From Halichondria panicea (lineage: Eukaryota; Porifera; Demospongiae; Suberitida; Halichondriidae), in the NCBI RefSeq assembly GCF_963675165.1, contig NC_087377.1, positions 14,504,198-14,568,197 on the forward strand: 64,000 bases of DNA, given 5' to 3'. The notes under the pieces were generated by a model, which was not told the DNA's origin, searched no databases, and saw only the letters and a list, made by a program, of their open reading frames with translations. Within the stretch, counting starts at the first letter, position 1. Each line of letters begins with the position of its first letter. Below, in pieces: positions 1-64,000 of the stretch. Both the position numbers and the translations under genes were made by a program.

Positions 1-95
1 TTGCTTGCTCACTTTTGTGATCGAGGGGGGTCAATTCTTGATTTGGTTGTGGCAGTAGTAGAATTCACAGGAATCTGAATTGGTGATAAGAAACA
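1..95 (-). pseudogene. Exon fragment of a receptor paralog (like exon 10 of the 2194-5571 gene)
   Basis: Read on the minus strand this segment encodes IPVNSTTATTKSRIDPPRSQ followed by a GTGAGC donor-like site. It closely matches exon 10 of the downstream receptor (2991-3065), with a shortened middle. It may be a live exon of a neighbouring gene running off the left edge, or a relic: the next fragments (515-600, 1085-1145) are clearly broken and the exons expected between them are absent. Confidence 0.6.
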
Positions 96-514
96 TGTCT
101 TCATCATCATCGAGGGGACCGTATAGCGAGTATATAATTATTTCGAGAGTATAAATGTTCGCTGATTAGGCATGTATACCTCAAACATTTATACCCACGA
201 ATTTTATCGCATGCAAGCATGCTGCAGAATGGCTGCTATTCCGCGAAAACCTTTCTACCGGATATTCCGCGAACTTTTATACCCTTGAAATATACCCGCT
301 GGCCACTATATATACGGTATTAGTAATTATAGTTGTGACACATGCAAGAGTGCCACATGGGATAACAGATATTGGCTACTCGTGCAGACGTCAAAATGCA
401 ACAATGTGATCATGTGTAATACATGTGCCATTATTACCATAGCAAAAATGTATAGTCTGGTTCAAATGAATGAATAGCTTAATTTCTCAATTTCATGTCA
501 AAATGGTGAGATCA

Positions 515-600
515 CCTTACAGAAGAGTCTAACAGTTTCAGGACAGTATTCACCAACCAGACTCACTGACTCCTCGATCCCTCAACCGTCTGAGAGATAC
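515..600 (-). pseudogene. Decayed Ig-like exon fragment
   Basis: The minus strand carries a near-copy of the segment encoding VSLVGEHCPGTVRLFC in exon 1 of the receptor at 5038-5571. Small insertions disrupt the reading frame just upstream of the conserved part. Only about 85 bp survive and there is no signal-peptide sequence. It is a relic of a tandem copy of the receptor. Confidence 0.7.
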
Positions 601-1084
601 TTGTATACACTATAATTATAGCCTTAAGAATTTTGTCAGTTAAAAGGTTCATAGAATTAATTCTATGAAAGTATAAGTTTTCTATTCAAACTGTTGGGTT
701 ATCTCTTGCTATTGAAAATTGGTAACAATTCTCGCAATTAGTGGGAACAATAATAAATTATCTACTTGTATTTAGTTTCAGTGTATGATTGCGCTGTAAA
801 CAGGTAATTGGATCTATAGTGTGTGAATAATATGTTATGAACTGTTTGTAAACACTAAATACTTAGAAGCAAAGCATTTCATTTTATAGCGCGTACTTTT
901 CGAGGGCTTTATTGTCGTACATTAGCAATCTTTGACAAAAATTAGGTCCACGGAATGCTTAGCTATCGGAAGACACAACGTACCAATGGAGTGGAAACGA
1001 AATGTTTTAATTTAAAGGCTATACATTCCGCTATAATACGGTATAATACGGTAGTCTGCATGGACAAATGCTGTGGTGTATATA

Positions 1085-1145
1085 ACCAGGGTATCACACT
1101 CCAGCTGGTTTGAAGCCAAGTGATCGGATTAAAATTGGTCAAAAG
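1085..1145 (-). pseudogene. Decayed last-exon fragment of a receptor paralog
   Basis: This resembles the last exon of the receptor at 2194-2312 (the segment encoding PTRSVCSKPAEV). The 3' flanks also correspond: 790-880 matches 1885-1985 at about the same distance from each exon copy. The 3' end of the gene and its flank were therefore duplicated in tandem and this copy then decayed. Confidence 0.55.
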
Positions 1146-2193
1146 GTACAAATCACTAGGCCTGCATGCATGGGTGGATTATGCTAGCATAAAAGACAAT
1201 ACTGTATATATATATATATATACTTGTGCAACGACTGGGGCCTATGTTGTGTTTTGAAGGAATAATGTGGGAATAATAGGCGATTTGAAGAATAATAGGC
1301 AATTTGAAAAGAATAAAGGCTGTTTACTTGACATTAAAAATAGCATAATAGGTATTATCTCGAGCATAATCTACAAACCCCTACTCGAAAGTTGGTTTAT
1401 ACTACTGTCATTTGAACTAAAATCCACGAAACATTTACTTTGAACCATCCGCGAAAAGTAGTACCTCGAAAATAACCAGCTATACGGTATAGGTACTCTT
1501 GAGCATTGAGAATAATGCACCACTAGCTATATCAGTTGTATTCACTATCAACATTATTTTGGAAAGTAAACAAGTGTAATGATTTTGATGAAATGAAAGT
1601 CATGTAAATCAACAATCAGCCACACAAGTAAACAGTCCAAAAATGTACATATATGGCGAGATTCGATTCATAACCGTATTACTGTCAGGAATCAGGAGTG
1701 CTCAAAAGAGAGCTAGTACGTACTGCTCCACGTCACTGACCACTGTTATTATCATTTGCTGTATAATGTTGTATATTTCTAGGGTGTAAATGTTTGAAGT
1801 TTTCGCTAATTGCAAACATTAATTTATACACCTAAATTTAGTATATCGCATGATTGCATGCAATGGTTTTGGGTAAAGGTATATGCACTGTAAACAGGTT
1901 ATTGGGAAAGTATATGTGAATAGTAAATTATAAACATTATGTGTGACAAACACTAAATTCTTGGAATTCAAAATCAAGCACTTTCAGTTGTCTGAGTATG
2001 ATTTTCTAGCTACATATATATACACTTATAGCTAAAGGCATTCTCTCTTTTTAGCTTTAAGAGGGATCGAGCAGCACAGGAGTATTTTCACATTCAAGTG
2101 GGAGACCAGCCAATTGATCTGGATAACTGCAGTTGTAACTGTAGTATAATAGGTTTGTATTTCAAGGATACCAAGAAAATTAAATTAATAAAC
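1146..2193. other. Intergenic, repeat debris
   Basis: No gene is visible. It contains a short TA run (about 1203-1221), an element end ending in CCAGCTATACGGTATA (about 1380-1492) of the kind also seen at 27408-27628 and 38700-38870, and the duplicated 3' flank (1860-1985). Confidence 0.5.
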
Positions 2194-5100
2194 TCACACT
2201 TCTGCTGGTTTGGAGCAAACTGATCGGGTTGGAATAGGTGGGGGAACAGAAGCCCCATGCTTGTACATACAATCTGGTATGTCATCAAAATTAAGCTCAA
2301 TTGGAAGACAACCTATAAGTAATACAGTAAACGATTATAACTATAATTATAATTATGCATAATTAAATGGATGGATGCACAGAAATTGTTTGTGGACATA
2401 ATAAGGTTAATTAGCTCACACCTGTTTCATAGACCTCCATAAGCAAGTTAGCAAGCTGTTCTTGTCCCACACTCTTTAAGGCATTACCTAGCTCCCTCCA
2501 TGTTGGCTTTCCATCACAATTCCTTATCCAGAAGTCAATCACTTCAGTAATTCCCTGAACGTCATTGCCAGCACAATAAGGCTCCACTTGCTCAATGTGA
2601 GTCTCTGGCACATTTAGAGCCTTTCCAATCTCTCTCCATTTGCCTTGAACTGATTTCAACTGTACCAAGACTCGGTCAAGATCGACTAACTTGTCAGCTT
2701 CAATCCCTGTGCAATAATGCCATATGCATTCAGTCATTAATACATGGTATGCACATAGTTATGCATACCCTTTGCAGCAGTTTTCTGAACTGGCTTTGGT
2801 TTAGGCATGGCTCTCGCTCTTGACTTAGTGGCTTCAAAGTCTACTGTTGTATAGTCCACTATCTTGGGGTCAAGCAAGTATCCAGTTGACTGACTGGGAA
2901 GTGTACTAACTTCAGAGTAAACTGGACCTTGTGTCTGGTAGCACGCACGTATGAAATTGTGAAATAATTATAAACTGAAAAGTTACTCACCTGTGATCGA
3001 GGGATAAAAATTCTATCATATTCTGATTCGAATTTGGTCGTGGCAGTGGTGGAATTCACAGGAATCTGAATGATAAATATAATACACCATGGATGCATTA
3101 TTATATTCATAGCAATTTATGCCTTACTTGTGGGAAGTGTCTCAGTTGATCAAAAGTCGGCTCATTGACGACTGGAAGTCGACCTGTGATTGTCCATTTA
3201 ATGTTATTCATCCACAACTGTTACAATCAAAACTATTACAATGTAATCTCTAATTATTTACCTGTTTCATAGACCTCAAGGAACTGTCTGGCTAGTTCTT
3301 CTTCACCCACTAATTTCAAAGCATTTGCCAGCACTATCCATGTTGGTCGTCCACTGCAGTTCCGCATCCAAAAGTCAATCATCTCTTTCAATCCAGCACT
3401 TGAATTATCTTTACAGCGTTCTTCCACTTGTTCAATGTGAGCTGTCGGAATGGAAAGGGCAAATCCAATTTCTTTCCATTTTATCTGTACTGTCTTCAGT
3501 TGTAATAAGCTCTGATCCAAATTTAACAACTTGTCAGCTTCTGTAACTGGATGTAAGAAAGGATATTATTAATTGTACATATTCATAAGAACATTTCATT
3601 TTGTGAAGATTATCTTTCACCTCTTTCCTCTAGAACCAACACCGCTCTACTTTCGGAAGCTTCAATATCCACCATAGCGTAGCTCACAGAATGATTGTCA
3701 TATGGGTTTCCATCGACTTCCTGTGGACAACATAGAAATATCGTATCATGCATGTGAGACACTTGAGTTTGACACTTTTACCGGTTCATCTGATGGCTGT
3801 GTCTTTGTTCTCTCTGCATGTATAGAAAAAGGATTCAGTGTAATGCAGTTGGTAAGACATTCTTACTCTTTTTTATTCTGAAATTTTTAGAGCGCATTTT
3901 CAGCAGTACGATCAAAAGAATGACCACTATGATCGCAACAACAATTCCTCCCGCAGAACCGAGTATCGATTGTATCAATACTCTTGAATTTGCTGTATTT
4001 AAACAATAATTTTGTTATAATTTTATTTGTGTTATAAATGATCATGAATTGACTGATTTGGAATTTTACCTTGTCCTAAACAATTTAGGTCTTCAAGGTC
4101 TGAACTCCACTGGTACATACTATTACAGGCAATGAAATGTGGTCCAATGAGCTTGTATCCTTCTTCACACCAAAATGTGATAGTTAAATTTTCACCAGTG
4201 CTCGTGTAGGAATATTTGAGTAATAAGTTGTTGGTTAGCCTTTTTGGAAGTGCACTGCATTTCTCTGCATATACAAGTATATATAGCATACACGTTATTT
4301 TAAAAAACACTATACTATGTATTTATAATTGAGGGGAGAGTGATCCAACCCACAAAACCATGCAGTATTATAATTATACAGGAGGATAATTTCAAAGACT
4401 ATTTTCCTATTATTTTTTGGAGGATTATGTGCAGCATTTTACTTTGTATTGGCCACTCAGCATGTCTTCAATTTTATTACTGTTATGTAGTTAATACTAC
4501 CTTCTTCACAAAGTAGGTCAGCAGGATTTGGCACCCACTCTCCTCTTCCTGAAACTTTAATACACATTGCTGTTCTTGGGTGACTGGGAAGTAGACCATT
4601 ATCACACTGTAGCACAATTTCTGACCCTTCCGTGAAATCAGACTCAGTCGATAAAATTGTAAAGCTCCCGTTGATAAGAGTGGAAGGTGTATCACACACA
4701 ATAGCACCAGCTTGGGGATAAATGAGTAAATATATATGAGTTATAACTATAAAGTAGATCTAATACCTGGTATGCTGCTACTGTATGTAGTGATATTACT
4801 AGTCCCTATGTTGTTTTTAGCTTGAAGGGCGACAACATAGATTCCAGTTTCCAAAACTTCAAAGGATACAGAGCAAGTTGGTGTGCATACTCTACTACTG
4901 TTCACAATTTTATTGTCATTTGTACCATCAAAGAGAATTAGGGAAACATTGTAAAGGATCTCCTCTTGGTATTGTGAACATTTAGCCTGCAAAGTATTAA
5001 AATGCAGTTAACTTGCGGCATATTTTTATGAACTTACGTATTGATTCCAAGTGACTGTCAGTATAAAAGTATTGATGCTCACACTGAAATTATAGACATT

Positions 5101-5571
5101 GGGTACTGTCTCTTCTACTATTGAGATGTTCACTAAGGTTTCATTGAAGTTTTGTGCATCACCACATCTGATCTTAAAAACCTTCTGTACCCCAATGGCT
5201 ATTTGAGAAATATCTAAAGAAAGAACTGATGAGAAATTTGCAAAGATTCTCAAAATTTTGTCCTGGGACAACTCAACAAGTTCGACAGATGCAGAGACCA
5301 ATGTTGAGTCATTAAAGACTTTTGTGGTCTCATTCACACTATCAGTATCAAAGCGTTTGAGCAAATACATGTTGTCATCATGGTAGAACTTCCACTCTAG
5401 CAGTGTGAGGTCCACTCCTTCACAGAACAGTCTGACAGTTCCAGGACAGTGTTCACCAACCAGACTCACTCCTCCCTCAACAGTCAGAGACACTGATGAT
5501 GAGTACACCTCTCCATTGATTATTGAAAATAATATGACTAGCAGATCTATTACACTTGCAATTAGAGTCAT
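2194..5571 (-). CDS. Type I receptor: Ig-like/FN3, two sushi, TM, two Death domains
   Basis: Thirteen exons splice in one frame to 798 aa: 5571-5038, 4986-4767, 4710-4501, 4264-4070, 3992-3867, 3813-3782, 3720-3621, 3540-3262, 3183-3128, 3065-2991, 2934-2769, 2706-2422, 2312-2194. All introns are GT-AG and every phase matches. Order: signal peptide (1-20), Ig-like region (GEHCPGTVRLFC, then W and IRCGD), FN3-like region to about 251, sushi 252-321 and 322-386, membrane helix about 395-417, then a long cytoplasmic part with Death domains at about 473-565 (KWKEIGFALSIP, ending LARQFLEVYETG) and 665-760 (KWREIGKALNVP). Tyrosine motifs VSYAMV (Y453) and VDYTTV (Y637) fit the ITIM pattern; PVYSEVS (Y615) and PPPIPTR near the C terminus look like SH2 and SH3 ligands. 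Death domains recruit adaptors in known receptors, so signalling is the likely role. The ligand is unknown. I see no break. Confidence 0.88.
2422..2706 (-). other. Death domain exon 2 (single symmetric phase 1-1 exon)
   Basis: This 285-nt exon encodes about residues 665-760 of the receptor. The pattern is that of a Death domain: an LDRVLVQL helix, W-R-E-I-G-K-A-L, an IEQVEPYC helix, VIDFWIRNC, PTWRELGNALKSVG and a closing LANLLMEVYETG. It is a clear duplicate of the 279-nt exon at 3262-3540. The last exon adds a proline-rich tail. Confidence 0.85.
3262..3540 (-). other. Death domain exon 1 (single symmetric phase 1-1 exon)
   Basis: This exon encodes the first Death domain, about residues 473-565, with W-K-E-I-G-F-A-L, IEQVEERC, MIDFWMRNC and PTWIVLANALKLVG. 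The exon before each Death-domain exon carries a related tyrosine segment, YAMVDIEASESRA here and YTTVDFEATKSRA before the second. The duplicated unit was therefore tyrosine motif plus Death domain. Confidence 0.85.
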
Positions 5572-6465
5572 ATCATATGCTCTTAGTGTTTAGGCCTAGC
5601 TCTCAGTCTGTGAGTAGATTCTACAGTAGTTGTTTATTAGGAAACAGCTCTAGCTTGGCACTAGCCTCGACTCCAGCCCCTTCAATCATAGATACTATAA
5701 ATTACAGTATCTATGCTTTAATCATAGATACTATAAATTTATAGTTTCAATAGTGGCCTGGTAAACTGTTGGAGCGTGGGTGGAAATATTTACCGTATTT
5801 TATCTCATTGAACGTTAAAATAGTATTTTATCTTATTGAACGATGTGATAAAGAACAGAAAAAAGAAAAAGGAGAGGCTACCTCTCTGTATATACTGTAG
5901 ACAGAGACAGCTAAGTAAAACCTCAGCTCTGTACATTTAGCCATTAACTTGAGGCTCGGATCAGATATACACTCAGGCGACAAGTCAATCTCATAAGAAA
6001 TTAGTTAAACCTGTGGGTAAAAAATAAATGTGGATAAGTACGTACAGTGGCTGCGACGTAACATAATGTGAGGACTACTTATTGATTTACACAATAGATT
6101 TACCATTGAAAGCACTATCCATTAATACACACTCAAGCAACAAGTCCCTCGGATCGGATACACACTCAGGCGACAAGTCCCTCGGATTGTAAACACATTC
6201 AGGCAACACATTTCTCGGATCAGATACCACGTACTTACTCTGTGACCAATTTTCGGCAAATGTCACAACAATGCTTCCTTCCAAAGAGAATGGCACTGAA
6301 CGTCAAACAGACACACCAACACTTTGAAGATGGCTTCACTCAGAGAAACAAGAGGAGAAATCACCACCACAGCACTTCTTTCAGAGAGAGGTTCACTGGT
6401 CCTGTCAAGCTTCACATACTAAAGCTGATGGGAAGCTCTAATTAAAGCGGCAAGTACCTCGGTTC
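5572..6465. other. Upstream region with small tandem repeats
   Basis: This lies 5' of the 2194-5571 receptor, so its promoter should be here, but I recognise no specific element. It holds short duplicated motifs (ATCATAGATACTATAAAT, about 5687-5740) and three copies of a unit of about 33 bp (about 6128-6230, core CTCAGGCGACAAGTCCCTCGG). 6410-6465 is the left half of a dispersed repeat whose right half resumes at 10224 and whose uninterrupted copy lies at about 35010-35340 in reverse. Confidence 0.5.
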
Positions 6466-7374
6466 GGGGATACATAGCCTCGATCCCAGGCCGCTCTTCC
6501 TCAAAGAGAGGGCCTGGTATCGACTGTTTGCGCATGCGCCACATAATCCCCAGAAACTGGGGACTCCGGATATCATCGTATAATGCTCAGTAAAACCATG
6601 ACGTCACAACGAACGGAAGTGGGTTGAAGAAAGTGGAGAAGAAGGTTTCTAGCCCGTGTGATAGCATTCTAATAGCTACCCTTAGCCTGTTATGTTAACA
6701 AAGAACTCACAGCCTGCAACAGTGTGGATGGCAATGTCTGAACGAAGGGAAGGCTGACAATAGCCTATATGGACAGGCCACGCCCATCTGACACTAACCT
6801 TGGTGAAATTCTACATGTAGACTCTATCAGAAGAAATAGCATGCTGTAACCAAACGTACAGCTCTGTCTCTAGCTAGCTAGCTATATAGCTCTGTGTATG
6901 TAGTGTTCTTTGTGTGTATATGTTATTCAGGATATTTTTCGGGTAAAATGTCAGTTTAATGGAAACATTACGGGGAAATTATCCAATAATTTTGCGCATG
7001 CGCAAACAGTCAGTAGCAGGCCTCCTTTTGAGGCCTTGTGAAGGAGGCTAGGCAAGAGTTTATGATAGAGAGAGAGTATCGAACGTAGGCATACTGTGTA
7101 TCAGATGTATGCGGAGAGTAACGTGACTTCCTGTATCTGTCACAAGCTTGGAATTTGCACACTGACCAATCCAAGCGTGGGTGATGTAATCTATCAACCC
7201 ATCCAAGTGTGGGTGATGTAATCTACTTTCTTGATAGATGACATCACCCACACTTGGATTGGTCAGTGTGCAAATTGTGACAGATACAGGAAGTATGGCG
7301 CGCCGTGTGTTTCAATAACAATGTCTGCATATACATAGGCGTGTCCTGGTGTGAATATACCGACATAGCATGCA

Positions 7375-7877
7375 CGTGCAATGATCGCCTTATGCAGTGA
7401 TCATGTCTGCACATGCAACCATTAGTCTCTGCACATGCAGTGATCATGTCTGCACATGCAACCATTAGTCTCTGCGCATGCAGTGATCATGTCTGCACAT
7501 GCAACCATTAGTCTCTGCGTGTGCAGTGATCATGTCTGCACATGCAACCATTAGTCTCTGCACATGCAACCATTAGTCTCTGCACATGCAACCATTAGTC
7601 TCTGCACATGCAGTGATCATGTCTGCACATGCAACCATTAGTCTCTGCACATGCAGTGATCATGTCTGCACATGCAACCATTAGTCTCTGCATGCGTGTG
7701 CAGTGATCATGTCTGCACATGCAGTGATCATGTCTGCACATGCAACCATTAATCTCTGCACATGCAGTGATCATGTCTGCACATGCAACCATTAGTCTCT
7801 GCACATGCAGTGATCATGTCTGCACATGCAACCATTAGTCTGTGCACATGCAGTGATCATGTCTGCACATGCAAATG
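7375..7877 (-). repeat. 43-bp satellite array, left arm
   Basis: About 11 irregular copies of a 43-bp unit lie in reverse orientation relative to the array at 8048-8700. Each unit contains TGCATGTGCAG and ACATGATCACTGCATGTGCA on the minus strand. Apparent reading frames through it only echo the repeat (period 43 codons) and are not genes. Confidence 0.9.
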
Positions 7878-8047
7878 TGTTCCAGCCGAGTACTTCAATG
7901 GCAGATTCGTCTTCATCCATGTCCATATCATCTATTATATCTATCATTAATTTTTAATACATCTTTGATACACGTGCTTTAAATAGAGCTGCTGCATCAG
8001 GTCAAAGTATATGTTTCTCAATGGGACTCAGGTACACCTGTACTGTA

Positions 8048-8700
8048 CTGCATGTGCAGAGATTAATGGTTGCATGTGCAGACATGATCACTGCATGTGC
8101 AGAGACTAATGGTTGCATGTGCAGACATGATCACTGCATGTGCAGAGACTAATGGTTGCATGTGCAGACATGATCACTGCATGTGCAGAGACTAATGGTT
8201 GCATGTGCAGACATGATCACTGCATGTGCAGAGACTAATGGTTGCATGTGCAGACATGATCACTGCATGTGCAGAGACTAATGGTTGCATGTGCAGACAT
8301 GATCACTGCATGTGCAGAGACTAATGGTTGCATGTGCAGACATGATCACTGCATGTGCAGAGACTAATGGTTGCATGTGCAGACATGATCACTGCATGTG
8401 CAGAGACTAATGGTTGCATGTGCAGACATGATCACTGCATGTGCAGAGACTAATGGTTGCATGTGCAGACATGATCACTGCATGTGCAGAGACTAATGGT
8501 TGCATGTGCAGACATGATCACTGCATGTGCAGAGACTAATGGTTGCATGTGCAGACATGATCACTGCATGTGCAGAGACTAATGGTTGCATGTGCAGACA
8601 TGATCACTACACACGCAGAGACTAATGGTTGCATGTGCAGACATGATCACTGCATGTGCAGAGACTAATGGTTGCATGTGCAGACATGATCACTGCATAA
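8048..8700 (+). repeat. 43-bp satellite array, right arm
   Basis: About 15 nearly identical tandem copies of a 43-bp unit (ACTAATGGTTGCATGTGCAG, ACATGATCACTGCATGTGCA, GAG). With the opposite array across the roughly 170-bp spacer 7878-8047 it forms a large inverted repeat able to fold back on itself. The high homogeneity suggests recent expansion or gene conversion. Confidence 0.93.
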
Positions 8701-8885
8701 GGCGATCATTGCACGTGCATGCTATGTCGGTATATTCACACCAGGACACGCCTATGTATATGCAGACATTTTATTGAAACACACGGCGCGCCATAAGGAA
8801 GTCACGTTACTCTCCGCATACATCTGATGTACAGTATGCCTATGTTCGATACTCTCTCTCATAAACTCTTGGGCTAGGGGATACA

Positions 8886-10223
8886 TAGCCTCGATCCCAG
8901 GCCAATCCGTCTCTAATTGAACGCTAGGTCGCCTCCTCGGCCTGGTATTGATTGTATCTGGGCGTGACCGGAAACTGGTAAGTATCAGCTATGTACTGTA
9001 AAATCTTCAGTTCATACAGTTGGCTAAAAATACAGCGATAATGATATAATGACACTAGAAATTAATACTGTGCACAGCAGTACTGCGTCCATAATAAATG
9101 CAGATGTTTAGAAGCGAAGATCTCAAACAAGAGCTTCCAGAAAGACTTAATAAATACTGCGTTGGATATGCCTGCTAAGCCTTCAGGTGGCATAACAAAG
9201 ATTGTGTGTTCACAGTGCATCAAGAGACAGTAGAATCCTGACGTCACTGGTCAGGATAGCAACCATAAGTGTTGAAAGAGCCATTCCACGTCAGTAGTTT
9301 TAGTGCAGGTAGTTCTATAAGATCGGACCCTTGGGAAGGACACGAGTGGCACTGGGGCATCCTCTTTCAATGAGTTCACACCCATCAGCTATAGGAGGAG
9401 TACAACGGGGGTTGGAGGGGAAGGTTCCATTTTGCTCCTGTATACAAATTAGTATGAACTTAAATTCACCATTCCACTATACATTTTGTAACTCACAGTG
9501 ATGGTCCACACAAAACTAGCCACGATCCCAGGCCGCACTTCCTTGAAGGCCGGTGAAGGAAGCTAACACAACACTAGTGCCAGTGCCGTAATGTCATATC
9601 TTAATCCAGATACCAAGGATTGGACTATAGGCTATAGTGTACAATTTCCAATGATGAAAGGGTATTATTGATTTATATCGCTCACCTTGACAATACATCC
9701 CAGGCCCAGCCACTTGTGGACACCCCTGAGCATAGTATACAAGAGATCGATGGCCAGAGTCTGAGGATAGACTCTACCAAGTGTATCTGGCAATCAATGG
9801 TCTAATCAAGCGCTTGTATTAAATTGTGTAGTCAATCAAAGGTAGCCACTGATAGCAGAAACTTGAGAACCTAGGTCTGTTCTTTCATAAGAGTGATGCT
9901 CTTTCTTCCTTCGCACAAGACAGCTCCTCACACTCTAGCTAGCTAAGCCTATATCTATGACAAACTAAACTTGCAAAGAATAGACCTATGACACGGATTT
10001 CTTTGTGATTTATCGGTGATTTTACGGAGTAAGTATGCTTACATACACTATTAGTGTTTCTATTCGCTCCACCTTGCTCAGGTATTCGCTCTTTTTTAGC
10101 GAATACCTGAGCAACCACAGCAACCACAGCACATGCCCAGATACACGCCCAGATACAATCAATACCAGGCCGAGGAGGCGACCTAGCGTTCAATTAGAGA
10201 CGGATCGGCCTGGGATCGAGGCT
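8886..10223. mobile_element. Non-autonomous TAGCCTCG element with about 80-bp TIRs
   Basis: The ends TAGCCTCGATCCCAGGCC and GGCCTGGGATCGAGGCT are inverted, and the similarity extends inward through GAACGCTAGGTCGCC to CTGGGCGTG. It is flanked by ggggataca on both sides. The interior carries two exon-like segments on the minus strand (9315-9786), described separately. Confidence 0.8.
9315..9786 (-). pseudogene. Two captured exon-like segments inside a transposon
   Basis: On the minus strand, 9786-9686 reads DTLGRVYPQTLAIDLLYTML and onward to GLGCIVK, bounded by a CAG acceptor and a GTGAGC donor. 9437-9315 follows a GTATACAG acceptor in matching phase, starts EQNGTFPSNPRCTPPIADG and ends at TAG. 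I do not recognise the protein. Position inside a TIR element suggests host exons captured by the transposon, but a transposon-encoded ORF remains possible. Confidence 0.45.
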
Positions 10224-11482
10224 GGGGATACATTACTTTTTTCAAAATTCCAACTATCGCACATTTTTGTTTTTTGGATTATTACGTCATCATTGCAAGA
10301 GCTACGATGTTGCCAGCTTGTTCCTAAGGCATGTAAGTCGGCTTGTTGTAGGGTCAGATTCTGCATAACGCTGTTTGTTTTTTGCTTACCGTGGTGCTAA
10401 ATCGTTCGAAAATCCGTGTTGTTCGAAGTTCCATTGTTTACTCTAATTCTGGCGCATGCGTAAACAGTGTTTACCAGGCCGCCTTTCTCTGTGGTCTGGA
10501 ATCAAGGCTAGCTTGGCACATGCAGTCATGCTACTATTAAATCGTAATTTCCCTGCTACTAGATCTAGTACCGTATATTATCAGGAGTGCACTCCTGATA
10601 TTATACATGGGTTTTCTTAGCCTCGATCCCAGGCCGAGTTTTCCGAGGGGTCCGCAACGGGCCAAAATTCTGTACAAGATTCTGGAATCTTAAGATTCCA
10701 AGGAGATTCCGATGAGATTCTGAGATTCCATTCAGGATTCCAAGATTCCTGAGATTCCATTAAGATTTCAAGATTCCATTGAAGATTCCAAGATTTCTAG
10801 AAGATTTCAAGATTCCATTCAAGATTCCAAGATTCCTATAAGACTTTGGCTAGTCCTGGGCGTGGCCTTTCTGAAGATTGTGGGCCACGCCCTGATCTAG
10901 TCGATCGCCGCCCCCCTTCTTCTGGGCAACGGTAGAGGGCGGCGGCGATCGACTATAGCCATGATCCGCAAAGCTAGATCCATAGCCATAGGCAGGCTAG
11001 ACTATAGACATCTAGTATGAGCACTTATTATTATAATTATATCTGAATTGATGAACATAAAATAATTTTATAAAGACTAGACTATACGTCTTGTTGGCTA
11101 TAAAGTCATTGATTCTAACTACTTTATCGACACTTGGTTGCAATACCATAATCGCTTTTTTACTTTGGCGGCGTTGATGCATCTACCAATCTTCACATCC
11201 GTCACAGCCTACCTTGGCCATCATCTGCACATCAACAGTAGCAATAGACAGGGATTTTCAAAGTGCTCTCTTTGTCCATCCTGTGATACATAATATTTTT
11301 CATGTATACACTGGTACACTGGTATACTGCAGGTCAGACTCACCGGCACCATAGCCTCCCTACCATTAAGATGAATAGGGGAGCCTTGTCCCTCGCTTCG
11401 TCCATCCTGTGATGCATATACAAACTTTCATGACAACAATTATTACGCTGATACTGCATACCACCATAAGCTCACTCTCATT

Positions 11483-11582
11483 TAGCCTCGGTCCCAGGCC
11501 GATTTTTTTTTAATAGAACGAAGTTGAAAAATATGGCGACCTAGCGTTCAATTGGAGACGGATCGGCCTGGGGTCGAGGCTA
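11483..11582. mobile_element. 100-bp TAGCCTCG MITE with 9-bp target duplication
   Basis: The ends TAGCCTCGGTCCCAGGCCGA and TCGGCCTGGGGTCGAGGCTA are inverted. The target duplication actctcatt lies at 11474-11482 and 11583-11591. This is the cleanest small member of the family. Confidence 0.92.
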
Positions 11583-11959
11583 ACTCTCATTAAGAGTGGA
11601 CAGTTTGGACTTGGAGCCTTGTCCCTCGCTTCGTGTCCTGTGATGCATAGATCTATCTATCCTGTGATGCATAGATCTATCTACGCTGATACTGCATCAG
11701 ACTCACTCACCATAAGCTCACTCTCGGCGTTAAGAGTGGGCAGTTTGGAGCTGATTTTGGGAGAGCTTTGTCCATCAATTTGCTGTTCAGCATGCATGTA
11801 CGTATGCACATTTTCATGACTATAACAATTATTATTATTATGCTGGTTAAACTCACCTTAATCTCTTTAGGAAACGTCTATAATCTGCACACAGAGCTGC
11901 ATGCTATGAGAATAGAGAGAGAGATGTGTACTCTAGTTTTGCAACCGCAACTGAAACCG

Positions 11960-11991
11960 TAGCCTCGATAATCGGCCTGGTCTCGAGGCTA
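11960..11991. mobile_element. 32-bp minimal TAGCCTCG palindrome
   Basis: TAGCCTCGATAATCGGCC through to GAGGCTA is essentially two terminal repeats back to back. The flanks ctgaaaccg and ctgcaacct look like a 9-bp duplication with two mismatches. Confidence 0.6.
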
Positions 11992-12128
11992 CTGCAACCT
12001 CAATAATAATCTACGGCGAAGTATATGGTTTATTTATATACATTTACGGGTATCTCATTAACATTCCACAAGATTCCAGAGGTTGCACAAGATTTCAAGA
12101 TTCCAAGTGAGATTTTTCAGCTATATAG

Positions 12129-13287
12129 CAGGGGCGTAGGCAGGAATTTGAGGAAGGGGGGGCTGAGCTGTTACCGAAATTTTTCATCGACCGGAAGCCA
12201 CACCCCTAATTAATGACTCATTTCCGGGAAGTGAACTCTATATCCTGCCAACAATCAAGCTAGCTAGCTATAATATAGCTATAATAGTTTCCAGAATAGT
12301 TTCAGTTGAATAGTTTCGGTCTACGTGGATGACGCCTGACAAATTCATTAACAATGTCTTCAACTGATATGTCGATGTCTCTGTGTACATGAAGTAGAGG
12401 ACAAGCGATTGTTCCCCATGGTAGATCTGAGAGGGAACTCTTGCAAAGAGGACACAGGGAAGACAAAATCCTCTATCTGCTTGCTGACTGATACTTCCCT
12501 AACCACTTGTACGGGAATTTACGTCCATTGGCTGCCTTCGGAAACTTATAACAAGCATTTGGTACGAAATGGTCAACAATCAGGTGGTACTAGTTTCTAG
12601 TACTTTTTAGTACTTTTTGTTGTCAGTTTTTTCAGCTGAGGGCAATGCAATGTACAACACCACGTCTTGGTTTGACTGATCTACAGCATGGACTCGTTTT
12701 GCTATTGGTTGGCTGCTTGACAAACTGTAGAAACAGGCCGTGTATAGTTATAATTTTGTTGTACTTGTAATATAATTTTATGTTACAATTTTGTTGTTCT
12801 TGTAATAACAAATAACAAGTACAATGTATAATAATGATAATGTAGCTGATCAGTTACTTTGCTGGCTCTTCATCAGTACTCAAGCTGGCAGTACTAGAGC
12901 TTGGCAAGCTGGCACTAGAGCTTGCCCTTGAGAAAGAGCGGCCCAGTTTCTGTGACATGTTGCTGCTTTCAATCAACCTTCTCAATCAACCTCTGTGGTA
13001 GATTATTAATCAGTTGCACAGTGCATTGCGCATGTGCAAGAAATAGCCACACCTTGCTTCAATTAATAATACTGCTAAAGCTAGCTAGCTAGCTTAGTTG
13101 CACTAAAGAATCAAAGTTACTAGTATAGTATAGCTAGCTCTTGGACATTCTGTTTGTCTGCCACTAATCTATACCAGTAATTCCCAGGCTCTGAAGACTC
13201 ATCAGAGAAGGTGGGGCTCTTAGTGTAGTTTTTGCAGAGAAAGGGGGGGCTCCAGCCCCCAAAGCCCTCCCCCTCCCTACGCCCCTG
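12129..13287. mobile_element. Element with CAGGGGCGTAGG termini
   Basis: The left end CAGGGGCGTAGGCAGGAATT and right end CCTCCCTACGCCCCTG are inverted, with G-rich tracts next to both. tatag occurs on both outer sides and may be a target duplication. No coding sequence is recognised. Confidence 0.65.
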
Positions 13288-15050
13288 TATAGGGTCTTTA
13301 TAATTATCTCTATCTATGATCTACATGTACTACAGCCACCAACAGAACTCAATATCTCAGGCTGACAGTGGAAATGAAGGTATAAATAAATGATGTAGAC
13401 ACAATCTTGAAATAATGTTTATATACCTATCGGATGGTGGCGGTATAGTGTGGCTTGTTATAGCAGCTCTTACTGTCTTACGATACATTATATATACTGT
13501 TTCACACTCCCTCCCATCAAGCCTGCCTTTGACATTGCATAGTCAGTCTTGCATCGTGTCACTGCATGTGTACTGTGGCCTGGTCTATAGGTAAAGTGGT
13601 TTCAATCAGTTACTCGCAATGGACAGATTGGTGAGCTGAGTCTCACAATACACAATAAAACAGAGGCGTAAAATTACAGGAAAGAGGCACTTGCACCCGA
13701 AAAAAGACACCACACTCATTAGTACGTGTAGAACAGGGGCGGATCCAGGAATTTTGAAAAGGGGGGGCAGTTTGAAGAAAATTGTTACTAAAAGAAAGGT
13801 CAACAGTTTTTTTAAAGCCCAATCAGTGTAACTTTTCTGATCACGGATTGATTCAGTGATGACAGTATGACATATACATAGTAGCAAGAGATAGCAGAAA
13901 TGGATGAAATTTTGCTCTTCAACTTCAAAAGTCTACAACTAGAGATTGTCTGCTATTCTGCATGCTGCAATAATTTATTGCTGCTCTAAGCCACACCCAC
14001 TTCGTGAGCCAGAAAGAGGGGGCACATGCCCCTTGTGCCCTGCACTGGATTTGCCACTGTATAGAAGAGCTCTTTTCTGCTCTGGCATTTTTTATATATA
14101 CCTATATACAGCCAGCAGTATAGAGCTAGAGCTATTAACGCAATAGTGAGGCGAGTCACATGACACAATATAGTTCAGGAGGTAAGGGCCTCCTCTGCCT
14201 CATTGCTATAGTTACGCCCCTGCATGTTGTATATAGTAAAGTATATAATTAATTCTTTCGAACCGCTCTATTTATTATGCAGGTTAGCAAATAATATAAT
14301 ATCGGTGCACATAGTTATTATGCAACACATAATTATAACATAAATGGTGATTGTTGTTGATATAATGGATAATAGTATATATATGTATAGTTATTCATTA
14401 CGTTATTACACTTTAACATTGTGTGTGCAACTCTTTTAAATACTGAGTATGCAAGCAGCAAAAGGGGGCTTCCCTGGGAAAACCCCATGAATTGATGCGC
14501 ATGTTGAATTCCACATACCAGTTGATAAACAGTGTGGGCTAAACGGTTATCTGTAGCCACATCACACTATATTATTCACGAGTGCGAGGATAAAGTGGGT
14601 GTGTTCATAGGTGCACATAGCACGTATTTTCAATGTTGAAACTGTCAGTATAGCTGCAGGGGGCCGTGGCCACAAATTATGATAGTTCATTACCTGGGGC
14701 ACGCGGTGTCAGTGGCGGATCCAGAAGGGTTAGGTTCCATGAACCCCTTTTGCTTTTCTCTTATTGCTGACAAACTATAGGCTTTTTTTGCTGAGTGAGC
14801 AATTTTTAACAGCACCACACGTGGCTATTACTGTGTAGAACGAATTAATCAAGCCCCATTTACACCAAGTTTTTAATCCGGGTTGAATCCGCTAATCCGC
14901 GCTCATGTAAACGGCCTAATCCGAGTTCTAATCTAATTAGCGAAACCACATCAGGATGTGGTTTCGACCAGATTGTATCCGGGTTAGGCGCCGTGTAAAC
15001 AGCTGTGTAAACAGCTGCACCAGATCAAATGCGGGTTAGAAATTGTTGTG
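13288..15050. other. Intergenic, fragments of non-autonomous elements
   Basis: It contains pieces of two common terminus types, CAGGGGCGGATCCAGG at about 13737 and CAGTGGCGGATCCAG at about 14709, plus a short hairpin AAACCACATC/GATGTGGTTT at about 14943. I see no gene. Confidence 0.4.
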
Positions 15051-15054
15051 GTTG

Positions 15055-15850
15055 TAATTATGCCTCGAGGCGTAGCCGCACTAGGGATACGGTAAAGCCA
15101 GAGGAGGAATGCCAGTGTCAAAAGGTCACTAATTAAAACACCACGTGGCCCTATGTTTTACATGTAAAACTGAGTTTACCCTCGCGCCCCTGAGTTTATG
15201 CACCATCAATAGCTTGATCCTCTTTATAATCACAACAGAAATCGGTTGAGCTATCGCGCCCCAGAGGAATCAGCTCTAGAGATGAGATCCAGGATTTAAT
15301 TGCAACCTTTGACCTTTTATTGCATTCTTCAAAACCACAAGATATAGAAATTAGCTTTCCGTGGCTAGGGTATAAATTTTGATGTACTGGCTTGCTGCAC
15401 TGGATAGATCTAGGTATGTAAGCTTTCCAAACAGGCAAATAAAGAACAGAAGCGCTAAGCTGCTATATGCAGCAAAGGTCAAGAACCCAGAACAAGAATG
15501 TTTAATCCTTCATTAAACATGACCCTATTGACCCTGGCGTTCCTCCTCTGCGGTAAAGCTGACTGTGTGTGTGTGTCTGTGTGTCTGTGCATGTGTGTGT
15601 CTGTTCCAGCTGTAACTGCTCAACGGTTGAAATGCGACGAAAACTAACAGCCAATGGATTTTGATTCGTGGATTAGCAAACTAAAACTTTTTTCTCGAGT
15701 TATGACTAGTTTGACTCACATTGAAGGCTGTTACAGTCTCTTTAGAATCTTTCATAGCATCATCTGTTCGCACAAACTTTCTATTCAACTTATGAGTTAG
15801 CCTTGCACTAAAGCGCTACCTTTTTGTTAGCTAAAAGAGTCAAAAAGAGC
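15055..15850 (+). repeat. Diverged, interrupted copy of the about 600-bp dispersed repeat
   Basis: It shares ATGCCTCG at the start, a GT-rich tract, and the core resembling ATTTTAATTCGTGGATT and CTCGAGTTATG seen in the copies at 19780, 32865 and 35818. About 15095-15540 looks inserted, because related sequence (GAGGAGGAATGCCAG and its complement) flanks it in inverted form. Confidence 0.5.
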
Positions 15851-15870
15851 TGCTAAAGAAGCTATTATTT

Positions 15871-17890
15871 TTAGTAGGTATTATTTTTAGTAGGTATTAG
15901 TGAACTTGCAGACACACCCCTTATTCCACGCAGGATGTAATGCGCATGCGCGCTCAATACCAAGTGTAAGAGGATCCATTTTGAACCCCAGATCCTGGCA
16001 GAATCAATTTTCTTTATGTTTGAGCATGAACTTATGTAGAGTACTCCTGCATGATCATCACTTGAGAATGAGGTGCGAGGTGCGCTGATGTTGTTTGTCG
16101 ACACTTGTGAGCAAGGAAATGTGGTGGCGGCCATTGGAGGAGGCAGAGATGGCAGATAAGACTCAGTGAATTGGCTTCTGGCTACAGGCACAATGTCCAT
16201 ACGAGGCTTTTTACCGTGTAGGATGTATGAAATGTTTTCTTGCTGCTCTAAGGAGGTTCGCTTGTAGCTTCTGATCTCTTCGATACTGCGATGGCCTGTG
16301 CACTCCATTACGAGTTGTTCATCAACACCACTTGAGTACAACTTGGCTGCAGTTGTGGCTCAGAGCGAATGGTTTGTTTTGAATCCTTGTATTCCTGCTT
16401 TTTTACACATGTTCTACACTATGTTCTTCAACTGAAGGTATTATGTCCCAAAGGTGCTCGGGAAAACCAAAAATCTTGTTTAGGTTTTGTCAGAGGAGAG
16501 AGCTCGAGGTAGAACGCATTGCTCGGGCGATTATGAGGACACAAGCTAATCTTAAACAGCTCAACAAAGCATCTCTGAGGATTTTCGGGATTTAAATAGT
16601 GAACCACTACTTTGGGCTTGAACTTGCGTCCTTTCAATCCTCCGGGACGATTCTTCAATATGTCGTTCATTTCAAGGCTCACAAAGTTCAATCTGGCAAG
16701 GATTATGGCGAAGTTGTCTGTGCTCACCTCCACTGCGCAATGCAAAATAGAGTCCATTCATGAACACCATTGTGTTCAAAAGAGCGTCCGGCTGTGGTCT
16801 CTTAAGAGTTTTTCTCCCACAGCAACTCTTCTTCTTCAAGGCAAAGTGGTTCAGCCTGCTTACGTACAGAGCCAACACCAGCAGATTGAAGTCACTTCAT
16901 TTCAGCATCTAGAGAAGCACGAAAATCAGCAAACTTATAGTCCTTGAAGACATCAATATCTGGTCTTCCACAGTTCTGACGTAAATGACGCATAATTCCA
17001 GAAACTATATATTATGATGGAGTGAGTTTGGAGCATACTCTGCACCTTTCTTTGTTCTGATTTCCATCAAAAAGCGACTCAGCCAGTACTGAAGATCTTG
17101 CTTGTCCAACTCTGCCCGTTCACGCTCAATGTACCTTACTTTAAATTAACATTTATTAGAACCTTATTAACACCTTACGTTATGTAATATTTACTACTAC
17201 CTTAACCATGATTTGATGTTGATGTTGATATCATACTCTTCTCTCATTGTTAGTGCTCCACTTCCTCCCTTTGTTGTTGTGCAAGCCTCTGGGGCCCTGC
17301 TCCATGTATTTAAGGTTTTGTTTGCCTTTTTTGCCTCACTTCACTTTAACTTTGTTTTACCCTGTGTTGTCAGTTGATGTTTTGCTTCTCAATCTAAGAA
17401 TTTGGTTAAGCTACACTGTGAAGTCAATTTGTCTATAATTAGTTGTTGTTGCCTATAGCTAGGAGCCTGTCTCTAGCTAATTTGTCTAGCCTGTCTAGAA
17501 TCCCTCAACACCAAGATAAGAGCTCAACACTGCCAGTTGTGGAATTTCAACATTAATTTTGACATTTGTTGCCTGTTGCTTGCCCAGTTCCTTGCCCAGT
17601 CTTGCCATACTTTCACACAGTAAGAGGAGTCTTCTCGTGTCTTTTTGGGTACAGACTCAACTCTGGCTTTAGCTACCTCCACATCAGTCACTGGAATGGT
17701 GAACTTGGCTGCGCAGGTGCAGTTTCAGGTTTCTGGTATTGTTTGTGGCCACTCGTACTCAGTAGGGCTTCAACTGCGTTTTCTAAATTCCATCTTGGGT
17801 CAAAAGGTTCAGTTTCACAATCAGTAGGAGAGCTAGTAGAAAGCGTAGCACTGGAATAGCATCCCCAGTCATACCAAGTGTTTCCAAGAC
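15871..17890 (-). pseudogene. Dead Crypton-type tyrosine recombinase (DUF3504-like) gene
   Basis: Pieces in changing frames on the minus strand line up with the recombinase domain of Crypton elements and the host proteins derived from them (ZMYM, QRICH1). They are VPKKTREDSSYCVKVWQDWA (about 17700-17600), DLQYWLSRFLMEIRTKKGAE (about 17100), [13 protein letters not shown] then a stop, [18 protein letters not shown] (about 16760), RPGGLKGRKFKPKVVVHYLN, FWFSRAPLGHN, and GVDEQLVMECTGHRSIEEIR (about 16330). The expected arginine of the H-x-L-R motif (NHSLR) is a TGA stop at about 16360. Several frameshifts exist, and a 400-bp repeat (17130-17540) separates the N-terminal piece. It cannot make an active enzyme. 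Confidence 0.75.
17130..17540 (+). repeat. Dispersed repeat, copy 1 (second copy 26030-26396)
   Basis: The segment CCTTAACCATGATTTGATGT through to ACACCAAGATAAGAGCTCAA recurs in direct orientation at 26030-26396. Both copies begin beside CTCAATGTAC, which here is the edge of a recombinase coding piece. The repeat may therefore be an intron of the Crypton gene carried elsewhere. Confidence 0.75.
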
Positions 17891-18079
17891 AATATACTAC
17901 TTTCTGTGATTGTTGGAATTCTGTCTTTAATACTTTAATATCTCACAGACTACTGACTATGCCTTTGACAAAGGTTTGCTCCCACTGTTTGGCTACAGGC
18001 CATTTAAGACGACCAGTATGCACTATTAGCTATGGACACCCCTTTCTTGTAACAATCAAAGCACATAAACTATTTACCT

Positions 18080-18560
18080 CTTCTATAACACTCTAATACT
18101 TTTGAGCGAAAGCAAAAACATGGCGAGAGGCATTAGCAAGCGCACTCTTGCAACACTCGTTGATATAGTAAGCAATGGCTTCTGTTGTGATACAAATGTC
18201 CCATGGCACTGCATGGAGTGATGTAGAGGTGACAGGTAGTCAAATGTGACCTTTGATGTACGAAAGTTTGTCAACCAATCTTGGGCAGTAACCCTATCCC
18301 ACCAGTCACAGCTTCGAGTTTTCTCCCACATCAGCCTATATCGAACCTCGCTGTAGCACCAAGACTTACACTGCACAAAAACAGCATGTTCAGATTTTCT
18401 TTCCTCCTCCTGAAATCCAACAACCGTTGCTTCCTTTCCATTCTCCTAAGCTTCTCTCTCCTTTCAACACTCCTTCTTCTACAAACTCTTAAAAACCGAC
18501 AATTGCACAAACTCTATCATCCTCGCCATACTTCTCAACAATGACTTCGTACAAGGACTA
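18080..18560 (-). pseudogene. Harbinger/PIF-like transposase N-terminal remnant
   Basis: The minus strand encodes a basic arginine-rich stretch and then WWDRVTAQDWLTNFRTSKVT followed by FDYL. This resembles the segment before the catalytic domain of Harbinger transposases (WL.NFRMS..TF.YL). The frame breaks soon after and I cannot follow the DDE domain. The family call rests on this one motif. Confidence 0.45.
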
Positions 18561-19780
18561 TACTAGTTTCTAAGCAATACTTGTATCTTATGGCCTAAGG
18601 CATCTTTTATCTACTTACACACATGATCTTACCTTCCAGAAGCATCCAGGGCATGCACCTCCAAAGTCATCGCAAACGACGATCAAGCCGTCTCAGCTTC
18701 TTTCTTCTTTAATAGCACTAGGGGCGTTTCAACTCGCTTTTCTGGCACGCCTATCGTTTACACACATGCGTACTAACCCAAATACAATTTGCTCGTTTGG
18801 ACAAGAACTGACCCAGATTCAATCCGGATTCGATCTGGATTGAATTCTTGTGTAAACGGGGCATATGGTAGAACTAGCTCGAGGCCAGAAACAATTACAT
18901 ATGTAGTGAATAAGTTTGTGGAAATGCATCCTAAAGGAATGTAAAATTGTATTGGGACTGTGCGTGGGTGTTCTAAAAATTTTACGCTATTGGAACCCCC
19001 CTTTTCTTTTTCGTGGATCCGCCACTGGGCTGGTATAGTAGTCATTTGGTTTTGTACATTTACAGTTTATACTTATGGATAGCCTCCACACAACAATTTT
19101 TAATAGTGGCAGATTTCGAGTTAAAACTTTGTTATCGTTATAAAAAGCGATGAAAAGCTAAGAAGCTAAGAACTTGCTGCTTGCATGTCGGTTAGCTCTG
19201 CACGCAACTAATGTTTTTTCTGCTGTTGCTGTTAACTCCCTCTCCTTTTTGCATTTGTTGTATCATTTGCGGACAAAAAATACAGCACAGTCAACATTTT
19301 AAAAAGTATTGCTGTATCAAGAAAGAATTTGAGCCTGCAATGAGAGGTCATCTGCCTCGTGAAAGCGATAGCAAATCTGAGTTAATCCATGCAGGTTGCA
19401 TGTAATTGTTTAGAAAGTGTGTGCAGAAAGTCCTGAAGGTCTGCACAGAGAGACTGTATATATATAGTTGAGAGAGAAAGCTTACTTACTTACAGCTACG
19501 TGAAATACCGGGGTTTCAAGGATATTTTTTAAATGACACGCATATTTTTGGCTATAGCATAAATATTATTAGAGGATTGAAGTGCTAACCCTCCAGCTAT
19601 TGAGAAAACCAGAGGAGTGCTCAGTAGTAAAAAAGCCTCGGTCCCAGGCCGACTTTTTTTAATGAGTGAAGTTGAAAATATTGGCGGCCTAGCTATAGAG
19701 ACAACAAGGCTGGGAACGAGGCTGAACAAGCATGCATGTATACTGGCAATTAAGGTAAATAGCACTCAGCGAATAATTAT
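18561..19780. other. Intergenic, element fragments
   Basis: It contains a CAGTGGCGGATCC-type end in reverse (about 19008-19028), a small element with AGCCTCGGTCCCAGGCCG ends (about 19634-19724) and a run of TA/GA. No gene is recognised. Confidence 0.4.
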
Positions 19781-20835
19781 GCCTCAATGCGCATGCGCAA
19801 GCAAGGTATAGTGTGTTTGCATGTGTGTGTGTCTGTGAGACTGCTATATACAGCTGCTCAAGGATTATAGCCTTGATTCCAGGCCACATTAAAATCGGCC
19901 TGGATCAATAAAGTTCAAGTAAAGTTTCTACTGATAGGTTTTTGTCATGTTTTCTTGGATTTTAATTCGTGGATTGGCAAATTTTAGTTCTCAAGTTATG
20001 CCTAGTTTTGCTTACTTGTAATGCCTTTTCACCCTTTTCAGAAGAGCAAAACTTGTCCATGAAGTGTTGTTATACTCTACTTAGTAGTTATAGCTCTTCA
20101 CTAGAACGCTAGCTATTGCATGGTAGCTGCAAGAGTGAGAAGAGAGCTGCAAGGCTCTGTCCAACTCAAAGCCATTAATTTTACACTTGGACTACTTTTG
20201 GTATTGATCATTTTTAATAACAATCACGGTCCATCATTATATACCCACTCTTCGAGTTTCCATAGGTGCCAACTGTCCCGGGACAGTCCCGGATTGGACG
20301 CTCTGTCCTGTGTCCCGTCCGGAAATTGCTATTTATCTGAAATTTCCCGGATTTTCAAGGTTGCTGCTCCTGAGCTGGGATAATACAGTCCAAAGAAGCT
20401 CAAAAATACTGAAGCTATGGCTTGAAAGCTTAAATCATGAACAGAATTCAGTTTCTTGCACTATGCTGTCCATCTATCACTATGATCAAAACATTGGTTA
20501 GAAAAGAGGGGTGGGGCTGCTGCACACTTTTGTGGGTGTGACTCTCCAGGATGATCATACTGAGCATGCGCAGAAAGCAACTGCTAATAATAAATCTCCT
20601 CAAGTGATGACTCCTAATTTTTTTGTCCCGGAAATTTTTCTTTGGAGATTGGCACCTATGAGTTTCCCTGTGATTCTGCCGCAATGCAGTAAAATTAATT
20701 AGTATTCATCATGATAATTATATAATGTGTCATATGAAAAAGCTATAATAATTATTGCTATTGTTATGTAGCTTTGACACCTCCACCGAGGCATCAGCAT
20801 GCGCATGCATGCACCTCTGGTGCTTTCATTATACT
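19780..20835 (+). repeat. About 600-bp dispersed repeat, split by a 398-bp insertion
   Basis: It starts with TATGCCTCAATGCGCATGCG and continues through ATTTTAATTCGTGGATTGGC and GAGAAGAGAGCTGCAAGGCT to GACACCTCCACCGAGGCATC. Copies lie at 32865-33500 and 35818-36365. The segment 20262-20667 is a separate insertion. Confidence 0.8.
20262..20659. mobile_element. 398-bp hAT-like MITE with 8-bp target duplication
   Basis: The termini ATAGGTGCCAA and TTGGCACCTAT are inverted. gagtttcc lies at 20254-20261 and 20660-20667. The other copies of the host repeat lack the insertion. An 8-bp duplication is typical of hAT elements, but with no transposase the family is inferred. Confidence 0.8.
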
Positions 20836-20847
20836 AATTATGCACAT

Positions 20848-22693
20848 ATGCATGCATGCATAAATGAAATATGTCATTTACAGACTACTGTGCACTTCCA
20901 GTGTGTACTACACCTGCTGATCTTATGTATTCTTACAGTTGAAGGTCAGTTAATCATTTCCTTATATACATTATATAGGGATTGTAATTTTAGACTTGCA
21001 ATTCATTACTTCACCTCCCTCAATTAACTGCTATGTTCCTATGAAATTATGTGTATAGGTATAACACCTTTCGTGTCTCTGACTGTCGAGGGGAGTCTAG
21101 TTGGTGAACACTGTCCAAGAACAGTCAGACTGTTCTGTAAGGGGGTGGATTTGTCTATTTTAAGATGGAGATATAATGGCGGAACTGGAATCTACTCGTT
21201 TTCGACCACTGACTTGCCAATGATCTCAATTCTGTCTAGTCCTGCTTTTATGTCCGTAGAGTTAACTAATGTTACGCAAACTCCGAATGATCCAAGATTC
21301 GCACAATTTACTTCAGTTCTGATTGTGGATATTGCTCAACTTCAAGCTCAAAATGTAGCAAGTATTAATTGTGGGGACCCTGGAACAATTGCTACCGAAC
21401 CAGTTAATGTAATTATTCTCAAACCGTCTGTCCCCAATAATCCTGTGATAACTGCTGTGACTGCTACCTATAAGTTTGGCCTTTTGATGACCCTTGAAGT
21501 ATCATGGATGGAGTTGGTTAGTACATCATCATGCATGCTAATGTAGATATGCAATGACAGTTAATTGAGTCTTTACAGGAAGAAGTTTGCCTGGAATTCA
21601 AGACCTCGCTTGTATACATGCTGAATCTAACTAGTCCACTATCACCACCGACTGTTGTTGAGGATGACCGAATTAGTTGCAGAGGCGGGATGTGCGTTGG
21701 ACTGTTTTCAAATATTTCAGAGAATGTTACAGTAGTGGAGGAGTACACTCTGTCACTGAGTGCTAGAAATGACATGGGATTAAGCAAAGACTCTGCATAT
21801 CAAAACACAATACGTAAGTCACTTTTATAGATGTGATTATTTTCATGTTTACGTAACTGCATAGAGCAACAAAGTGATCAATACTTTACTCCTGAAATCT
21901 TGAATTCTACCAGCTGCGAAATATTTGTTCGATGTGTGTCAACATATACAAGTCTAAACAATGCTACATGTTCTGTGTCATATGGTATGAATGCCAGCAC
22001 TGTCACTTTTCTACTTAACAACACAAAATTACGTGTTTTAAATGAACTTCAGTCAGCTGCAGAGTCACACTTATTCGTTTTCTCGTTGATGGTTGATCAC
22101 ATTTTAAGAATAAATGTCATCAAAGAGACGAGTATTTCAGGTAAGATGCATGCATAATAACTTTGTGCATGCATGATGATTGACATTCGTAACATGTACA
22201 TATAGGTACCTGTGAGAGAAAAACGAATAACGCTGATATCGATACAATACAATTTGTCGTCCTTTTCACATTAATAATTATTGTTGTGGTGTTGATGACG
22301 GTGCCAATTATTATAATGTGCCGTTTTGTTGTTGGAATTAAGGTAAAAACGCATAATTATATTTTTGAGTGTGTCTGTTAAGAGAGCCGGCCATAATAAC
22401 AAGAGTCTTGTTATTATGACTCTTGTTATTATGGCCGGCTCTCTGTCACCCATGCATGCACTTAATTGCACTTCATTGACAAGCCATTTTGTTTTGCACG
22501 AATTGGTATAATGATTAAAACTCACTCTGAATTACAGCCACCCCGTTACTCTGTATAAAATTAATAACAATTAATGCATGGTCAGTTCTATTACTTAGCC
22601 CTTAACACGATTGCTTACCCTTTTCTATAGCACTGTAACAAAAGTCAGAAGCCTAAAGAAGAGTATCCAGTGTCAAAAAATAATGACAATTAA
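20848..22693 (+). CDS. Type I membrane protein with Ig-like/FN3 ectodomain and short tail
   Basis: Exons 20848-20944, 21059-21516, 21579-21813, 21865-22140, 22206-22342 and 22631-22693 join in one frame to about 421 aa. The start is the least certain part: the first exon gives a hydrophobic leader (VLHLLILCILTVEG), but an acceptor-like TTTACAG inside it could mean an earlier exon. The Ig-like exon has GEHCPRTVRLFCKGV, LRWRYNGG and INCGDPG and is close to the exon at 30767-31230. An FN3-like region follows, then a Cys-containing module (SCEIFVRC, ATCSVSYG) of no family I know, then the membrane helix FVVLFTLIIIVVVLMTVPII. The tail is only about 25 residues, with EEYPVS, and has no Death domain. 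A decoy, co-receptor or ligand role is possible but not shown. Confidence 0.8.
22381..22444. repeat. Perfect 27-bp-stem hairpin in the last intron
   Basis: AGAGAGCCGGCCATAATAAC and the next seven bases are exactly complementary to 22418-22444, with a 10-base loop. It lies in the intron between the membrane exon and the last exon of the 20848-22693 gene. Confidence 0.9.
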
Positions 22694-22708
22694 GGTATCA
22701 TGATAACC

Positions 22709-22714
22709 AATAAA
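22709..22714 (+). promoter_or_regulatory. Candidate polyadenylation signal
   Basis: AATAAA begins 16 nt after the TAA stop of the 20848-22693 gene. It is close to the stop but is the first canonical hexamer. Confidence 0.45.
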
Positions 22715-22758
22715 TAACTATGTGATTCATGCTCAAATGAGTTTTATGTTATAGTTAT

Positions 22759-22854
22759 ACTATGGTTGCTAGGCAGTAAACCCACCAAGCACAAGTGCGG
22801 AGCCCGAGGGCGAGATGTGGTTTACGTTGCCATAAATCCCTAGCAACCATAGTA
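22759..22854. mobile_element. Small inverted-repeat element after the receptor gene
   Basis: ACTATGGTTGCTAGG and its complement CCTAGCAACCATAGT bound about 96 bp just downstream of the stop. Related half-sites (CCTAGCAACCGCATG, about 23348) suggest further copies or a larger element. Confidence 0.6.
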
Positions 22855-23772
22855 TAAGTGTTATATATCCTATGTGATTGGCTAGCTAGAATTGCGCATT
22901 TACTCCTCTACCATGGTAACTCACGTTCAAACTATCAGAAAGCAAAAAGAAAGCATTGAGGAGAAGCTTGCTCTGTCAATAGCTAGCTAGCTACAGGTAC
23001 TATTGCTTACTGTTCGACGCCAGAGTTCTTTTAATATTGCCACGCTGTCAAAGAAATGCTAACACTCTGAGCCCCGCTCTGAGTCCTCCTCCATGACTAT
23101 AAAAGCCTGCACAAACTGCTAAAGCCAGCCATACCCACAGAGCTAGAGCCAGACAGTGCACAGTGCAGTGCATACAGTGCCAAGGCGCAGGCAGAGTGGT
23201 GCCAAGGCTCTCAGGCTCCACTAGCACTTGGACTGCACTAGCTCTCTAGTTTGAGAATCTCTTATCAAGTGCCTCACTATCATCCAAACATGTCTGGGGA
23301 AATATCAGAGGGAATTATCCTAGTTATCCCCTGGCATGGCCATATCCTAGCAACCGCATGAAAACAGGATATAATAATATTATAACAAAACCCCACAAGC
23401 ACCTGAGTGCTTACTGCTATATAGCTTTCTCCCCTGCATGATGATAATTGTTCATCAGTAAAATGCCGAGAGGTAAAAATTAAAGTGCATGTGAAGGCTG
23501 TTGCTCTGGCAGTACATTTTCTTTGCGTTTGTAGCTCCCAAATAGCTAGTACTTTTATGCAAGGGCTAACTCATACAAAACTTTATGTCGGTGAACTGAT
23601 TCTACAACAATTCTGAACGCAACAGCCTTCACTGTATCCATAACTCGAGGTATAGTTCGTACCTTTTTGTTGTGCAGATATAAGTATAAATAATTCCTTG
23701 TAAAGTCTAACATGCGTTCTCTCTCTCTCTCCCTCACTCTCTCTCACTCTCCCTCTCTCCCCCCCCCCCCCT

Positions 23773-23811
<39 letters not shown>

Positions 23812-25423
23812 GTGTTTGAGTGAACTACGATTTGGTCCATGGACAAAAAAACCTCATGCACGTAACAATTTGTATGGCTGCACCTATAATTATAAGCATG
23901 TTTTTTCTATCTATTTTTCTACTTTGACCATAGAGACTTGTGTTTCAGTGTTTTCTATTTCATATCATGTCTAACTCATTGTCACTGAGCTATTGTTAGC
24001 ATCATTTACTATTAGTATAAAAGATGATAATTTGCAACCTTTTGGCTTAGCTACATTGTATAGGACAGCTCTGCAGGCTTCCGTATATCTTTTCTCTAGC
24101 TGTCTCCATGCACAACATTCTGATATGTGACCAACCTCCTCTGTATATAAAAGCAATGCAAGACAATAGGGTGGTGTGTGTGTGTGTGTGTGAGAGAGAG
24201 ATGTACGAATATTTGGGTGATTCATACAAACATTTGCACCGACGAAAATTACTCGCTATTTTTTTGTTAATTCAAATGTTTGTATGAACTGCCAAGTTAA
24301 ATTTTTCGTATAATTGGGGCGAGTGAGAGAGGACAAGGATGAACCGCTACGTACAACAATTAATTTTTTAGCCTCATTCCAACCACTGTTTCGCGTTAAA
24401 ATGGGGGGAAACCAGTCTAAAAAGAGGCTTTGCAACTCGATCTTTGCACCACAACCAAAGCTTTCCTTGAAATAGGTTTTTGAGCTACTACTTGTCATAC
24501 AGACCGAATGTCTGGAGCTAATAGCTAGAGATTCTTCTATCATAATGACTATAGGCCTTGGCAAATTATGCTTTGTTTTGATTACTCTCAAAAAGTCAGC
24601 CTATTATTCCAGTTTGGTGTACCGATTATTCCTTAAAGACATCAAATTTAATCTCATAATTGTTAAGTATTATAAATGTATACCTATATATATATAATTA
24701 TACTTAATCTAGTTACCATGCGCATGCAACCCCTACCAGACCGAGGTTATATATGGCCTTAGCTGAATGGTTTCCTAGTACATTGCCCAAAAACCAGTGG
24801 CCCTAAACTAGCGTTGTTCCCAGGCTTTACTTTTTCTTGTTCTTGTCTGTTCTCGAGCTAGAGATGATGGGAGGCACTAAAGAAGGACATGATGGACGTC
24901 ATCGTGAAAGAAAAAATAAAGCCTGCATAGTATACGAAGTCGCGTGATCCATATACATTTTTATGAACGTGGGCGATATGTAGCCTACAATCGTGACGTA
25001 GAGTATTCTCCCACGCATTAATTAAAAAAACACTAGCTAGAAAACATAATTTTTGATCATAATTATTCTCTTTTTTGGCTGCCTCGTTACTCTTATTATC
25101 ACACTATGCAGACGCACCGCAATAAATGCGGGGGTGTAAAATCGCACGCTATGCGCATGGCGCCATTTTTTCTGTGCTCTTGAGCACCGCCTGCTTCAAT
25201 TTCTAGAAACTCCCCTATAGCTTTAGCACATACAGACACATGGACAAAAACACACTACCATGCGGCATAACAGTTATTAATTTTGTCCATCTCCTGCAAT
25301 TAAGCAACAACATCAAACCACACCCACACCCACATCTCCCTCGAACAGATAATAATGCATTTGGTTGCTAGCTGGGCGTAGCCCGGCACCCGTTCCCAAC
25401 GGGTGGCCGGGTGACACGCTTAT
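22855..25423. other. Intergenic: microsatellites and small inverted repeats
   Basis: It holds a pyrimidine tract of CT repeats with a C run (23713-23812), a GT run (24175-24191), an element end with GAATATTTGGGTGATTCATACAAA (about 24200-24310), and an inverted pair AGGCTTTA/TAAAGCCT (about 24832-24925). About 25373-25413 is a GC-rich hairpin (GTAGCCCGGCACCCG) whose reversed copy is at 27216-27262. Reading frames across the CT tract are artefacts. Confidence 0.5.
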
Positions 25424-26556
25424 CCCTTTACTGGTCAAATTGTTGTAAATTTTAAACAACAATCTGGGAGGGAGCGTGCTATCAACTTGTGAATGTTGCA
25501 TGATATTGGATTCTGTGGCAGATTGGATAGTATCATGAATGCGATTATCCTTTGAAGTTCTGCTGAGCTGTTCAATTAGGACACTTAAAAAAAAAAGAAG
25601 GTTTAAAACAAGCTATACAGCATGTAGGACTGAGTAGTATCCATTGGTAGACTCTCTGGACTATCTTGGTAGCCATAGAATATTTTCGAAGAGGAAACAG
25701 CAAGCCATTTGTGTACACAGGCACTTCACAAGTGGACACAAGCTCTACAATCGTCTACATGCTTGCTAAGCAGCTTAGTTGACCAGAGTGCAGCTTTTAA
25801 AGGCCACACATACTTCCATCGAGGCAGCAGCAAGGCATAAAATCGATGGTTAGTTTGTGCACAGCCATTGACCCACGCCCATCTCTACAAGCCATAGCCA
25901 CTTCATTGGGGGCGGAGATAACATCAAGCTAATTTGGTGGGTTGGGCTCAGATGCAAACTAAAGTGATGGAACTGTTCCAGATTGTGTGCGATTGACCTG
26001 GAAAGGATTTGTGTTCACACTCAATGTACATATACCTTACTAACATTAATTTCTTATTAACACCTTATGTTATGTAATATTAATTTTACTACTACCTTAA
26101 CCATGATTTGATGTTAATTCTCTGCGAGCCTCTGCATGGCCATGGGGCCCCACTCCACGTATTTAAGGTTTTGTTTACCCTTTTTGCCTCACTTCACCTT
26201 AACTTCACTTTAACTTCATTTTACCCTGTATTGTCAGTTGATGTTTTGCTTCTCAATCTAAGAATTTGGTTAAGCTACACTGTGAAGTCAATTTGTCTAT
26301 AACTAGTTGTTGTTGCCTGTAGCTAGGAGCCTGTCTCTAGCTAATTTGTCTAGCCTGTCTAGAATCCCTCTACACCAAGATAAGAGCTCAACAATTTGTA
26401 TATATACTGCATGTGTTATGCAATCTGCTCTGTAAGCATCATGAATAAAATTAGAATGCTGCTCCGTTTGCTTATGAATAAAATTATAAATTGCACTTTC
26501 GGTTATGAATAACGTTGTCTTAGAAATACTTAATTTGTATACTGCATGTGTTATGC

Positions 26557-27035
26557 TAGTCTCATGGATCAGCCCCCTCCTGAGAAGGGGTCTGAGCACT
26601 CTTGTCTTGAGGTCATTTCACAGTGGAATGTGCCAGACCAATGGAATGTAATCAATTCCTGACCTTACGCCCCCGCGTATTTGTTAATTGTACAAGCGTC
26701 AAGCGCAGGCATCTCTCTATTTCTGAAGAAGGTGCTTTAATCTATTACATGTATGTCTTTTGCCTGTGGTGCTAACTCTCTGGCCCAAGGACCCCTGCTT
26801 GGCTTGCTTATGCTTCGTAGCAGCGTCTATGTATGAAGCGTTTACCATGCGTAATGCATGCGTTAATGATTATCCAAATACGTTAAGCAACGTGCAGTTC
26901 TTTAGTTGCCTCCTATAATATCACCTGACTAGAATAAGTCAATCTGATTGAGCCGCTGGAATTCCAGCGTGTGCAACAAAACTACATCAAGAGTGCTCAG
27001 ACCCCTTCTCAGGAGGGGGCTGATCCATGAGACTA
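26557..27035. mobile_element. 479-bp TAGTCTC element with 9-bp target duplication
   Basis: Terminal repeats of about 47 bp (TAGTCTCATGGATCAGCCCC inward to GAGCACTCTTG) are nearly perfect. gtgttatgc lies at 26548-26556 and 27036-27044. The flanking sequence GTTATGCAATCTGCT also occurs uninterrupted at about 26413, so the insertion split one copy of a tandem unit. Confidence 0.85.
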
Positions 27036-27407
27036 GTGTTATGCAATCTGCTTTGTAAGCATCATGAATAAAATTAGAATGCTGCTCCGTTTGCTTATGA
27101 ATAAAATTATAAATCGCACTTTATTCATGCAGTAATTGTATATACAAGTATACGATAACGTTGTCTTAGAAATACTGCAATCTGATTGGGCGCACTCCTC
27201 AGTGCATATATAAGCATGTCCCCGGCCACCTGTTGGAAACGGGTGCCGGGCTACGCCCAGCTATAGGTATTTGGTTATTTGCTTCATCCTGGAGTGTGTG
27301 AACTGGGCTATTTGACATCAGCCTCCAGCTATACATGTACAGTAGTAGACTCTCGCTATTCCAGCTCTCTGAAGTACGGTCACCTCGCCATTTGGTTTGG
27401 CATGGAT

Positions 27408-27628
27408 TGCTATATATATACCGTATATAGCGGGTAATTTTCTGGGGGGACAAAATATTCATGGTTCAGCAATATTGAGACATTTCGTGGGTAATATTTA
27501 TATTTTCGTGGTTGGAGCTTGCACTGCAGGTAAAGGTAGGCAAGGTCGCTTCATTATTTGTGGTCAGACTCTCAACCACGAAAACCACGAATATTTTGCC
27601 CCCCACGAAAATTACCCTCTATATATAC
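27408..27628. mobile_element. About 220-bp element with TATATA...GTAATTTTC ends
   Basis: The left end TATAGCGGGTAATTTTC and right end GAAAATTACCCTCTATATA are inverted. Related ends occur at about 130-310, 1380-1492, 24200-24310 and 38700-38870, so this is a common non-autonomous family. Confidence 0.6.
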
Positions 27629-28106
27629 GACAAAACTCACCCTGAAGTATGGCCACTCGCTATTCTGAATACTGGTCAGTGCTGGAGTGTCCCAAACCAG
27701 GTTTTCAATGTAATTTCAATGTTACGGCCGGATATATATGACGTTTTGGGTGTGGTTTGCCAAAGACTTGCCACAATGCTCGCAGTCCTACAGCAGTACT
27801 ATAGGCTGGCTCAGATGCACCATCTCCTTCAGCTTCTAAGATCAGCAGTACAGTGCATATGTGGTGCACGCTCGTCCAATGGGAAGGCAGCAAGATCAGA
27901 CCTCAGGCCATGCTGAACTCTATAACTTAACTTTCTTATTTTGCCACAATTATTATATTTATTCATGTACTTGTTCCCAAAAAAATACCAGGCCCCACCT
28001 TTCTCTTCGCGGCCTGGAATCGAGGCTAGAGTCAACATGTTCAATTGGAGAGGGATTGGCCTGTTCGCGTCCAGGGTGGGGCCACGCCCAACTAGGACTG
28101 TATATC

Positions 28107-28190
28107 TAGCCTCGGTCCCAGGCCGATTTTTTTTAATAGAAAGAAGTTGTCGGCCTAGCTAGAAACAACTCGGCCTGGAATCGAGGCTAG
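28107..28190. mobile_element. 84-bp TAGCCTCG MITE
   Basis: TAGCCTCGGTCCCAGGCCGA at the left and CGGCCTGGAATCGAGGCTA at the right are inverted. No matching 9-bp flanks remain. Confidence 0.75.
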
Positions 28191-28954
28191 GGACAGCCCC
28201 TCCCAGTGTATATCCCTTTCCAGGTCAATCGCAGGAACCTGGAACAGTTCCATCACTTTAGTTTGCATCTGAGCCCAACAACCCACCATGTTATCGCCGC
28301 CCCCAATGAAGTGGCTATGGCTTGTAGAGATGGGCGTGGGTCAATGGCTGTGCACAAACTAACCATCGATTTTATGCCTTGCTGCTGCCTCGATGGAAGC
28401 ATGTGTGGCCTTTAAAAGCTGCACTCTGGTCAACTAAGCTGCTTAGCAAGCATGTAGACTATTGTAGAGCTTGTGTCCACTTGTGAAGTGCCTGTGTAAC
28501 ACAAATGGCTTGCTGCTTCCTCTTCGAAAACATTCTATGGCTACCAAGATAGTCCAGAGGGTCTACCAATGGATACTACTCAGTCCTACATGCTGTATAG
28601 CTTGTTTTAAACCTTTTTTTTTTAAGTGTCCTAATTGAACAGCTCAGCAGAACTTCAAAGGATATCATGATACTATCCAATCTGCCACAGAATCCAATAT
28701 CATGCAACATTCACAAGTTGATAACACGCTCCCTCCCAGATTGTTGTAAAATTTACAACAATTTGACCAGCAAAGGGATATATATGTTGTTAGACTCTAT
28801 GGTTAAACAAGATCAAGACTAGACGTGACTAGACTTGAGAATAGAAGTATAAAAAAGTCAATGAAATGAAATATTTGCTGGTAAGTTATTAAAATTGATG
28901 ATAATAACCTAAGACAACCAGAGTTTACATAAGGCCTAGCAACTCTCATACTCC

Positions 28955-29033
28955 TGCATGTTTTGCACTGCAGAAGGAGTTCACTGCATGTAAACACAAG
29001 CAGTGAACTCCTTCTGCAATGCAAAACATGCAA
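28955..29033. repeat. Fold-back with about 32-bp arms
   Basis: GCATGTTTTGCACTGCAGAA through GGAGTTCACTGC pairs with AGTGAACTCCTTCTGCAATG through CAAAACATGC, with one or two mismatches. Confidence 0.75.
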
Positions 29034-29097
29034 GCATCATGCTAGAACTATAAGTGATCAAGACCATTAATCTATAATGCTATCATTGCTATGGCTG

Positions 29098-29241
29098 TCA
29101 ATGTTGAGAGAGAATCCCTTCCAAGTTTTCCAGACCAAGCTCACCATCCAGCTGAGCTAATAATTTGTTGTTCCTGAAGCGATCATCATTTGCAAACCAG
29201 TTCTGTGCTCTTGCCAAATAAAACTTTGCTGTTTCTCCGAA
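29098..29241 (-). pseudogene. Orphan exon-like segment, C-terminal end
   Basis: A 47-codon open frame on the minus strand (FGETAKFYLARAQNWFANDD onward to LENLEGILSQH, then TGA) has protein-like composition with a helical, charged pattern. An in-frame stop lies directly upstream and I find no partner exon. I cannot name the family. It may be the last exon of a lost or captured gene, or chance. Confidence 0.3.
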
Positions 29242-30630
29242 TCAAGATGTTGTGTTCTGTAACATTATTTTGTGTTAAGGCTAAGCTTTAAAGCTAAACA
29301 GAATCTAGTCCAGCAGTATAGTCAGGGGGCGTAACCAACGATACAGGAAGTGGGCATGGCCCAAAAAATTCGGCATGCTAGCGCGCCGATTTGTTCCATT
29401 TCATAACCTGACCACTCTAAAGTTGGTGGCTACGGCCCTGTACATGCACTGCATTATAATTATACCATTCCTCTGGTTTCTTTAGTATCATGTCACCAGC
29501 CGAGGGTTTGCCTTTAGTATCATGTCACCAACCTTGAATAGAAAGCACATGATAACTAAAAGCACAGCATTGTTTGACCTCATATGAACTGCAATGCCAT
29601 GTAATATGTAGCTAGCTTTTAGAGTGCTATAGGTCTAGCTAGTTCAGCACAAAACAAAGGTCTACAAATTCATTGCGTCTGTATTGCTATTTTGCTGTTT
29701 ACAGTCAAATCTTGAATACATACACTGTAAAAATGAAGTGCGGTGAGCACACTTCAGTGTATTATGGTGCCATGCATGTATAGGAAGTTTACCCATATTT
29801 CCTAGAAGTGAAATATGGCTCGTATTCACTGAAAATCATCTAGGATACAGAGTAAATTAGGAAGTCATAGCATGATACGTCCACTAACGTAGCACTGTTA
29901 AATAATTATACAATTATGTTACAGTATACAAACATGTATATAGTAGGCCTGTGCCAAATATTCCGGAATCATTTTTTAGAATATATGCACTGTGAAAATA
30001 GTTTAATGATATTCATTGAGTTACACATACGCAGTAGCTCAAAACACGCCCACATTTTACATGGCTAATTTTTGTGATTGTTAGTCCAATCAATATTGAA
30101 ACCATATTTTTTATGCTAAAGTTTGTTATTTCGCTGCTGAAACCCATTTTTTGGTGCTATATAACTTATAGGTGTTTTATGTCGCTGCTGTGTATGTAGC
30201 CTCGTTCCCAGGCCGATCCGTCTCCAATTGAACGCTAGGTCGACTCCTAGCCTACTGTGTGTGTTGATTAATTAAGTGTCATCAATTTGAATAATAGGCT
30301 GATAAGTGTGAATATAAATAATAGGTGGAAAAATTGGCACAGGCCTAGGTATACAGAGACTGGGATGCACTCTATGAAGAAACAAAAATGTTTGTACTTT
30401 ATAACTGATTCAGGAACAGGTTGACCAGCAGCTTCAAAATTAATTTTACACTATCATGATGTCTACTCGGTATTAACGACAGGTGCATATAATTTTGTGA
30501 TATTCAAAGTTGGGGAATTTTTGTTTAGGAGAGTCATTGAATGAATGAATGAATATTATTAGCACAAACATTTTACTTACACATGACTTGTTTTTATGAA
30601 TAATAATTGTGATCACAAATTAATATCCAG
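29242..30630. other. Intergenic, MITE fragments
   Basis: About 29325-29443 is an element with inverted ends GGGGCGTAACCAAC and GTTGGTGGCTACGGCCC. About 29726-29757 is one end of the TACACTGTAAAAA family, with GTGCGGTGAGCACAC. About 30195-30250 is a left end of the TAGCCTCG family. The promoter of the next gene should be near 30400-30630 but is not recognisable. Confidence 0.45.
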
Positions 30631-32908
30631 AAGATAAAACACCGCTTTCTTGACATTGTATTGGGGGGACTTTGCATCTTACCATTTCTATCAACTGGGA
30701 TTCAAGGTATATATAGTACAATTATTCAGCTTGGGAATTTTCTAATCTAAAACTGTGCATGTATAGGGATTTCACCAACAGTCAACCTGACTGTTGAGGG
30801 AGGAGTGAGTCTGGTTGGTGAACACTGTCCTGGAACTATCAGACTGTTCTGTGAGGGAGTGGATCTGACTACTTTACGTTGGCGATACAATGGGGACAAC
30901 GTTATTTACTCATTTTCGACCACTGATTTGCCAATAAACTCTGTAACAACTAATCCAGCCTTCATAAATGTTGAATTAAAGTTTGTTGCTTCCACCCCGA
31001 ATGACGAAAGATTTGGAAATTTTGTTTCGGTTCTGACAGCGGATATTGCCCAACTTCAATCTCAAAACGTAGGAAGCATTAATTGTGGGGACCCAGGAAC
31101 AATTGACACGGAACCAGTTAATATTAGGATATTGCAACCATCTATTCCTATTACGCCAAGAGTATCTTTGGTTGTTGCTACCTACCATTCTGGCACATTA
31201 AGGAAAATTGATGTCTCATGGATAAAGCTGGTATGATCGCAACTATGTAATACAGACTTACGTCTACCGTATTTATTTTTCAGGAGGAGGATTGCCCAGA
31301 ATTTGCAGCTACAGTCGTGTACGAGCTGCGTCTAACTGGAGTGCAGTCTCGGTCACTAACTGCCAACCAAACTAGCTGCAGATCTGAATTGTGTGATGAA
31401 TCTTTTTCACTGAATTTTTCTGGCAAAAGAGCAAATGTCACTGGGTACAACCTCTCATTAAGAGCAAGGAATAACATCGGCTCTAGTGAGGCTGTTATGT
31501 ACCAACTAAGTAAGTTGTGTGTGCTATTGAGCAATTTGGATACTGTACTAATTTTTAGCGGGAAGTTTTGCGCATGAACATTTTCATTATTTCCGGCTCA
31601 CGAGGCTGAGCCCTCGATATCATCAGAAAAAATGTTTGTGGGTTGTATTCAATGCCAAGAAACTACACCTATACTAAGAGCTTTGCATGTGAAATATACC
31701 GGTGCATGTGTGGAAGTTTCTCCCAGTTTTATAAATTTGAATTAACTGCTCTGCCCTTGAAAAAAGCAAAATTGTTCACCTCACAAAAATGTCCCGCTAT
31801 ATAATTATACGGTAACATGCATGCGCTGCCTTCATTATTCAACAGAGCAGCAGAGCAATCAGTACTTCTCAACTGAAATCAATGCCACAAATTGCCCATC
31901 ACTACGTACTCAGTGTGTATCAGAAGATTCAAATCTACGCAATACCACCTGTTCTGTGTCCTATGGAACTGATCCTACATTTATGGATCTCCCCAACAAT
32001 ATCAACTCTTCCTTTGATACTCCTTTCACGATAGCAGCTGGGCTTTCTTCTAACACGACATTTTTTCTGGCGTATTCTACACCCGTTCGAGGGTTGAATG
32101 CTATTATTCTGATAGTAATAAGAGAGACATTAACTACAGGTATATAACTGGTGTTTCACCTTTATGTAATAACGATATATATTCACGTGTATTGTAAATT
32201 ACAGATATAATTATACACAAGTGTGGTTTTTGTTGGTGAAAACCACACATTCTTTACCGATATAAAGTGATATATATACATGCAGTAAAATCGATATAAT
32301 GCATGCATTCATAAAATCAACTCAAATTGAATGCATGCATGCAATCCGTGCAGATGTATGTGAGCACGGGCCCAATGTTGCATCAATTGTAGCACCAACT
32401 GTGATCATTCTGATACTGCTGTTCATCATTGGAGTTGTTGTATTTTGTTGTGCACGAAAGAAAATTAAGGTGAGATGATAACTATAATAATTTATCTTGA
32501 AAGAGTACTCAGCAGTAGTCTACTGAGTAACTGAGTATAGACAGGTCTGCAGTTGCAGTGTGGACTTGAAACAGGATGGCATTAATTGTTGGTCTGCCAT
32601 GCATGCTCCTATAAATTATATACTAGAATACTCACATTTCTTAGCAAGAGAAAACTGCTTGTGACTATTAGCTAAGTATATTTTTGTCATGTGTATGCAC
32701 AGTTCAGATTCAGTCTGCTGTAGTTCACCATTCAATCTCACTCGCTGACATGCAACTTTGCAACATTTTCAATAATGTCAATTTGTGATAGTTAATCTGT
32801 TCTCAAAGACCACATCTACATGTATACTGATTCAGTTTATCATATTTTGTATTTAAAGTCATTATTATGCCTCGGTGCGCATGCGCAAGCGAGGTATATG
32901 GTAGTGTG

Positions 32909-32971
<63 letters not shown>

Positions 32972-32975
32972 TGTG

Positions 32976-33007
<32 letters not shown>

Positions 33008-36000
33008 TGTAGTCAGGCTGCTACAGCTGCTCAAGGATCAATGAAGTGGCAAGTAAGAGTTTCTATAGACTTCTAGTCATAGATTTTAATTCGTGGATTT
33101 ACAAAATAAAGCTTCGTTCTCGAGTTATGCCTAGTTTTGCTTACTTGGAATGCCATTGCAGCCTTTTCAGAGGAGCACGCAGCCAAACTTGTTCACCGAG
33201 TGTTGCTACTCTATATACTTAGTACTTAGCTCTGCAATAGAACGCTATAGCTATTGGTAGCTGCAAGAGTGAGAAGAGAGCTGCAAGGCTCTGCTGATGC
33301 ATCCATTATAATTTTAGACTTGAAGTTTTTGCATCGATAGTTTTTAACAACAATCGTGGTCGATCATTATCCACTCTTTGAGTTTGCATGCAGCAAAACA
33401 AAAATGTTCATCATGATATAATGTGTGTATATAGAAGCTTTATGTTATGTAGCTTTGGCATCTCCACCGAGGCATCAGCATCTGCGGTGCTTTCATTGTC
33501 TCATTAAACACATTTAGGGTAATGTAACCTTATAATTATGGTATATGACCTCCCAATAAAAGAAACCTCTGAATAGCGGGCATAACCTCTTGCACCAACT
33601 TGTCCGTTATTCGGAGGTTCCATGGATGCACTGTAATTATTATTACTGATTCACTGTATTTAAGTTTGCGGTTTTACTTGGATGCAGCATGCAGAAATGT
33701 ATACATGTAACTGTGAGAAGGATGACCACAAAACGGAAATCTCCAAAGCTGATAAAGAGTCTGCTGAACAAACAGATAATATGGTCGATACTAATAAGGT
33801 ACTATATTTTGGAAAGCTGCCCATATAACAGTTCCGTTTACATATACAAGCCAAGAACATAATAGCTGTGGTCAGCGCTATATGAGGTGCGTTTGTGTCA
33901 AAACTGTGTAAAAGTGAGACATAATTATATATATGTCCATGGGTATTTATTATTAATTATGTTCAATACATGCATGGGTATATATGAATGTCCATGGGTA
34001 TAATTATTTATATTATGTCTGTGGGTATTTAAAAATGTTAGTGGGTATTTCAAAGTGAGGGTATTAATTTATCAGAAAGTGCATGATGATACTTTTCAAG
34101 GTGTGGTTTTGTTATACATTATACAAGTGATAGTCATGTGACTGTTACATAACCTGCCACATGGTCACAATGCAAACCACGCCTCTTCACTCGAAGAAGG
34201 GCTGGCAACTGCAGTGCATGCATGTCAGTGGCGGATCCAGACAGGTTCCATGGGTTCCATGGAACCTCCCTTTCACACAAGAAACACTGGAGATCAACTT
34301 ACCAAGCTAGCAACGAAGCTTGAATGATCGTGATCTGTAGTTACTAGTTTTATAATATTGATATGTGGGCAGGGCTCTCTAATGCGCATGCTCATTGCTT
34401 AGGAAAAGTGATGACTTTTTTTTTTTTTATTTTTTTTTTTAGTAAAATTGGAACCTCCCTCTCAACATTCTTGGATCTACCACTGCATATGTGGAGTTGC
34501 CAAGCTCATTCTATAGTGGGCGTGGCAGATTAGCTGCTCAGCATGCTCATGTGGGTGTGATTTTATGATATAAGTGGGTTGATGATGACGTTTTATTCGT
34601 ATCTACAATCGGATTGGCGGTGCCAAGATTCTGGCGCACTCCATCACTGACATGCACACTGTTGCCAACCCTTCTTCGAGTGAAGGGGCGTGGCTTGCGT
34701 TATGACTATGTGGCAGGTTCTGTAACAGTCACGTGACTATCAGTTGTTATGTAACAAAACCACACCTTGAAAAGTATCATCACCTTCTGATAAATACCCT
34801 CACTTTGATTAATACCCAATGACATTTTTATTTACCCATCATCATGTAAATACCCATGGCATGGATATAATTATGTACTATAGTTAATGCACAGTTGCGA
34901 GTGCTCTATGGATATTATTGGCCAAGTGGAAGTTCGATGCTTCGAGAACTTCCGCGAGGCCAATAATGATAGAGCACGAGCGTAAAACAGTGTATTACCT
35001 GGTTTGTAGTTTTTAGCTTCTAGATACCAATAGCTATCGGCTCTAGTAGAGTAAACAATGGAACTTCGAACAACACGGATTTTCGAACGATTTAGCACCA
35101 CGATAAGCAAAAACAAACAGCGATATGCAGAATCTGACCCTACACAAGCCGACTTACATGCCTTAGGAACAAGCTGGGTTGAATAGCAACGTCGTACCTC
35201 TTGCAATGATGACGTAATAATCCAGAAAACAAAAGTGTGTGATAGTTGGAATTTCGGAAAGAGTAATGTATCCCTGAACCGAGGTACTTGCCGCTTTAAT
35301 TAGCTAATATCGAGCTTCCCATCAGCTTTAGTATGTCCTATTTAGTACACAGTAAAAACAGATTCGTTATAATAACATAAAACATCTCAAATAAAATGCA
35401 TCATTTGAAATTTAATGTAGAAATGACAGAAATTTATGTCATTTCTACATTAAATTTCAAATGATGCATTTTATTTGAGATGTTTTATGTTATTATAACG
35501 AATCTGTTTTTACTGTGTATGTAGTGAACATAAGCAACACTAAAATTACTTCACTGCTACTCAAAACAAACAATAAACTTTCGAACAGTAAGTGCTGAAT
35601 CAGCACTTTTAACACCCACGTGGATGGTTGTATAGCAGATTTTTTACAATCATCCACGTGGATGCATGGAGCAGTTGTATCATTCTATGGCTTAAAAATC
35701 AATTATTTTGACCACCAACCGTGCTCTACTACCAAACTGTTCCAAAAATTCCAACCACAGAATAATAGAGCACGGTCTGTGGTTACTACAGTTGTAGATC
35801 CTATAGTCTATGGCATTTGTTATGCCTCGGTGCACATGCGCAAGCGAGGTATACGGTAGTGTGTCTGTCTGTCTGTCTGTCTGTGTGTGTAGACTGCTAC
35901 AGCTGCACAAGGATCAATGAAGTGTAAGTAAGAGTTTCTATATGCTTCTACTCATACAATTTTCTTGGATTTTAATTCGTGGATTTGCAAAATAATGCTT

Positions 36001-37586
36001 CGTTCTCGAGTTATGCCTAGTTTTTGCTTACTTGGAATGCCATTGCAGCCTTTTCAGAAGAGCACGTAGCCAAACTTGTTTACCGAGTGTTGCTACTCTA
36101 CTTAGTAGTTAGCTCTGCACTAGAACGCTAGCTATTGGTAGCTGCAAGAGTGAGAAGAGAGCTGCAAGGCTCTGCTGATGGCAGCCACTTGAACTTTGGC
36201 ATCGATCGTTTTTAACAACAATCATGGTCGATCCTTATCCACTCTTTGAGTTGCATGCCATGCATATGCAAATTAAAAAATGTTCATCATATGTAATCTG
36301 CTTTATGTTATGTAGCTTTTGCATCTCCACCGACGCATCAGCACCTGCGGTGCTTTCATTAGCATAGTTTTTCCTTTGATCTTTGTACAAAAAAACTACA
36401 AATATACGTATATATGTCTCACTAATTTGTATACTACAGTTTTGAGACAAACGGCACCTCATATATTAGTCAGCTGATGCCCCAATAACAATTTATTTAC
36501 CAGATTGCACGTGCACAATCATGCATGCATGCTGATTGTTTCCTGTAAGTATATAATACAGCACTCACTATAATAATATCCTGCTGCATGCATGAACATT
36601 CTCCCCTTCTTTCGTACTATATCCTCTACTTTCCCTTTCTTTGATTCCCCACTATATATACCTCTCTTCCTTTTTCTTCGCCATAATTACTATTTTGCTA
36701 TAAATATTATGTACATGGCAATTCGTGCCACAAGCAGTTTATTGGCCCGGTATAGTAGATTGTGGTCAAGGGCCTTTACATAGCCATGTAATAACTAATT
36801 TATTGCCTTGAAAACCATTTTATGCATATAGAAACCAGCATAGAAACCAGCATAGAAACCTAGATGTTAAGGTAATTTGCAGGTAGTTTAATTTTTGTTC
36901 CGTTTTTGGTGGCTGGATTTACAATATTGTATAGTAAGTGCATCGCATATAATTATGCTGTCTAGTAAATTTACAACAGGAACCACAACCGTGCATGTGT
37001 CTCATTCATGTGTCACTATATAAAAGCAATGATTTGAAGTATTGGGTGGTGGGTGGGCGTGGTCTCAAAAAGGTCAATTTACCCCAGTGCATGCAACATA
37101 CCATAATTATATTGGCCCTATACAATATATACCATATATACTGGCACTGCTATTCGTTTGATCCCAGAGGTCAAAAGGCAACAAACTTTCATACATAATT
37201 ATACAGCATATATACATGTGTATTATAATTATAGTGTTTCATTATTATAGTTGTTGAACTTCAGTATATCAGTGCATGCATGCAAGCATGTATACTAACA
37301 TGCTATGCAGGATCTACATGAAGAGCATGCAGGTAGTGCAAATGTGTCCAATCTTATTGAAGATTTCGAAAGCAGAGGAGGAGGTATATGACAGATTGCT
37401 AAAAAAGAACATGCACTAATCGCGAAAAACATGTGACTGATTAGTAGACTATTATAGTATCGATTCATTTATTAGGAATCCGTGCAAATAATTATTATTG
37501 TATGATATTGCCATGCATGTTGATGTTATTAGGCCACTGTTAGTTGCATACTTGTTTCAGATGAGAACACTAGCTCAACCCGATGA
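30631..37586 (+). CDS. Type I membrane protein, Ig-like/FN3 ectodomain, acidic tail (start not found)
   Basis: Exons 30631-30706, 30767-31230, 31284-31509, 31846-32139, 32354-32469, 33688-33798, 37311-37383 and 37561-37586 join in one frame to TGA, about 461 residues. The first listed exon encodes a leader-like IVLGGLCILPFLSTGIQG but has no ATG, so an upstream exon carries the start. The Ig-like exon (GEHCPGTIRLFCEGV, LRWRYNGD, INCGDPG) is nearly the twin of that at 21059-21516. An FN3-like exon follows, then the same unnamed Cys module (TTCSVSYG), and the helix VIILILLFIIGVVVFCC. The tail of about 75 residues is acidic and hydrophilic, with one tyrosine (EMYTCN) and no Death domain. The 3.5-kb intron before the seventh exon is filled with repeats. 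The last two exons are short and less certain. Confidence 0.72.
32865..33500 (+). repeat. About 600-bp dispersed repeat with long GT microsatellite
   Basis: This copy contains TATGCCTCGGTGCGCATGCG, then about 100 bp of GT/GC repeats (32907-33008), then the conserved core TTTTAATTCGTGGATTTAC and GAGAAGAGAGCTGCAAGGCT. It lies in an intron of the 30631-37586 gene. Frames through the GT run are not genes. Confidence 0.85.
33900..34880. mobile_element. Fold-back element with about 170-bp arms and a nested insertion
   Basis: 34034-34215 and 34660-34840 are inverted copies (for example CAAGGTGTGGTTTTGTTA and its complement, and ACTCGAAGAAGGG). Arm edges carry repeated CATGGGTAT motifs. A second element at about 34229-34484 with CAGTGGCGGATCC and GGATCTACCACTG ends sits inside. 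All of this is in the large intron of the 30631-37586 gene. Confidence 0.7.
35010..35340 (-). repeat. Dispersed repeat retaining the empty target site
   Basis: Read in reverse this matches 6410-6466 joined directly to 10224-10445. At 35267-35275 the target appears once (agggataca on the minus strand) with no insertion. It shows what the left locus looked like before the 3.7-kb insertion. Its function is unknown. Confidence 0.8.
35346..35519. mobile_element. 174-bp almost perfect palindromic MITE
   Basis: The two halves are near-exact reverse complements about an ACAGAAATTTATGT centre. The ends TACACAGTAAAAACAG and CTGTTTTTACTGTGTA begin and end with TA, suggesting a TA target duplication. 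It resembles the palindrome at 40396-40526. Confidence 0.88.
35818..36365 (+). repeat. About 600-bp dispersed repeat, third copy
   Basis: It starts TATGCCTCGGTGCACATGCG, has a short TCTG tract, and follows the same core to TGCATCTCCACCGACGCATC. It sits in the large intron of the 30631-37586 gene. Confidence 0.85.
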
Positions 37587-38174
37587 GGGAGGGAGGTCTT
37601 CATTATCCATTATCCCATTTTTTGATGACGTCATATCTTGTTTTTTTAAGTGACGAAAATACACAAAAGGACGGAGTCTGAACATAAAAATAGACAAAAA
37701 TTTTTTTACGCACTGGCTTTTTGGTGCACAACGCAACTTGCACATGGCACATGGTAAAATAATGCAATGTCGGCAAACAAAAGGACTTTGACCTCAAATA
37801 ATGGCTAACATCAGCAATAATGACTTAATTGAGGAGGTGAGCAAAACCGAGGAGGGAGGTTGATCTGAAACAAGTATGCAACTAACAGTGGCCTTATTGA
37901 ATCTAAAGGCGTGCAGATAACGATCCATTAATTATAAGCCTTTAAATTATTATTATGGTCAAATACAAGACGTGCATGACTGAGACAAATTCTGTGCACG
38001 TGGGTGACCATAGTACAAAAGGATAATAATTATTACTAATAATAAATTTACTATTGAATCCACCCACACGCAAATGGTGGTTACCAGCTAGGCCCTCTGT
38101 GAGCGGGGCTGGGATCGAGGCTAGTAATTCTATTAATATTAATAGGTATAATTATTAGGGAACTTATACCATTC
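37587..38174. other. Intergenic, nothing recognised apart from a short inverted pair
   Basis: The sequence around the last exon of the 30631-37586 gene (GGCCACTGTTAGTTGCATAC, TTGTTTCAGAT) is repeated in reverse at about 37864-37895 (ATCTGAAACAAGTATGCAAC, then TAACAGTGGCC). The final exon therefore lies inside a small inverted-repeat element of about 360 bp (37531-37895). A TAGCCTCG end is at about 38112-38124. Confidence 0.5.
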
Positions 38175-38700
38175 CAGACAAGATGACATATCACACTCTC
38201 TCTCCGTCCAACCACTTAATTTGATCTTTGACCTTATCCGATATCATAGCATAGATCCTATACATTAATACGTGCAACAGGTGATCGAGAGAGTCTTCAG
38301 CGTTAGCTGCAGTATCATTAGAAAACGACTCGAAGGTGATCTCTCGTTCGATTTCGAGTAGTTCCACGAGAAGGATGGTGTGGTGTGTGATGGGGGCGTG
38401 TGAGGGTGTGATGGAGTACAGTGGAACCTCTGTTAACAACCACCTCCGAATAAGGCCAGTTGCTATATAACGGCCAGGCACCCAGATCCCAAATGAACAG
38501 TTTGTGTTCAAAACAACCTCTCAACAATTAAAGGCCACCTCTGTATAAAGGCCAAAACATTGTTCCCCAAAGGTGTCTGTTATATAGAGGGGTTTTACTG
38601 TAGATGCATGGTTTTTGCATGTACTGCATGGGTGAGAGAGAACAGTATCAGTGGACGACCATCACCTGTAGCTGCAAGGAAGAAGGGAGTGATACCGAGT
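38175..38700 (-). pseudogene. Broken FN3 exon copy, interrupted by an element
   Basis: On the minus strand, HAPITHHTILLVELLEIERE and FESFSNDT, then a degenerate second half, match the FN3 exon at 61525-61910. The upstream part of that exon (TGGACGACCATCACCTG) reappears at about 38650-38670. Between them (about 38418-38600) lies a repeat starting GGAACCTCTGTTAACAACC, so the exon was split by insertion and also has internal changes. Confidence 0.75.
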
Positions 38701-38882
38701 GCCTGGAGGTATAGCTATACTGTGCGACTATTTTTGTTGGTGCAAATTTTGAATGAACCACCAAGTTATATATTTCGTATAATAATTTTCTGTTATCTTT
38801 TCAAATTAATACTCTAAAATGAAACATACGAATATTTTTACCGCACGAAAACAACCCGCTATACACGGTATCTAGCCATCAG

Positions 38883-39115
38883 TTATGGTGGTCCTACTGA
38901 TCCATACGCTTGGTTAATGTTCAGTTCCATCTCCTCTTTGGGTGACACCTCCTCATAAACAGGACCAGCTGATGCAGTGGTTCCTACATTGGCTTGTCCT
39001 TCAGCTGCCGGGGAGTACACTGCCTACTTACATATGATCCAGTATGTCAATAGAGCACCACAAGCACAACCAGAAACCATTGCCACAAAAAATTTTACAA
39101 TTGTGCATATCACAG
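38883..39115 (-). pseudogene. Membrane/tail exon copy with in-frame stop
   Basis: It matches the last exon of the 57409-59577 gene: GCACGALLTYWIICK, then TAG where the working gene has AAG, then the tail GPVYEEVSPKEE and a natural TAA after YGSVGPP. The rest of the gene is not present beside it. Conservation of the tail against a dead membrane segment suggests recent decay. Confidence 0.75.
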
Positions 39116-39874
39116 CTGTTCGCAGATATCGCAGTTGACACTAGTCACACTTTGTTCAATAACAGTAGTAGACAACAGAAACAGCATAACACTCATAACC
39201 TAATCATAACCTAGCTTGCACAGAACTCAAGAACTTATATACAGAACACATATAACTCTAGAATGTTCTACCTAGTTCTCTAATGTCAAAGTTCAGCAGC
39301 AGCTACAGTTCTAGAACTAACATTAACTAGAATAATCTAGATGTACAGTCTAAGTGAAGAGTTCACCTAATCACTACACTTGTGGTTTACCACTTGATCA
39401 ATTACTTCCTCTAACAACAGCAACTTCATTGATGCTCAGAGAAACCTTTTTGGAATCTGTGAAATCATGATCAAAACAAACTGGTCGATGGAGATTGCTT
39501 CATTCCAGTCAATATACCTAATGATTATTATTATGCTTACAAGTTGCTCCCTGAAAACGAAAACATACGGTAACAGTAAACAATACATAAATATCGCATC
39601 CTATATGTAAACCACCGGACTGGTATTTAGCTAAATCAAACTGTTGAGTAAACATTGTATGGCTCAATGAATGGTTCATACCCGGAATCTTTACAGCCAG
39701 ATAATTAATCGGTGATTTAAATCCAGCACATAATTATATAGCAGGCTTTTAGGGAATCCTAGAGCCTCACGCATGCATGTTAGGCCATGTAACAGCAATT
39801 AAACTGTTGCCATTCTATATAGTACTAAATAAAGCATCGTTTTTTAATAATTCCGTTTTCGAGGCTATAAGGGC
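39116..39874. other. Intergenic, nothing recognised
   Basis: AT-rich DNA between the dead tail exon and the element at 39875. I see no open frame, inverted repeat or exon similarity that I can support. Confidence 0.4.
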
Positions 39875-41676
39875 TAGCCTCGTCGATCCCCAGGCCGAGT
39901 TATCTCTAAAATAACGCTAGGTCGCCAACTAGACCTGGTAAAGATATCATATGGGTATGGTTCAATTCGTTCAGATTCAATGATTTTCCGTAAAAGCTGC
40001 AGCCGTAATCATAAAAATAGCTCCGTGTTACAAATTATTTCTTGAAGAAAGCTAAGCTAGTTTAATAGCTATATATAGGTATTAGATCTAGGTGCATGGT
40101 AGCTATCGAGTTGTGTCAAACAAGAAGGCCTCCCTCATTAATGAGCATCAGGTCCAAGGTGTGTGTGAAGGAAGGAACATTTTGTGTGATTCCCTATTAG
40201 TAGATGCATGTGCTAACAATGAACTTGGAAGCCTTAGTTCGATCTACTGGATATAGATAGCATTGTCATTCTCTAGCTGTATTTTCAAATACACACTAAT
40301 TTACTATCGCTATAATTATAGACACTCCCATAATTATGCAATCTTTACCATGCAGGCCTATATCAGGAGTACATGAATAGGAGTAAGCAACTACTACACT
40401 GTAAAAAATGATTGAAAAAAAGTGCGGTGGACACACTAAAACCGTCGCATATAGCACGCTTTTTTGAAAAAGTGTGCTATATGCGACGGTTTTAGTGTGC
40501 TCACCGCACTTTTTTTTTTACAGTGTATGTACACCATATAAATTCGTTATTATCTCACTACGTCACAAACACTTGTAGTAGTGTAAACTGTGGTTACTTT
40601 GTGTACACATGACCATGTATGGCTGCATGCTAGGCTCACTTAGAAATTGTCAACAAGAGTGCAAGTGCATGTGCAGGCTAGGCTGAAACTATATACAAGA
40701 CTTAGAGAATAACATAGATAAGATCTACTCAGCTAATATCATCTAGAGAATGCTTAACCTTAGAAAAAGACGGAATTGGCTGTTCACCATGAAATTGGTA
40801 ACTAATCTTTGCTGAATAACATGTTTGATGCAATGCGAAGCAGTTAGCATTGTGTGTGGTGCCGGATTACCGTGTATAGAGAGAACTAAACTAGAGGTGT
40901 GACAAGCTGCTAAAGTTGCTCCATCTCTTACTTGCAATGTCATGGAATATTGCAAGTTGTGTATCTGAGGAAAACAACGTCAACCTTGAGAGACACAGCA
41001 GTAACAAGGGATGCCCATGCACTAAAAGTAGGAGTTTCTTCATAGTCTGAGTCGATTACTTGTGAGTCTTTTGAGAGCTTTATTTCTACCCCAGATGCAA
41101 TGTAACGTAGGAAATCGTACCACTGAATGAAAATTTAAGTATGCATCTTTTCCTTTACACTTGATGTAAAATTGTTTGTATTGATTGCACAGGCAGTCTG
41201 CAAGCTTCACCAAGCCATCATCCTGTTCCTTAGAGATTATATTAAAAACCTGTTTTCTCCAGGGTACATCTCTAGTTGTGGTAGCTTCTCTACTTCTTCA
41301 GTTAATTTTCTCACCAATGCTAGATTATTTTATTCAGTAGCAAGCTTTTGGCAACTTCTATCACAGTTGCTTTGCTGTGTTCATGTTTCTTTGCTTTTCT
41401 TCATTTTGCAAGAGCTAGCCACCTGGACCTATTCTACCAAGTGTGCTTGCACAATGCATGTAATTAACCACACTGTTTTGATTGTGGTTGTAGGCCACTT
41501 GAGATGTGGGCGTTTTACACATGTAGTATGACGTGGCATGACACAGTGAGATAACAACACGTTTGTATGGGCTGTATAGTAGTTGCTTACTCCTATTCAT
41601 GTACTCCTGCCTATATATAGTTGCATAGTGGGCGACCTAGCGTTATTTAAGAGAGAACTCGGCCTAGGATCCGAGT
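39875..41676. mobile_element. About 1.8-kb TAGCCTCG element with nested insertions
   Basis: The left end TAGCCTCGTCGATCCCCAGG with GAGTTATCTCTAAAATAACG is complementary to the right end around 41632-41676 (GCGTTATTTAAGAGAGAACT, CGGCC). It holds a second element of about 1.27 kb, with ends AGGAGTACATGAATAGGAGT at about 40354-40396 and its complement at 41577-41620. That in turn contains the palindrome 40396-40526. No coding sequence is recognised. Confidence 0.6.
40396..40526. mobile_element. 131-bp palindromic MITE (TACACTGTAAAAA family)
   Basis: Both halves contain GTGCGGTG and ACACTAAAACCGTCGCATAT in inverted form, with ends ACACTGTAAAAAA and TTTTTTTACAGTGT. One end of a related copy is at about 29726-29757. 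Confidence 0.85.
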
Positions 41677-41739
41677 TTATTTGCACAAGAGTTCGTATAC
41701 AAATTGTAGCTTAATCTTACCAATATCTGATTCTTTTCT

Positions 41740-42010
41740 GCATATCAGCTCAAATGGAATGTTGCTCCATGTTCCATCCTCTCAAATCCATAATTATGCT
41801 CTGCTAGCAGCGATACTTATTGTCAATGATCAAATGCCTCCAAACACATACATCTTTAGAATGTCCACCCCTTGAGGCGCCTCCTATTGGCCGTTTTATT
41901 GATTACGAGTACACAAACAGGACCTCTCTCACTGGCACAGTGGTGACCTATCATTGTGATAGGGGGCTGTTCCCAAATGATATCAAAAGTACCACTTGTA
42001 GTATAAAAAA
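41740..42010. pseudogene. Sushi exon copy split by an internal inversion
   Basis: 41861-41999 on the plus strand encodes CPPLEAPPIGRFIDYEYTNR and VVTYHCDRGLFPNDIKSTTC, almost identical to the second sushi exon of the 57409-59577 gene. The other half (GGATGGAACATGGAGCAACA) lies at about 41755-41785 on the opposite strand. The exon was cut and one part inverted, so no sushi domain can be made. Confidence 0.8.
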
Positions 42011-42544
42011 AAATCAATTTGGATATTACAGTGGCGTGTCATCAGTTCACTAACCTTTATATAGCCATTTTGATATGTACTCAGGCATTGTGGTTTATGT
42101 GAAATTCAGGCAATAAATAGATTGCCTGAAAGATCAAAGGATTTACTTAAGATGCATCATTTTCATAACACCGAATCGCAATTTTGTAACATAGCTACAC
42201 GAGGCAATATATAGTGACCTGCATGCTCTGTCTTTATTGCCTCTGGTATGCAATATTCTCAATTATTCATTTTATTTGGGTGCCTTTATAATTATTTTGA
42301 CTTTAATTGTATAATGCTGTCCTGTGGATTAATAATGCATTGTGTGAATATGTACTTATATGTATGTACTTAACATGTACTTAACATGTATGCTTGTATA
42401 CAATACACTTGTCCTGTGAGAAGCGAGTATATAACTCTTGATGTATAATTAATGGCCGTGGAAAAGCTAAACTTTGATATTAGTTTCAGAGGTCAGTGAA
42501 GAGGTAATATCGAATATCTCATAATCATTACACACTAGCCATGA

Positions 42545-42780
42545 TCAGGTACAGTCCATGCATACGCCTGGTTAGTATTCAGTTCAACTCTTCTTTGGGT
42601 GATACCTCCTCATAAACAGGAACAGCTGATGCAGTGGGACGGGACGTTAGCTTGTCTTCAGCTTCCGGCGATAAAAACGCCTTCTTCGCATGAGCCAGTA
42701 CATCGATCAAGAGAGCACCATAAACACAACCGGAAACCGCATTAATTGCCATTTCGTTTGCCTGCATGGTTTGTGTTCAA
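42545..42780 (-). pseudogene. Second dead copy of the membrane/tail exon
   Basis: GCVYGALLIDVLAHAKKAFL and later PVYEEVSPKEELN match the tail exon at 57409-57686, but small indels distort the membrane segment and shift the frame after the tail motif, ending early. The expected YEEV motif is intact. Confidence 0.75.
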
Positions 42781-42859
42781 TAGTTAAATCCATTTCCTGG
42801 ATGGTCATGCTGTATTGAGGATTGATATATAGACATGCCGTGTGATCAGTGTATATGCA

Positions 42860-43070
42860 CAGTGCAGGGGTGACGTATAGTTCCACCTGTTTAATATATC
42901 CTGGACGGTTCCATCCATACCAACTACATGCAATAAATCGAAACGTTTCATTATTTTTGCAATGTTCTGAAAACGTTTTCAAGTATCAAAACAACTTTAT
43001 TCAAGGCTGCATGGAGCATTACTATGACTGTCCATGCAGAATAGATGTGGTCAACACATTACTATTGATT
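42860..43070 (+). pseudogene. Decayed FN3 exon copy
   Basis: The nucleotide sequence follows the FN3 exon at 49221-49475 (TCTGGACGGCTCCATC, CATGCAATTGG, GAATAGGTGTGGTCA) with many indels and no long frame. Further right, 43790-44135 resembles 49495-50300, so a whole downstream segment was duplicated and decayed. Confidence 0.65.
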
Positions 43071-43284
43071 CCTTATAGCTTCTTGAACTAGAAATAGGGT
43101 CCATACAGACAATACATGTATACTATCTATAATTCCTTGATATGACTATGATTAGACACTAGTAGATAAGATCTACATGGGAAGTACATGGGAAAAGTGC
43201 CTCAGAGCAGGTATACTATGGGACTTAGTATACCTGCAACTTACTTAGTGTACCTAGTATTCTGTTGCCAAGTAATTGTATTGT

Positions 43285-43575
43285 ATAGTCAAGCATCGAG
43301 GGCAAGGTTTGGGCATGCGCACTAGTATCTAAATGAGTTAGACACTGTTTTGTCGATGTCCATGTGATTTAGAAGCCCTCAGCCACTTGTAGTACCCTCG
43401 CTACGCTCGGGATACTAAATTAGTGCCTTTGGACTTCTAAATCCCATAGAAACCTCCAAAACAGTGTCTAACTATTATATAGTAATTTGAAGGAACCTCC
43501 CACCAGAGGACAACCTCCGAAAAGAGGACAAAAGCTCTGCTCCCAAAGTGTCCTTTATTCGGAGGTTCCACTGTA
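43285..43575. repeat. Inverted-repeat element also found beside the 57409 gene
   Basis: TTAGACACTGTTTTGTCGAT and its partial complement CCAAAACAGTGTCTAA frame GATTTAGAAGCCCTCAGCCA. A second copy lies at about 57110-57355. 43490-43575 adds a fragment with TTATTCGGAGGTTCCACTG, also seen near 33610 and 38440. Confidence 0.65.
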
Positions 43576-44272
43576 CGTCATGCATGTGAAACTCACAGGC
43601 CATTCCTATAGTATCAACTTGCTGAATTAAATCAAAGATAAATAGTAAAGCATTCAACTTTCTGTGTACTTAGACAGTGACTTCGATCCGTGCCATAGCT
43701 AGTGTTCTTTATGTTTTATAGAGAGGTTGAATGTTCTCTAGTGGGAGGGTCCATTATGGTTCAACTGTATATGCATGGGTGGACATTTTAACCGAAAATA
43801 CATTGACCATGGACAACAGCAACAACTGTAGTCTCGTGAATCTCATTTAGCAAACAAAGGGATATTTCTAAGTTTGCGTAATAAAAATAATTCTCAATCT
43901 CTCCAGCTGCACATAATTATAATACATCTCATGCAAAATGACTGGTATACTGCTATACTCAGGTGTCTATATAGTATACATACCCTTTACTACTGGTATA
44001 TAATTGCATACAATTATATATTTCTTGCAAGGTGTGCTGGTGACAGTGGTTCTATAGTATTAGTCAGACATGGAGAAACTAACTGTAGACAAATTGGGAT
44101 TGAGAACTATTTATATATAATTATGTGTTGTTAGTTAGAAACCAGAACAGTTGCATTAATCATTAATTATAGCTTTTGAAGATTACGTGGTTGGCACAAG
44201 TAGAGTAATATCAGTAGAAAATCAAAAAAGATGCTAGATCTTACACGGATCGATGTCCGATCATAGATATAA

Positions 44273-44340
44273 TAGCCTCATTCCCAGGCCAATTTTTCTC
44301 TAGTGTTATTTTGAGACAACTTGGCCTGGGGGCGAGGCTA
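44273..44340. mobile_element. 68-bp TAGCCTCA/TAGCCTCG MITE
   Basis: TAGCCTCATTCCCAGGCCAA and TTGGCCTGGGGGCGAGGCTA are inverted. It sits just upstream of the start of the 44414-49694 gene. Confidence 0.75.
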
Positions 44341-44413
44341 TAGGGTATACATATTATAATTATAATGTAGCCACGCCTGAGACGCCAAATTAAAAACCGC
44401 CAATTACTTTAAA

Positions 44414-47400
44414 ATGGCTCATCCGCCAAATACAATACCCGCCAAATGTTCCAGTTATCGTACAGTATATCCGTATGTTGGCGAGCTTGGTGGCGAGGTG
44501 AGTATCATGTCAGTGTGTCTGAATACTGTATGTACACATTTAGTTGGGTCCACAAAATGCATAATATAATTATAGTAGTATAGTGTCCCAATTGAGGATG
44601 ATTTAAAGTTGTTACCATGCATTTCCCCGTCCTATCACACTTACACCACTATAATGCTAATTATTACTTCCTTCTCTTCACTTTGTTTTCATGCAACTAA
44701 CCTTCTTGTAGTCTCCTTATCAAAATCTTTTACCGTGCTGCTCAGATCCCCAAAAATGTTTGTCATTCATATCCCATTAAGCAGTTTGTGTAACATGAAT
44801 AATAATAGAAACATGATCTGGATTCCTGGAAGTCATTATACACATCAGCACAAGTGTGTGTGATACGCTACGTTTCATGGGGGGGAGGAATTTCTAGGAA
44901 TTTCTATGTTTAGATATCAATAAAAGTCAAGATCATGTGCACAGATTAATGAATATATTATTAACTATACTATAGGACGTATATATAGTTATACTGACTG
45001 TTTAAATAAAGCTGCTAGCTTTTACTCAGTCTCCCAATCACATCTAATTCAAGCAAGACAGTCTATAAAAAAATTCTGTGTTTGCGTATACATGCATATA
45101 GATTCTTAATGCGTGCGTGTTCAATTACCATGAATGTGAGTTAATATAATATTGTATAGGTCTATATGCTTTATATATATATAATACTCATTGCAGTATC
45201 ACGTTCTACTATGTGCTCTGGTTTTCGTCGTAATTGGCAGGATAAGGATTGCGTTGGCTATTGGTAAGTATAATAGCAATAATTATAATTAGACATGTCT
45301 AAATCTGACATAGTTATACATGCAGAGTTAGTGATGGCATGTATAATTGCATGACATTAATTTTGTCTATACATTATAATTATAGTTATAATCTTCGATA
45401 GCCTCGACTCAAGTCCGCTTTACAGCGGCCTGGTATACCTTGTATGCGCATGCGCGAAATAATTCGTATATTTATCAGTATTACGCAAGTGATAAAATCG
45501 GACAAAGTACACAAAGGAAAAATACGTAAGACTGCGTGGTTGGTGGTAGAATGTTCAAGCCCACAATGGCAGCCACCAGAATATGCAGATTGTGCTGCAA
45601 CATTGTTACTTCTACTCGCTGCTCAGCTCTGTTCAGCAAAGAGTCTGTTCAAAGATGCCTTCCAGACAGACTTGGCAAACTGCTAGAGCTGCCAATTAGT
45701 GAGTGTGATGGGCTATCTTCATACATTTGTAGAGCTTGCACAAACAAATTCCAGTCTCTGGAGTCTAAACTTAAAGCCTTTAGAAGTATGGCTAAGTGTG
45801 GTTTTGAGCAGGGTCGAAATAAGGCTTCCATCTGTAGTCCTATGGTATCAGGTAGGAAGAGAACTAAAGACACCAGTGGGCTTGAAGCATCACCTCACAC
45901 AGTCCATGCTAGACCTCTAGCAAAACGTCTGACAGTAGGAGCACCTGGAAGAAGGCTTGCTTTCTCAACCAAGGAGGAACGTAGGTTGATTGCAACAAAT
46001 CATATATGTAGATGACAGGAATCATCTCTTTTTCATAGCGCACACAGACTGTCCTCGTCAGCCACCGCTGTTAGAGTTGACCAATCTCGAGCAGTTTTCT
46101 TCTGTTGACGGTATGTTAAACCACCTACAAATGAAATGAACGTAAATTAATATATAGTCATTAACTTAAAGGTTCAGAAGGTGTTGCAAGAGATATTTCC
46201 AAGCCTGGTTCGACTGAAACAGTTATGGTGAGGATAACAGATCTGATACTGTAAACACACCAAAATCACACTAATTAATTAAACAATATACAGATCACAG
46301 TGAGCTCACCCAGTACAGTGACTGCGGAAGTAGATGAAAGTCTCTAGAAATTACGCCAGGCACTGAATAGTGGCAACATTCAGTCTATTGCCAAGGCAGC
46401 ATTTTCTTGCCCTTCACTGAAGGACCAATTGGTAGAGGGTGTGGTGAAAATTCTTGACAACGAATGTTCCACTCTATGTCGTAACTCTGGGGAGTTTGTC
46501 TCTCTATTTCACCGGGTTCCAATTGACAATGTGGAAGCGTTATCATGGAAACAGGCTGTGTCTGAACTACAGCGAAAGTCTCCGATTCTATTTAGGCTTA
46601 TCCAGACGATCGTAGGACGTTCAGATCATAGGAACTTGCATAAACGCGGAGAGAGTCACTACCCTGGGATGTGTATGGCCACAGCAATTCTCTTGAAAGA
46701 GCGTAACACAAGAATGTGTGGTATTCAGTCGTTTCTGTCTCTCGTACTCTTCAACTGTAGAGTAAACAAAAAGGTTTGTACATGTACATGTACATGTATG
46801 ATGTGTGTCCACTACGTATTTTCAGATACAGGTATAATTATTATATCACAGAGAGGGATTGGAAACGGAAGTTACCTTGCCGCGTTAGGCCAGGGTTTAA
46901 TCGAGGCTACAAAATGTATGTATGATTGTAACGTTAGTAAAATCTAGACTAGATAGTGCCTGCAGTATACTCCCAACTGTCACCTGAGGAACGTATGGAT
47001 TGACACATGCAGTACACTGATAATTAAGTATTACCATTAGCTAGAAGCATACTCATAAAGATCTCAGAGCATGACACTCTTTGTAGCTATTTTGAAAAAC
47101 GTATTTTTTCCAAAGGATGCTCACCATTATAGAGGGCATGAGAATGCATGTTGTTTTAGGGGGGCTTTGAATGCATTAATTGCAGTGATCTTAATTCCAG
47201 AAACATCGTTTCCCCAAGTGCTGCACAACCGTACACAGATTTAAAAATTAATCAGTGTAACGCGATGCTACCTCCGTTTCCAATCCATCTCCTCTTATAT
47301 AATTATGATTACATTGAATTACTCACAGGTATACTCCAGGCTGAATCATCTTAGTGTCACTATCAGTTACTGTGCCGTGTTGAAGTTGGTCACGAAAATC

Positions 47401-49694
47401 AGCAAGCTGTACCAACGTCCTATCGATGCCTGGATTGATGAGGGTGCATGTTTCAAGTTCGTGGGGGACAACGTTGCTAAAACAAAGGGCGTTAGAGACA
47501 TACGTAGTGACCATCATGGTGAGCTAGTGCAAATGTACAGTTTGTTGGCAGTGAAGGGTCGTGTGAAAGGACCATCTCCAGTCTCAACCTTTTCCCCCCT
47601 AACCTGGGTTCCCTAAAAATAACTCACTTCCTTCCTACAAAGGCCGACATTGAGGGCATCCAAGAAAATTTGGTCATTCTAGTCGGTCGAATACTGTGCG
47701 AGTACATCAAGCCCCTCCAGCGGTACAAACGGTGTGTTGTCAGTCACATTAAGCACCCCCACAGCACAGAGATGGCCAAAAAATCTGAGGTTGTAGTCCT
47801 TGATGTTCTACACAAGAATGAGGCAAAGGCCGCAGACATGATAGACATAATGATCGAGAAACATTCATACTTGAAAGATTCTATTGAACTTACTGTTATG
47901 TCAGGTGGCGATCAGATGACTTGTGAAAGACAGCGATGTAGCAAAAAACATATGCGAGATGCGGACACTCGCAGTGGACGATTGGAGCAGTTAGAGCCTT
48001 GTATAGAGGACTGGCACTGCCTTATGAGTATTCTGGGGGTAGGTGAAGCACTCACTTGGACTTCTTATCGACCCCTTTGTTTCCACTGAGTATACCAGCA
48101 GGAACACCACGATTATGTAGACTAGTCACTTGATCTACCATTAGAGACACTAGGGGACAATACTACGCTCACTAGGAGGAGAACTAATTCTATCCAGCTT
48201 CTTGTCGAATAAAAAAGGCAAAGTTTGGTAGCAGATAGACTTTCCATATCCAGTAGGAACCCACAGGAAAACATCATGCCCTTCGTACAGCATCCGTAGA
48301 GTGTCAAGCTGTTTATCCCTCAGAACTAAATGACTTCTCTTCACACAAGAAAGGGCATAAGCCAGAGCGGAAGAGAACTCAGTGTCAGTCGAGCTAGTCA
48401 TCTTTGCTATTATGTAAAGTGTGTAACACGGACCACTAAAATTAGAATACAAAATAGTATACGTGTTTATTTTACTGACAGTATCCACAAATACACGGAT
48501 TACCCCCTTTTTGGGGTAATGTAAGCGCATGCGCTACAAGGTATACAAGGCCGCTTCTAAAGCGGCCTTGAATCGAGGCTAAATCTTCGATTGCACATAA
48601 TTATAATTAGTGTGATAAGTGTTTCGTAGAATGCATGCATGGACTATTATAACTGTTACACCTGGATTGCATACATGCATACACTACATGCATGTACATA
48701 TAGATGCCACAATTGCTCATGATCAGCTATCTTCTACTCATACCAATCGTGAGCAAGTTTGCCCAGGTGAAACAGTGTTGTACAGATGTAGTACAACAAA
48801 TGGCTCCTTTATTGCTTGGACACTACCACCCCTAGTAGACACTTCCAATCCTATTGTGTTCGAAAGTACTGATATGACTGAAAGTGTTAGAACTCGAATT
48901 CAAGGAGAGGTGTTGGCCTTGTTAGTCACCAAGACTCCTGTTTTTGAATCATTTCTGGTGATAAAATCAAGCGTTAATGTGCCTTTTATCAATGTAACAT
49001 GTACTTTGGGTGGCAGCAACACCCAGTTGTCAACAGTCTACAGTATCGCAAGTAAGTCTTAAACTATATATTCATTTGCTTTTTGTGGTATAATAATATA
49101 TACCTTATAATGACTTTGGTGCATGGGATATAATTATATTAGCAATCATACATTTTTATTGTGATTCCATTATAATTATTGTACCCACACCATCATAATT
49201 ATAATTATACTTATATATAGCCAAACCATCAAACGTTACTGGAATTAAAGTTGTACTTAATACCATATTCTGGACGGCTCCATCAATGCCAGTTGGTTTG
49301 GAATTCTATGAACTCCATGCAATTGGTAGAAATGCTTCCTTTGAGAATCGAGTGTTCCACGTTCTGGAAACATTTTTAAGTATCAACATAACTTCTTTCT
49401 CGGCTGTGAATATTACTGTCCAGAATAGGTGTGGTCAGCGAAGTGAAGCAGTTCCGATTACACTAAAAATGGCCCGTGAGTTCACATACATGCATGGGTG
49501 GGCATTAATGACCATTTGAAATGCAATTACACACTCGTAAATCTCATCTAGATAATTATATACTGCATGTTGACCTGCTGCATGTGTATAACTGACGTCA
49601 ACCTACTTTCTGAGTTATGTTCTATATATATATATAACACCATCATTATGTTTTTTTTACAGGTCTTGACATTGAGTTTACATATTATTTATAG
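44414..49694 (+). CDS. Small Ig-like plus FN3 protein, intron 2 hosts a transposon
   Basis: Exons 44414-44497, 45197-45263, 48704-49051, 49221-49475 and 49663-49694 join in one frame with matching phases to 261 aa. The start MAHPPNTIPAKC is followed by a hydrophobic segment LLCALVFVVIG (about 32-42) acting as signal peptide or anchor. Next come an Ig-like exon (REQVCPGETVLYRCS, FIAWTLPP, INVTCTLGG) and an FN3-like exon (AIGRNASFENRVFHVLE, VQNRCGQRSEA). The last exon adds only about ten residues, so the product is probably secreted or N-terminally anchored. The Ig-like start resembles that of the 57409-59577 gene (ENVCPGEKISLVCS). The first two exons are separated from the rest by a 3.2-kb insertion, so the joining needs transcript support. 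It could instead be a truncated relic of a larger receptor. Confidence 0.5.
45551..48089 (+). pseudogene. Transposon ORF: ZAD-like zinc finger plus DUF6589-like protein, broken
   Basis: The first exon (MFKPTMAATRICRLCC, with DGLSSYICRACTNKFQSLES later) has the spaced CxxC...CxxC of a ZAD-like zinc-binding domain. Later exons read HLSVTISYCAVLKLVTKISK, FKFVGDNVAKTKGVRDIRSD and GGDQMTCERQRC with RLEQLEPCIEDWH, features I associate with the uncharacterised DUF6589 family found in metazoa and fungi. There is a TAG in frame near 46350, a frameshift near 47600, and the C-terminal part is lost where the frame runs into antisense helicase sequence after LMSILG. A role in transposition is inferred from its position within TIRs. 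Confidence 0.65.
48045..48401 (-). pseudogene. RecQ-like helicase N-terminal fragment
   Basis: From ATG at 48401 the frame reads LRDKQLDTLRMLYEGHDVFL, then WVPTGYGKSICYQTLPFLF. This is the Walker A motif of a RecQ-type superfamily 2 helicase. After SSPPSERSIV a small deletion shifts the frame, and LVSLMVDQVTSLHNRGVPAG and ILSGNKGVD follow, the next conserved RecQ segment. The DEAD-box and C-terminal half are missing. It overlaps the 3' end of the opposite-strand DUF6589-like ORF, which marks an internal deletion. Confidence 0.75.
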
Positions 49695-51365
49695 CTGTAA
49701 GTTGGTGCATGTCGTAGTCTAGCTACCACCTTTAATATACATGCAAAATTGTGTTTTATTGCTTCATCGGATAGAGCAGAGCTTATAGGCTTCAAAGTGA
49801 CACCAAAATTGCACTACTTTAGCCTTCGAGTGAATGGTTGGTAGTATACCTCAGTGACATTTTGAGAAATCAACGTTCAATTAAAGGTTAGTTAATTTTT
49901 ACATTCCTGCGAAAAAGATGGTCGTTCAGTTTGTTTCTTCAACATGCACGATTAAAATATGCAAGTTTAAAGCATCACTGCATGAGGGCCAAAACTTTGC
50001 AGGCAGGTGAAACTTGCGTTGAAAAAGCAGTTTCCCCCAGACTTCACTCTATTTTCAAAAATTATTGCCTCGATAAGGACTCACATATTTCTCAATCTCT
50101 CCAGCTAGCTCATGCGACATGACTGATAGTGCTACTCAAGTGGCTAGTACCGTCGCTGCTGTATTCTTTGGTGTGCTGTTGACATCATTGAGTGGTTCTA
50201 TATAGTTGGACATGGAGAAGCACTCTGCCAGAACATGAACGTTAACAATAATTAGACAAAGGATTGAGAACTATAGTGTTGTTATCAGTTAGAAACCAGA
50301 ACATTTGTATGAACCATGCATCTGTATATTAAAGCCTCTTCTCTAAAAGGTTACGTGATTGCGCAAGTATCAGTCGCAAACCTGTCAAAAAATGCTAGTG
50401 CATGCAGATATAGTCTAAGACTTAGACTACATGCATAATGTAATAGGATATGAGTATAATTATATTATTCATAGCATGTAGCTATAGGCGTGTAGGCGGC
50501 GCCATGAGTTATGGCAGTCTGTCTGATGTGTGTTTGTGTAACTGATTGGATATAATATAGCCTCAATATAGTAATGTAATATACAACAGTGGCAGTTTGT
50601 GACGTGGCTGTGCATGTGTGAGACAGTCCATATAAAGATGGTGGAATTAGCTTAAGTAAAAGCGGTCTTATTAATTATAATTATAGCCTAACAACCAGTG
50701 CATGGTCAGGTAAAGCTGAGGCCTATTTGCTTCTTCCCGGGCGCGAAGCGCCTAAATTTTTTTGGACAGAAAATTACACACCCTAAGTATATGACTTGTA
50801 TGCGCATCGAAATTAGAAAATAATCACACTCAGCTAGTGTCAAGTTACAAGTAGTATAGTTTATGTGTCATGTGGGCAATATTAAGGCCCTTTGTTTCAC
50901 TAATTGATTTAAATATTGACGACCATTACCATACAGGAAACTATTATGCAATTTTCAATAATGACAACCAATACCAGTTTAACAGGACTATCCTTTAGAA
51001 GTTAGAACACACCTAGCCAAGTTCATGCATGTGTTATAATGTACATGAACTCGAATTAAAAAGAGTAGTGAATCTCGGTTGGGTGCATGTGTTGAACTGC
51101 ATATTAGTACAACCAGTAGGTTGTACATAGGATTGACAGTGCAGTTGTGTGTGTTTTCAATTATTGCACAAATTTTGACTCGTGTTTAGACTGCTCTATT
51201 TCTGCAGGGAAGGGCCACAGCAAGAAACTGAGTTGACAGATAGATTAGTTAGCCTTATATCTGTATAAATGTGTGAAATTATAGTCAATAAATATTCTCA
51301 TGCATTACTATTGATATTTGAAAAATTGCACTATTTTCATATTTCACCGCGTTTTGTCTGACTGA
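49695..51365. other. Intergenic, partly duplicated at 43.8-44.1 kb
   Basis: 49900-50300 resembles 43860-44135 (TCTCAATCTCTCCAGCT, GGTGTGCTG, GGACATGGAGAA). It may be old exon or UTR sequence, but I find no open frame. The rest up to 51365 shows nothing I can identify. Confidence 0.45.
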
Positions 51366-52225
51366 CCATAGATACACGAAAGAAAGGGATAGGCAACGCC
51401 CCACGTGATGCTAGGTAAATGCAGTGTGTGACGTCACACCCTCTGGTTGGAGGCGAGTTGCGCTCAAGAAAGTACACAATGATCCCTATATCTGCTTATT
51501 TTTCTTGTAGGGGGCCTAAAAGAGAAATTCAAAGCAATCAGGCATCATGCACACATACACCCAGCACTACTGATAGCTACAGTTGCTATGTTGGTGCCGA
51601 GCTTTCTTTTATTCAGCTTGATTTGTGTGAAAAAACACCGATTTGTCAGTTTATGTACCTATATCTCCAATATAAAATAATTTTATAACATGTACGTTTC
51701 ACAGAATTAAAGTGTGTTTATAACTGCATGGAACAAAGCATATTTTTCAGCTCTCAATGAAGTGAAGTAGTAGCAGCACCATGAAACGTTTGTCCGAAGT
51801 CCAGAAAGTTTGCGTACCTCTCCTGCTCTTACTGTACATGGTAATCTAGTTTGAAGTGCTCTAAGACACAGTTTAGGTATTAGAAAGTGGAACACAAGTA
51901 TCTTTATCTGTATTGTGTGATCGAAGAGATGGCATTTGAAGGACTTGGGAACAGACCTGTTATGGTTTGTAGAGTGTACTGACACCCCCTTTGGAGCTCA
52001 CTTTCTCATCACTTTGCATATAGTAGCTCTAAAAGATTAATAGCCTATGTCTAAGTGTATCTGGTGTCTCCTCAAGAGCACAGTTTGCTATAATACTACA
52101 AACTCTTTACTGACATTTTGAGTGCACACACCCCTTTTTGCTCATTACACGCCCCTTTTTAGCAACTCGCCTCATCCAACGGAAGTGCTGGGTGTTGCCT
52201 ATCCCTTTCTTTCGTGTATCTATGG
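51366..52225. mobile_element. 860-bp CCATAGATA element with 5-bp target duplication
   Basis: The ends CCATAGATACACGAAAGAAA and TTTCTTTCGTGTATCTATGG are inverted over about 35 bp. actga occurs at 51361-51365 and 52226-52230. No transposase is seen. Confidence 0.85.
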
Positions 52226-54037
52226 ACTGACTAAGTAAGTTAGTAAGTAAGTAAGTAAGTTACAGTCTGCCCTAAGACCCCAAATGTTGTAAGACAGGAA
52301 GTGCTACAAGTTGCCTCATGAATATATTAATGAGAACAGTTTTTCTTTATTTTTGTTATAAATAAAGGTTTTTAGAGCTAGCTAAGTTGAAATATGTAAC
52401 AAGAATACAGTTTAACATATGGATAACACTTTAAATTGAGAAAATGGGTCCAAATAGCATAAAGTTGTGTAAAATGATTACGGGAAGTTCGAGAGTTTGA
52501 GCAAGCTGTTCACCATCAACGTAGCAAGCTAAAAATTGGTTGAACGATTAACAAGGATCTAAATAACAACATATTCAAGGTAATTGCCATACAAATGAAC
52601 GGTGTTGGCAGACCAGCTACACAAAGTTCGACATTAATACACAACTTGACAAGAGCATAGAACACATCATGAATGACTTCAAGCCTTCTAGTTTGCTGCC
52701 AAAGCATGCACATTAATCAGATGTACTATTTGATACTTTGAGCAATCACTGATTCCTTTCACATCTGGAGATATGGAGCCATGAGTACCACCAACCACAG
52801 AGACTATTCAGAATGGGCCAACTTCGACAGTTTGCGCAAGCTGTTCACACTATCTCAATCTATTCCAAACTTGCAGAGTCAACACATTCCATATTGAACT
52901 GATACATATCCAAGTAACAAGTTCTAGCTCAGTAAATGGTCTGTGTTATGAGCTTTGGAAATCCAGAAAAAATCACCGTGAACTGTGCTTCACTACAGTG
53001 TTAATTGAGGTACATGACCACAAAAATGTTATTATCAGCCTGGCTTCACCGTGTGGTCAGAGAAAGTTTACACAACAGAAACCTTTCACTAGGTAAGTAC
53101 AGTGCAGCATGCAACAAGAAAACAAGAGTGAGCATAATACACATATAATTCTAGCCCGGTGTATTATATGAGCTAGCACTAATAAAATATAAGGGAATAA
53201 TTATCCAGGCCATCCACCTCCACTAGCTCAGTTCATCTTTCAATTTTGCCCTGCATGTAAAGAAGAAAGAAAATTATGATGCCAGGACTGTAAAAATACA
53301 GCGACCTCTAATGAAGATCCACACTCAGAATCTGAAACTGACAGTGACAGACGATAATATTATGTCAACAAATCACAGTGGATGATGGTAGTGCTACAAA
53401 CATAGATTACACAGATCTGGACAGCTTGATCTAGCTTATACAGTACATCATTATTCTCATACATACCTTGTGTTGTTGTTGTTTTCATTCATGCTGCAGT
53501 TGGCTACACATGACTGAGTCTTGTTGTAGTTTTATGACAATTTATTACATCATCATTATGAATATCATTAAAATATTTGAGGTTTACATTACGTAATGCT
53601 TCCTGTCTTGTCTTAGAAATACTGGAATGTTGGGGGTCTTAGGGCAGACTGTTAGTAAGTAACTTTCTTGGAAAGAATTTCCTCCTGGTACAGACATGTT
53701 CAGAAGATTCTGGATACAGCCTCTAGTCGACTAGAATCCGGACCACGGGCGTTTTTCTCAGAATTGCGTTTGCTTCCAAGAGGCAGATGACCTCTCAGGC
53801 TCCACTTTTCTTACCTACGCAATTCCGCCATCTTTAAATGACTGCCACAGCAACGCACATGGCAACTTATGAGGTGGGCGTGGCTGTGACATCGATAAAC
53901 ACAAAACCTCCTTTCTTCAGCTCAGCTCTCCATTCTCTCACTTCAGGTACGTATGCTATTTATGCTAGACGTATGCACTGACTGGATGTACCATAGGCCT
54001 CCATGCTTTTGCACTTGGAAGTACATCTACAGTATAA
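52226..54037. mobile_element. Mostly a 1.39-kb TIR element (52262-53651)
   Basis: ACAGTCTGCCCTAAGACCCC at about 52262 is the complement of GGGGTCTTAGGGCAGACTGT ending at about 53651. CAGGAAG/CTTCCTG further inward also pairs. Both sides have GTAAGTAA repeats, which obscures any target duplication. No coding sequence is recognised in it or in the remaining 53652-54037. Confidence 0.7.
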
Positions 54038-55280
54038 CCATAGATAGTAGAGGGGAGGGATTGGAAACATCTCAGGTGACCAATGTATTGCCCTAGAGAA
54101 TTCTGACACCATGCGTGTTGCATTCCGCAAGTATTGATTGCGATTGATTGCGAGCCAGATGCAAAGACAAAAGAGAAGAAAGTGAAGAAAACTGCAGTAA
54201 GCACTGGCAAGAGCTAGCCTGTATGTACATTATCCATAGTAAATGTATGGTTTACATTATTTACCTCATTTATTTGATCATCAGAGCTGCATGTTACACT
54301 GTTTTACATGTATTTAGCTAAGAATTGGTAAGTAAGAAACTTTGTGGGGGGATATCTTGAGCTAGGAAGTAGTCATGGTTGCTTGAGAGTGATCAGAGTG
54401 TAGAGGGAGCATTGAAATATGCAGTAGGCATAGCCAAGTTGAGCATTATGCTGTTTAATGTTGAATATTTACTTTTAAGTGTGAAAACAAGGATTCAAAA
54501 GTAACTTGTTTTGCGGGGTAGCTACTGGTTAACAATAAATTGTACATCACTATTGTTTAGTTCTACACGTTGCTTAATGATCCCGATGTGCAGTAAGAAA
54601 AGATTTTCCTTGCTAACGTTTATCGTTTTGGAAATAATATACTAATTCAAACTTACCCATACATTTTTTCCCAGGGGTACTCAGAAAATCAGAAAATCTG
54701 CCAAGACCCTTTTATGCCAACGGCAGAGGCGAGGGACACATGATAACCCCACTGTTATGTATTATGATTAGTAAATTCTTTTGCAAGAGCTAAACAGTGA
54801 CCGATGACGAGATTACACCATTGCCTAAAAGGGCGTCAGGCTCATAAAAATTATGTTTTGTGTTTGTAAACATTTTTATGTAAACATCAAAATTGTTTGA
54901 TTGTGTGAAAGTCATAATGTTATGAGGCAGTCTATTATAATGAACAGTGCCTAGTACTAGTACCATAAAGTATAAATATTTATCGAGTTCCTAGATTTAA
55001 TTTCTTTGTAAATGCATGCCTTGTTATTTTCAAGGTTTGTTGAGAATGTGTAATCTCTACTCAAGTATTTGCAAAGAGAAAAGTGTCAGTCATTCAGATG
55101 TACAGCAGCAACCAGAGCAACTACATGTAGCTAAGTAGTTGATCAGCATCTACATGTATAATAAGCAGCTTTTCCCCCAATCTCCTCCCATTAAATTAAC
55201 TTCCTGTCAATTTCCGGTGCGACACACATGGGCCGCGTGAAATCCCTGTGTTTCCAATCCCCTTCCTTTACTATCTATGG
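54038..55280. mobile_element. 1243-bp CCATAGATA element with 5-bp target duplication
   Basis: The ends CCATAGATAGTAGAGGGGAG and CTTCCTTTACTATCTATGG are inverted, with GGGATTGGAAAC further in. tataa occurs at 54033-54037 and 55281-55285. It shares the CCATAGATA end and 5-bp duplication with 51366-52225. Confidence 0.82.
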
Positions 55281-55285
55281 TATAA

Positions 55286-57408
55286 CATGGCTGCCATCAT
55301 AAATAAATGCCGGACTGAATAAAATACTGAATAATGTTTATTCCAGTCCTGTCTTCTCTTCTTGAACTTCTCTTGCTTCTTGATGTTCCTCATAGGTATT
55401 TCACTTTCATTATTGAGAAAAGGAGGCTAACTCCTCAATTCCCTGAGTGAAGTGCGGCCTGGGATCGAGACTATTGAGGAGTACATAATATAATTCTGTC
55501 CAACGACCACTTATATATTATCTTCAACAAGATTACAGGACGATGACAAATTAATCAACATCACATTAATTTTATCTTATCATTAATGTACTACTGTATG
55601 AAAAAAGAAAGGGAATCAAAACTAAAAAACATTTGCAATGTGAACGTTGCTAGGATTTCCAGGAAAAGAAAAGCGCGAAAAAGCGAAGAAACAAGAAATT
55701 CGGCGAGTGCATAACTCCAATCCGTTACAACGTCATGAACATGTACAGTCGAGTGGCCTACTGTTGATAAAATCAAAATACAGGTTGGGTAAATACACAG
55801 TCATTGGTCTTTATCTGCTGGTCATGAATAACTTGGAATACTTCCACCCACACATCCAACACTTGCGTGTTTGCTCAACACTGTAAGGGAGTCATAAACA
55901 CATAACTATAGCCTGTAAAAAATGCACATAATTAACATCACTACTTGCAATGTGAAAGGATTGGCCAGGAAAAGTACCGGCAAAACAAAAATAATAATTA
56001 TAACTTATTGAAACAGTACATGTGAATGACGTTGTAATGGATTAGAGTTATGCACTCGCCGAATTTCTTGTTTCTTCGCTTTTTCGCGCTTTTCTTTTCC
56101 TGGAAATCCTAGCAACGTTCACATTGCAAATGTTTTTTAGTTTTGATAAGTGTATTTACTTTAACACATGCACATGTTCAGTTGCCACCATCAATCAAGT
56201 AACAGCTAACTTTTGTGTCCACACACATGCACGCAAGCACCCAAACCGACACACACACACCAATCACTCTATACTCCTGCTGTGCGTTGGCCGTAGATAG
56301 CTTAGGTTTGCACAGGGGTGGCAAAATAACAGATGAACATTTTTACTAAAAAAAAAAGATCAACAGTTTTACTGTTTTTCATATCCCCTGAGTATGGCAA
56401 CTTGTAACTTGCTGTGGCACCAACTTAGCTATTCATGGAGCAACTAAAACAAGGTAGATTGTACTAAGAAGAATTTTCATCTGGCTTCCTGGTGGATGGT
56501 TACCAATGCGCATGCGCAATTCCACAGTAGATGCTCCTGCTTCCCAGAGGCGTAGTAGAGCTCTGAATTTTACCTAAAAAAAGGTCACCTAGAATGCCAG
56601 GGGGGGGGGGGTAACTGCCCCCGCTGCATGTATACGGCCCTGACGGGGTAATAATATATGTGACAGCACATCATATAATTAATGTATATATATAATACCA
56701 TGGTGAGTTTAATACCATAGCAAGAAGAAATAACTTGCTGAAATTGGTTCTGTTGTTTTGAACATGATTATTATAGCTATAATTATGCAGCAAGAAAATA
56801 ATCGCACTGGAACTTGTACCCAGTATCACATCCGGTCCAGTAATTATAGACGTCGTCATTGACATTGTGCAATTACTTGTCGAGTAATTGCATGCATGCA
56901 CGCTGTCAAAATAACAGTCGGCCGCGGCGAAAATTGCAGAGAACTAGCTGCATCATATAAGCGATTAGTATTGTTACCCGTGCGATAAGAGAATAAATTA
57001 TATTAAACAAGCACTGGAGGTTAAGAGCACTCCGCTATGCCTCGCTGCAATTTGCCCTATAGTATCATCCCCTTGTCAAGCAAAATAAACTTGTTGTATA
57101 ATTGTAGTCAAGCCTCGAGGCAAGGTTTGCTCATGCGCACTATCAAAATGAGTTATATTAGACACTATTTTGTCAGTGTTTAGGTGATTTAGAAGCCCTC
57201 AGCCACTTGTAGCATTAGTTATTATTGTTGATTGTAATTGCTGACAGAATTGAATTCCACACATCCGAAAATTCGCTCGGGATACTAAATCAGTGCCTTT
57301 GCATGGGCTTCTAAATCCCATATATATAGACACCTTCAAAACAATACGTGTCTAACTATTATGCATACAATTATCGTTCTATTGGTCTGTCTATATACCT
57401 GGTTACAA
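55286..57408. repeat. Repeat stretch with a fold-back element at 55616-56150
   Basis: 55616-55757 and 56009-56150 are almost exact inverted copies of about 140 bp (AAAGCGCGAAAAAGCGAAGA, TTCGGCGAGTGCATAACTC). A TAGCCTCG-type end is at about 55453-55474. About 57110-57355 is the second copy of the inverted repeat seen at 43285-43475, lying directly downstream of the 57409-59577 gene. No gene is visible. Confidence 0.65.
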
Positions 57409-59577
57409 TTATTGTCCGACTGGTCCGTATGCCTGGTTAGCGTTCAGTTCAATCTCCTCTTTGGGTGACACCTCCTCATAAACAGGATCGACTGATGCAG
57501 TGAATCCCTGGCAGGCTACGTTAGCTTGTCCTTCAGCTGCCAGGGAGTGCACTGTCTTCTTACGCATGACCCAGTACATCAAGAGAGCACCACAAACACA
57601 ACCAAAAACTATTGCTAAAATAAATGTTACAATTGTGCATATCAGAGCAACTTCATTGGTGGTCAGAGAAACCCCCTGGGCAGAATCTGTAGAGAGTGTG
57701 GAATAATTTACTGATCCTGTCAACAGGTCCAATATACCGAATGAAAACCATGCAATAATAGTTACACAAAATGAGCAATACAACAGTTGCAGCTCTGGCT
57801 GTCAGTATACTGGGCGACTGCACATTTAGTCAATAACAATGAAGAGTAAACATGCATGAGAAATAGCATAATCTAAACCACAAGAGAATTCACTGTTTTT
57901 TACAAACATCGGATCCTCTGCGTTATAGTTTATACCTTCAGTACAGGTGGGAATAGCAGTTCGTGTTCAGAGTTAATGCAAATAGAAATCACTTCACCAA
58001 CCAAGAAGAACCCATAGTCACACTTGAAAGTGATTACTGCAGAGCCCTCTTGAAGCGAACTGTTGTAGCTCTCATAGTAGTCCGGTTTATTTGAAATCTT
58101 ACAGCGAACTAAAATCGCACAAGGTGTACATGCATGCATGCATAATTAATTTTTAGCTGAAGATATAACTATGAAAATTACATGTATAGTTTTATATTTA
58201 GAATTGGGAAAATTCATGTGCATGTATATCTTACTTGGTTCTTCCCTACACGTCAGTTCAGGAGGAATGTTGCTCCATGTTCCATCCTCTCTACAAGTGG
58301 TACTTTTAATGTCATTTGGGAACAGCCCCCTATCACAATGATAGGTCACCACTGTGCCAGTGAGAGAGGTCCTGTTTGTGTACTCGTAATCAATAAAACG
58401 GCCATTAGGAGGTGCCTCAAGGGGTGGGCATTCTAAAGATGTATTATAAATTAAACATTGAAAGCACAGTACAATTTACCTATTGAATGAGATACACAGT
58501 GGGAGACTTCAAGATTTGGTTGCCACAAAGCAAATTGTGTACAAGTTGCTGAAATTGGTCCTGTTGATGTGAACCCTTCATTGCATGTTAGAGTGAGTGT
58601 TTCGCCCTCTGCCTGACCAGTACTTTCAAACATCCCGTTTGTGGTAAAAGTGGGAACCTCACATCTGACTGAAAAGTCATTGTTATAAGCATAATCATTA
58701 TAGAAGACACTTTAGCCTCGATCCTCCCCAGGCCGATAAAACAGACACAACAACTTGGCCTGAGGATGAGCCTAAAGGCATCTTGATTACCTAGTTCGAA
58801 TGTGAACATGGAGGAGGAACTGGACACAGCGCAGTTTATCACCTCCACTATAACTGCATACTCTGTGTTGTACCTTAATTTGAGTTCAACTCTCATCTCC
58901 GCTGTTAGAGCACTGACTGTGTCATTCTCTGAGCTCCCGATCACAGTCACAGAATAGTTGACAGGAGATCCATCACTGAAGTAATCCCACTCAAGAGAAA
59001 CAATGGCAATATTCTCCTCAGTATTATTCAGGGAACTGGTGATACGAATATTAATTGCAGGTGCCGGTGGATCTGTAATATCGATTATATACATACCGTT
59101 AATCCATTGATAATAATTACAATACCTCGATAGGATTACCAAATTAAAGACGGCAGGATACAACTCACCATAAAGATCAATGAATACCATCACTCCAGAG
59201 CACACAATGTTCCGACCATCCATCGACCTGTACAGGGTTACTTCGAGTGTCGAACATAGATTAGGTGTCACTGTGTTTAGAGTTACTGCATATGCTCCAA
59301 GTGTGTCACCAGGAACAATTGAACGCTCTCCGACTATGTTTTCTGATAGTGATCTAATAAAGCTTCTATCAAGGTTCAGTCTCACTTCAGTAGGGTCTGG
59401 TACCAACCATGTCAATGACTCCGCATTAACTGAACAAACAAGACTTATCTTTTCTCCAGGACAGACATTCTCAATTGAGCTTGGTGAAACAATTGCAGTG
59501 ACTTCTTCAAACTTGCTAAAAATGAATACAACAATTACCAGGAGGTGTGAATTGAGTAAACTGCTCATGATATACAT
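57409..59577 (-). CDS. Type I receptor: Ig-like, FN3, three sushi, TM, YEEV tail (one frameshift)
   Basis: Exons 59577-59169, 59072-58791, 58668-58480, 58432-58235, 58108-57936 and 57686-57409 carry, in order, signal peptide (LLVIVVFIFS) plus Ig-like region (ENVCPGEKISLVCS, LTWLVPDP), FN3 (VSLEWDYFSDGSPVNYSVTV), sushi 1 (VRCEVPTFTTNGMF), sushi 2 (CPPLEAPPNGRF, ELTCREE), sushi 3 (CKISNKPDYYES) and a membrane helix (ALICTIVTFILAIVFGCVCG) with tail PVYEEVSPKEE, ending YGPVGQ. All joins agree in phase except the last. In sushi 3 the expected ending AIPTCTE lies one base out of frame, so a base appears missing near 57948-57955. This may be an assembly error or a disabled allele. Two dead copies of its tail exon and one of its sushi exon lie at 38.9, 42.6 and 41.9 kb. 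Confidence 0.8.
58713..58774. mobile_element. 62-bp TAGCCTCG MITE in an intron
   Basis: TAGCCTCGATCCTCCCCAGG and CCTGAGGATGAGCCTA are inverted. It sits in the intron between the FN3 and first sushi exons of the 57409-59577 gene. Confidence 0.7.
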
Positions 59578-59824
59578 GATGTACGTATCACTGTATATCT
59601 ATGTTACTGAACTGCAGGTACATAACCACCGTATTAATATCTAGCTAGCAATAGTGCTCATGCGCAGTAGTGAGTTTCGGTATTAGCCATCATGATGCCG
59701 TGGACACGTTCACATGCATTAATAATTTATTAAAGACAACGGAAACTGTGCACATCATATAAATTATGCAAAACAGAAATGGATAAGTACATAAAATGAA
59801 TTGATGATTAGCCTGTGCGCATGG
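59578..59824. promoter_or_regulatory. Intergenic gap between two co-oriented receptor genes
   Basis: Only about 250 bp separate the stop of the 59825 gene from the start of the 57409-59577 gene, so this short stretch must hold the downstream gene's promoter. TTTATT at about 59727 on the plus strand is an AATAAA polyadenylation hexamer for the upstream gene, about 95 nt after its stop. No TATA box is convincing. Confidence 0.4.
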
Positions 59825-62783
59825 TCATACACAATGTGAGCCACAATCGTTAGTGGGGGGTGGTGTTCTAGACCCAGCTCGTTTGGGCTCGCTATCTAAA
59901 GTCTGCAGTTCTGTGCTTGAGTAGGAAGAGTCTGACACTCTCCCAGTATGCTTTGAGGAGGGTGATCCATCCAGCTCGTCAATTGGTGGTGGTGGTATGT
60001 ACGTTTGTTCCTCTCTGGTTAGTATCTTCACTCGATAACGTACGATACAGATAGTGATGATAATGATGAGGATAACCACTAGGAAGACGGCACAGCCTCC
60101 AGCGATACCCACGATGGTGGTGAGATTGAAGGGAGTGGTGGTGGTGCCCGTACTTGTGCCTGTATCTGTGTGGGGGTGGGGTTAGAACAAAGGGCGTAGA
60201 AACATTGCTTCATTTATACATCAAAAACACTGCTTAAACACTGCTTGTGTACCGTACTAAATGGTAGTGGCACCAACTATCAGGGTGTCATACAGGGGGA
60301 AAGGGGGGATATCCCCCCTAGCTCTAATTTCCTCCACTTTCTGAGTGTCCATAGTTGGGTATTGAAATAACAGTTGACATTTTTTTAGCAACATTTTCTA
60401 GTTACTTTTCTCGTTTCCCCCTCTACTTCAAAATGCTGTATGACACCCTGACTATTATGAAGCAAAGGATAACCTGCATGAGTCCACTTGAACCTACCAG
60501 CTGTGCACCATGTAATGTATAGTGAAGTGCCTATTATGTATAGTACTGTAAACAAGCACCTATGATTGTGGAAGCTGTAGTAGTTTGTGAGTCAGATACT
60601 GTAGTCTCAGGGGGTGGAAAACCGGTACGGGGCTTTAAGACTGAGGAGGTAAAAAAGTCTGTCTTATTGTATGCCACAAACTTTAAAATAATGTATAGCT
60701 ATACGCTACATTAAAATGAAGTCCACATGCATGCAAAGCTTCATAATTATAAAGTCACTTACCGATCTCTGTGTAGGAGGCTTGCCCTATGCCGGCATTA
60801 TTTGCAGAGGCCACACCTACTAGCCATTCCCCCTTCTCTGTCCACCCACTCATGTTGTAGCGTGTGGGTTCAGTGTGGGTGGTGGTGTAGTTCATGAGAG
60901 CTGTCTCGTCTCTGCCGTAGTAGATGACAAAGTGTGTGATGGGGGACATCATATCTGGTTCTACCGGGGTCGGCTGTTGGGGGATAAATTGAGTGGAGTA
61001 AACAAAACAAACCACCTGAGGTAATGAAAAAACACATCACTCTACGGTAAATTCCTGTTGCAATTTGAACTACTAATCAAATACCACACAGCCTGTCGAC
61101 TGCCTTTGAGGATAGACCTACAACACCAACACTCATCAACTAAAGCCATACGATGCTATGGTTTGAGTGGGTGTGAGAGGTAAGCACTATGACAACAAAC
61201 ACATCCCTTTAGGTAAATGAACTGCATAAGTTAGCGCGGGTGTACACTATAGTAACAAGGTGTTTACTGGTTTCTGCTGTTGTAAGTAACAGCCACCTAA
61301 AAAGGTAGAGCAGTGAACACGCACACATACTTTGAGCTGGAATTAGGCAGTAAGAAATGCACTTTTTAACTAATAATCAATTAATTTTTACCACGTGGGT
61401 TCCACTGAATATATACACATCAGAGCTATACATGCATTTTACTGTAACCGTTAACAATTTTGACGATTCGCATGAATTATTATAAGATGTACTACTATTA
61501 TAAGATAGCTCACACACAACTTACCATCCAAGACAAGATGACATCAAACACTCTCCCTCGCTCTACTACCTCCGCATTCAGTCTAGTTGGGGGGAGGGGC
61601 ACCAGTGAACTAGCTGTCCGTCCAACCACGTAATTTGACCTTTGACCTTCTCCGATATCATTTACCCCGTACACATAGATCCTGTACATCACACCAGGTG
61701 AGAGCCCAGTTACTTCAGCGTCAGTATCGTTGGAAAACGACTCGAAGATGATCTCTCGTTCGATTTCGAGTAGTTCCACGAGAAGGATGGTGTAGTGTGT
61801 GATGGGGGCGTGTGAGGGTGTGAGGGATTCCCCCCACCCCAGTGTGATGGAGTGGATGGTTTCGGCAGTTTGTACCGGGTGAGAGAGCGGTGTCAGTGGA
61901 CGACCATCACCTGCAAGGAAGGGAGTGATGTACTGAGTGCTTATAATTATAGGAGAGCTACTGTGCAACTGTGTATATGATGGACCTAGTGAAAAATTGT
62001 TCAATTGAAAAGTGATGCACTTATTACAGGGACATGACTCATTGTGAAGCACCTAAACACCTGTTAGCGCAACAACACTGTGACACTGATGGAGACTCTA
62101 GGCTACTACTACAGCTCTAGTCTATGGTAGTGTTGACAATGAGGACAATGCTTCAACCACTACCCATCCTGTTTGTCTGCCCTCAATCATAACAGGGTAG
62201 GTCCAAAAAATCTACCCTAATTTTAACCAATTCACACGACTTTAACCTCAAACCCATAAAGAGTGGTCACATAATCAATACTAGGAGACAATGTGACAGT
62301 CAACAGTCTCAACACATAATTCCCTGTGACAGTCAACACATAATTAATTCCCTCTCATTAATTGTAAGTGCCTTATCATCAACTTGCATGATAACGAATA
62401 AGTATAGCAGTGCTGCCCTTTGAGACTAAACCACACTGTACACACAAATGCAATAAGCTCACCGATAAGGAAGGTTGTAGAAGCAGACAGTACGGTCGTG
62501 TTCCCATCCATCACCACGCACTCCAGCACTGTCTGTGAGTCACTAGCCATTGCGTTCACTAGTAGCAGTCCCACCACCACGTTGTTCGTCAGGTGAGCAA
62601 ATATACGAGTATCCGATTGGATAGCGTGGATATCCAATGGCACAGAGTTGAGTACCAGTGTGACGCTGATTGGACGACTTGTCCCGTCGTCGAGGGCAAC
62701 ATCTGCGGCACACGGGATTACTCCAGCCGTCCCCTCCACAATGTAGTAGTAGGGTTCTGGTTCCTCAATGAAAGTGTACTCAT
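59825..62783 (-). CDS. Ig-like/FN3 receptor with TM and proline-rich tail (5' end missing)
   Basis: Exons 62783-62463, 61910-61525, 60973-60763, 60640-60560 and 60165-59825 join with matching phases. They encode an Ig-like domain (AGVIPCAADVALDD, TVLECVVMDG), an FN3 domain (HAPITHYTILLVELLEIERE, GVMYRIYVYGVNDIGEG), a second FN3-like domain (MSPITHFVIYYGRDETA, WLVGVASANNAGIG), a Thr-rich stalk and a membrane helix (GGCAVFLVVILIIITICIV). The tail of about 75 residues has EQTYIPPPPIDELD and SDSSYSSTELQTLD, possible SH3 and SH2 ligands, and ends in TGA. The first exon listed starts in phase 1, so at least one upstream exon with start and signal peptide is missing. A broken copy of its FN3 exon is at 38175-38700. 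Confidence 0.78.
60281..60450. mobile_element. 170-bp MITE in an intron
   Basis: CAGGGTGTCATACAG and CTGTATGACACCCTG are perfect inverted ends. actat flanks both sides. It lies between the stalk and membrane exons of the 59825 gene. Confidence 0.8.
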
Positions 62784-64000
62784 CTGTGTGTGTGTGTGTG
62801 AGGGGGCGGTTAGGATGAATGTAACAGTGAGGGTACGTGCATGGAGGCCAGTATAATTATGCATAATGAATATTCCGTGTGTATCAGGCACGTGTGCACA
62901 CTTGATAGCTTTTACTGACAGCACTAACACTATACAATCACAATAATTATTAGTGTCAGTTAATTGCTATGTAGCAGGAGTGCATGTAATATCATCATTA
63001 ATTTCAGCAACAACACCTGATTCCATTTAAGCTCAAGGCTATAAGCTATTGCTTAACCAGCTATTGCAAGAATCCACAACAAACAGAGCGAGGATTATAA
63101 CGGAAACAAATTATTCACCCACTGATTTGACTATAGCCAAAATGAATATCTTTTCGACAAGGAAAAGTTAATGAGACATAACATTCCTGACCGTGCAGAT
63201 AATGAATGCACACAGGCCATAACACACTAACTATAACTATGGGCTGAAAATTGCCTTGATGGCAAGAGCAAAGGCCCACTGGGACTCTTCATTGAGTGAG
63301 AGAAATCTCCAGCCTGCTGATACATGCACCATCACCTCACAGTCAACAAGCTGACCCAGCATAATTATAATGCACATGTGAAGCATAATACATGTACAGT
63401 ACCATGCACTATTCCCACTCTTCCCCACTCTTTTCATAGTGTACTTTCACACAGTTCCTCAATCAATAGGTCAATGAAGCAATCGCAAAATTAATGCATT
63501 ATTATACTCAAGTCAGGGTCATAAGAAAGGTAGTGATACAATCATGTATAAAGCTTCCCAGGACTTACAACAACTAAAGGTAAGCGATAAGTGTATGAAG
63601 CCTGTCTGTGTAGGTGACCTATAGGGCTACTAGTCTGAAAGCAGATAGGGTCTCTTCAGGGAAGTGGAAGCCAACACATGACGAGAACCATCTATACAGA
63701 CGCATGTACACACAAAGGAGCAGCACGTGTGAAGCTATTAATATTGACTGTATACAGGAAACGGCTGCAAGATTATGTAATTATCTAATACATCACTAAA
63801 GAAGCATAACAAAGAGTCAGTAAATATACAGTGAGAAATACGTGTGAAGCAGCAAGACACCACGTCACCGTTTTCAGAATATACATATCACTTTATATAT
63901 GGACAGAGAGTAACTTCAATGCATGCAAGCAGGCCGGGAAGACTTTCAAAATGGGCAAGGCACCACAGCCCATTACACTGTACATGCATACATACACTGT
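62784..64000. other. Upstream of the last receptor, candidate leader exon
   Basis: On the minus strand 63437-63237 opens MKRVGKSGNSAWYC and later MLHMCIIIMLGQLVDCEV, a plausible signal peptide, but no donor in the right phase joins it to 62783. It may be a leader spliced through an unseen small exon. The rest to the window edge shows no recognised gene. Confidence 0.35.

Follow-up and report, generated by a model that had tools for sequence, protein, structure and literature searches.

The window, a stretch of 64,000 nucleotides from the sponge Halichondria panicea, contains a minus-strand gene (window positions 5571-2194) that we rebuilt from the sequence as 13 exons. All 12 introns have GT-AG borders and compatible phases, and the spliced reading frame has its sole stop at its end; the other two frames contain 53 and 78 stops. 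The product has 800 residues if exon 8 begins at its first acceptor (3546) and 798 if it begins at the second (3540). A second gene on the same chromosome (C1:14431716-14428370) lacks the AG of the first acceptor, and we therefore prefer the 798-residue form. In order, the protein comprises a signal peptide, an Ig-like domain, an FN3-like domain, two sushi domains, a transmembrane (TM) helix and a tail of ~370 residues with two Death domains (DD1 and DD2). The window gene is almost certainly an intact gene model, predicted to encode a type I cell-surface receptor of this anatomy.

The ectodomain is spread over four exons. Exon 1 (5038..5571) carries the start codon, the signal peptide, the Ig-like domain with its Cys..Trp..Cys pattern and the start of the FN3-like domain; it recurs in family copies, and its fold is weakly supported. 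The remainder of the FN3-like domain lies in exon 2 (4767..4986), where Pfam returned only a sub-threshold match to LIFR_D4. Exons 3 (4501..4710) and 4 (4070..4264) each encode a sushi domain, and Pfam Sushi (PF00084) matches the two stretches at 38.4 bits (cut-off 20.7). The window gene gave no Ig or fn3 match in Pfam at E values up to 1. The predicted structure of exon 1 was poor (pLDDT 50), with weak matches in which V-set Ig chains were mixed with unrelated folds, and a profile search with the first domain found no Ig chain; together, these three results left an Ig fold in exon 1 unproven. We infer from the cysteine-tryptophan-cysteine pattern that the first domain may be Ig-like, and this label, like the FN3-like one, is less firm than those of the sushi and Death domains. 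Pfam matches to TNFR cysteine-rich repeats (at E up to 1) and to TIR or CARD were not found in the window protein.

Exon 5 (3867..3992) encodes the TM helix with a basic stop-transfer sequence. Hydropathy there reaches 3.19, and the protein has one TM segment (windows over residues about 390-425) in addition to an N-terminal hydrophobic stretch. On the cytoplasmic side, a juxtamembrane linker (exon 6, 3782..3813, also found in the second gene) leads to exon 7 (3621..3720), which carries the first tyrosine motif, VSYAMVDIEAS, with NPYDN upstream and is supported by relatives. DD1 is encoded by exon 8 (3262..3540; the alternative acceptor at 3546 adds two residues) and is backed by Pfam and the second gene. 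Exon 9 (3128..3183) holds the tail of this first unit (GRLPVVNEPTFDQLRHFPQ), exon 10 (2991..3065) a linker with the tyrosine of SEYDRI, and exon 11 (2769..2934) the tyrosine of GPVYSEV and the second tyrosine motif, VDYTTVDFEAT. DD2 follows in exon 12 (2422..2706), supported by Pfam, a structural model and a profile, and exon 13 (2194..2312) supplies the second unit's tail and the stop codon; exons 9, 10, 11 and 13 all have counterparts in the second gene.

A second complete gene

The second gene lies ~75 kb from the window gene and has all 13 exons, with equal phases and no early stop. Of 793 aligned residues, 703 are the same in both proteins (88.7%); identity is 84.7% over the ectodomain and 93.5% over the cytoplasmic part. 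A custom Nei-Gojobori script, applied to the two complete genes, put dN/dS at 0.54 in the ectodomain, 0.25 across the cytoplasmic part and 0.91 in the TM exon; within the tail it was 0.47 (exons 6-7), 0.27 (DD1), 0.20 (linker) and 0.13 (DD2), the values for short stretches resting on few changes. We conclude that the second gene is complete and under purifying selection. Exons 6-7, which include the first tyrosine motif, differ by 3 synonymous and 5 nonsynonymous changes; with a dN/dS of 0.47 and so few changes, they give no strong evidence of selection. The second gene retains all ten cytoplasmic tyrosines found in the window gene and carries two extra ones, where the window protein has R420 and C515. 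Because the tails are 93.5% identical, the shared tyrosines prove little by themselves.

The second locus also bears on whether the model has been wrongly joined from an ectodomain gene and a separate Death-domain gene. A neighbouring copy does have the ectodomain with another tail, but the second locus retains the 13 exons in order, with equal phases and no early stop, and exons 5-7 bridge both halves in both genes. We consider a wrong join very improbable, and a fusion of two neighbouring genes is ruled out because the second locus keeps the same 13 exons. The sequence-only reading had proposed a single 13-exon, 798-residue model joining an Ig-like/FN3/sushi ectodomain, a TM helix and two Death domains; the GT-AG introns, the one open frame and the second gene bear this out. 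It had also placed an ITIM-pattern tyrosine ahead of each Death domain, and both of the motifs it quoted, VSYAMV and VDYTTV, are present in the window gene.

Death domains and the doubled tail unit

Pfam Death (PF00531) matches the whole window protein at 33.6 bits against a cut-off of 22.6. Submitted as single domains, DD2 scores above the cut-off (24.8 bits) and DD1 below it (20.0 bits). Searching PDB chains with the DD1 sequence alone gave nothing significant: the best row (E 0.022) was not a Death domain, and the rows after it were two Death domains at E 0.17-0.18. A two-sequence profile of DD1 and DD2 matches FADD at E 7.5e-4. The predicted structure of DD2 is a helical bundle (pLDDT 79), for which the top 12 Foldseek rows are all Death domains (FADD, Fas-FADD, ankyrin, TRADD), with probabilities of 0.90-1.00 and query TM-scores of 0.50-0.63, but a best E value of only 0.029. 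In a whole-genome Pfam Death scan, in which 150 of 503 candidates were scored, the window's own Death domains were absent among the matches listed. Both modules had been taken for Death domains in the initial reading of the sequence, and that assignment stands: another fold is ruled out by the Pfam scores, the DD2 fold matches and the FADD profile match, the single-sequence result for DD1 being weak. Judged by their best sequence and predicted-fold matches, which are FADD and Fas-FADD, both Death domains are FADD-like.

Within the tail, exons 7-8-9 correspond to exons 11-12-13. The two sets share the start phases 0, 1 and 1, their motif stretches read SVSYAMVDIEASESRA and IVDYTTVDFEATKSRA, DD1 and DD2 are 62% identical, and each Death domain is followed by a GxLP tail. 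Going by this correspondence, the tail is a tandem duplication of one unit consisting of a VxYxxVDxxA[ST] motif, a Death domain and a short tail. A genome search with the TM segment and exon 7 gave eight matches, four in the two complete genes and four weak ones (E 0.0067 to 0.31); with exons 9-11, 6/6 matches fell in the two complete genes.

The ITIM consensus is [SIVL]xYxx[IVL]. It occurs in the cytoplasmic tail and is kept in the second gene and in relatives; a third tyrosine of the window gene, in SEYDRI, fits the broad ITIM pattern as well. When the 372-residue tail was shuffled, at least two matches to the pattern arose in 2560 of 20000 shuffles (12.8%) and at least three in 416 of 20000. 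Because shuffles so often reach two or more matches, the motif count alone is weak evidence, and it is recurrence in relatives that carries the case. A chance origin of the tyrosine motif, which the counts leave standing, is ruled out by its recurrence ahead of related Death domains, although ten C-terminal Death-domain fragments lack it.

Related loci and a receptor cluster on C1

With 150 of 224 candidates scored, a genome search with DD2 yielded at least 69 matches (E up to 0.001). Apart from the two complete genes, the nearest relatives listed lie at C1:11.4-13.8 Mb; they are mostly 45-53% identical over half the domain, and their Death domain is split across two exons. Comparison of exons 7 and 11 with these loci revealed QVTYATVD[VI]xAT, or a near variant, upstream of the Death domain in most of those listed. 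DNA spelling VTYATVD occurs at 18 sites in the 131-Mb genome, all within C1:11.41-13.81 Mb, and a reversed-pattern control across the genome found 0 sites. The motif lies upstream, on the same strand, at 15 of the 17 N-terminal Death-domain exons among the matches listed in the C1 region, at distances of 464-1891 bases for 14 loci and 5860 bases for one; the other two exons showed no VTYATVD in the roughly 2.5 kb read. The remaining three sites belong to near-identical copies in which an in-frame stop soon follows the motif; no Death domain was seen within the 2.7 kb read. The region also contains ten C-terminal Death-domain half-matches without a listed N-terminal half nearby, and exact VTYATVD was found within 15 kb upstream of 0/10; at one of these fragments, an upstream open frame contains a looser ISYSQVDHAA, which may be a chance match.

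At each of the 12 loci that were read (12/12), the first tyrosine is preceded, at 26 alignment columns, by another with the ITIM pattern, V[VI]YA[AV]L. These 12 loci were chosen for carrying VTYATVD, so the conservation of VTYATVD among them is not independent evidence. A separation of ~26 residues between tyrosines is among those that the tandem SH2 domains of SHP phosphatases can span. A relative with a single Death domain, running from C1:13394749 downwards, has Ig-like and fn3 domains, two sushi domains, a TM segment, two tyrosine motifs and a Death domain over two exons, its fn3 match (E 0.0015) being below the cut-off. The order of its ectodomain equals that of the window gene. The window gene had initially been put forward as a candidate for an undescribed system. 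A view of it as a single odd gene is not supported: the gene is one of two similar genes, and its tail is the doubled form of a unit found at related loci.

The ectodomain itself belongs to a much larger set. A genome search with it gave 103 exon-level matches (113/113 candidates scored), of which 94 lie in ~0.6 Mb (C1:13.95-14.54 Mb), eight in C1:11.4-13.9 Mb and one on C15. The copy adjoining the window gene shares its ectodomain exons and retains a 36-base remnant of exon 5, followed by an open frame with a different TM segment and tail, ending in ...PIYEEVSPKEEIELNINQAYGPV. Since this neighbour carries another TM segment and tail, such ectodomains come with at least two kinds of tail. The short tail of the adjoining copy contains YEEV and AYGPV, and a search with it gave at least 150 matches (150 of 272 candidates scored), all in 3.7 Mb (C1:11.25-14.93 Mb). 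The two-Death-domain tail was found in two genes; ectodomains and tails were counted separately. A large receptor cluster on one chromosome suggests that cell-death signalling is tied to recognition of self or microbes.

Proposed signalling by the receptor and comparison with known systems

We propose that a ligand on another cell or a microbe would cluster the receptor, and that its paired FADD-like Death domains would seed a Death-fold complex together with a FADD-like adaptor and a DED-caspase. Src-type kinases would phosphorylate the tyrosines beside each Death domain; a phosphatase with two SH2 domains, or another SH2 protein, would then dock at the phosphotyrosines and damp or redirect the death or NF-kB output, as in Fas. 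Doubling of the unit would give each chain two docking sites and two Death-domain seeds, and could lower the threshold for assembly. Candidate partners can be named from the order of domain matches in the genome. Matches to SH2, SH2 and PTP follow one another at C3:8406287-8404573 (minus strand), the first SH2 piece covering profile positions 1-42 and the PTP match positions 11-90. At C7:1623085-1623814 (plus strand), a DED match (1-49) is followed after ~450 bases by a Death match (3-50), and the order DED-DED-caspase occurs at C10:859830-862894 (plus) and C10:2923384-2921362 (minus). These are match orders rather than gene models, and the C3, C7 and C10 loci are possible partners of the window receptor.

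We give a probability of roughly 0.5 to tyrosine-regulated Death-domain signalling by the window receptor. In its favour are the conserved second gene, the doubled unit and its recurrence at related loci, the relative with a single Death domain, the candidate partners and the precedent of Fas. Several observations weigh against it: exact VTYATVD is missing from the DNA read at 2/17 N-terminal Death-domain exons and at 10/10 C-terminal fragments, DD1 alone falls below the Pfam cut-off, 12.8% of shuffles hold two or more motif matches, and YxxV also fits endocytic sorting signals. The last point opens an alternative in which the tyrosines of a Death-domain receptor are endocytic YxxPhi signals, which bind AP-2, or generic SH2 sites, and would control its surface level instead of phosphatase signalling. 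YAMV, YTTV, YDRI and YSEV all match YxxPhi, the recurrent short tail of the region carries YEEV and AYGPV, and phosphorylation of Fas Y291 primes clathrin-dependent endocytosis (PMC4778973). However, conservation extends to the V at position -2 and to the VDxxA[ST] that follows the tyrosine, more than YxxPhi requires, and a sorting signal does not have to sit beside each Death domain; we regard this alternative as rather unlikely.

The window protein might also be an activating receptor, in which YDRI-(11)-YSEV would recruit a tandem-SH2 kinase in the manner of an ITAM and the Death domains would supply a second activating output. The spacing of Y600 and Y615 (798-residue numbering, exons 10-11) and the 67 SH2 matches in the genome are compatible with this idea. 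The ITAM consensus wants I or L in its second half, where V stands here, and the exon 9-11 linker was found only in the two complete genes whereas VxYxxVD is common to the relatives, which leaves an ITAM-like function improbable. We likewise give little credence to the Death domains being scaffolds for adhesion or guidance, as in ankyrin or in UNC5-like receptors, that would not drive caspases or NF-kB. Ankyrin Death domains are among the fold matches of DD2, and the ectodomain modules are of a type common in adhesion proteins, but the top sequence and fold matches are FADD and Fas-FADD, and ZU5 has no Pfam match in the window protein at E up to 1.

What the tyrosine-regulated Death-domain receptor would respond to is a separate matter. 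A role in recognition of self/non-self or of microbes is tentative, no feature of the cluster pointing directly to allorecognition or microbes. It is doubtful that C1:11.2-14.9 Mb is a recognition locus of this kind, with many related Ig-like/FN3/sushi receptors bearing one of a few kinds of tail, in which the branch with tyrosine motif and Death domain would take a phosphatase-gated kill decision. If it were, a single molecule would unite ITIM-type inhibition with FADD-type death in animals only distantly related to vertebrates, and the window gene would be the two-headed version of that branch. Little is known about the molecules with which sponges and other simple animals distinguish self from non-self and then decide between killing and tolerance; the cluster, with its differing tails and, in one kind, a tyrosine motif coupled directly to Death domains, provides concrete genes and motifs for this question.

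Parts of this architecture have precedents. UNC5 netrin receptors carry a ZU5 domain before their Death domain; the window protein differs in having no ZU5 match. Among sponge proteins, Wiens et al. reportedly observed raised expression of Geodia cydonium DD2 during allograft rejection. DD2 of Geodia is reported to have two Death domains (PMC5793068, PMC9798719) and was found using human Fas primers (PMC5793068). It shares with the window gene the sponge origin and the two Death domains, a comparison made by description only, from part of the source (PMC5793068). Sponges also have Ig-TIR receptors, and in Dysidea avara a gene combining Ig and CARD responds to microbial cues (PMC6208332, in part). 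These resemble the window gene, with its Ig-like domain, in combining Ig with an intracellular adaptor-type domain; that domain is TIR or CARD there and a Death domain here, and the excerpts mention neither sushi domains nor tyrosine motifs for them. Excerpts on sponge transcriptomes further report genes with Ig, FN3, sushi and DEATH domains that respond to microbial cues (PMC6208332, PMC8242945).

The fester co-receptors (FcoR) of Botryllus, as described in the available part of one report, are encoded by 53 clustered loci and are type I proteins with Ig and sushi domains and one TM segment; their tails carry ITIM, hemITAM or YxxI/L/V motifs that vary among members (PMC12065747). By description only, the cluster that holds the window gene resembles them in its Ig-like/sushi receptors, single TM segment and tyrosine-bearing tails. 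FcoR have C2 Ig domains where the window gene has an FN3-like one, and Death domains are not mentioned for them in that part of the report (PMC12065747).

The closest experimentally tested parallel is Fas/CD95 of the TNF receptor family, likewise a single-pass receptor with a cytoplasmic Death domain, which in Fas pairs with FADD, and with a link to tyrosines (PMC4778973, PMC4572867, both in part). In these excerpts, tyrosine phosphorylation of the Fas Death domain, under Src kinases and SHP-1, turns death off and survival on (PMC4778973), and Tyr291 sits in an ITAM/ITIM-like motif (PMC4572867). The contrast that had been drawn between Death-domain and ITIM receptors was too strong, given the Death-domain phosphotyrosines of Fas (PMC4778973, PMC4572867) and the sponge protein with two Death domains already in print (PMC5793068). 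The window protein differs from Fas in its Ig-like/FN3-like/sushi ectodomain, with no TNFR repeats found, in its two Death domains, and in tyrosine motifs that lie in separate exons before the Death domains and not inside them. Should its tyrosines act as we propose, the phosphotyrosine control that is established for Fas would exist elsewhere among animals in a Death receptor of distinct, more explicit design. Among the matches listed from a search of mainly open-access literature, seen in part, no receptor had Death domains and ITIM-type motifs on an Ig/sushi ectodomain. Going by the predicted protein, the window gene encodes a Death-domain receptor in which the Death domain and the ITIM-pattern motif each occur twice, beneath an Ig-like/sushi ectodomain.

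Ectodomain frames and YEEV tails in a receptor complex on C1

Beyond the 13-exon gene encoding two Death domains (the two-DD gene), the window contains two further open frames with the Ig-like first domain of its exon 1. Both lie on the plus strand (21028–21543 and 30751–31233), opposite to the two-DD gene, and share 41–42% identity with exon 1. The transmembrane segment and YEEV tail of the neighbouring receptor copy have three resembling counterparts, all on the minus strand, at 57418–57687, 38895–39116 (with an in-frame stop) and 42585–42737. At least 150 matches to this tail (272 candidates, 150 scored) fall within 3.7 Mb of a single chromosome, at C1:11.25–14.93 Mb; judged from these matches, this region is a very large receptor complex. 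A short unit (ATGCAACCATTAGTCTCTGC...), visible as recurring open frames, is tandemly repeated at approximately 7360–8150 of the window.

An apparent decayed copy and related tyrosine-motif exons

Between the two-DD gene and the next receptor copy, minus-strand fragments of exons 1, 10, 11, 12 and 13 of the two-DD gene were found at window positions 41–74, 515–595 and 1094–1139 and, just left of the window, at C1:14503340–14504142, with 80–98% identity. One exon 12 piece immediately abuts an exon 11-like piece. These fragments appear to be the remnants of one more, decayed copy of the two-DD gene.

The tyrosine exon also occurs in three near-identical copies (L063, C1:11780518; L064, C1:12595231; L065, C1:13206426), each with a stop shortly past the tyrosine motif. 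No Death domain was found in the 2.7 kb read at these loci, which represent either a receptor tail devoid of a Death domain or a duplicated, dead exon. At a further locus (L038, C1:12381291–12384449), ISYSQVDHAA is present in an open frame upstream of a C-terminal Death-domain half-match; this sequence is a less strict version of VxYxxVDxxA and may have arisen by chance.

An apparent phosphatase expansion and a predicted Death-domain array

Among the matches listed, all but 23 of the tyrosine phosphatase matches in the genome are on chromosome C4, an apparent phosphatase gene expansion, and two of the non-C4 matches lie near the receptor cluster, at C1:14.685 Mb. Of the 148 Death-domain matches listed, 31 fall within C12:1.04–2.08 Mb, and this stretch of approximately one megabase is another predicted Death-domain array.
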